DNA from: Myxococcales bacterium
GTDB lineage: Bacteria; Myxococcota_A; Polyangia; Polyangiales; Polyangiaceae
Assembly (NCBI GenBank): GCA_009692485.1
Contig: SHZB01000016.1
Span: 1-35,906, forward strand
Direction of reading: 5' to 3'
DNA: 35,906 nt
Under the pieces are notes generated by a model. That model did not search any database, was not told the DNA's origin, and saw only the letters and a list, made by a program, of their open reading frames with translations. The position numbers and the translations under genes were made by a program. This document shows positions 1 to 35,906 of this stretch, in pieces (the first letter of the stretch is position 1; every line of letters begins with the position of its first letter).

Positions 1-4
1 GATC

Positions 5-907
5 ATGTTCCCGCTCGGTACCGCGATTTACGAGGGCTACGACGAGGACAAAGAGCCGAACAACGATCTCGAAAGCGGCGTCGGCAAGGCGCAGCTCCTC
101 AACAATGTGGCGACATCCGAGATGACCAAACAGATCTTCGACCAGGTGTACGGCCTGCTCGATCCTGCGACGGATAGGGACGTGTACGAGTTCACGGCGC
201 CCGAGGGCTCGAAGGCTCTCTCGGCCACGTTCACGCCGAGCGGCACGGACGGCTACGGCTCGACCGGCGGGCCCGGCCTGATCAAGGTGTGGGACGGCGC
301 CAATTTGCTCTGGGGTCAGCTCGACTACGCCAAGGGTAGCGACGGCTTCGGAAGCCTGCCGATCTCGCCCGGGAAGAAGTACTTCTTCGAGGTCAACAAG
401 CCCGCCGGCGCAGTGCTCGGGGCGAACGACTTCTACTTCTTCAAAGTCGCGACCACCGACACCACGAACCCGCAAGAAGCCGATGACGCCGGGAACGGCT
501 CGTCCGTGGGCGCTGAGGCGGCGATGGCGCAGGCCGGTCAGGACGCGAACACGACGCTCCACTTCCTCGGCGGGACGATCCCGGCGGGCGACACCGATTG
601 GTGGTCGATCGAGGCGGCGATGGGCGACGAGATTGTGGTCGTGTGCTCATCGCAGCGCGCCGGCTCGGGCGTGGCGGACCTGAAGGTCGAGCTGATCAAA
701 GATCTGAATAAGGCGGCGCTGGAGTCCGAGGTCGAGACGGACGCGGCGGACCTCCTCTGGTCCAATAAATCGCCCAACGCGAGCAAGAAGTCGGTCATCG
801 CGCCGTCGGCCGGCACCTACTTCGTGAAGCTCAGCTCGACGAAGATGATCGCGAACGGCCCCGCGTCGGCTCACTACCTGTGCGGCGCGCACGCGATCAC
901 GCCCTGA
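5..907 (+). CDS. Secreted protein with two PPC-like (bacterial pre-peptidase C-terminal-like) domains; possibly 5'-truncated by the window edge
   Basis: ORF 300 aa; EPNNDLESG...DRDVYEFTAPEG and a second EADDAGNGSS...GDTDWWSIEA segment resemble tandem PPC domains; no signal peptide at the apparent start. Confidence 0.6.
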   Translation: MFPLGTAIYEGYDEDKEPNNDLESGVGKAQLLNNVATSEMTKQIFDQVYGLLDPATDRDVYEFTAPEGSKALSATFTPSGTDGYGSTGGPGLIKVWDGANLLWGQLDYAKGSDGFGSLPISPGKKYFFEVNKPAGAVLGANDFYFFKVATTDTTNPQEADDAGNGSSVGAEAAMAQAGQDANTTLHFLGGTIPAGDTDWWSIEAAMGDEIVVVCSSQRAGSGVADLKVELIKDLNKAALESEVETDAADLLWSNKSPNASKKSVIAPSAGTYFVKLSSTKMIANGPASAHYLCGAHAITP

Positions 908-980
908 ACTGACGGGACGCGGCACCGGAACGCGCTCGGGGGAGCAGCGCGCCTGTGCCGCGTCGTGTTATCGCGCGGCT

Positions 981-3092
981 GTGATGATTCGCCGTGTGCT
1001 GCTCGCCGCCTCCTTCGCAGCGATTTCCCAAAGCTGCCGTCCACCCGAGCCTGCGCCCATCGTTGGCGCTCCGCCGGCTACGATCGTGGACGCGGTCGTG
1101 GTTCCAAGCTCCGCTCCGGCCGCGGTGGTTTCGCCCCCGCTCGCGCTCGTCGAGCCGCTCGCCATCGCGACCGACGCCGAGGGCGTGCGGGAGCTCTGCG
1201 ACGACAACCTCGCGCACGCGAAGCGGATCGCCGCGGAGGTCGCCAAGCTCGACGGCGCCCCTCCGGGTACGCTCCGCTGGGAGCACACGCTCGCTCGCCT
1301 CGACGATGTGTTTCTGTCCATCAGCAACGCCTCGGAGCTGCCGTATTTGCTCGGCGTCGTGCACCCGGACGAGGCGGTTCGCAACGCGGCCGAGGAGTGC
1401 GAGAAGAAGACCGACGAGGTCGAGACGGGCCTCTATCTCGACGAGCGAATCGCCGCCGTCGTGCGCGCATTCGCCGACGAGCGCACGCAGCTGAGCGAGG
1501 AGCGACAGCGATTCCTCGTACAGTTGTTGCGAGAGCTTCGCCGCCGTGGCGCCGAGCTCGACCTCGCCGGCAAGGCACGTCTGCGCGACGTCAACCAAGA
1601 GCTCACCGAGCTGGGCCAGCGCTTCATCGCGGAGATCGGCGCGAGCACGCAGTCGCTCGAGGTGTTGCCCGCAGAGCTGCGCGGAATGCCGGACGCGTGG
1701 AAGCAGGCCCATCCACCTCGCGAAAACGGCAAGGTCACGGTCACGACGGACTACCCCGACTATTTCCCATTCGTCACGTACGCGCTCGACCGCAACCTCG
1801 CGCGCGAGCTCTTCATCAAGTTCACGAACCGCGGCGGCGACGCCAACATCGGGCGGCTCGACCGCATCCTGGCGCTAAGGCACGAGAAGGCGAAGCTGTT
1901 CGGTTACGCACACTGGGCCGACTACGCCACCGAGCCCCGCATGGCAAAAAACGCCGCAAATGCCGCCGCATTTCTCACGCGCGTCCGCAGCGCCATCGAG
2001 CCCGCGATCGCGGTTGAGCTCGCGGAGGTCCGCGCCGAGTTCAAGACAGCCGTGCGCGATCCGGAGCGCGCGATGATCGAGCCCGATCGCTACTTCGTGA
2101 ACGATCGCATCAAGAACCAGCGTTACGCGCTCGACACCAAGGCGCTCGCGCAATTCTTCGAAGTCGAGGCCGTGACGACGGGCCTCCTGGCGATCACGGC
2201 GGAGCTTTACGACCTCGAGTATCGCCCGCTCGAACAAGTCCTGTGGCACGCCACCGTGAAAGGCTACGAGGTCTTCTCCGCGGGCGCGTCGATCGGAAAG
2301 ATCTACCTCGATCTCGCGCCGCGAGCGCACAAGTACAAGCACGCCGCGATGTTCGGGATCCGAACCGGCAAGACGCTGGCGGACGGCACTCGGCAAACCC
2401 CGATAGCGGCGCTCGTTTGCAATTTCCCTGCGCCGGGCGAGCCGATGCCGCACGAAGAGGTCGTCACTTATTTTCACGAGTTTGGGCATGTGCTCCACCA
2501 CATCCTCACCGAGACCGAGCTCGCGTCGTTCGCAGGAACCAACACCGTGCGCGATTTCGTCGAAGCGCCGTCGCAAATGTTCGAAGAGTGGGCGTGGTCG
2601 CCCGAAGCCCTGGCCCGTTTCGCGCGGCACCGGACGACCGGCGTGCCGTTGGCCGCGGCGATGCTCGAGTCGATGGCGCGCTCACGCCGTTTTGGCGTCG
2701 CCCTGCACACCGAGCGGCAGCTCTTTCTCGCGCGCCTCGACCTCAGCTACCACACGACGACGCCGCCCTTCGACACGACGGCCTTGCTCGAGCGCACCCA
2801 CGACGAAGAGTTCTCTTTTCGCTATGTGAAGGGCACGCACTTTCAGTCGAGCTTCGGACACCTGATCGGCTACGACGCCGGCTATTACGGCTATCAATGG
2901 TCGCTGGCGCTCGCACACGACGCGCTCGGCCGCTTCAAAAAAGCCGGGCTCTTCAACAAGGAAGTAGCCAGAGCATGGCGCACCCAGGTCCTCGCCCGAG
3001 GCGGCTCACGCGACGAGCGCACCATGCTTCGCGAATTTCTCGGACGCGAGCCAAGCGAGCACGCTTACGCGAAGTTTCTCAGCGGCAACTGA
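981..3092 (+). CDS. M3-family (oligopeptidase/thimet-like) zinc metallopeptidase, putative lipoprotein
   Basis: HExxH motif in EEVVTYFHEFGHVLHHIL; N-terminal MMIRRVLLAASFAAISQSC lipobox-like; start GTG 981 or ATG 984. Confidence 0.9.
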   Translation: MMIRRVLLAASFAAISQSCRPPEPAPIVGAPPATIVDAVVVPSSAPAAVVSPPLALVEPLAIATDAEGVRELCDDNLAHAKRIAAEVAKLDGAPPGTLRWEHTLARLDDVFLSISNASELPYLLGVVHPDEAVRNAAEECEKKTDEVETGLYLDERIAAVVRAFADERTQLSEERQRFLVQLLRELRRRGAELDLAGKARLRDVNQELTELGQRFIAEIGASTQSLEVLPAELRGMPDAWKQAHPPRENGKVTVTTDYPDYFPFVTYALDRNLARELFIKFTNRGGDANIGRLDRILALRHEKAKLFGYAHWADYATEPRMAKNAANAAAFLTRVRSAIEPAIAVELAEVRAEFKTAVRDPERAMIEPDRYFVNDRIKNQRYALDTKALAQFFEVEAVTTGLLAITAELYDLEYRPLEQVLWHATVKGYEVFSAGASIGKIYLDLAPRAHKYKHAAMFGIRTGKTLADGTRQTPIAALVCNFPAPGEPMPHEEVVTYFHEFGHVLHHILTETELASFAGTNTVRDFVEAPSQMFEEWAWSPEALARFARHRTTGVPLAAAMLESMARSRRFGVALHTERQLFLARLDLSYHTTTPPFDTTALLERTHDEEFSFRYVKGTHFQSSFGHLIGYDAGYYGYQWSLALAHDALGRFKKAGLFNKEVARAWRTQVLARGGSRDERTMLREFLGREPSEHAYAKFLSGN

Positions 3093-3230
3093 GCGCGCAA
3101 TAAACAGAGCACCGTCAGGTGATCGCGCAATAAACAGAGCACCGTCAGGTGATCGCGCAATAAACAGAGCACCGTCAGGTGATCGCGCAATAAACAGAGC
3201 ACCGTCAGGTGATCGCGCAATAAACAGAGC
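3090..3230 (+). repeat. 30-bp tandem array (about 4.7 copies) that starts exactly on the M3 peptidase stop codon
   Basis: TGA[G/T]CGCGCAATAAACAGAGCACCGTCAGG at 3090, 3120, 3150, 3180 and partial at 3210; ends at 3230, one base before the convergent stop at 3231. Confidence 0.97.
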
Positions 3231-6200
3231 TCAGCGCGCGACCAGGCTGACTCCGACGCGCTGGCGGAGCTTCGTGAACGCGGCGCCCACCGAGAAGGCA
3301 CACAGGTCGGCGATCTTTGCACTCGCGGTGCTGAAGGCCGTGTCGCCCTCGGCCCGGATCATCGCGATCGCGGTCTCGAGGCTGCCCGAGAGCAGGAGGC
3401 CCGCCCGCGCCGCGCACCGCTCGACCGATGCGCCCCACGCCGCCAGATCGAGCGCGCCGCCGCGTGAAGTCAATTGCATGATCGCCGCCTCAAGCTCGCG
3501 CCGCTCCGCGTCCGTGATCTGGGTTGCGAGCAGCGTGGCGAGCGCCTCGGCATTCGCCACGATGGTCGCAGAGCCAGGCGCGGTGCCCAGCACGAGCTTC
3601 ACGGCAGCAAGAAAGGAGACCGAGAGTTCAGCGACGGAGGGACAGTGCGCCATCACCTCGTGCTCTGGAAGTCGCATGGCGAGGTGCCGCGACGCGACGA
3701 ATGCGAGCTCGAGAACCGTGCGCCGGCTCAACGCCGAGCGACCGATGACGAGGGCTTGGTGAGCGGCCACGCGAGCCTCGACGAGGGCGTCGGATTTGTC
3801 ATCGATGTGCACACTGGGAAGCACCATGTCGAGCTGCGTCGCCGCCCACGCGAGCGTGCGCACGACGGTGACGGTGGAGGTCTCCGGATCTTGGCGCAGC
3901 CCAGGAAGCGTCGATGGCGTGCCAGCCAGGTCGAGCTGTGCGAGCCGTACGCGAAGGAGCGCCGGCGCGAGCGCCTTCATGACCCGATCGACGTCGGGAT
4001 CGCCCGCCGCGTGACCGCGTACGGCGGGTGTCCGCAGCCATCCCCAGCTCTCGGCCGAGAGAACGCGCGTGAAGGTCGGGACGGTCTCGAGTTTCTCGCG
4101 GCGGTAAAGGGCCTGCTCCGCCTCGTTCGCGAAGCCGAGCGTCACCGCGACGCTCGCCGCGAGGAACGAGGTCTCGGGCTCGCCGTGCCGTTCCGCGAGT
4201 GCGAAGAGATCGTGGTAGGTGTCGTGCCGCTCCGGCGCGCGGCTGATCGCTCCGCGGAGATAGCCGAGCACGCGCCCCGCATCGTCGAGCTCGCGACCGA
4301 GGGCGGCGCCGAACAAGTACGCGGAGAGAACGTCGTCACTGCGCGCCAGCTTCTCGTCCGTGGCACGGAGTGCGAGCTCTTCGTCGATCGCACCGAGCGC
4401 GAGCGTCACGTCCTCGAGGTGATCGCGATAGAGCAGGGCGAGCCGACGCAGCAAAACCGCGCGCAGCTTCTTGTGAGGCGCATCGTCGGACGCGGCTAAC
4501 GCGGCCACCATCTTGCGATAGACCCGCTCGAGCTCAGCCCACTCTTGATTCTCTGCCAGCGTCGTGGCGAGCAGCTCGAGCGCATCGAGTCGCCCCGAGT
4601 CGGTGTCGATCGCGAGCTCGAGTGCGGCGAGCCCCCGTTCTTCAGAAGCAGCGTCGCGGAGACAGTATTGGCCGAGCTCGAAGTAGAGGCCCGCCCGCAA
4701 GACCTTGTCCTCGGTGAGCTCCGCGAGCTCGCCACGAAGCGCGATCGTTTGCTCGATGTCGCCCTGCTGTTCGTAGAGCGCCCGCAGCCGCTCGATGGGC
4801 TCTCTTCGCTGTGGGGAGGAGGCACGTGCCGCCGAAAACCGCTCGATGGCAAGAGCGCTGTCACGCCCCGATTCGAGCCAGCGATCTCCGAACGCCAGCA
4901 AGCGCGTGAAACGCAGGTCCGTGCCAAGAGCGAGCGACGCGAGAAGTTTTTGTTCGAGCGCGGGCATCGCGCGCCAGTTGCCCTCGTCTGCGAAAATGTC
5001 GAGCATCGGCAACAGCGCCCGCTCGTCGTCGGGCAGCATCGTGAGCGCCTTCTCGAAATTGGAAATGGCGAGGCGCGCGTTGCCCTGACAGCGCAGCACC
5101 TCGCCGCGCCGAATGTAGATCTCGCCCCGCACAGTGCCCGTCGCCGTCCCGAGCTTGCCTAGCGCCTGCTTGAGTTCGTTCGAGGCCTCATCGAGTGCGC
5201 CCCGCGCCAAGAACACGTCACTCTCGCGAATGTGGTCTTCGACCGAGACCAGGCGCGCAGGCCGGTTTTTCGGCTCGATGTCGACGTGTGGGGGCTCGGG
5301 CGCTGCCGACGTGGGCGCCTGGAGCCGCGCGGTCTCGACAGGCACCTCGAGCCCTTGCGCGTGTGGCGCTGCTGGCGCCGATTGCGCTCGCGTGTGCGGC
5401 GCTGGTATCGCCGAAGCCTCAGCGGGCGGCGCACTCGGCGACGTGCTGATGGGCACTCGCTTCTCCGCATCGCCCGATTCGTACGGTGGCGACTCGTTCG
5501 ATATGGCCACGCGGACCGCGCCATCAGCTTGCTTTTGCGCAAGCACCCCAGCTTCGATCGCGAAGGCACCGGGACGCGGCTCGGTCCGGCGGCGCCGTGC
5601 GTCGACGCGCGCAGAAATCATCACCTTCGGCAACGCCGCCCGCTCGACAAAGCGAACGCCCCGGTCGGCCGCGAGACTGACGAAATCGACGCGATCCGAG
5701 GGCGGCGGCGCACGCTTCGGCTCAGCCGAGCGACGCTGCGAGCCTGCCGCGACTGGCGCGCCAGCCGGCTCTTCGGCAACGGGCACCGGCACGGGCGCGG
5801 GCACCGGCGCGAGCACGGGAACAGGCGCGGGCACCGGCACGGGAACAGGCACGGGCGCGGGCACCGGCGCGAGCACGGGAACAGGCGCGGGCACGGCTAG
5901 TGCAAATTCGACGGCTGCTCGATGTGCCGCCGCCGGCACCTCGAGAAACGCAACCGCGTCGAGCGGCGCGCGCGCCGGAGGTTGGCTCAACCTTCGCGTG
6001 CTCGGCGGCAGCGGCTCGGGCGCACCGGAGCGCAATGAGTCGGGGATGGGCGTCATGCGTGGCGCGATCGCGGCGGCCTGGCGTCGCAGCGCCGATTTCC
6101 GCTGAAGACCCGACGACGGCGCCGCTTGCGCGCTCTCTTCGACGACCGGAGCTGCCGCGCGCAGCGTGAGGGAAGGCCGTTTTCCTGGCGAATAGAGCAC

Positions 6201-6818
6201 CACGTTGGGCCACGCGCCGAGCTCCGCGCGCTGGATCGAATGCGCGTAGGTCTTCTTGACCGTGAGTGCGCCCGCGTGCTCATCGAGGGTCTCGAGCAAG
6301 GCCGCGGTGAGCCGTGAAGGCATGCGCTCTGGATGCACTCCGATGCCGCGAACCGTGAGCACCGCCTCGACGCCGTCGTCAGCTTCCGCGAGCGCCGCTT
6401 GCAGCGCAGCCGCTACGGATTGCAGCCGCGCGAGACCAGCGTTCGCCGGATCTACGCGCGCCTCGAGCCACACGGCCACCGGGCCACCGACCCGTCTTGC
6501 GATCGTCCGGCGCACGTCCGCGATGGCGTCGCCGATCTCGGGGTGCGCGGGATCGAGGCAGAAAAAGCACTCGCCGTCGTCCACCACGGCGACGAGCGTC
6601 GAAGCATAGAGCAGGGCGCATTCGATGTCGGCCCCGTGTTGCGCGAACAGCGAATCGAGTTGCTCTGCGACGTCGATGCTCGCGTCGAGCGTGACGACCT
6701 CAAATCCTAGATCACCCAACGCAAAGCGTTCGCGCACGAGGCTCGCGTCGCGTTCGCCCGGCACGGCTCCGGGGCCAGCAAGGTCCGGCCGCGCAGCTGC
6801 GATGATCAGAAGCCGCAT
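3231..6818 (-). CDS. Large TPR protein with N-terminal caspase-like (probably inactive) domain and Pro/Val/Ala linker
   Basis: 1195-aa ORF; N-terminus resembles caspase p20 fold (see findings); central PVPAPVPV linker; C-terminal half with TPR-like helices. Confidence 0.8.
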   Translation of the reverse strand: MRLLIIAAARPDLAGPGAVPGERDASLVRERFALGDLGFEVVTLDASIDVAEQLDSLFAQHGADIECALLYASTLVAVVDDGECFFCLDPAHPEIGDAIADVRRTIARRVGGPVAVWLEARVDPANAGLARLQSVAAALQAALAEADDGVEAVLTVRGIGVHPERMPSRLTAALLETLDEHAGALTVKKTYAHSIQRAELGAWPNVVLYSPGKRPSLTLRAAAPVVEESAQAAPSSGLQRKSALRRQAAAIAPRMTPIPDSLRSGAPEPLPPSTRRLSQPPARAPLDAVAFLEVPAAAHRAAVEFALAVPAPVPVLAPVPAPVPVPVPVPAPVPVLAPVPAPVPVPVAEEPAGAPVAAGSQRRSAEPKRAPPPSDRVDFVSLAADRGVRFVERAALPKVMISARVDARRRRTEPRPGAFAIEAGVLAQKQADGAVRVAISNESPPYESGDAEKRVPISTSPSAPPAEASAIPAPHTRAQSAPAAPHAQGLEVPVETARLQAPTSAAPEPPHVDIEPKNRPARLVSVEDHIRESDVFLARGALDEASNELKQALGKLGTATGTVRGEIYIRRGEVLRCQGNARLAISNFEKALTMLPDDERALLPMLDIFADEGNWRAMPALEQKLLASLALGTDLRFTRLLAFGDRWLESGRDSALAIERFSAARASSPQRREPIERLRALYEQQGDIEQTIALRGELAELTEDKVLRAGLYFELGQYCLRDAASEERGLAALELAIDTDSGRLDALELLATTLAENQEWAELERVYRKMVAALAASDDAPHKKLRAVLLRRLALLYRDHLEDVTLALGAIDEELALRATDEKLARSDDVLSAYLFGAALGRELDDAGRVLGYLRGAISRAPERHDTYHDLFALAERHGEPETSFLAASVAVTLGFANEAEQALYRREKLETVPTFTRVLSAESWGWLRTPAVRGHAAGDPDVDRVMKALAPALLRVRLAQLDLAGTPSTLPGLRQDPETSTVTVVRTLAWAATQLDMVLPSVHIDDKSDALVEARVAAHQALVIGRSALSRRTVLELAFVASRHLAMRLPEHEVMAHCPSVAELSVSFLAAVKLVLGTAPGSATIVANAEALATLLATQITDAERRELEAAIMQLTSRGGALDLAAWGASVERCAARAGLLLSGSLETAIAMIRAEGDTAFSTASAKIADLCAFSVGAAFTKLRQRVGVSLVAR
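5788..5895 (-). repeat. 60-bp in-frame duplication encoding the PVPVLAPVPAPVPVPV linker
   Basis: ggcacgggcgcgggcaccggcgcgagcacggga occurs at 5788 and again at 5848. Confidence 0.9.
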
Positions 6819-6851
6819 GAAGCGCTCGGGCGGAGGGGTTGAAAGACGATC

Positions 6852-7130
6852 TCAGTCACAGATTTTTTCGAGCTCTTCGAAGGCCGACTCGCACGCATCC
6901 GAGCTGGCGACATCCACGATGATTTCACACGAGAGCTGCTGGCTCGGATCCACGCATCGTTCGCAGAGCGTCTGAAGATCGTCGCAGGGCTCGGCACAGC
7001 CTGAACCCATCGCGAGTGTTGCGAACCATGCGAGCGCGAACCACCGCTCCCCGCGCCTCGCTGCATTTGTCGAATGGCGGCAGATCTCCTGGTCGAGCGC
7101 GGACACGGCGCGCCATAGTACTTCCGCCAT
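6852..7130 (-). CDS. Small Cys-rich putative lipoprotein
   Basis: RRGERWFALAWFATLAMGSGC signal/lipobox followed by CDDLQTLCERC...C...C...C; true start may be internal. Confidence 0.5.
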   Translation of the reverse strand: MAEVLWRAVSALDQEICRHSTNAARRGERWFALAWFATLAMGSGCAEPCDDLQTLCERCVDPSQQLSCEIIVDVASSDACESAFEELEKICD

Positions 7131-7200
7131 CCGCTCCCGCCAGCGCGTAGTTCAACGGGCCGCGCTTTCGCCCCGAATCGAGTTAGGTTAACCGAGCAGC

Positions 7201-9489
7201 ATGAGCGCCACCATCTCACACTCGTCGTTCTATCAAAGCTTCGCGCGCCGTGTCGCCGCGGCCCGCGATCGGGTCGGCCGCCCGCTCACCTTCGCCGAGA
7301 AGATCCTCTTTTCGCATCTCGCACCGATGGGCCGGCAAGACCCCGCGCACGCCGTGCCTGAACGCAAGAAGAGCTACGCTGGCCTCTACCCCGACCGAGT
7401 CGCGATGCAGGACGCCACGGCTCAGATGGCGCTGCTGCAGTTCATGCACGCAGGCCGCGACACGACGGCGGTTCCGAGCACGGTCCACTGCGATCACCTG
7501 ATCCGGGCACACGTCGGCGCGAAGAGCGATCTGCTCAAGGCGTACGACGAAAACGACGAGGTCTTCGCGTTTCTCAGCACTGTCTCGCAGCGCTACGGCA
7601 TCGGCTTCTGGAAGCCTGGCGCGGGCATCATCCACCAGGTCGTGCTCGAGAACTACGCGATGCCCGGTGCCATGATGATCGGCACCGACTCGCACACGCC
7701 GAACGCGGGCGGCCTCGGCATGGTGGCGATCGGAGTCGGCGGCGCGGACGCGGTCGACGTCATGGTCGGCGAGCCCTTCGATTTGCGGTGGCCGGGGCTC
7801 ATCGGTGTTCGACTCACCGGCAAGCTCGACGGCTGGACCTCGCCCAAGGACGTCATCCTCAAGCTGTGCAGCATTCTCACGGTGAAGGGCGGCACCGGCC
7901 ACATCGTCGAGTTTTTCGGCCCCGGCACGCGCGCGCTCAGCTGCACCGGCAAGGGCACGATCACGAACATGGGAGCCGAACACGGCGCGACCACGAGCGT
8001 GTTTCCCTACGACGACCGCATGCGCGTCTACCTCGAGTCCACGAGCCGCTCCGACATCGCCACTCTCTGTGAGGCCCACGCCGCCGAGCTGCGCGCCGAC
8101 GCCGAGGTCGAGGCCTCGCCCGAGAAGTACTTCGACCGCGTGATCGAGATCGACTTGTCCACGCTGGAGCCCCACCTCGTTGGTCCGCACACGCCCGATC
8201 TCGCGCGCCCCGTCTCCGAGATGGCCGCCGAGCTAGCGCGCGAAGGCTACCCCGAGCAAGTCAGCTACGCGCTCATCGGCAGTTGCACGAACTCGTCCTA
8301 CGAAGACATGGAGCGCGCGGCGCACGTCGCTCGTCAGGCACTCGACAAGGGCGTGAAGGTGCTCGCGCCGCTGATGGTCTCACCGGGCTCGGACCAGATT
8401 TTCGCGACGATCGAGCGCGATGGCCAGCTCGCTGCGCTCGAGGCTGCGGGCGCGACCGTGCTCTCGAATGCGTGCGGCCCGTGCATCGGGCAGTGGCAGC
8501 GCGACGGCGTCACGGCGGGCACCAAGAACACGATCGTCACCAGCTTCAACCGCAATTTCCGCGGCCGCAACGACAGCAACGGCGAGACGCTTGCGTTCAT
8601 CGGCAGCCCAGAGATCGTCATCGCCCTCGCGCTTTCGGGCCGCCTCGGCTTCGATCCGCGTCGCGATTCGCTCACCGCTTCGGACGGCTCGAGCTTCATG
8701 CTGACGCCGCCGGTCGCACCCGAGGTCCCCGCGCGCGGCTTTGCCACCGGGGCCGACGGCTACATCGCGCCGCCCGAGGACGGCCGTGCGCTCGAGGTGA
8801 CGATCGACGTCGGGAGCCAACGCCTGCAGCTGCTCGACCGCTTCACGGCCTGGGACCAGAAGGACTTCAGCGATCTCGTGGTGCTGCTGAAAGCGAGCGG
8901 AAAATGCACGACGGACCACATCTCACCCGCCGGTGCGTGGCTTCGTTTTCGCGGCCACCTCGACAAGATCAGCGACAACATGTTCATCGGCGCGGTCAAC
9001 GCATTTGCCGAAAAACCCGGCACCGGCGTGAATGTACTCACGGGCGAGGCGGGAGTTTCGTTGCCGCAAATCGCGCGCGAATACAAGGCCAAATCCCAGG
9101 GCTGGCTCGCGGTCGGCGACGAGAACTACGGCGAAGGCTCGAGCCGCGAACACGCCGCGATGTCGCCACGATTCCTGGGGGCGCGGGCGGTCCTGGTACG
9201 CAGCTTCGCCCGCATCGCCGAGACGAATTTGAAGAAGCAGGGCGTCTTGCCGCTCACCTTCGCTGAGCCGGCCGACTACGAAAAGATCCGCCACGACGAC
9301 CGCGTCGCGATCACCGGGCTCGCCGGGACGGAGGGCCTCGCGCCGGGCCGTCCGGCGACCGTGACTCTCTCGCACGCGGACGGGACGACAGAAACCTTCG
9401 CGGCCAACCACTCGCTCAGCGCCGTTCAGATCCAGTGGTTCAAGGCCGGCTCGACCCTCAATGCGCTCGCGCTGCGAGAGTCGCGCTGA
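7201..9489 (+). CDS. acn: Aconitate hydratase, mitochondrial-type
   Basis: 762 aa; MIGTDSHTPNAGGLGMVAIGVGGADAVD, SCTNSSYEDM, SNACGPCIGQW, GDENYGEGSSREHAAMSPR. Confidence 0.95.
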   Translation: MSATISHSSFYQSFARRVAAARDRVGRPLTFAEKILFSHLAPMGRQDPAHAVPERKKSYAGLYPDRVAMQDATAQMALLQFMHAGRDTTAVPSTVHCDHLIRAHVGAKSDLLKAYDENDEVFAFLSTVSQRYGIGFWKPGAGIIHQVVLENYAMPGAMMIGTDSHTPNAGGLGMVAIGVGGADAVDVMVGEPFDLRWPGLIGVRLTGKLDGWTSPKDVILKLCSILTVKGGTGHIVEFFGPGTRALSCTGKGTITNMGAEHGATTSVFPYDDRMRVYLESTSRSDIATLCEAHAAELRADAEVEASPEKYFDRVIEIDLSTLEPHLVGPHTPDLARPVSEMAAELAREGYPEQVSYALIGSCTNSSYEDMERAAHVARQALDKGVKVLAPLMVSPGSDQIFATIERDGQLAALEAAGATVLSNACGPCIGQWQRDGVTAGTKNTIVTSFNRNFRGRNDSNGETLAFIGSPEIVIALALSGRLGFDPRRDSLTASDGSSFMLTPPVAPEVPARGFATGADGYIAPPEDGRALEVTIDVGSQRLQLLDRFTAWDQKDFSDLVVLLKASGKCTTDHISPAGAWLRFRGHLDKISDNMFIGAVNAFAEKPGTGVNVLTGEAGVSLPQIAREYKAKSQGWLAVGDENYGEGSSREHAAMSPRFLGARAVLVRSFARIAETNLKKQGVLPLTFAEPADYEKIRHDDRVAITGLAGTEGLAPGRPATVTLSHADGTTETFAANHSLSAVQIQWFKAGSTLNALALRESR

Positions 9490-9514
9490 CGAGACCGCAT
9501 CGTGGAGAGAGCCG

Positions 9515-10102
9515 ATGACCGCAGCCGATGACCGTAAGCCTCCCGTGCGCGTGCGCGTGACAGGGCTGCAAGAGGCGCACCTGCTCGAGCTCATGCGCAT
9601 CGAGACGGAGCTCGCACAAGAGTGGCTCGGGCTCGGAGTCCCGACCGATGCGCTCGCGCCGCGCAGCGATCGAGAGCTTGCGCGGCTCGTGCGAGACCAC
9701 GACGTCTATGTCCTCGAGGCCGACCACCAGGTGGCCGGGTATCTCGCGTGGCAAGACCAATCGCCGGGCGTAGCGATGCTCGGCTCGCTGACGATCGCGC
9801 CGCCGTATCGACGCTTCGGACTCGCAATGCGGCTGTGTCGGGAACTGGGGGAGGTCGCGCAGCAACACGGGGTCGGGGTGGCCGTCGCGACGTGTTACGC
9901 GCGCGCGGCAGGTGCGATGGCGTTCCTCGCGGTCAACGGTTTCATGCCGATCGAGCTGACGGGGCGACCGCCCGAGCCGCTCGGGGAGTGGCTGCAGAGT
10001 CATCCGCTCGAGCTGTTCGGCAGCGCGCGCAAGCTCTGGTGGGCGAGCACCGACGGACTCGGCACGCTCCCGGGCTTGCCGCGGCCATCGCGCGGAATGT
10101 GA
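9515..10102 (+). CDS. GNAT-family N-acetyltransferase
   Basis: ORF opens at 9461 but ATG 9515 avoids overlap with acn; YVLEADHQVAGYLAW...LGSLTIAPPYRRFGLAMRLCRELGEVA. Confidence 0.8.
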   Translation: MTAADDRKPPVRVRVTGLQEAHLLELMRIETELAQEWLGLGVPTDALAPRSDRELARLVRDHDVYVLEADHQVAGYLAWQDQSPGVAMLGSLTIAPPYRRFGLAMRLCRELGEVAQQHGVGVAVATCYARAAGAMAFLAVNGFMPIELTGRPPEPLGEWLQSHPLELFGSARKLWWASTDGLGTLPGLPRPSRGM

Positions 10103-10197
10103 CCGACGGCGTGGCTCGGGAGCGCGGTGCAGCTGCGCCGTCCGAGTCCCAAAATAAAAGTTAACATAATCTATCTTATGCGCGTTTTCTTCAGCGC

Positions 10198-10345
10198 CGA
10201 ATGACAGCGAATCAGCGGCGATCGCAGCGAATTACGGGCCGACCGCGAATTACCGGCGATCGCAGCGAACTACGGGCCGTCCGCGACGGATGAGCCCTCC
10301 GCGAATGACGGGCCGTCCGCGAATTGCCGACGATCGCAGCGACTA
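10198..10345 (-). repeat. Degenerate 36-38 bp tandem repeats starting on the stop codon of the PQQ-propeller gene
   Basis: Minus strand: TAGTCGCTGCGATCGTCGGCAATTCGCGGACGGCCCG / TCATTCGCGGAGGGCTCATCCGTCGCGGACGGCCCG / TAGTTCGCTGCGATCGCCGGTAATTCGCGGTCGGCCCG / TAATTCGCTGCGATCGCCGCTGATTCGCTG... Confidence 0.85.
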
Positions 10346-11767
10346 CCGCGGCGGCACGATCCCGAGCGCAACGAGCACGCCGGCGTTGCTGAGCGCGTAA
10401 GCATGGAGGCCGTGAGCCACGGGCCGAGCCGCGAAAGATGCGCCGCTCGCGATGCCGTCGACGACACCGCCGTCGAGCGGATGCACAAGGAACAGACCGT
10501 AGCGCGTCGTGCCGACCAGAAGCGCTCCGGCCCAAGGCTCGACCGCCGAGAGCCCGCCCGCCGGAAGCTCGCGGTGCCACAGCTCGGCGCCAGTCTTCGG
10601 ATCGAGCGCGAAGATCCCGGTGAGCCCGGAGGACGCGATCAGAATTCGCGTGGGTTCGGCTGCGCCTCTGGCCTCGACTGCGCCTCTAGCCTCGGATGCG
10701 CCTTTGGGCTTGGCTGCGCCTCTGGCCTCGGCTCCGCCTTTCGCCTCGCCTTCGGAGCGCGAGCGGCCGCTCCACATCACCAGATCGGTCACGCCGACGA
10801 CGCCCTCGTTGTGCCACGCCTCGGCACCGGTCTCGAGGTGAAGCGCGTAGGTCCCGGTCTCGTAGCTCGAGACGAACACGAGCTCGGTGTCGTCGATCTT
10901 CGCGACCACCGGGGTCGTGTCGACGTCGAGGTATCGGATCGCATCGGCGACTCCGGTCTCGGTGGCGCGAAGGTTGAGATCGACGGGCGCAGGCCACGCT
11001 TCGCTCCCATCCGTAGTGCGGTACGCCATGACGACGCCATCGGAGAAGCCCGTGAGCACGGTCCCCCCATGCACGGCGGGCCCGGCGTAGCCGCTGATTT
11101 CCATCCCGGACGCTGGCGAGCGCTGGCGAAACCACTTGGGCTTTCCGTCCGCTCGGTCGAGCGCGAGGAGCGTGTCATTGGCATTCACCACGTAGACGAC
11201 GCCGTCTCGCACGACGGGTCGCCGGAGGATCTCCGCGTTCGTGCCGGCGCGCCACACGAGCTTGCCGTCGGCCGCGCGAAGCTTGTACACGCCGCCGTCG
11301 TTCGAGCCGAAATACACGGCGTCTTCGCTCGGCTCGTAGCAAGGTTCGCTGTGAATTCCCGCGCCAGTTTGAAAGCGCCAGCGAGAGCGCAGCGTGACGG
11401 CGTCGAGCGCACTCATGCCGCCGTCGCTCGTGCCGACGAACAAGCGCCGATGCTGCGGATCGATCGCGACCGCGGCCCGCTCGTAGCTCTCGCCGGCGCG
11501 GTCGTGCGGGATCGCGAGCTCGCGTCGCGCCGTTACCGCCATCGCGCCGCTTGGGTGATGCGCCCAGATCGGCCCCTCCGGATTCGACACGAGGCCAGCC
11601 TCCGCACAGCCAACGCCAGCCAGGCTAGCCAGGCTCGTCAGGCCAATCGCGAGACCCAGCACGGCTCGGCCCGGCGAGCTTGCCACCGACCGCGACCCGC
11701 GCGGCGCATCCGCGAACAGCGGTAATTCTGGCTGAAACTGCGCGATCGACTCCGCCCCGCGGCTCAT
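10343..11767 (-). CDS. PQQ-binding-like beta-propeller lipoprotein, BamB-like
   Basis: ATG at 11767 overlaps upstream stop (ATGA); lipobox SLASLAGVGC; repeated propeller strands such as FVGTSDGGMSALDAVTLRSRWRF, YFGSNDGGVYKLRAADGKLVWRA, YVVNANDTLLALDRADGKPKWF. Confidence 0.8.
   Translation of the reverse strand: MSRGAESIAQFQPELPLFADAPRGSRSVASSPGRAVLGLAIGLTSLASLAGVGCAEAGLVSNPEGPIWAHHPSGAMAVTARRELAIPHDRAGESYERAAVAIDPQHRRLFVGTSDGGMSALDAVTLRSRWRFQTGAGIHSEPCYEPSEDAVYFGSNDGGVYKLRAADGKLVWRAGTNAEILRRPVVRDGVVYVVNANDTLLALDRADGKPKWFRQRSPASGMEISGYAGPAVHGGTVLTGFSDGVVMAYRTTDGSEAWPAPVDLNLRATETGVADAIRYLDVDTTPVVAKIDDTELVFVSSYETGTYALHLETGAEAWHNEGVVGVTDLVMWSGRSRSEGEAKGGAEARGAAKPKGASEARGAVEARGAAEPTRILIASSGLTGIFALDPKTGAELWHRELPAGGLSAVEPWAGALLVGTTRYGLFLVHPLDGGVVDGIASGASFAARPVAHGLHAYALSNAGVLVALGIVPPR
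10660..10752 (-). repeat. Coding tandem repeat of about 18 bp (EARGA/KPKGA) inserted in the propeller ORF
   Basis: Translated GEAKGGAEARGAAKPKGASEARGAVEARGAAEP; DNA ctgcgcctctggcctcg-like units. Confidence 0.85.
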
Positions 11768-13266
11768 GGCGTGCCGCCGGGCGCCGGCATCGGAAGCCCA
11801 CCGGGAATGCCACCCTCGAGGCCCTTTTCTTTCAGCAGCTGCTGAATTTGCTCTGCGGTGATCTTGCCGCCAGGCCCACCAAGGCCACCGAGGCCACCCA
11901 GGCCACCGAGCGCACCCGGTCCACCAAGTCCACCCGGTCCACCAAGCCCACCGAAACCACCCAGCATCGCCTTTGCCGGCACGGCAGCCGGATCGATGCG
12001 GCGCAGCGTCGTATCGACCGCGGTCTCGAGCCAACGGAAGGGATTCAGTCCCCCCTGCGCACCGCTGGCCACCGCGAGGCGCTGGGTCTCGAGATCTTTC
12101 TTCGCCTCGAGCAAGAGACTCTTCGCGTCGTCTTTCTTCTTCTCGGTCTCGAGCACCCTGGCGCGATGGTATTTGCCCAGGATCTTGAAGCTCGCCGTCG
12201 GCACTTGCGCGAGTTTTTCGAAGACGGCGTGCGCTTGCTCGAGCTCGTTCTTGCCCTCGTGCACGAAGCCGCGCCCCTCGAGCGCACGACCGCGCACGTC
12301 CGAGTCCGCGGCTGCCAACTCCGAGCGCAGCACCTCGTCGAACGCGGCGGCGGCGGCGTCCCAGTCGCGCCGCTCGAGCGCGAGCCCCGCCTCTCCCAGC
12401 TTCGCGAGGACCGCGGCGCCGCTGCCATCCGCATGCGCCGCGGCGCTCCGGTAGGCCGCGAGTGCGGCTCTCTCCCGCTCGTCGCGCGACGGATAGATCG
12501 TCCGCGTGTCCTTCTTTTTCTCGTCCTCTGTGCGCGTGTCTTTGTCCGCGAGGATGACGGGGGCCTCCTCAGCGAGCGCGCCTTCCGCGAGCGCATCGGA
12601 CAGCGCCGCATTGAACTGCGTTGTACGCGACACGTACACGAGCGCTCCGATCCCGCCGAGCACTCCGGCCACGAGCCCCCAGCGCAGCCACGGCCAGCTC
12701 TTCTTGAGCCATTTCTGAGCGGCATCGCCACCGCGCGCGAGTGCGTCATCGACCGCCAGCGCGACATCGCTGGGTCCGTCGCCGTCGCCCCCGCTCGCAA
12801 GCTCTTGGCGCTTTCCGGCAGACCTGTCGCGCGCAATCCGGTTGCGGTCCTTCGGCGTCGTCGTAGCGCCCGAGACCGCGCCGGTCTTTCGCATGATCGC
12901 GCGCTGTCGGCGACGCTCGGCCCGATTCAGCGCCGGGCGTGCCTCGGCCGCAGCACCATCCCGAGCGACATCGTCCGCGACCCCGAGCGCAGAGGCCACC
13001 GCATGTGCGCGCGCACCGCCGGCATCGTCCGCATCATAGTCCGCGTCGCGCTCGCCCGCGTCATCGTCATCGTCCGCGTCGCGCTCGCCCGCGTCCGCGT
13101 CATCGTCCGCGTCATCGTTCGCGTTCGCGTCAGCCTCGCCCACGTCAGCCTTGTCCGCGTCGGCCTTGCCCGCGTCGGCCTCGCCCGCGTCGGCCTCGCC
13201 CTCGTGACCGCCGCGCCCGAGTTTCGTGGACGGCTCCGCGCCGATTTTCTTGCTTTCCTCGCTCAC
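11764..13266 (-). CDS. YfgM-like single-TM protein with TPR-like periplasmic domain, Asp/Ala-rich N-terminus and Gly-rich C-terminus
   Basis: TM WLRWGLVAGVLGGIGALVYV after a charged N-terminal region, then helical TPR-like domain; ORF directly precedes BamB-like gene with 4-bp overlap. Confidence 0.7.
   Translation of the reverse strand: MSEESKKIGAEPSTKLGRGGHEGEADAGEADAGKADADKADVGEADANANDDADDDADAGERDADDDDDAGERDADYDADDAGGARAHAVASALGVADDVARDGAAAEARPALNRAERRRQRAIMRKTGAVSGATTTPKDRNRIARDRSAGKRQELASGGDGDGPSDVALAVDDALARGGDAAQKWLKKSWPWLRWGLVAGVLGGIGALVYVSRTTQFNAALSDALAEGALAEEAPVILADKDTRTEDEKKKDTRTIYPSRDERERAALAAYRSAAAHADGSGAAVLAKLGEAGLALERRDWDAAAAAFDEVLRSELAAADSDVRGRALEGRGFVHEGKNELEQAHAVFEKLAQVPTASFKILGKYHRARVLETEKKKDDAKSLLLEAKKDLETQRLAVASGAQGGLNPFRWLETAVDTTLRRIDPAAVPAKAMLGGFGGLGGPGGLGGPGALGGLGGLGGLGGPGGKITAEQIQQLLKEKGLEGGIPGGLPMPAPGGTP
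11866..11967 (-). repeat. Gly-rich low-complexity coding repeat (GGLGGPGG)
   Basis: Translated GGFGGLGGPGGLGGPGALGGLGGLGGLGGPGG. Confidence 0.9.
13035..13205 (-). repeat. Asp/Ala/Glu-rich low-complexity coding repeat
   Basis: Translated GEADAGEADAGKADADKADVGEADANANDDADDDADAGERDADDDDDAGERDAD; ccgcgtcgcgctcgcccgcgtc units. Confidence 0.9.
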
Positions 13267-13345
13267 GGGGCGGGACTCTTAGTGCGCGCATCGGGGCCGT
13301 CAAGGTTCAATCTCGGCCCCGATTCAGCGGCGGATCTACCTCAGC

Positions 13346-16300
13346 TCACGGTGCTCCGGCCGCCCCGTCGAGCTTCGTCACCGAGGCCGCCACATCATCC
13401 GTAAGCGGCACCACCGCGAACGCTTCGACGACGACTCCGTCCGTCGCGTAGATGACAAAATCACTCGCGTCACCGGCGCGAAGGCTGCCGCTCACGCTCG
13501 ACCGAAGCTCGCCGTGAAGCTCCACCGAACGGTCGCCGCCTGGCACATCGAAGCGCAGCGTCGTCTTCGGATCGAGCTCTGGCGCAGCCTTCGGAACCGT
13601 TCGCGTGCGGTCCTCGACCGAGCGCCCTCGGGCTCGAACGCTGAAGTGCGCCTGCCCGCCAAGGCTCGCGTGGGCTCGCAAAATCACCCGGAATCCTCGG
13701 CCATTTCCGCCTTTCGGGATCGTGGCGCCGACCATGACGCCACTTTGCGCGAAGCGGCGCAGGCGCTCCTGCTCCACCGAATTTGGTCCGCCGATCCATG
13801 CGAGGATCTTCGCGCGCGCTCCAAGCTCGAGCCCGCCGGCGATCGGATCGGGCGCACCGAGGTAGCGCGCCATCGCCTCGGCAATTTCGACGCCGCCGCC
13901 GAGAGCAACCACCGCGCGCGCCATCGCGAACCTCGCGTCGTGGTACGGCTCGACCGCGAAGGCCTTCGCCAACAACGGGCGTGCGGCAGCGTCCCCGATC
14001 CGCTCGAAGGCATTCGCGAGCGCGACGCGGAGCCGCACATCGATGAGTCCGCGGCTGAGCGCGATGACGACGCCGCGCGTGCCGACACGCCCAAGAGCGC
14101 TCACGAGCTGTTTGGCGCGCTCATGCGGAATGGGCACGGAAGCCGGCCCCTCCTCGGGAAATGCCGCGCTCCACCACGCGAGCAGAGTGGCCGCACCGCG
14201 ATCGTCACCGGCCTCCGCGAGCACGAGCGACGCGAGCCGCCGCCACGACTCTTCTTCGCCGCTCGCGAGGTCGAAGGTTCGTGGCGCACCCCGACCGAGC
14301 CGCGTCAGTGCGAGCGCGGCCCAGCTCCGCACCGCGTCGTCGTCGTCCGTCGCGAGCGCCCGCTCGAGCTGCGGCGCCACGTCATCGACGAGCCTCCGCA
14401 CGCGCTCGGTGATGTCGGGATGTGCCGCGCTCTCACGTGGATCCGAGGCCGCGACCACCGCGAGTTCGAAGAGCGCCTCGGCCGCCTTCCGTCGAAACCT
14501 GAGGTCCGCGTCATCGAGCAAAGCCGCTGCATCCGGTGCCGCATCGACGTCGCCGGCGAGCGCGCGTCGCAGCCCCTCCGGCCACGGCTCTAGCGAGCGC
14601 TCGAAGCGGCCCATCGACGCCGCGAAGCCCCGCTGCTCGGCCTTCATCTTGCCAGCCGCTTCTGCGTACGACTCCGCGACGTCACTCCGCTGTGCCGGGT
14701 CGCTCGCGAGCTCGAAGAGCCGGCAAGCACCGATTTTTCGCGCGCAAATGAGCCGCAGCGTGGCTTGCGCGAGCATCGTGTGGTCGTCCGTTTCGCTGAA
14801 CGCGAAGCCGCCGCCGCCCTTGTCACGACCAAGCATGAGCGCGCCGAGATCGCGCCCTCGGATCCGCGGCGAAACCGGGATCGCGAGCGCGCGCTCGATG
14901 GTGGGCACCAGGTCCACGAGACTCACCGGCTCCACGACGCGACGCGGCTCGACGAGCCCCGGCGCATGGATCACGAGCGGCACCCTCACCTGCTCTTCGT
15001 AAACCGTCGTGCCGTGGTAGCGGCCACCGTGATCGCCAAATTCTTCGCCGTGATCGGCGGTGACGATCACGATCGCCCGAGGCCGTGACGCGCGCATCGC
15101 ATCGACGAGCTCACCAAGACCCGCATCGGCCGCGCGGATCTCGGCGTCGTAGCGATCGATGTCGCGCTCGCCGAGATCGCTTTCCGGGTACGCGAGGTAC
15201 GGCTCGTGCGGTTCGAACAGGTGCGCCCACGCGAAGATGGGCACATTCGGAGGCTCGGTCTTCAGGTACTCCACCAGTTCTCGGGCACGCTCACTCGCGC
15301 TCGAGAACTGTCGCTTCTCGTACTCGAAGCCCAGGCCATTCGCTTCAAAGGCCGTAAATCGCTCGCGATCCACGAAAAAAATCGCCGGGGGATAGAACGC
15401 AGCGGTCCGGTAGTCGTAGCGGCGCAACGCCTGTGCGAGCGTCTCGGAGTCAGCGCCGAGCCCTTGCATCAAGAGCGGACGCATGAACTTTCCTGTCATT
15501 AGCGAGGCGACCGCGTACGAGGTATGCGGCGTCGCCGTGTAGGCCGCCTCGAAGACGACGCCGCCCTCGGCCAGCTTGTCGAGCCGCGGAGTCATCGCGC
15601 GGCCGTAGCCATACGCGCCGACGTGGTCCGCCCGCAGCGCGTCGATGCTCACGAGCAAAATGTCGCGCCCGGTCCAATCCAGCACGCGCTCGGTCGCGGT
15701 CGCGGCTTCGGGGATCGCGTCGTCGAGCGCTGGCGGCGGCTCGAGCGCGGAGGCGACGCGCACGGCGTAGCTCAGTCGCGGTGCTCGCTCGCGGAAGGTC
15801 CACCGAATGTTGTCAGCCGAACGCAGCGAGCGGGGCGCGAGCAACGCAAGGATCACGGTGAGCAGAGCGGTCCCGACGGCAGCGCCGAAGCGCGCGCGTT
15901 CGAGCCATCCGCCCGCCGGAAGAGCTCGCCTCCGATGACCCGGTGGCCACAAACCCAAGGGGACGATGAGCAGCCCGAGCACACTGAGCCCGTCGTGAAA
16001 CACGGGATAGAGCCGCGGCAATACGCGCGCATTGGCGAGCTCGATGCCCACGAGCAGCGCCACGATCGGCAGCGCGCTGAACCATCGACTCCGCTTCGCG
16101 ATACGAGCGAGCCCGCGCGACAAAGGCGGCGCCGCGAGCCACACCATCGCGCTTGCGGCGAGCGTGACGACGACGACGAACGCCATGCGACTCCCGAGCG
16201 TGAAGCTCCGGCCACCCGAGACTCCGACCGCGACCACGCCCGACCACGCGAGCGTGATGAGGCAGAGCGCGATGCGTGGCACCCGCCGCTCCGCGTGCTC

Positions 16301-16525
16301 GAAGCCCCACCGAACGCTCGCCGCGAATGGTGCGACCGCCAGCGCAAGCACAGCGCCGAGCGGCACGAGCGTACGAAGGGCCCACCCCAACTCGGCCAGC
16401 CCGGTGAGCTCATCCTGCGCCGCGATCCCGACGGCGAGGCCCTCGACCAACAACAACCCGAGCGCCGCGATCCAGGCCTCGGCGATGCGTGCGACGGGGC
16501 CGCCCGCGACGTCGTCCTCGGCCAT
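13346..16525 (-). CDS. Membrane-anchored sulfatase/alkaline-phosphatase-superfamily protein with C-terminal HEAT-like repeats
   Basis: N-terminal TM segments; DILLVSIDALRADHVGAYGYGR, TADHGEEFGDHGGRYHG; C-terminal HEAT-like RSWAALALTRLGRGAPR. Confidence 0.85.
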   Translation of the reverse strand: MAEDDVAGGPVARIAEAWIAALGLLLVEGLAVGIAAQDELTGLAELGWALRTLVPLGAVLALAVAPFAASVRWGFEHAERRVPRIALCLITLAWSGVVAVGVSGGRSFTLGSRMAFVVVVTLAASAMVWLAAPPLSRGLARIAKRSRWFSALPIVALLVGIELANARVLPRLYPVFHDGLSVLGLLIVPLGLWPPGHRRRALPAGGWLERARFGAAVGTALLTVILALLAPRSLRSADNIRWTFRERAPRLSYAVRVASALEPPPALDDAIPEAATATERVLDWTGRDILLVSIDALRADHVGAYGYGRAMTPRLDKLAEGGVVFEAAYTATPHTSYAVASLMTGKFMRPLLMQGLGADSETLAQALRRYDYRTAAFYPPAIFFVDRERFTAFEANGLGFEYEKRQFSSASERARELVEYLKTEPPNVPIFAWAHLFEPHEPYLAYPESDLGERDIDRYDAEIRAADAGLGELVDAMRASRPRAIVIVTADHGEEFGDHGGRYHGTTVYEEQVRVPLVIHAPGLVEPRRVVEPVSLVDLVPTIERALAIPVSPRIRGRDLGALMLGRDKGGGGFAFSETDDHTMLAQATLRLICARKIGACRLFELASDPAQRSDVAESYAEAAGKMKAEQRGFAASMGRFERSLEPWPEGLRRALAGDVDAAPDAAALLDDADLRFRRKAAEALFELAVVAASDPRESAAHPDITERVRRLVDDVAPQLERALATDDDDAVRSWAALALTRLGRGAPRTFDLASGEEESWRRLASLVLAEAGDDRGAATLLAWWSAAFPEEGPASVPIPHERAKQLVSALGRVGTRGVVIALSRGLIDVRLRVALANAFERIGDAAARPLLAKAFAVEPYHDARFAMARAVVALGGGVEIAEAMARYLGAPDPIAGGLELGARAKILAWIGGPNSVEQERLRRFAQSGVMVGATIPKGGNGRGFRVILRAHASLGGQAHFSVRARGRSVEDRTRTVPKAAPELDPKTTLRFDVPGGDRSVELHGELRSSVSGSLRAGDASDFVIYATDGVVVEAFAVVPLTDDVAASVTKLDGAAGAP

Positions 16526-16536
16526 GGGGTCTGCCG

Positions 16537-17013
16537 TCAGGCGAACGAGATCGCGAGGATCTCGTAGCTGCGATTGCCCGCCGGAAGCTGAACGGAGACC
16601 TCTTCGCCGACGCGCTTGCCGATGAGGCTTCGAGCCAGCGGAGACGAGACCGAGATCCGGCCCGACTTGAGATCCGACTCCTCGGTTCCTACGATTTGGT
16701 AGGCGATCTGCTCTTCGCTATCCACGTTGAGCACCGTCACGAAGGCACCGAAAACGACGCGATCGCCCGCGAGCTTGGACGGGTCGATGACCTCCGCGCG
16801 CGACAGCACGTCTTCGATGTATTTGATGCGCGCGTGGATCATCCCTTGGCGATCTTTGGCCGCGTGATATTCCGCATTTTCGCTCAAATCGCCGTGATCT
16901 CGGGCGGTGCCGATGTCCTTGACGATCGCCGGCATCGCGACGTCGCGAAGGCGCTGCATCTCTTCACGCAGCCGCACGCAACCGGCGGGGGTCATCGGTA
17001 CTCTTTCAGCCAT
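16537..17013 (-). CDS. greA: Transcription elongation factor GreA
   Basis: MTPAGCVRLREEMQRLR...DHGDLSENAEYHAAKDRQGMIHARI and C-terminal FKBP-like SPLARSLIGKRVGEEVSVQLPAG. Confidence 0.95.
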   Translation of the reverse strand: MAERVPMTPAGCVRLREEMQRLRDVAMPAIVKDIGTARDHGDLSENAEYHAAKDRQGMIHARIKYIEDVLSRAEVIDPSKLAGDRVVFGAFVTVLNVDSEEQIAYQIVGTEESDLKSGRISVSSPLARSLIGKRVGEEVSVQLPAGNRSYEILAISFA

Positions 17014-17071
17014 GACGCAGCCTGACCTTGAGCCAGCCGAGTGGCACCGTCAACCCTGTCGCGCTCGCCGC

Positions 17072-17198
17072 CTAGTTCGACGCCGCGACCGGCGAATTCG
17101 TACCCGCGGCCGGCGAAATCGTCACGGCTGCGGCCGGCGAATTCGCACCCGCCACCCGCGAATTCGTCACCGCCGCGGCCGGCGAAATCGTCAAGGCC
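17072..17198 (-). repeat. In-frame 21-24 bp repeats forming the C-terminal tail of the BamD-like protein up to the stop codon
   Basis: Translated LTISPAAAVTNSRVAGANSPAAAVTISPAAGTNSPVAASN*; DNA core ACGAATTCGCCGGCCGCGG. Confidence 0.9.
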
Positions 17199-18022
17199 GC
17201 CGCCTCGTCCATCTGCGCCAAAAACCGCTGCGCCACCGTGGCGAAGGGCCCGCCAAACTCGGCGACCACGCGCGCGAAGGCCGCCCGCGCCGCGTCCGTC
17301 TTGTGAAGCTTCAGCAGCGTCTCGCCCTTCAACACGAGCGCCTCCGCGTCGAGCCCCGAGCCCGGATAACGTGCGATCGCGTACTCGATCCTCGCGATCG
17401 CCGCCTCGAAGCGATCGTCATTCAAATAGTGTCGCGCGACGAACAGCTCATGGCGCACGAGCCGCTGCGTCACCACCTCAAGCATGTAGCGCGCGTCTTG
17501 CCGGTAGCGCCCGCCGGCGTATTGCTCGTTGAACCCCGCGAGCTCCCGGTACGCCTCCTCGGCGTTGCCCTGGTCGCGCTCTTCTGCGGGCGGCAAGAGA
17601 AACGTGTCCCCGATGTCGAGGTACGCGCCCTTCGCGATCCGATAGCGCGCGTATTCGACGTTCTCGTCCGTGCGGTGCGCGCGCCCGAAGGTGCGGTACG
17701 CGGCCGTCGCCTCGGAGTACTTTCCTTGCTCGAACTCGAGGTCGGCGAGGCGCAGCTCGGCGAGGCGCGCAACCGGGCTCTGGGCGTAGGCCCGCTTGGT
17801 CTCGAGCAGCCGCTGGCGCGCCTCTTCCCAGTTCTGCGAGTCGAAGGCATCCATCGCGGCAAGGTAGGCGGCTCGCGCATCCGCCGAATACATCAAGCTG
17901 TCGGGCGAACTCGCGGGCTTCGGCTCGCACGCGGCGAGGCCCAAGCCCCCGGCAAAATAGAACAAGCTTCCCGCAAAATAGAGCGAAAGCGCACCGGCCA
18001 GCGAGCCCCGAGCTCCCTTCAT
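17072..18022 (-). CDS. bamD: BamD-like outer membrane assembly lipoprotein with repetitive C-terminal tail
   Basis: ATG 18022; lipoprotein signal ending GLAAC; TPR array YLAAMDAFDSQNWEEARQRLLETKRAYAQSPVARLAELRLADLEFEQGKYSEATAAYRTFGRAHRTDE; BamD-like architecture. Confidence 0.75.
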   Translation of the reverse strand: MKGARGSLAGALSLYFAGSLFYFAGGLGLAACEPKPASSPDSLMYSADARAAYLAAMDAFDSQNWEEARQRLLETKRAYAQSPVARLAELRLADLEFEQGKYSEATAAYRTFGRAHRTDENVEYARYRIAKGAYLDIGDTFLLPPAEERDQGNAEEAYRELAGFNEQYAGGRYRQDARYMLEVVTQRLVRHELFVARHYLNDDRFEAAIARIEYAIARYPGSGLDAEALVLKGETLLKLHKTDAARAAFARVVAEFGGPFATVAQRFLAQMDEAAALTISPAAAVTNSRVAGANSPAAAVTISPAAGTNSPVAASN

Positions 18023-18085
18023 GGCGCGCACCCTACACCAAAATAGATCCGCCCCGATCCCACTGCCCGCACTAAAACGTGGAGC

Positions 18086-19528
18086 ATGTCCGAGCGCGCG
18101 ACCGCGGAAGCCGACTCCGCTCTCCTGCTCACCGTCCTCGTCGTCGATGACGAACGCAACATTCGACGCGTGCTGCGATTGATCCTCGAGGGCGCCGGCT
18201 ACCGGGTCAGCGAAGCAGACAGCGCGGAGGCCGCCGAAGAGACCCTTGCGACCTCGAGCACCCCGGTCGATCTGGTCGTGCTCGATCTGATGCTTCCGAA
18301 AAAGGGTGGCCTCGAGTGGCTCGCCGAGCTTCGAATGAACCCGCTTTTCTCGCACATTCCGGTGATTGTCGTCAGCGGTCACGCCTCGAGCGAGGAGTCC
18401 GCGCAAGCCATCAAGCTCGGCGCCACTGACTTTTTCGAGAAGCCGCTGGCTCGCGAGCGCGTGCTGCTCAGCGTGGCGCGTGCCCTCGAAGGCGCGGTCC
18501 TGCAGCGGCAACTCACCGCGCTGCGCGCCCAGGTCGGCACGCACCACCACATGATTGGTTCGGCGCCCGTGATGCAGCGGCTCTACCGCGACATCGAGCG
18601 CGTCGCGCGCACCAAAGCGAGCGTGCTCATCACGGGGCCAAGCGGTACGGGTAAAGAGCTCGTCAGCCGCGCGATCGCCCAGATGAGCCCGCGCGCGGAC
18701 AAGCCCTTCGTGAAGGTGAACTGCGCCGCCATCCCGCGTGAGCTGATCGAGAGCGAGCTGTTCGGGCACGAGCGCGGCGCGTTCACCGGCGCGGAGTCGA
18801 AGAAGCGCGGCGTGTTCGAGCTCGCGCACGGAGCCACGTTGTTCCTCGACGAAATCGGCGACATGGATCTCGCCGCACAAGCGAAGGTCCTGCGCGTGCT
18901 TCAGTCCGGTGAGCTGTGTCGCGTCGGCTCCGAGCACACCTTTCACGTCGACGTGCGGGTCTTGGCCGCCACCAACAAAGAGCTCGAGCGCGAGGTCTCT
19001 GAGGGCCGCTTTCGCGAGGACCTGTTCTTTCGACTGAACGTGTTTCCGATCAAGATGCCGACCCTCGCCGAGCGCACCGAAGACGTGCCACTCTTGGCGG
19101 CCTCGTTCCTCGACGCCTTCGCGAGCGAGAACGGTTTGTGCGTGCGGCGCATGCAGCCGGCCGTGCTCGACGCGCTCATGCGGCGACCGTGGCCGGGCAA
19201 CGTGCGCGAGCTGAAAAACGTCGTCGAGCGCGCGGCGATCCTCTGCTCGGGTGAAGAGATCACGATCGCCGATCTGCCCGAAGATCCGCACGCGGATCCC
19301 TTCGATGACGACGCGCCAGGTCCGAGCGATGCGGTGGCAAGCGGCGCCGCGAAAGCAGCGGGCCTGAGCCTGCGTCAGGTACGGGAACAAGCAGAGCGCG
19401 CGCACATCGTGAGCTTGCTCGTCGAACACAACTGGAACGTCTCTCGCACCGCCGCCGCGCTCGGCCTCGAACGCACCAACCTCCATAAAAAAATTCGCGC
19501 CTTCGGGATCGCCCGCGGCGAACGCTGA
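18086..19528 (+). CDS. NtrC-family sigma-54-dependent response regulator
   Basis: REC domain with DLVVLDLMLPKKGG; Walker A GPSGTGKE; ESELFGHERGAFTGA; C-terminal Fis-type HTH WNVSRTAAALGLERTNLHKKIRAFGI. Confidence 0.95.
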   Translation: MSERATAEADSALLLTVLVVDDERNIRRVLRLILEGAGYRVSEADSAEAAEETLATSSTPVDLVVLDLMLPKKGGLEWLAELRMNPLFSHIPVIVVSGHASSEESAQAIKLGATDFFEKPLARERVLLSVARALEGAVLQRQLTALRAQVGTHHHMIGSAPVMQRLYRDIERVARTKASVLITGPSGTGKELVSRAIAQMSPRADKPFVKVNCAAIPRELIESELFGHERGAFTGAESKKRGVFELAHGATLFLDEIGDMDLAAQAKVLRVLQSGELCRVGSEHTFHVDVRVLAATNKELEREVSEGRFREDLFFRLNVFPIKMPTLAERTEDVPLLAASFLDAFASENGLCVRRMQPAVLDALMRRPWPGNVRELKNVVERAAILCSGEEITIADLPEDPHADPFDDDAPGPSDAVASGAAKAAGLSLRQVREQAERAHIVSLLVEHNWNVSRTAAALGLERTNLHKKIRAFGIARGER

Positions 19529-19550
19529 GTCGATGCGCAGGGCCGCTGCC

Positions 19551-20807
19551 TCAAGGTGGCGTGACGGCACGCAAGAGCTCGGCGACGCGCTTCGACAGTG
19601 CGGCGATCTCGGCGCTTTGATGCTCGCCGAGGCGCGCTCGCAACAGTGGCTCCGCGACGAACATGGCGTATGCGGCGTACGCATAAAGCCACTCTGCGAG
19701 CTGGCGCGTGGCGTCGGCCTCGGCCACGAGCAACGCGAGGTTCTCTCGGATCCGCCCCGGCGCGAAGCCTCCATCGGCGCGCGGACCGGCCCCGCGAAAG
19801 AGCGCGTCATACATCCCGCCCGCGGTCGCGAAGCTCTCTAACTCGTGACTCACGTCGGCGCCCACTCCGGCCTGGTTCACCCGCTCGAAGATCGCCGCGA
19901 GCGCCTCGTTCACCGCCGTCACCACCGCCTCCGGCTGCGACGGTCGCGGTGCTGCCACGGTCGCGTGCCCGCGTTGCAGCAGCTGAAAGAGCGCGTGCAG
20001 CGTCTCGAACGAGCCCTGGCAGAGCGCGCGACTCAGCTCGTCCACCGACCGCAGCCCGTCGATGGCGTCATAGCAACGGCAGAGCTCCGCGTCTTCGGGC
20101 GGCGGGGCCAGCGTGCGCGCCGGCACGTGCGACAAAGATGGGATCCGCGCCTGAAAACAGCTGGTTTCGTCGATTCGGCGCGCCGCCTCCATCATCAAGG
20201 CGCCGAGCGAGATGCGCTGCCGAAAGGGCAATTTCTCTTCGTCGATCCCGTCGATGAAATAGAAACTGCCGCGCGAGACTCGCATGACGGCGAAAAGAAT
20301 TTCTTCGCACTGCCGGCCGATGACCTCGAAGAGCCGCTCGCGCGTGATGTGGCCGAGCGCCACGGCCAGCTCACCGAAGCGCCGCTCGGGCGTGAGCACC
20401 CGCAGCACCGCCGCAAGCTCTAGCTCCGTCAACGCGCCGACCTGCAAGAGCACGCGACCAAGCCGCTCTCGCTCGGCGGTCGAGCTCGCCCCCACGAGCT
20501 GGCCCGACTCGACGAACGCCGCGCGCTCTTCGCCATCTTGATCGACGACGACGAGCTCCCCGCTCCAGCCACCTTGCGCGACCATGCTCATCACGTCCCA
20601 GAGCATCCCCGGTCGCAAGAGCTCACCGACGAGCCACGGCCGCGCCCGTTCGCTTCCCTCGACGGCGCGCAAGAGCGCGATCGACCGCGGCGCTGGCAGC
20701 AGCTCCATCTTGCCCGTGCGCCGTCGCAGCTCGCGGCTCGCGACCCGTCCGATCGGGTGCGCCGTCCCGGTCGCGTCAATCCGCACGAGCAGCTCGTCGG
20801 ACTTCAT
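19551..20807 (-). CDS. DUF4388 (PATAN-like) domain protein
   Basis: GMLWDVMSMVAQGGWSGELVVVDQDGEERAAFVESGQLVGASS...RLGRVLLQVGALTE. Confidence 0.75.
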   Translation of the reverse strand: MKSDELLVRIDATGTAHPIGRVASRELRRRTGKMELLPAPRSIALLRAVEGSERARPWLVGELLRPGMLWDVMSMVAQGGWSGELVVVDQDGEERAAFVESGQLVGASSTAERERLGRVLLQVGALTELELAAVLRVLTPERRFGELAVALGHITRERLFEVIGRQCEEILFAVMRVSRGSFYFIDGIDEEKLPFRQRISLGALMMEAARRIDETSCFQARIPSLSHVPARTLAPPPEDAELCRCYDAIDGLRSVDELSRALCQGSFETLHALFQLLQRGHATVAAPRPSQPEAVVTAVNEALAAIFERVNQAGVGADVSHELESFATAGGMYDALFRGAGPRADGGFAPGRIRENLALLVAEADATRQLAEWLYAYAAYAMFVAEPLLRARLGEHQSAEIAALSKRVAELLRAVTPP

Positions 20808-23800
20808 CAGCGAAGCTCGGCGATGTTGCTGCCGAAGAGGCGCTCGAGGCTCGAAAGCATCGCGTCCGTCGGCTCGACGCGGAGCGAGGCACCGATGTGG
20901 AGCACCGCTTCACCGGCGTCGGTTTGAATCAACAGCTGCACCGGACACTTGCCCGGGGACTTTCGCAGGATCTCCCCGAGCCGCTGGATGTGGCTCCGCT
21001 CGACCATGCTCGCGTCGAGCCGCAGCACGATGGCGCGGGTCTCGGCGCGCAGCGTCTCGGCCAACAGGGTCGCGTCATCGAGCAGCAAGGTCGGGACGCG
21101 ATCGACCTCGGCGCCATCTTCCGCCATCGGGAACTGCAGCTTGCCGCTCACGAGCACGGGCTCACCGCGCGCCAAGAGATCGCCGACGCGACCGAGCTGC
21201 TGATCGCGCACCTTCACGTCGATGCCACCGCTCAGATCCTCGAGCGTGAAGAACGCGATCTTGCCGCCGCCGGCCTTGAAAATGCGCTCGCGATATCCCT
21301 CTACCGTGCCCGCGACCCGCACCTTCGCCCAGTCGTCGAGCGCGTACAGTTCGCGCGTGCTCGTGACGTCGAAGCGCTTGAGCTCGCTGCCGAAGCGATC
21401 GAGCGGATGGCCCGACACGTAAAAACCGAGCGCTTCTTTTTCGCGCCGAAGGATCTCCCGCAGATCCCACGGCTCGCACTCCACATAGTCGCTCACCTCC
21501 GCCGCGCCGCGAGCAGGTCCGCCCCGGACGAGACCGAAGAGGCTGCCCTGCCCCACGTCGCGGTCGCGCGCCGCCGATTTTCCGCGTTCGAGCGCTCGCT
21601 CGATCGATGCGAACGCCCGCGCCCGAGCGAGCCCGCGCCTGCTGAGCGAGGCGTCGAGCGCGCCGCTCATGACCAGCGCCTCGAGAATGCCGCGGTTCAA
21701 TTTGCGGGCATCGACGCGCGTCGCAACATCGAAGACATCATCGAAGGGCCCCGTCTTCCGAGCCTCGAGCAGCGCGTCCAGCGCCATCTCGCCGACGCCC
21801 CGGATCGCACCCAGACCGAATCGAATCTTCGGCGCCAGGCGATCGCGCTTCGCCGTCGTGCGCCGCCTCGTGCCACCTTGCGCCCCGGCGCTCGAGCCGC
21901 CGCTCGCCGTCGTCTGGGTGGCCCCACTTGCAGCGACCTCGTTTGCGTACACGACCGTGAAGTCGATGTTCGACTCGTTGATCTCGGGCGGCAAGATCTC
22001 GATCTTCGAGGCGCGGCCCTCCGCGATGATGCGCACGACCTTGTCCGTCTTGTCGCGGTCCGAGGTCAACAACCCACACAGAAACTCGACCGGGTAGTGC
22101 GCCTTGAGATACGCGGTCTGATACGTCAAGAGCGCGTACGCGGCGCTGTGGCTGCGGTTGAACCCGTAGCCGGCAAAGAACTCGAGCAGCTCGAAGATCT
22201 TCACCGCATCGGCCTCGGCCACACCCTTCGCCACCGCGCCGGTCACGAACAAGCCCCGCTGCTTGGCCATCTCCTCGGCCTTTTTATAGCTCATCGCGCG
22301 TCGCAGCAAATCCGCGCCGCCGAGCGTAAACCCGGCCAATTTCTGGGCGATTTGCATCACCTGCTCCTGGTAGACGATCACGCCGTAGGTCGGCAGGACG
22401 ATGTCATCGACCAGCGCGTGCAGCCGCTTGATGGGTTGGCGGCCGTGCTTGCAATTGATGTAGTCCTGCACCATCCCCGAGCCGAGCGGGCCGGGTCGAT
22501 ACAGCGCCACCGCCGCGACGATGTCGTCGAATTTGTCGGGCTTCATGCTCTTGAAGAGCTTCTGCATGCCGCTCGACTCGAGCTGAAACACGCCCGTCGT
22601 CTCCCCCGACTGCAAGAGCTCGTAGGTGCGCGCGTCGCCGAGCCCGAGCCGCGCGACCTCGAGGTGCTGGCCCTTGCGATCGGGCCGGGCGTTCACCATC
22701 CGCTCGGCGATGTCGATCACCGTCAGCGTCTTGAGCCCGAGAAAATCGAACTTCACGAGGCCCGCCGCCTCGACATCGCCCTTCGCAAATTGCGTCACCA
22801 ACAGCTCGCCGTTCTTGAAGCACGGCACGTGATCCCACAGCGGCCCCTCGCTGATGACGACGCCCGCGGCGTGCATGCCGGCGTGGCGCGTGAGTCCCTC
22901 GAGCTTGCGCGCCTGCTTCAACAGCTCGGCGATCGTCCGGTCTACCTCGCTCGCGGCCCTCAGGCGCGGCTCTACCTCCAGCGCCTCGGCGATCGTGTAC
23001 GTCTGCCCTGGTGCTTTTTCGGGCACCAAGGACGCGATGCGCTGAGCCTCCGGCGGCGGGATCCCCATCGCGCGGGCGACGTCCTTGATCACGCTGCGCG
23101 CCTTCAGCTCGTGAAAGGTCGCGATCTGCCCGACCGAATTCTTGCCGTAGCGCTCGGTCACGTACGCGATCACCTCGTCACGCCGGTCCATGCAGAAGTC
23201 GATGTCGAAGTCCGGCATGCTCACGCGCTCGGGATTGAGGAAGCGCTCGAACAACAGCGCGTGCTCGATCGGGTCGAGATCCGTGATCCGAAGCGCGTAG
23301 GCGACGAGCGAGCCGGCGCCCGACCCACGACCCGGACCTACGGGGATTTTCCGCTCCTTCGCGTAGCGGATGAAATCCCAAACAATCAGGAAATACCCAG
23401 GGAAATCCATCCCCACGATGACCTCAAGCTCCATCGCGAGCCGCCCGCGATAGGCCACCTCATCCACGGCTTTGCCCGTCCGTCGAAGCTCCTCGAAGCG
23501 CGCCGCGAGCCCCTCTTGGGCGACGTGTCGAAAGTAGCCCGCCGTGTCGTAACCGTCGGGCACCGAGAAGCGCGGCAACATCGGCTTGCCGAGGCGGAGC
23601 TCGAGCGCGCGGCATCGCTCGGTGATCGCCAGCGTGCTCCCGATAGCCTCGGGCAAATCGCGAAAGAGGTGCGCCATCTGCGCCGCCGGCTTCAAGGACA
23701 TCTCGTAGCGGCCGTGATGCGCCGCGAGCGCCGCGCTGAAGCTGCGACCGCCTGCGATGCACGACAGATAGAGCTGCGCCTCGCCGTCCGAAGGCTCGAA

Positions 23801-24469
23801 GAAATGGCAGTCGTTCGTCGCCACCAGCGGCAGCTCCAGATCGCGCGCCAGCTCGACGAGGATGCGATTGAGGACCGGCTGCTCGACCAGCCCGTGGTCC
23901 TGCAGCTCGACGAACAAGCTCTGCGGCGGCATCAGCGCACGCAGCCGATCGAGGGCCGCGCGACCAGCGGTTTTTCCTTGTTCGAGGACCTGTTGCGCGA
24001 CGACTCCGCCCATGCATCCGGTCAGCGCGATCAGCCCCTCGGTGCCGTTCGCGAGCTCGTCCAGGCGAATGCTGGGCGTGTGCGCCACCGCCGGCTCGAC
24101 GTGCCCCTTCGACACGATCCGCAGCAGGTTTTTATACCCCGCGGCGTTCTCGGCCAGCAGGATCAAGTGGTCGAGCGGCGGGTCGGTCGAGGTCGCGTCC
24201 GCGCGCCCCGAGAGCTCGCGCACGACGTTGAGCTCGCAGCCGAGGATCGGCACGACGCCGTACTCCTTGCAGGTCCGGTAGTGCGTGATCGCGCCGAACA
24301 TGTTGCCGTGATCGGTGAGCGCGATCGCCGGCATCCCGAGCTCGGCCGCACGCGGCGCAAGGCCCTTGCAGCGCATCGCGCCATCGAGCAGCGAATACTC
24401 GCTGTGCACGTGCAAATGGACGAACTCGGTCACGCGGCTCCACGGCGGCACGCTCGCCACCAGAGCCAT
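20807..24469 (-). CDS. dnaE: DNA polymerase III subunit alpha
   Basis: PHP domain FVHLHVHSEYSLLDGAMRCKGL, VGPGRGSGAGSLVAYAL, MPDFDIDFCMDRRDEVIAYV, QEQVMQIAQKLAGFTLGGADLLRRAM; alternative start GTG 24433 with GGAG upstream; stop overlaps DUF4388 start. Confidence 0.97.
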   Translation of the reverse strand: MALVASVPPWSRVTEFVHLHVHSEYSLLDGAMRCKGLAPRAAELGMPAIALTDHGNMFGAITHYRTCKEYGVVPILGCELNVVRELSGRADATSTDPPLDHLILLAENAAGYKNLLRIVSKGHVEPAVAHTPSIRLDELANGTEGLIALTGCMGGVVAQQVLEQGKTAGRAALDRLRALMPPQSLFVELQDHGLVEQPVLNRILVELARDLELPLVATNDCHFFEPSDGEAQLYLSCIAGGRSFSAALAAHHGRYEMSLKPAAQMAHLFRDLPEAIGSTLAITERCRALELRLGKPMLPRFSVPDGYDTAGYFRHVAQEGLAARFEELRRTGKAVDEVAYRGRLAMELEVIVGMDFPGYFLIVWDFIRYAKERKIPVGPGRGSGAGSLVAYALRITDLDPIEHALLFERFLNPERVSMPDFDIDFCMDRRDEVIAYVTERYGKNSVGQIATFHELKARSVIKDVARAMGIPPPEAQRIASLVPEKAPGQTYTIAEALEVEPRLRAASEVDRTIAELLKQARKLEGLTRHAGMHAAGVVISEGPLWDHVPCFKNGELLVTQFAKGDVEAAGLVKFDFLGLKTLTVIDIAERMVNARPDRKGQHLEVARLGLGDARTYELLQSGETTGVFQLESSGMQKLFKSMKPDKFDDIVAAVALYRPGPLGSGMVQDYINCKHGRQPIKRLHALVDDIVLPTYGVIVYQEQVMQIAQKLAGFTLGGADLLRRAMSYKKAEEMAKQRGLFVTGAVAKGVAEADAVKIFELLEFFAGYGFNRSHSAAYALLTYQTAYLKAHYPVEFLCGLLTSDRDKTDKVVRIIAEGRASKIEILPPEINESNIDFTVVYANEVAASGATQTTASGGSSAGAQGGTRRRTTAKRDRLAPKIRFGLGAIRGVGEMALDALLEARKTGPFDDVFDVATRVDARKLNRGILEALVMSGALDASLSRRGLARARAFASIERALERGKSAARDRDVGQGSLFGLVRGGPARGAAEVSDYVECEPWDLREILRREKEALGFYVSGHPLDRFGSELKRFDVTSTRELYALDDWAKVRVAGTVEGYRERIFKAGGGKIAFFTLEDLSGGIDVKVRDQQLGRVGDLLARGEPVLVSGKLQFPMAEDGAEVDRVPTLLLDDATLLAETLRAETRAIVLRLDASMVERSHIQRLGEILRKSPGKCPVQLLIQTDAGEAVLHIGASLRVEPTDAMLSSLERLFGSNIAELR

Positions 24470-24502
24470 GCGCTAGCGGTCACGGCCAACGCTGTAAAGC
24501 CC

Positions 24503-24535
24503 CCTCTCGTTCTCCTCTCGTTCTCCTGTTGTTCT
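24503..24535 (-). repeat. 3 x 11 bp repeat upstream of dnaE (AGGAGAAC-type on the minus strand)
   Basis: cctctcgttct cctctcgttct cctgttgttct on the plus strand. Confidence 0.85.
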
Positions 24536-24621
24536 CCTTGCCGAATGGCCGCGGGCACCGTATTTGTACGGCCCATCCTAGCTTCGGCGCATTTTCGCGC
24601 GCCTTGGCCATCCTTGATCGC

Positions 24622-24666
24622 GGCGATCGGTCGATCCCGATCGCCCCGCACAGAAAGTGAATTCAC
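24622..24666 (+). promoter_or_regulatory. Perfect 9-bp inverted repeat followed by 10-bp palindrome in the leader of the lipoprotein gene
   Basis: GGCGATCGG-TCGATC-CCGATCGCC at 24622-24645; GTGAATTCAC at 24657-24666; ATG at 24669. Confidence 0.6.
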
Positions 24667-24668
24667 CC

Positions 24669-25817
24669 ATGTCGCTTCGCATGCCCTCCGTCCGTGCTCC
24701 GCTCACTGCTCTGTCCCTCGCCCTGCTCGCTAGCGCCGCCGCCGTCGGCTGCTCGACCACCGAGACGACGCCCGCCGCCGTCGACGGAGCGCACAAGCTT
24801 CCGCCCAGCGAGCCCGCAGATGGCAAAGACGGCGACGGCAGCGGCTACATCTACGCGGTCAACAAACTCTTTCTCGGTGAGACGGACCGCAAGGGCTCGC
24901 CGAAGTCCGACGCCTGGGAAGAGTACGGCTTCGACCTCGACAACAAGATCTCCACCAAGACCTCAACGGATCTGTGCAAGCCGCGTCCGGGCGCCATCCC
25001 TGCCAGCGTGCGCGTCGATGGCAAGGGCGGCGTCGACAATTCCTTCGGCAAGAACCTCATCCCGATCATCGCAAGCCTGGCGCAAAATCCGTCCGCGACA
25101 ATCAACGAGAACATTCTGGCGGGCGACTTCACGATCATCACCCGCATCGACAAGCTCGGCACCGGCGCCGACTATCGCAATCTGTCGAGCCTGCTCTACG
25201 TCGGCGCAAACCTCGGCAAACCGGCCGCCTTCGACGGCACCGACGAGTGGCCCATCAGCCCCGCGCTGCTCGCCGATCCGACGGACATCGACAGCTCGCT
25301 CGTGAAATTCCCCAAGAGCTACGTGAACGCAAACACCTGGGTCAGCGGCACCCCCACGCCCCTCGATCTGACGATCGCGGTGGCCGGATTCTCCCTCACC
25401 TTGAAAATCAGCAAGGCCCTCGTGGTGATGGATCTCGCCGCGGACCGCAAGTCCACATCGCTGGGCGTCATCGCGGGCGTGATTCCGGTGGAAGAGCTCA
25501 TCGCAGAGCTCAAGAAGGTGGCCGGTGCGTTCAGCGCTGAGCTCTGCACCGGTAACACCTTCGAGAGCATCGCGGAGCAGATCCGCCAGGCCTCGGATAT
25601 CCTCGACGACGGCACCCAGGACCCAACAAAAGAGTGCAACGCGATTTCGATCGGACTCGGCTTCGAGAGCAAGAGCATCAAGCTCGGCCCGGTCGCACCG
25701 GCATCACCGCTGCCCCCCGATCCGTGCAGCGAAGGCGCGGGCGGAGCGGATGCGACCACCGGCAGCGGCGGAGCGGATGCGACCACCGGCAGCGGCGGCG
25801 CTGGCGGCGGCACGTGA
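24669..25817 (+). CDS. Putative lipoprotein of unknown function with Gly-rich C-terminal tail
   Basis: MSLRMPSVRAPLTALSLALLASAAAVGCSTTE lipobox; C-terminus GGADATTGSGGADATTGSGGAGGGT; ORF can also open at GTG 24657. Confidence 0.75.
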   Translation: MSLRMPSVRAPLTALSLALLASAAAVGCSTTETTPAAVDGAHKLPPSEPADGKDGDGSGYIYAVNKLFLGETDRKGSPKSDAWEEYGFDLDNKISTKTSTDLCKPRPGAIPASVRVDGKGGVDNSFGKNLIPIIASLAQNPSATINENILAGDFTIITRIDKLGTGADYRNLSSLLYVGANLGKPAAFDGTDEWPISPALLADPTDIDSSLVKFPKSYVNANTWVSGTPTPLDLTIAVAGFSLTLKISKALVVMDLAADRKSTSLGVIAGVIPVEELIAELKKVAGAFSAELCTGNTFESIAEQIRQASDILDDGTQDPTKECNAISIGLGFESKSIKLGPVAPASPLPPDPCSEGAGGADATTGSGGADATTGSGGAGGGT

Positions 25818-26112
25818 CGATCACCGCTCGGGTGACATGAACTCACCCGCGGCGAGCTATCCGCCGGCTGCGAACCCGTCCGTCCTGGGCGGGCCGCAAG
25901 GCCGCGCCACACCGCTGCGGTCCTACGCTTCGGGGTCGCTCGATGAGAGCTTTCAATCGCCGGTGTCCCGCAGTAGAACCCCGGCGCTGCGTGACTAAGG
26001 GGCGGTTTCAAATCGTCGAAGACGCACCGCGCGCCATACCCCTGCCGTCGAGCATGAGGTCTGGGCGGGCGCTCTAGTTCTTTCGCAAAAATCAAACAGG
26101 AGTATCGAGTCC

Positions 26113-26721
26113 ATGAATAAGAAAATTGTCGGCGTGTTCTGCGCCGCAGCATTGGCGATGACCGGCGCTTGCACCGTGAAGGTCCACAGCGGAAAGAAGC
26201 CCGCGGCGCCGACGCCGACGCCCCCCCCGGCCGCCACGGCCGAGCCGGTGAAGCCGCGTCCCAAGATTCGGGCCTTGAGGTTGTTTACGGTCAAGAACAA
26301 CAAGGTGGAGCTACCCGGTCCGATTCAGTTCGAGACCGGAACCGCGAAGCTGCGTCCGGAGAGCGACGCGGTCCTCGAGATCGTCGCGGACTACCTGACC
26401 CAGACCGTGCAGGTCACCAAGCACCGCGTCGAGGGCCACACGGACACCGACGGCGCCGACGCCGCCAATCAAACCTTGAGTGAATTGCGAGCCATGGCCG
26501 TGGCGCAGTGGCTCATCGCCAAGGGCATCGACTGCAAGCGCCTCATCGCAGTCGGCTTCGGCGAGTCGAAGCTCAAGGTCTCGCCCGAGGTCACACCAGT
26601 CGATAAGGAGTTCAATCGCCGCGTCGATTTCGTGAACGCCGAGCTCGACGGCAAGCCGATCGGCGGCCTCCCCGTCGACGGCGGCGGCAAGATCGCCGGC
26701 AACACCTGCGCGGGCCGGTAG
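26113..26721 (+). CDS. OmpA-family peptidoglycan-binding lipoprotein
   Basis: Lipobox AMTGAC; Pro-rich linker; IQFETGTAKLRPESDAVLEIVADYL...VEGHTDTDGADAANQTLSELRAMAVAQWLIAKGI; SD aggag at about 26098. Confidence 0.92.
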   Translation: MNKKIVGVFCAAALAMTGACTVKVHSGKKPAAPTPTPPPAATAEPVKPRPKIRALRLFTVKNNKVELPGPIQFETGTAKLRPESDAVLEIVADYLTQTVQVTKHRVEGHTDTDGADAANQTLSELRAMAVAQWLIAKGIDCKRLIAVGFGESKLKVSPEVTPVDKEFNRRVDFVNAELDGKPIGGLPVDGGGKIAGNTCAGR

Positions 26722-26857
26722 TGCGCTCGTGCCTCGATTCATGGGAATCGAGCGGTCGATAAACCCGAGTGCCCAAGTCAATCGAGTCGCAAATCGAGCG
26801 GCCATGTCGATGCCCTCGCCCCACGGCGGCGGCGATATGGCCGCTTTATTTCCTAAA

Positions 26858-27307
26858 ATGGGGCCTGAAATCGGGGTTCGCGTGAAGCCGATCGCGTGGC
26901 TCGCCCTGGTGGGCATGACCCTAGGCCTGGCCGCGTGCCGTGAGAGCGCCGGCGCCTCGCGCGAGTGGGCCGCCCAAGATCACGTCGGAGAGGGTCGGCC
27001 TGGTAGTGCGGGTCAGGTCGCCGATGCGCCCGCGGGCCGCGATGACGAGGACGCTACGCTCGTGGAGGTTGCATGGCGGCAAAACTGCGCCACCTGCCAT
27101 GGCATGACCGGACGCGGCGACGTCGCGCAAGGCCAGATGCTGCGCGTCCCGGATCTGACACGACCCGAGCTCGCTCAGCTCACGGACGATGATCTCGCGA
27201 ACGTGATCCGGCGCGGGCGCAACAAGATGCCCGGGTTCGAGTTGCTTCCTCCGCGCGTCGTCACCGGGTTGGCCCGACACGTTCGCAAGTTCGGTCGCCC
27301 GCTTTGA
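26858..27307 (+). CDS. Class I cytochrome c, lipoprotein-type
   Basis: CATCHGMTGRGD heme motif and distal NKMPGF; lipobox TLGLAAC; start ambiguous (26858 ATG or 26882 GTG; ORF open from 26729). Confidence 0.8.
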   Translation: MGPEIGVRVKPIAWLALVGMTLGLAACRESAGASREWAAQDHVGEGRPGSAGQVADAPAGRDDEDATLVEVAWRQNCATCHGMTGRGDVAQGQMLRVPDLTRPELAQLTDDDLANVIRRGRNKMPGFELLPPRVVTGLARHVRKFGRPL

Positions 27308-27711
27308 GCGGAGACGAAGCTTCGCCGGAGAGTCCCGACGCCGCGGTGGCGCGACCGCCGTCAGGGCGCAAGACCTGGCCGATCGTCATCGTCGGCGTCG
27401 GCCTCATCGCGTCGTTCGCACTGTTGCGGTCTTACGCTCCGCGAGCGCGCGTGCTCGACGTCGTCTTCGCAAGGCCGGAGCAGGTTCGCGAACTCGAGGT
27501 CGAATGCCGAGACGCCGACGACGAGCTTCTGCACTCCCTGCGCGCCGCCTACCCGACCGGCGCCAAGCGTCGCGCATCGCTCGCGCTTTCGGTCCGCAAC
27601 GGGACCTACCGCGTGCGAATCGCCATCAAGCGAGCTGACGAGCCGCTTGAAACCGTCGAGCACCAGCTCGTCGTAGACGACGGGACGAAGTTCGCCATCC
27701 CGGTTCCGTGA
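27304..27711 (+). CDS. Small single-TM protein of unknown function, coupled to cytochrome c gene
   Basis: TTG start overlaps cytochrome c stop; TM TWPIVIVGVGLIASFALL. Confidence 0.55.
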   Translation: MSGDEASPESPDAAVARPPSGRKTWPIVIVGVGLIASFALLRSYAPRARVLDVVFARPEQVRELEVECRDADDELLHSLRAAYPTGAKRRASLALSVRNGTYRVRIAIKRADEPLETVEHQLVVDDGTKFAIPVP

Positions 27712-27783
27712 CGCCGCCCTATGCCGCGTGCCGTGGATTGCCCGGCGAGCACCGCCCACGAGCTGGCCAGCGCCAGCGCCGTC

Positions 27784-28050
27784 TTATGCCGTATCGCTGC
27801 GCCCCTCGGGATTGTCGTTGCTCGGGTGGGTTGGCTCCATGCGCCCGGTCAGCTTCTCCCAGAGGTGCCACGCACCGACGAATGCGACGTAGGAAAGGAT
27901 CGCCGCCACGGCATAGAGGTCCCAGACAATGAGGCGGCCCATCCAGTAATTCGCCGTCTCGAGGTGCGCCATGCGCGTCACGACCCAGCCCATGAAACCG
28001 AAGAAAAGGACGGCTGCGATCGTGTACAGCGTGGCAAAAAACCAATGCAT
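27784..28050 (-). CDS. Small two-TM membrane protein
   Basis: MHWFFATLYTIAAVLFFGFMGWVV...IVWDLYAVAAILSYVAFVGAWHLWEKLTGR. Confidence 0.55.
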   Translation of the reverse strand: MHWFFATLYTIAAVLFFGFMGWVVTRMAHLETANYWMGRLIVWDLYAVAAILSYVAFVGAWHLWEKLTGRMEPTHPSNDNPEGRSDTA

Positions 28051-28419
28051 GACGGCCGCTCGACTAACACACCCGCGGGCGGCGAGCCAATCCGGCGTGG
28101 CCGAGGGGACGCAAATGAAAGCTCCGTTCGACCTTTGACAACCGCCATCAACGCGTTGAGATCACATTAGATTTTTGCGCAAATTGCAACAAGCCGAAGC
28201 CTGGCGCGCCAGCTGCTTTGTCGAAAATCGTTGTGCCTCCGCGGCGGACTCGTTACTTGTTGGCCCACCCGCTGACAACGTCGCATCTTATCTCACATCG
28301 GCATACCAATTAGCTTCATTGGCAGACTTGGCTTTTTTTGCAGACCAAGCCGCGCCTCGATAGGCGCTCCACGTGCTTCGCGGATGATTCATCCGAGTAG
28401 CCCGGACCGAGGAGAGAAG

Positions 28420-28599
28420 ATGAGATTTGCACCCTGGTACCTCGCAGCTCTCGCGCCGTTCGCGGCCGTTGGATACGGTGGCGCCCACCTCGGCCATGTC
28501 GTGGTCCTGCTCCTGACGGTCGGCATTTTCCTCGGGACACTGCACGTCGGAAAGCAGCTCCCGGGCGGGCTGCCGGGCCAGCCCAAGACCGACCCGTGA
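28420..28599 (+). CDS. Very small membrane protein (59 aa)
   Basis: SD ggagagaag before ATG 28420; MRFAPWYLAALAPFAAVGYGGAHLGHVVVLLLTVGIFLGTLHVGKQLPGG. Confidence 0.6.
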   Translation: MRFAPWYLAALAPFAAVGYGGAHLGHVVVLLLTVGIFLGTLHVGKQLPGGLPGQPKTDP

Positions 28600-28627
28600 C
28601 CGCGAACGCACGGCGCGCGACGCGCCG

Positions 28628-29752
28628 GTGTTTGAAACCCTGAATGCGCGCCGGATGCCTCCTCGACCGACAGCCCTGGTATTTCCGTCCCGGCTCACCG
28701 CGCTCAAGCGCCTGAGCGATCTGTCGCTCATGGACCTCGAGAGCGTGCGGCTCATCCTCGAGGGTCAGTCCGTCGTGGACTGGCAGAGGCTGCACCTGGA
28801 GACCGACGACGAGGCGGCGCGCTTCCTCGAGACCAACGCGTTCGACCCGACCGGTGCGGACGACAATCGCCGGCTGGACGCGATCAAGACCAGCGCCATC
28901 GACTACCTCCGCTGGCAGTTCGAGCTTGCGATCCCGCGCGCCGTCGCCGACGCGAGCGTGGTGGGACTGTTGCGAATGGCCTCGACCAAGGGCAATCGGC
29001 AGCTCAGCGCGTGCACGATCCTCAAGGCGATGCACATCATCCACCACGTGGAGGCACGCGAGCTGCAGTACTCGCTCGCCCTCTCCGATCTGGAGTTGTT
29101 CCGGCTCATCGAAGAGCGCGTCTACCGTCTCGTCGGACAGATGCTCGCCGAGGGCCTGCCCATCACGGAGTTCGTCGGCGGACGTAAGCGGCGCGCCTCG
29201 ATTTACACCAAGCTCTTGAGCAAGCGCGAAGCCCACGCGTCCGCGATCTACGACAAGCAGCGATTTCGAATCGTCACCCGCAGCAAAGACGACATTTTTC
29301 CGATCCTTCTCTACCTCACGCACAATTTGTTCGCGTTCAACTACGTCGTGCCCGGCGAGAGCATCAACACCGTCGTTCACTTCCGAAGTTACTGTGATGC
29401 ACACCCGCATTTGGCTCAGCTCGCGCGCCGCAGCATGCCGACGGATGATTTCACGCTCAGCGACAATCGCTTCAGCGCGACGGACTACCGGATCATCCAC
29501 TTCGTGGTCGACGTGCCGGTGCGGGTACCGCCGGCACTGCTCGAGGCCGCGTCCCCCGAGGCGCGCTCGCTAGGCCCGGTGATCTTCGGCATGTGCGAGT
29601 TTCAGATCATCGATCGCGAGACCGAAGAGGCCAACGAAAAAGGCGACGCGAGTCACGCCAGCTACAAGAAACGACAGCGCGATGCGGTGATGCGGCGACT
29701 GCTCCTCGAGGGCGCGCGAAGCTCCCGCGCTCGCCGTCCGACGCGCTCCTGA
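28628..29752 (+). CDS. Uncharacterised protein with apparent divergent RelA/SpoT-like synthetase domain
   Basis: GGRKRRASIYTKLL...YDKQRFRIVT...DYRIIHFVV...CEFQIIDRETEEANEKGDASHASYK in the order and spacing of RSH synthetase motifs. Confidence 0.65.
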   Translation: MFETLNARRMPPRPTALVFPSRLTALKRLSDLSLMDLESVRLILEGQSVVDWQRLHLETDDEAARFLETNAFDPTGADDNRRLDAIKTSAIDYLRWQFELAIPRAVADASVVGLLRMASTKGNRQLSACTILKAMHIIHHVEARELQYSLALSDLELFRLIEERVYRLVGQMLAEGLPITEFVGGRKRRASIYTKLLSKREAHASAIYDKQRFRIVTRSKDDIFPILLYLTHNLFAFNYVVPGESINTVVHFRSYCDAHPHLAQLARRSMPTDDFTLSDNRFSATDYRIIHFVVDVPVRVPPALLEAASPEARSLGPVIFGMCEFQIIDRETEEANEKGDASHASYKKRQRDAVMRRLLLEGARSSRARRPTRS

Positions 29753-29763
29753 TCGCGAGGGGC

Positions 29764-29817
29764 TCAGCGCATCAACACGAAGCTGACTGCGCGAGCGGGT
29801 CAGCGAGCCAGCACGAA
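29764..29817 (-). repeat. In-frame 36-bp-spaced duplication of the terminal codons plus stop (FVLAR* / FVLMR*)
   Basis: Minus strand TTCGTGCTGGCTCGCTGA and TTCGTGTTGATGCGCTGA, 14/18 identical, stops 36 bp apart. Confidence 0.6.
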
Positions 29818-31344
29818 ACCAAGCGCGCCAACGACCGCGGCGATGACGGCACCGCCGATGCTCGCCCCACGCCGGTAAGCCTCGGCATCGTACGAAGTCG
29901 TCGCGCGCCGCAATTTCTCGACCTCGCGCTCCGCCACATCGCGGACGCCGCAGATCTCGGCAAATTGCGCGATCGCGGCTTCGCCAACGGTCGCTGGATG
30001 TTCGACGACGAGCAGGCGCAGCGCCGCTTCGTAAGCGTTGAGTCGTGACTGCTGGGCAAATTCTACGGCCGTCCGTCGTTGCTTCTGCAGCTCGTCAGCG
30101 TCGCGGCTCAAGCTCTGGCGCCGCGCGTCGATCGCGGCCGCCGCGCGGTCATGCTGCGAGAGCTTACGCTCGACCTCCTGCACCGCCCTCCGGCCCTCTG
30201 CGACCACGACGTCGTGACCGCGCAGCGCCTGCTCGAGCCGCGCTTTCTGGCCCTCGAGCTCGACGATGCGACGCGCGAACTCGGGCGGCGCGAACTCGGA
30301 AGCTCCTGCCGCCGCCCCGGCCGCGTCGTGAGCCACCTCGAGGCCACGCTTCGCCTGTAACAACGCCGCGCGGTCGCGCGCCTGGTGGGCACACCCATCC
30401 TCCAACACCACCTGCGCCTTCTTGCGCTGCGCCAAGATCGCGGCGCGCTCCGTTTCCCGCACGACCGCCTCATCGTCGAGTCCCCGCGTGCTCGCGTCGA
30501 AAGAGGCTCGTGCCTCCCCGAGCTCACTCGACCGGAGCGAGACGGCCTGGGAAGAGTCATCGATGGGCTTGAACGCGAGTTCGAAGGGATCGTCCGCCGC
30601 ACAGCCGGCCTTGCTGCGAACCTCATCGGCGAGTGCAGCCATTTTCTCTTGCAGAAAGCGCCGCTGCTTGGCGTAATCATCGACCTCGCCAGCGAGCAAT
30701 TTCTCGAGGGTGCGCCGACGCAACCACGTACGTAGCGCGTACGGAACGGTGGCCGGCAGCGATGTCGGCGGCGGTCCAAAGCCGCCAAGCGCGGCGACCT
30801 CCTGTTCTGCAACGCTCAAGGCACGGGGGACTGTTGCGACCACCGCGGGTGCGCTGGCCGACCCGGATCCTGGGGCCTGGGTCGCGGCCAACGCGTTCTT
30901 CTTCTGGGCGGCGAACGCATCGGGCGCGGGCGGCAACATCGATTGCAGCTCGAGGCCGGTCCCCACCAGATCGGAGTCATCGTCGAGCGCATTCATGGCC
31001 GATTCGGTCGTCGTGGCGCTCGGAAGATCGCGGCGAAGGTCCGCGCCGTCCTCGAGATCGAGCCCGAATTGCACGTTGAGTTTGCCACCGTCGTCGCCAC
31101 CGATGGCCGCCTTGCCTGGTGCGGCCACCAGCGTGCGGACGAGCGGAACCCTACCTACCGCCACGGGCAAGGGCGCCGCCTCTGGGAAATCGAGCCGTAG
31201 GCTGGGAAGCGGCTCTTTCAGTTCTTCCGGCACACGCGAAACAGAACTCGCCATCTCGCATTGGGGACACGAACGCGGCGACGCTCTCCCGATCACGCAC
31301 CCGCACCGCGGGCAAACGCCGTCGTCGATTGACACGCGACCCAT
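29800..31344 (-). CDS. Zinc-ribbon / coiled-coil / C-terminal TM tail-anchored protein
   Basis: Start ATG 31344: MGRVSIDDGVCPRCGCVIGRASPRSCPQCE; long coiled coil; C-terminal ASIGGAVIAAVVGALGFVLAR. Confidence 0.75.
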   Translation of the reverse strand: MGRVSIDDGVCPRCGCVIGRASPRSCPQCEMASSVSRVPEELKEPLPSLRLDFPEAAPLPVAVGRVPLVRTLVAAPGKAAIGGDDGGKLNVQFGLDLEDGADLRRDLPSATTTESAMNALDDDSDLVGTGLELQSMLPPAPDAFAAQKKNALAATQAPGSGSASAPAVVATVPRALSVAEQEVAALGGFGPPPTSLPATVPYALRTWLRRRTLEKLLAGEVDDYAKQRRFLQEKMAALADEVRSKAGCAADDPFELAFKPIDDSSQAVSLRSSELGEARASFDASTRGLDDEAVVRETERAAILAQRKKAQVVLEDGCAHQARDRAALLQAKRGLEVAHDAAGAAAGASEFAPPEFARRIVELEGQKARLEQALRGHDVVVAEGRRAVQEVERKLSQHDRAAAAIDARRQSLSRDADELQKQRRTAVEFAQQSRLNAYEAALRLLVVEHPATVGEAAIAQFAEICGVRDVAEREVEKLRRATTSYDAEAYRRGASIGGAVIAAVVGALGFVLAR

Positions 31345-31420
31345 CTTGCCGCGATTTTGGATTCGCTGGCTCGAAAATTTCTCACGAAATTCGGGACCTG
31401 AACCCGCTCGACCCGAGCGC

Positions 31421-31545
31421 GCTGTGCCCATGCTGTGCCCAGTGCCCAGTGCCCCATGCTGTGCCCAGTGCCCCTGCTGTGCCCATGCTGTGCCCAGTGC
31501 CCCTGCTGTGCCCATGCTGTGCCCAGTGCCCATGCTGTGCCGATG
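31421..31545. repeat. Compound 11/18-bp (29-bp higher-order) tandem repeat in a divergent intergenic region
   Basis: GCTGTGCCCAT and GCTGTGCCCAGTGCCCCT units alternating. Confidence 0.92.
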
Positions 31546-31645
31546 CGCGGCCACCCTTCGACTGCAACACGCGCTTCGCCACGCCGTTGACTCTCCGGGG
31601 GGCGCGCACCACGATGCGGGCCGTCCGTCACCGCCAGCATTTGCC

Positions 31646-32155
31646 ATGCGTCTGCATCCAAACCAAATTCCACCGCTCGCGAAGAAGCTCGTCAAAGCGC
31701 TGATCGCTGCCCGCGACATCGATGCAGAGAGCCCGCGCGAGGTCGAACGCGACGTCGAGGCGGTGCTCGAGAGCTACGTCCGCGAAGTCGATGCCGTCCA
31801 GTCGCGCGCGAGAGAAATCGTCCAACAACGCGGCATGCCCACGGGCGAGTTCGGGCGCGCGGTCAAGCACGCTGCCGAAAAATCCGGCATCAAGGTCGGC
31901 GAAGATGCGCTCGATTTCGTGCTCGATCAGCTGCTCGAGATGCTCATGCACTCGAACAACATCGACGAGGTCTTCGCCGCGGATCACGACCTGCGCAGAC
32001 GCATGCGTCCGCTCATCGTCGCTGCCGCGGATCTCGACAAAGAGGTCGATCTTGAAGTGCGCAGCAAGCTCAAGCACGTCCAGGAAGGCACGCGCACCTG
32101 GGAGATCGAATACGCGCGCATGATGGACGAGATCCGACGCCGCAAAGGGGTCTGA
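31646..32155 (+). CDS. DUF507 family protein
   Basis: MRLHPNQIPPLAKKLVKALI...RRRMRPLIVAA..., two-unit DUF507-like organisation. Confidence 0.8.
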   Translation: MRLHPNQIPPLAKKLVKALIAARDIDAESPREVERDVEAVLESYVREVDAVQSRAREIVQQRGMPTGEFGRAVKHAAEKSGIKVGEDALDFVLDQLLEMLMHSNNIDEVFAADHDLRRRMRPLIVAAADLDKEVDLEVRSKLKHVQEGTRTWEIEYARMMDEIRRRKGV

Positions 32156-32156
32156 G

Positions 32157-32804
32157 TTGGCCGGCGCGGAAGAGTTCCTCACGCTCATCGTCTCGTCCCC
32201 GTCGGGTGCCGGCAAGACCACGCTGTGCGAGCGACTTCGCCGCCGCGTCACGGACTTGCGCTTCAGCGTTTCGCATACGACGCGCACGCCGCGCCCCAGC
32301 GAGGTCGATGGTCGCGAGTACCACTTCGTCGACGACGCGGCCTTCGGCGAGATGGTGAGTGCGGGGCGCTTCGCCGAGTGGGCGGTCGTCCACGGGCGCT
32401 CTTACGGGACGGCTCACTCCGAGGTCGACCATGCGCGCAGGACGGCGAACGGCATTTTGTTCGACATCGATTTCCAGGGCGCGCGCCAGATCAAGGCTCG
32501 TGTCATGGACGCCGTCAGCGTGTTCATTTTGCCGCCGTCGCTCACGGAGCTCGAGCGCCGTCTGCGCGGGCGAGGCACCGAGGATGAGCCGACGACGCGC
32601 CGGCGGCTCGCAAACGCAAAGCGAGAGATCGCCCACTATGGCCTCTTCGACTACGTCGTCGTCAACGATGATCTCGACCGCGCCGAAGAGCGCATCGTCT
32701 CGATCGTGATCGCAGAACGCTGCCGCCGCGCCCGTCACGCCGATCGCTGCGAAGCCCTGCTCGCCCGAGCGCGTGAGGCCACGCTCGGCGAGCCCGACGC
32801 CTGA
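32157..32804 (+). CDS. gmk: Guanylate kinase
   Basis: LIVSSPSGAGKTTLCERL, SVSHTTRTPRPSEVDGREYHFVD, FAEWAVVHGRSYGT; TTG start. Confidence 0.95.
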   Translation: MAGAEEFLTLIVSSPSGAGKTTLCERLRRRVTDLRFSVSHTTRTPRPSEVDGREYHFVDDAAFGEMVSAGRFAEWAVVHGRSYGTAHSEVDHARRTANGILFDIDFQGARQIKARVMDAVSVFILPPSLTELERRLRGRGTEDEPTTRRRLANAKREIAHYGLFDYVVVNDDLDRAEERIVSIVIAERCRRARHADRCEALLARAREATLGEPDA

Positions 32805-32825
32805 GCGGAACTGGAGCGGAAGAGG

Positions 32826-33704
32826 ATGACAAAGCTCGCAATCATCGGTGGCAGCGGCCTCTACGACGTGCCCGGCGTGGTCGAGCTCGAGCGCATCACG
32901 GTCGAGACTCCCTACGGTGCGCCGAGCGACGCCATCGTCCGCGCTCGACTCGCGAGCGGTGACGGCGCCGAGCTCTTGTTTCTGCCGCGCCACGGCCGCG
33001 GGCACCGCATCCCACCGCACGCGATCAACTACCGCGCGAACATTTGCGCCTTGAAAAAACTGGGCGCGAGCGCGGTGCTCTCGGTGAGCGCGACCGGCTC
33101 CTTGAAAGAATCGATCGCCCCCGGAGATCTCGTCGTGATCGATCAGATCATCGATCTCACCAAGCGCCGGCACTCGACGTATTTCGATGCCATAGCAGCG
33201 CACGTTGCCTTCGCCGCCCCGATCTGCGCGCTCTTCGCACGCGCCACCTACGACGCAGCCTGTGCCGTGGCGCTCGCGGCTGGGGAGCGCGGCAAGCCCT
33301 TCGGAGTCCATGACGGCGGCACCTACGTGTGCATGGAAGGACCGCAGTTTTCGACGCGCGCAGAGAGCCTCCTCTATCGCAGCTGGGGCGCATCGCTGGT
33401 CGGCATGACGAACATGCCGGAGGCCAAGCTCGCACGCGAGGCAGAGCTGCCCTACGCGACGCTCGGGCTCGCGACGGACTACGACTGCTGGCACGAGAGC
33501 GAAGGTGCTGTCGATGTGACGGCAGTCGTTGCGCGCCTGAGGACGATGGTGGAGCACGCGCACGCCGTCATGCTCGGTCTCGCTCGGCGTTTACCCGATC
33601 TCACCGCAAGCCCCGCCACCTGTGCGCTCAAGGGCGCGATCATGACGAGCCCGGACGCGATCACCGCAGATGCGCGAGCCCAGCTCTCGTGGCTGCTCGG
33701 CTGA
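32826..33704 (+). CDS. mtnP: S-methyl-5'-thioadenosine phosphorylase family
   Basis: IIGGSGLYDVPGV, FLPRHGRGHRIPPHAINYRANICALKKLGA, CMEGPQFSTRAES, VGMTNMPEAKLAREAELPYATLGLATDYDCW. Confidence 0.93.
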   Translation: MTKLAIIGGSGLYDVPGVVELERITVETPYGAPSDAIVRARLASGDGAELLFLPRHGRGHRIPPHAINYRANICALKKLGASAVLSVSATGSLKESIAPGDLVVIDQIIDLTKRRHSTYFDAIAAHVAFAAPICALFARATYDAACAVALAAGERGKPFGVHDGGTYVCMEGPQFSTRAESLLYRSWGASLVGMTNMPEAKLAREAELPYATLGLATDYDCWHESEGAVDVTAVVARLRTMVEHAHAVMLGLARRLPDLTASPATCALKGAIMTSPDAITADARAQLSWLLG

Positions 33705-33750
33705 GTTCTGCGCGGCTGAGTGCTGCGCGGCTGAGTGCTGCGCGGCTGGG
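33700..33750 (+). repeat. 15-bp tandem array (3 copies plus partial) containing the mtnP stop codon
   Basis: gcTGAgttctgcgcg gcTGAgtgctgcgcg gcTGAgtgctgcgcg gctggg. Confidence 0.95.
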
Positions 33751-33802
33751 CTCGCCGATACGCTGTTTTGTGCTATTCGGGGCTCGATTCGAGCCATGGG
33801 CG

Positions 33803-33858
33803 GCGCTAGGGTCCCGCGCGCTCGGCGGGAATAGGCCCCAGCGCGTACCATTTTTCTT
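33803..33858 (+). terminator. Bulged stem-loop with T-run, terminator or attenuator-like, just upstream of the PfkB gene
   Basis: GCGCTaGGG-TCCCGC-gcgctcg-GCGGGA-atagg-CCCcAGCGC then gtaccATTTTTCTT. Confidence 0.55.
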
Positions 33859-33873
33859 AACCAGGACAGCGAC

Positions 33874-34821
33874 GTGAGCACGAAGTCGATCTTGATCGTC
33901 GGCTCGATGGCCTTTGACGACCTCGAGTTCCCAATCCCGGTGACGACGCGCACGGGTGAACCCCGCACGATCTTCGAAGACGTGATCGGCGGCTCGGCGA
34001 CCTACGCCTCGTTGAGCGCATCCGCGTTCGCGCCCGTTCGCGTCGTGGCGGTGGTGGGCCGCGACTTTCCGGAAGCGACGCTCGAGGCGATGCGCGCGCG
34101 CGGCATCGATACGCTCGGCATCGAGCGGGCGGACGGACTCTCGTTTCGTTGGCGCGGTCGCTATCACGAGGACCTGGCCGGGCGCACGTCGCTCGAGACG
34201 CAGCTCAACGTGTTTCAAGACTTTCGTCCGCGCCTCCCGGCGGACTACGGCACGACGCCGCTCGTCTTGCTCGGCAACATTCACCCCGGGCTTCAGCTCG
34301 AGGTGCTCGAGCAGCTAGAACAGCCCGAGTTCTGCGTCGCCGACACGATGAATTTCTGGATCACCGGGGAAGAGACCCTCCTCGCCAAGCTCCTTCGTCG
34401 CATCGATTTGTTGGTCATCAACGACGAAGAGGCGCGCCTCCTGAGCGGGATCCACAACATCGCGCGAGCCGCAAAAGACATCCTCGCGCGCGGGCCGAAA
34501 CGGCTCGTGATCAAGCGCGGCGAGTACGGCTCGATCTACTTCGATGACGAGGGCGTGTTCGCGGCTCCGGCGCTCTTGCTCGAGCAGGTCGTCGATCCTA
34601 CGGGCGCTGGCGACTCCTTCGCCGGTGGGCTCCTCGGCTATCTCGCCGAACGCGGGCGCTACGATCACCAGAGCATGCGCCTCGCGCTCGTGCATGGCAC
34701 CGCGACCGCCTCTTTCGCGGTCGAGCACGTCGGCACCGACGGCGTCGCTTCTCTCTCGCGCGCAGACGTCGCCGCCCGAGTCGCGCGGATCCGCACCCTC
34801 AACCAGATTGCAGCCGAGTAA
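33874..34821 (+). CDS. PfkB-family carbohydrate/nucleoside kinase
   Basis: GTG start; VIGGSATYASLSAS, VVDPTGAGDSFAGGLLGYLAE. Confidence 0.92.
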   Translation: MSTKSILIVGSMAFDDLEFPIPVTTRTGEPRTIFEDVIGGSATYASLSASAFAPVRVVAVVGRDFPEATLEAMRARGIDTLGIERADGLSFRWRGRYHEDLAGRTSLETQLNVFQDFRPRLPADYGTTPLVLLGNIHPGLQLEVLEQLEQPEFCVADTMNFWITGEETLLAKLLRRIDLLVINDEEARLLSGIHNIARAAKDILARGPKRLVIKRGEYGSIYFDDEGVFAAPALLLEQVVDPTGAGDSFAGGLLGYLAERGRYDHQSMRLALVHGTATASFAVEHVGTDGVASLSRADVAARVARIRTLNQIAAE

Positions 34822-34828
34822 CCTCACC

Positions 34829-35869
34829 ATGAGCATTTTCCGTTCGCTTCACAGCCGCCGTTTCGTGACCCTCACCGTGGTCTCGGGCCTCGCCGCGCTC
34901 GCGACGACCGGCGCCTGTAGCAGCAAAGACGAAGCTCCGGCGACGACCGCGAGCACCGGCGCTGGCAGCTGCGCACCCCAAGATCCGGCGTGCCCCGCGC
35001 TTGCGATCGAGAGCGAGTGTCTGGCGCTCGTCGACAACGCGGGCGCCGACAAATTCACGCTGCGATTGTCTCAGCTGTCGATCACGAAGCCACAAGCGCT
35101 CACGACCGTCACCGTGCAGAAAATCGTCTCCGACGGAGTCAACATCAACCTGCCCGCGTGCAACGTCCCCGGCACCGGCACCTTCTCGCTCTTGACCGAG
35201 TTCGACCTCGCGGCCGGAACATTTCGCACGGGCGGCGCGCTTCCGGAGGCGGATCCGAAGGGTGGCTACTGTTACGCGTACGACGACAAACTCGGCGTCG
35301 AACCTGCCGATGCGAAGCTCACCATCGACGCCGATCTGCGCTTCTCGACCGCGGCGATCGACCGCATCGTCGTGCCGATTTACCTCGACCTCGCAGCCAC
35401 GAGCGCCGTCTACCTGCCGCTTCGCAACGCGGTCCTCAAAGATGGCCAGCTCAGCCCGGACCACAACTGCATCGGCAAGTTCAACGCCGCCGGACTCGAG
35501 CCCGTCAACAACTGCCTGCCCGACACAGACGCGGGGATCGACTACTTCATCAACGGCGGCAAGCTCGAGGGGCACATCACGCTCGAGGAGGCCGATGCGG
35601 TGACGGTCGAGCTCCTTGCGCAGTCGCTGTGCGTGCTCTTGAGCGGAGATCCCGCGACCTACGGTGATGGCCAAAAGCCCAACAAGTGCAAGCGCGACGG
35701 CGCGGCCAAGATCACGCTCGTGGGCGACTGGTGCTCGACGACGGACAGCGCGGGCGGCTGCAAGGACGCTTTTCAGCTGAGCGCAGAGCTCGCCGGCAGC
35801 GCGGCAAAGCTTCGCGATAACTGCGTGGTTCCTGGCGGCGGCACGGGCGGCGCGGGCGGCGCGGGCTGA
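34829..35869 (+). CDS. Putative lipoprotein of unknown function with Gly-rich tail
   Basis: ATG 34829; lipobox ALATTGACSSKDE; C-terminus GGGTGGAGGAG. Confidence 0.75.
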   Translation: MSIFRSLHSRRFVTLTVVSGLAALATTGACSSKDEAPATTASTGAGSCAPQDPACPALAIESECLALVDNAGADKFTLRLSQLSITKPQALTTVTVQKIVSDGVNINLPACNVPGTGTFSLLTEFDLAAGTFRTGGALPEADPKGGYCYAYDDKLGVEPADAKLTIDADLRFSTAAIDRIVVPIYLDLAATSAVYLPLRNAVLKDGQLSPDHNCIGKFNAAGLEPVNNCLPDTDAGIDYFINGGKLEGHITLEEADAVTVELLAQSLCVLLSGDPATYGDGQKPNKCKRDGAAKITLVGDWCSTTDSAGGCKDAFQLSAELAGSAAKLRDNCVVPGGGTGGAGGAG

Positions 35870-35906
35870 CCGCAGAGCCGCAGCGACAACATCGCGGGCT
35901 GAGAAC

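Follow-up and report, generated by a model that had tools for sequence, protein, structure and literature searches.

The stretch of DNA analysed here (the window) comprises 35,906 nucleotides and corresponds to contig C203 in a draft genome of 4.1 Mb. Its open reading frame at 28628-29752 on the + strand starts with GTG at 28628, has a stop codon ending at 29752 and encodes a protein of 374 aa. An alternative ATG start is present at codon 10 (28655), and homologues align from approximately residue 26. The features of this gene and its surroundings were as follows:

28628..29752, + strand: gene of the TIGR04552-family RSH-synthetase-like protein, GTG start, 374 aa
28727..29149, + strand: family-specific all-helical N-terminal domain, residues 34-174 in the AlphaFold2 model
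28763..28780, + strand: G46-x-S48-x-x-D51 motif of the N-terminal domain, invariant in 32/32 family members
29177..29212, + strand: motif 1, GGRKRRASIYTK, residues 184-195, ATP triphosphate-binding positions mapped to K66/S70/K74 of FaRel2 (PMC11782079)
29252..29269, + strand: motif 2, D209KQRFR214, with the Mg2+-ligand Asp and the adenine-contacting Arg, both 32/32
29330..29485, + strand: region with the ∼34-residue insertion before the acceptor-loop motif, two predicted helices, invariant N247 and N280
29486..29500, + strand: motif 3 (acceptor loop), Y287RIIH291, Tyr/Phe and His/Asn/Gln variable in the family
29597..29677, + strand: motif 4, E324FQIID329...N336E...H343ASYK347KRQ350, with positions invariant in 32/32 members
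29800-31719, opposite strand: predicted ORF between the window gene and the DUF507 gene
31646..32155, + strand: DUF507 gene, downstream neighbour in Polyangia relatives (46/59 loci with room)
32157..32804, + strand: guanylate kinase gene (gmk), downstream neighbour in Polyangia relatives (45/59 loci with room)

The protein scored 317.5 bits against NCBIfam family TIGR04552 (cut-off 125) and 304.4 bits against its sister TIGR04562 (cut-off 140), and nearly the whole model was covered in both cases. We take both to be named families without a functional name; the window protein is a member and showed no difference from the family. The initial sequence-only reading had described a divergent RelA/SpoT-like protein outside the canonical RSH architecture. 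This description stood, except that the protein is not a lone oddity, since it belongs to the uncharacterised TIGR04552. The Pfam model RelA_SpoT (PF04607) matched residues 187-350 with an E-value of 7.9e-6 and 26.6 bits, which is 0.4 bits under the curated cut-off of 27, so that surveys relying on this cut-off would miss the protein; one relative (G008) scored 27.8 bits. We aligned 32 family sequences, drawn from several classes of Myxococcota and 23-70% identical to the window protein, and 29 of them matched RelA_SpoT at E-values up to 1 when scanned individually. A census of RSH proteins from 2011 listed delta-proteobacterial SAS subgroups (PMC3153485). The sole paper found in the literature to name TIGR04552 does so only as a listing: a single-base deletion in the TIGR04552 gene of Bdellovibrio sp. 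NC01 had reached a high frequency in one line out of six after long co-culture with prey (PMC9888234). This suggests that the gene was dispensable in the evolved line, though that line had further mutations.

The proposed membership of the RelA/SpoT superfamily was confirmed by sequence profiles, profile-profile comparison and structure prediction. The ten best matches of the family profile among all PDB sequences were RSH (p)ppGpp synthetases, including YwaC (E 2.5e-4) and Rel_Seq (E 1.7e-3), and hhalign against the canonical Rel of sister genomes aligned residues 146 to 350 of the window protein with an E-value of 1.6e-7. An AlphaFold2 model was obtained from 70 sequences (pLDDT 83.9, pTM 0.82), in which residues 179-358 formed strands and helices in synthetase order. 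When this model was compared with the PDB using Foldseek, as the sequence-only reading had proposed, Rel_Seq, RelQ (SAS1) and RelP (SAS2) were returned first, with E-values of 1.5e-5 to 1e-4 and a probability of ∼1; these are (p)ppGpp-synthetase domains, and the best matches included no other fold. The TM-scores were modest, reaching 0.5 at best when normalised to the target length and ∼0.28 when normalised to the query length, which the insertions and the extra domain presumably explain. A fold search of the window protein against a viral library resulted in weak RelA/SpoT matches alone.

The model also contained the long helical N-terminal region that had been expected from the sequence, and Pfam and NCBIfam scans detected no HD, TGS or ACT domain, again as expected. 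We also considered whether the N-terminus could be a degenerate HD hydrolase domain and rejected this, as the N-terminal hhalign profile did not align to the HD region of Rel and the N-terminal domain folded alone (pLDDT 78) had no Foldseek match among solved structures at an E-value below 0.001. With its invariant G-x-S-x-x-D motif, this domain would occupy the place of the hydrolase domain in long RSH proteins.

The RSH synthetase motifs followed each other in the order read previously, and the positions expected to bind ATP and Mg2+ were highly conserved. In motif 1, K187 and K195 were present in 32/32 members and S191 in 30/32, and in motif 4 the residues E324, Q326, D329, Y346, K347, R349 and Q350 were invariant (32/32). 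Across the full range of 23-70% identity, K187, K195, D209, R214, E324 and Q326 remained unchanged in all 32 members. The donor site of FaRel2 in complex with APCPP consists of R64, K66, S70, K74, R77, D90, G93, R95, E145 and Q147 (PMC11782079), and seven of these ten residues map onto conserved family positions. The residues that bind ATP and Mg2+ in RelP are likewise among the conserved positions (PMC11782079). The earlier mapping of motif 1 onto GRxK did not survive the alignment: the motif is one residue short and the Arg is not at the canonical position. The position of the adenine-stacking Arg (R64 of FaRel2, R260 of L118, a RelA-like RSH protein of the same genome) was occupied by G, S or P in 28 of the 32 members and never by Arg. 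One residue further on, 25 members have an Arg (R186), which may or may not substitute for the displaced ATP-stacking residue. The loss of the stacking position, together with the variable acceptor loop described below, would fit a pseudo-enzyme that retained the synthetase fold for binding or regulation and lost the reaction. Metal ligands and phosphate-binding Lys residues that are fixed, with a nearly fixed Ser, down to 23% identity would be unusual in a dead site, and we consider a pseudo-enzyme very unlikely.

The spacing on either side of the acceptor region was as in canonical Rel, with 22 versus 21 residues from K187 to D209 and 23 in both from E324 to K347. Relative to L118, ∼34 residues were inserted between the Asp and the Tyr, in agreement with the large insertion before YxxIH noted previously, and another ∼21 after the Tyr and before the Glu, a second insertion that the earlier note had lacked. 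N280 lies ahead of Y287RIIH291. Residues on the acceptor side that are invariant in canonical Rel change in the family. Homologues had been expected to conserve the Asp, the Glu and YxxIH. This was the case for D209 and E324 (both 32/32), whereas the Tyr and His of YxxIH vary: the loop Tyr is Tyr in 21 members and Phe in 11, and the His, previously taken for a kept residue, is His in 10, Asn in 17 and Gln in 5. The equivalent Tyr-to-Phe change in FaRel2, Y128F, compromises that enzyme (PMC11782079). The Ala/Gly position of motif 2 is Arg in 26 members and Gly in 6, the Ser position of motif 3 is mostly hydrophobic and the Trp after the conserved His is lost. The Arg following E-x-Q-x is absent and the next Thr replaced by Asp in all 32 members. 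As the donor positions are fixed and the acceptor positions changed, we infer a working donor site and a remodelled acceptor site. Judged from its sequence, the window protein is a conserved, uncharacterised member of the RSH superfamily whose acceptor site is probably remodelled and whose helical domain is specific to the family. The conservation supports a putative enzymatic function well.

Signatures of acceptor specificity have been described for motifs 2 to 4, namely AVR, SxH and IR for guanosine and RYT, GxN and YH for adenosine (PMC12226406). The window protein has RFR, IxH and II at the guanosine-signature positions and so lacks that signature, and by these signatures the family appears to fit neither class cleanly. 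Exchanging the signature residues was reported not to convert specificity (PMC12226406). Motif 2 (D-x-x-G-V-R) and motif 3 (YxSIQ, or YRSLH in member L149) are closer to the canonical ones in members of the TIGR04562 type, which would, on these motifs, bridge the family to classical RSH proteins.

We consider the window protein probably to be an active, vertically inherited, stand-alone RSH pyrophosphokinase with a remodelled acceptor site, probably a soluble purine-nucleotide product, and a regulatory rather than toxic role. In its guanine branch, this explanation includes an ordinary small (p)ppGpp synthetase that acts on GDP/GTP like RelQ and RelP, the pocket differences being neutral drift. 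The nearest structures and sequences are indeed (p)ppGpp synthetases, motifs 2 and 3 are near-canonical in the TIGR04562-type branch, and a guanylate kinase is encoded close to the gene in Polyangia relatives. However, the window protein lacks the guanosine signature AVR/SxH/IR (PMC12226406), the missing Arg after E-x-Q-x and the Thr-to-Asp replacement are family-wide (both 32/32), and gmk linkage was not seen in distant classes. An ordinary synthetase is thus a serious possibility that falls short of being probable. As a rough guess, a guanine nucleotide is the foremost candidate acceptor and an adenine nucleotide the second, the remainder being shared by RNA ends and others.

Within Polyangia-type loci, the DUF507 and gmk genes were on the same strand as the family gene, and in 28 loci DUF507 started 34-261 bases past it. 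This linkage was not seen in more distant classes, and among 23 distant loci no neighbour family was present in more than four. Directly upstream of the window gene there is a small hydrophobic ORF of 71 aa (28384-28599, + strand). This membrane ORF was rejected as a partner, as a same-strand homologue was present in just 29 of 73 near loci and at variable distance.

One copy of the gene was present in each of 54 of the 59 relatives. Matches were found in 170 of 286 Myxococcota genomes and in 136 of the 210 good-quality ones, with second copies in a few; 14 control genomes contained no family match. The family is also annotated in Bdellovibrio, and among the best 80 of 366 confirmed contig loci, all titles were Myxococcota or deltaproteobacteria apart from one that read just 'Proteobacteria'. 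Pairwise distances of the family correlated with those of Rel (r 0.74; 8 genomes, 28 non-independent pairs), with identities of 0.54-0.66 compared to 0.57-0.75 in Rel. The gene is chromosomal, nearly always single-copy and vertically inherited, and its divergence parallels that of the housekeeping Rel. Searches for homologues on plasmids and in the viral database IMG/VR retrieved none. A homologue in 'Microcystis phage MaAM05' (MW495066.1, loci L149 and L150) was set aside because the record resembles a piece of bacterial chromosome. It carries rpsA, rplU, rpmA, rplK, rplA, secE-nusG, trpS, glyS, coaD, fabI, secDF and scpAB, and its TIGR04562-family gene product is 25% identical to the window protein, with YRSLH as motif 3. 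One genome (G256) contains two members, L138 and L139, one nearer TIGR04552 and the other nearer TIGR04562, suggesting that a gene of the family was duplicated long ago.

The sequence-only reading had raised the possibility of a toxSAS-like tRNA pyrophosphorylase. These patterns bear on it and, more widely, on a toxSAS-like protein that would inhibit growth or act in defence by pyrophosphorylating RNA 3' ends (tRNA CCA) or producing toxic (p)ppApp. Like toxSAS enzymes (FaRel2, CapRel, PhRel) and (p)ppApp synthetases of the Apk/Tas1 type, the window protein has extra helices outside its synthetase core, in this case ahead of it. The motif 2 Arg (RFR) and the motif 3 Asn of 17/32 members, at positions where adenosine 3'-pyrophosphokinases have RYT and GxN, recall the signature of those enzymes (PMC12226406). 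In contrast to those enzymes, neither an antitoxin or immunity partner nor a secretion or phage context was seen for the family, and its members are inherited vertically and near-universal in relatives instead of patchy or horizontally spread. A toxin-antitoxin or defence gene was looked for by way of a conserved partner across classes, a PADLOC match for the window protein, and plasmid and viral carriage, and none of these was found. Because of the vertical inheritance, the near-universality in relatives and the lack of a conserved partner and of plasmid or viral carriage, a toxSAS role is disfavoured, and we regard it as unlikely; an adenine or RNA acceptor may nevertheless be used by a protein that is not a toxin.

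Compared with RelQ/SAS1 and RelP/SAS2, the protein shares the synthetase domain, the motif order and the ATP/Mg positions, and likewise has no hydrolase domain. At 374 aa it is larger than these enzymes (∼180-210 aa in solved chains), and it differs from them in its helical N-terminal domain, two insertions, displaced first Arg and altered acceptor-side residues. With the long RSH proteins (Rel/RelA/SpoT) it shares the synthetase domain and the preceding helix, which aligns from residue 146 in hhalign, while it has no HD, TGS, AH/RIS or ACT domain. In the preferred explanation of a stand-alone pyrophosphokinase, K187, S191, K195, R214 and E324/Q326 would bind ATP as the donor, D209 would carry a divalent metal, and the pyrophosphate of ATP would be transferred onto an acceptor's 3'-OH. 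Reshaping of the acceptor pocket would involve the Tyr loop, the His/Asn/Gln position, the two insertions and the pair of a hydrophobic residue and Asp that follows E-x-Q. The enzyme would work alongside the full-length RSH proteins, most likely releasing a soluble pyrophosphorylated purine nucleotide. The analysis demonstrates homology, conservation, distribution, synteny and co-divergence with Rel, and from these we infer catalytic activity, a small-nucleotide acceptor and a regulatory role. More tentatively, and with some doubt, the remodelled site may yield a pyrophosphorylated product other than (p)ppGpp under control of the helical domain, in parallel to the classical stringent response.

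Myxobacteria and Bdellovibrio have starvation-driven developmental or predatory lives, and studies of their stringent signalling usually consider only Rel/SpoT. If another conserved RSH-type synthetase is encoded in most such genomes, work on alarmones and on Rel deletions in these bacteria would be incomplete. Most sampled Myxococcota genomes may contain an overlooked additional alarm-signal enzyme under a family name that carries no function. The family would also provide a natural comparison, as an RSH pocket that was altered on the acceptor side with the donor side fixed.

Two full-length RSH proteins are encoded elsewhere in the same genome. L144 (contig C158) is a Rel whose HD motif looks intact, and L118 (contig C34) is RelA-like with a degraded HD motif (ARHALRD versus LLHDVVED in Rel). 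Genome G002 has the same RelA-like type as L118, and other genomes of the same genus also have two matches. Further, stronger RelA_SpoT matches were present in G005, G012, G041 and G042, in ORFs of 357-555 aa, which are probably other small alarmone synthetases distinct from the family. In most of the sampled canonical Rel proteins of Myxococcota, the acceptor loop itself reads NMYQSLH or similar, compared to the usual NGYxSLH.
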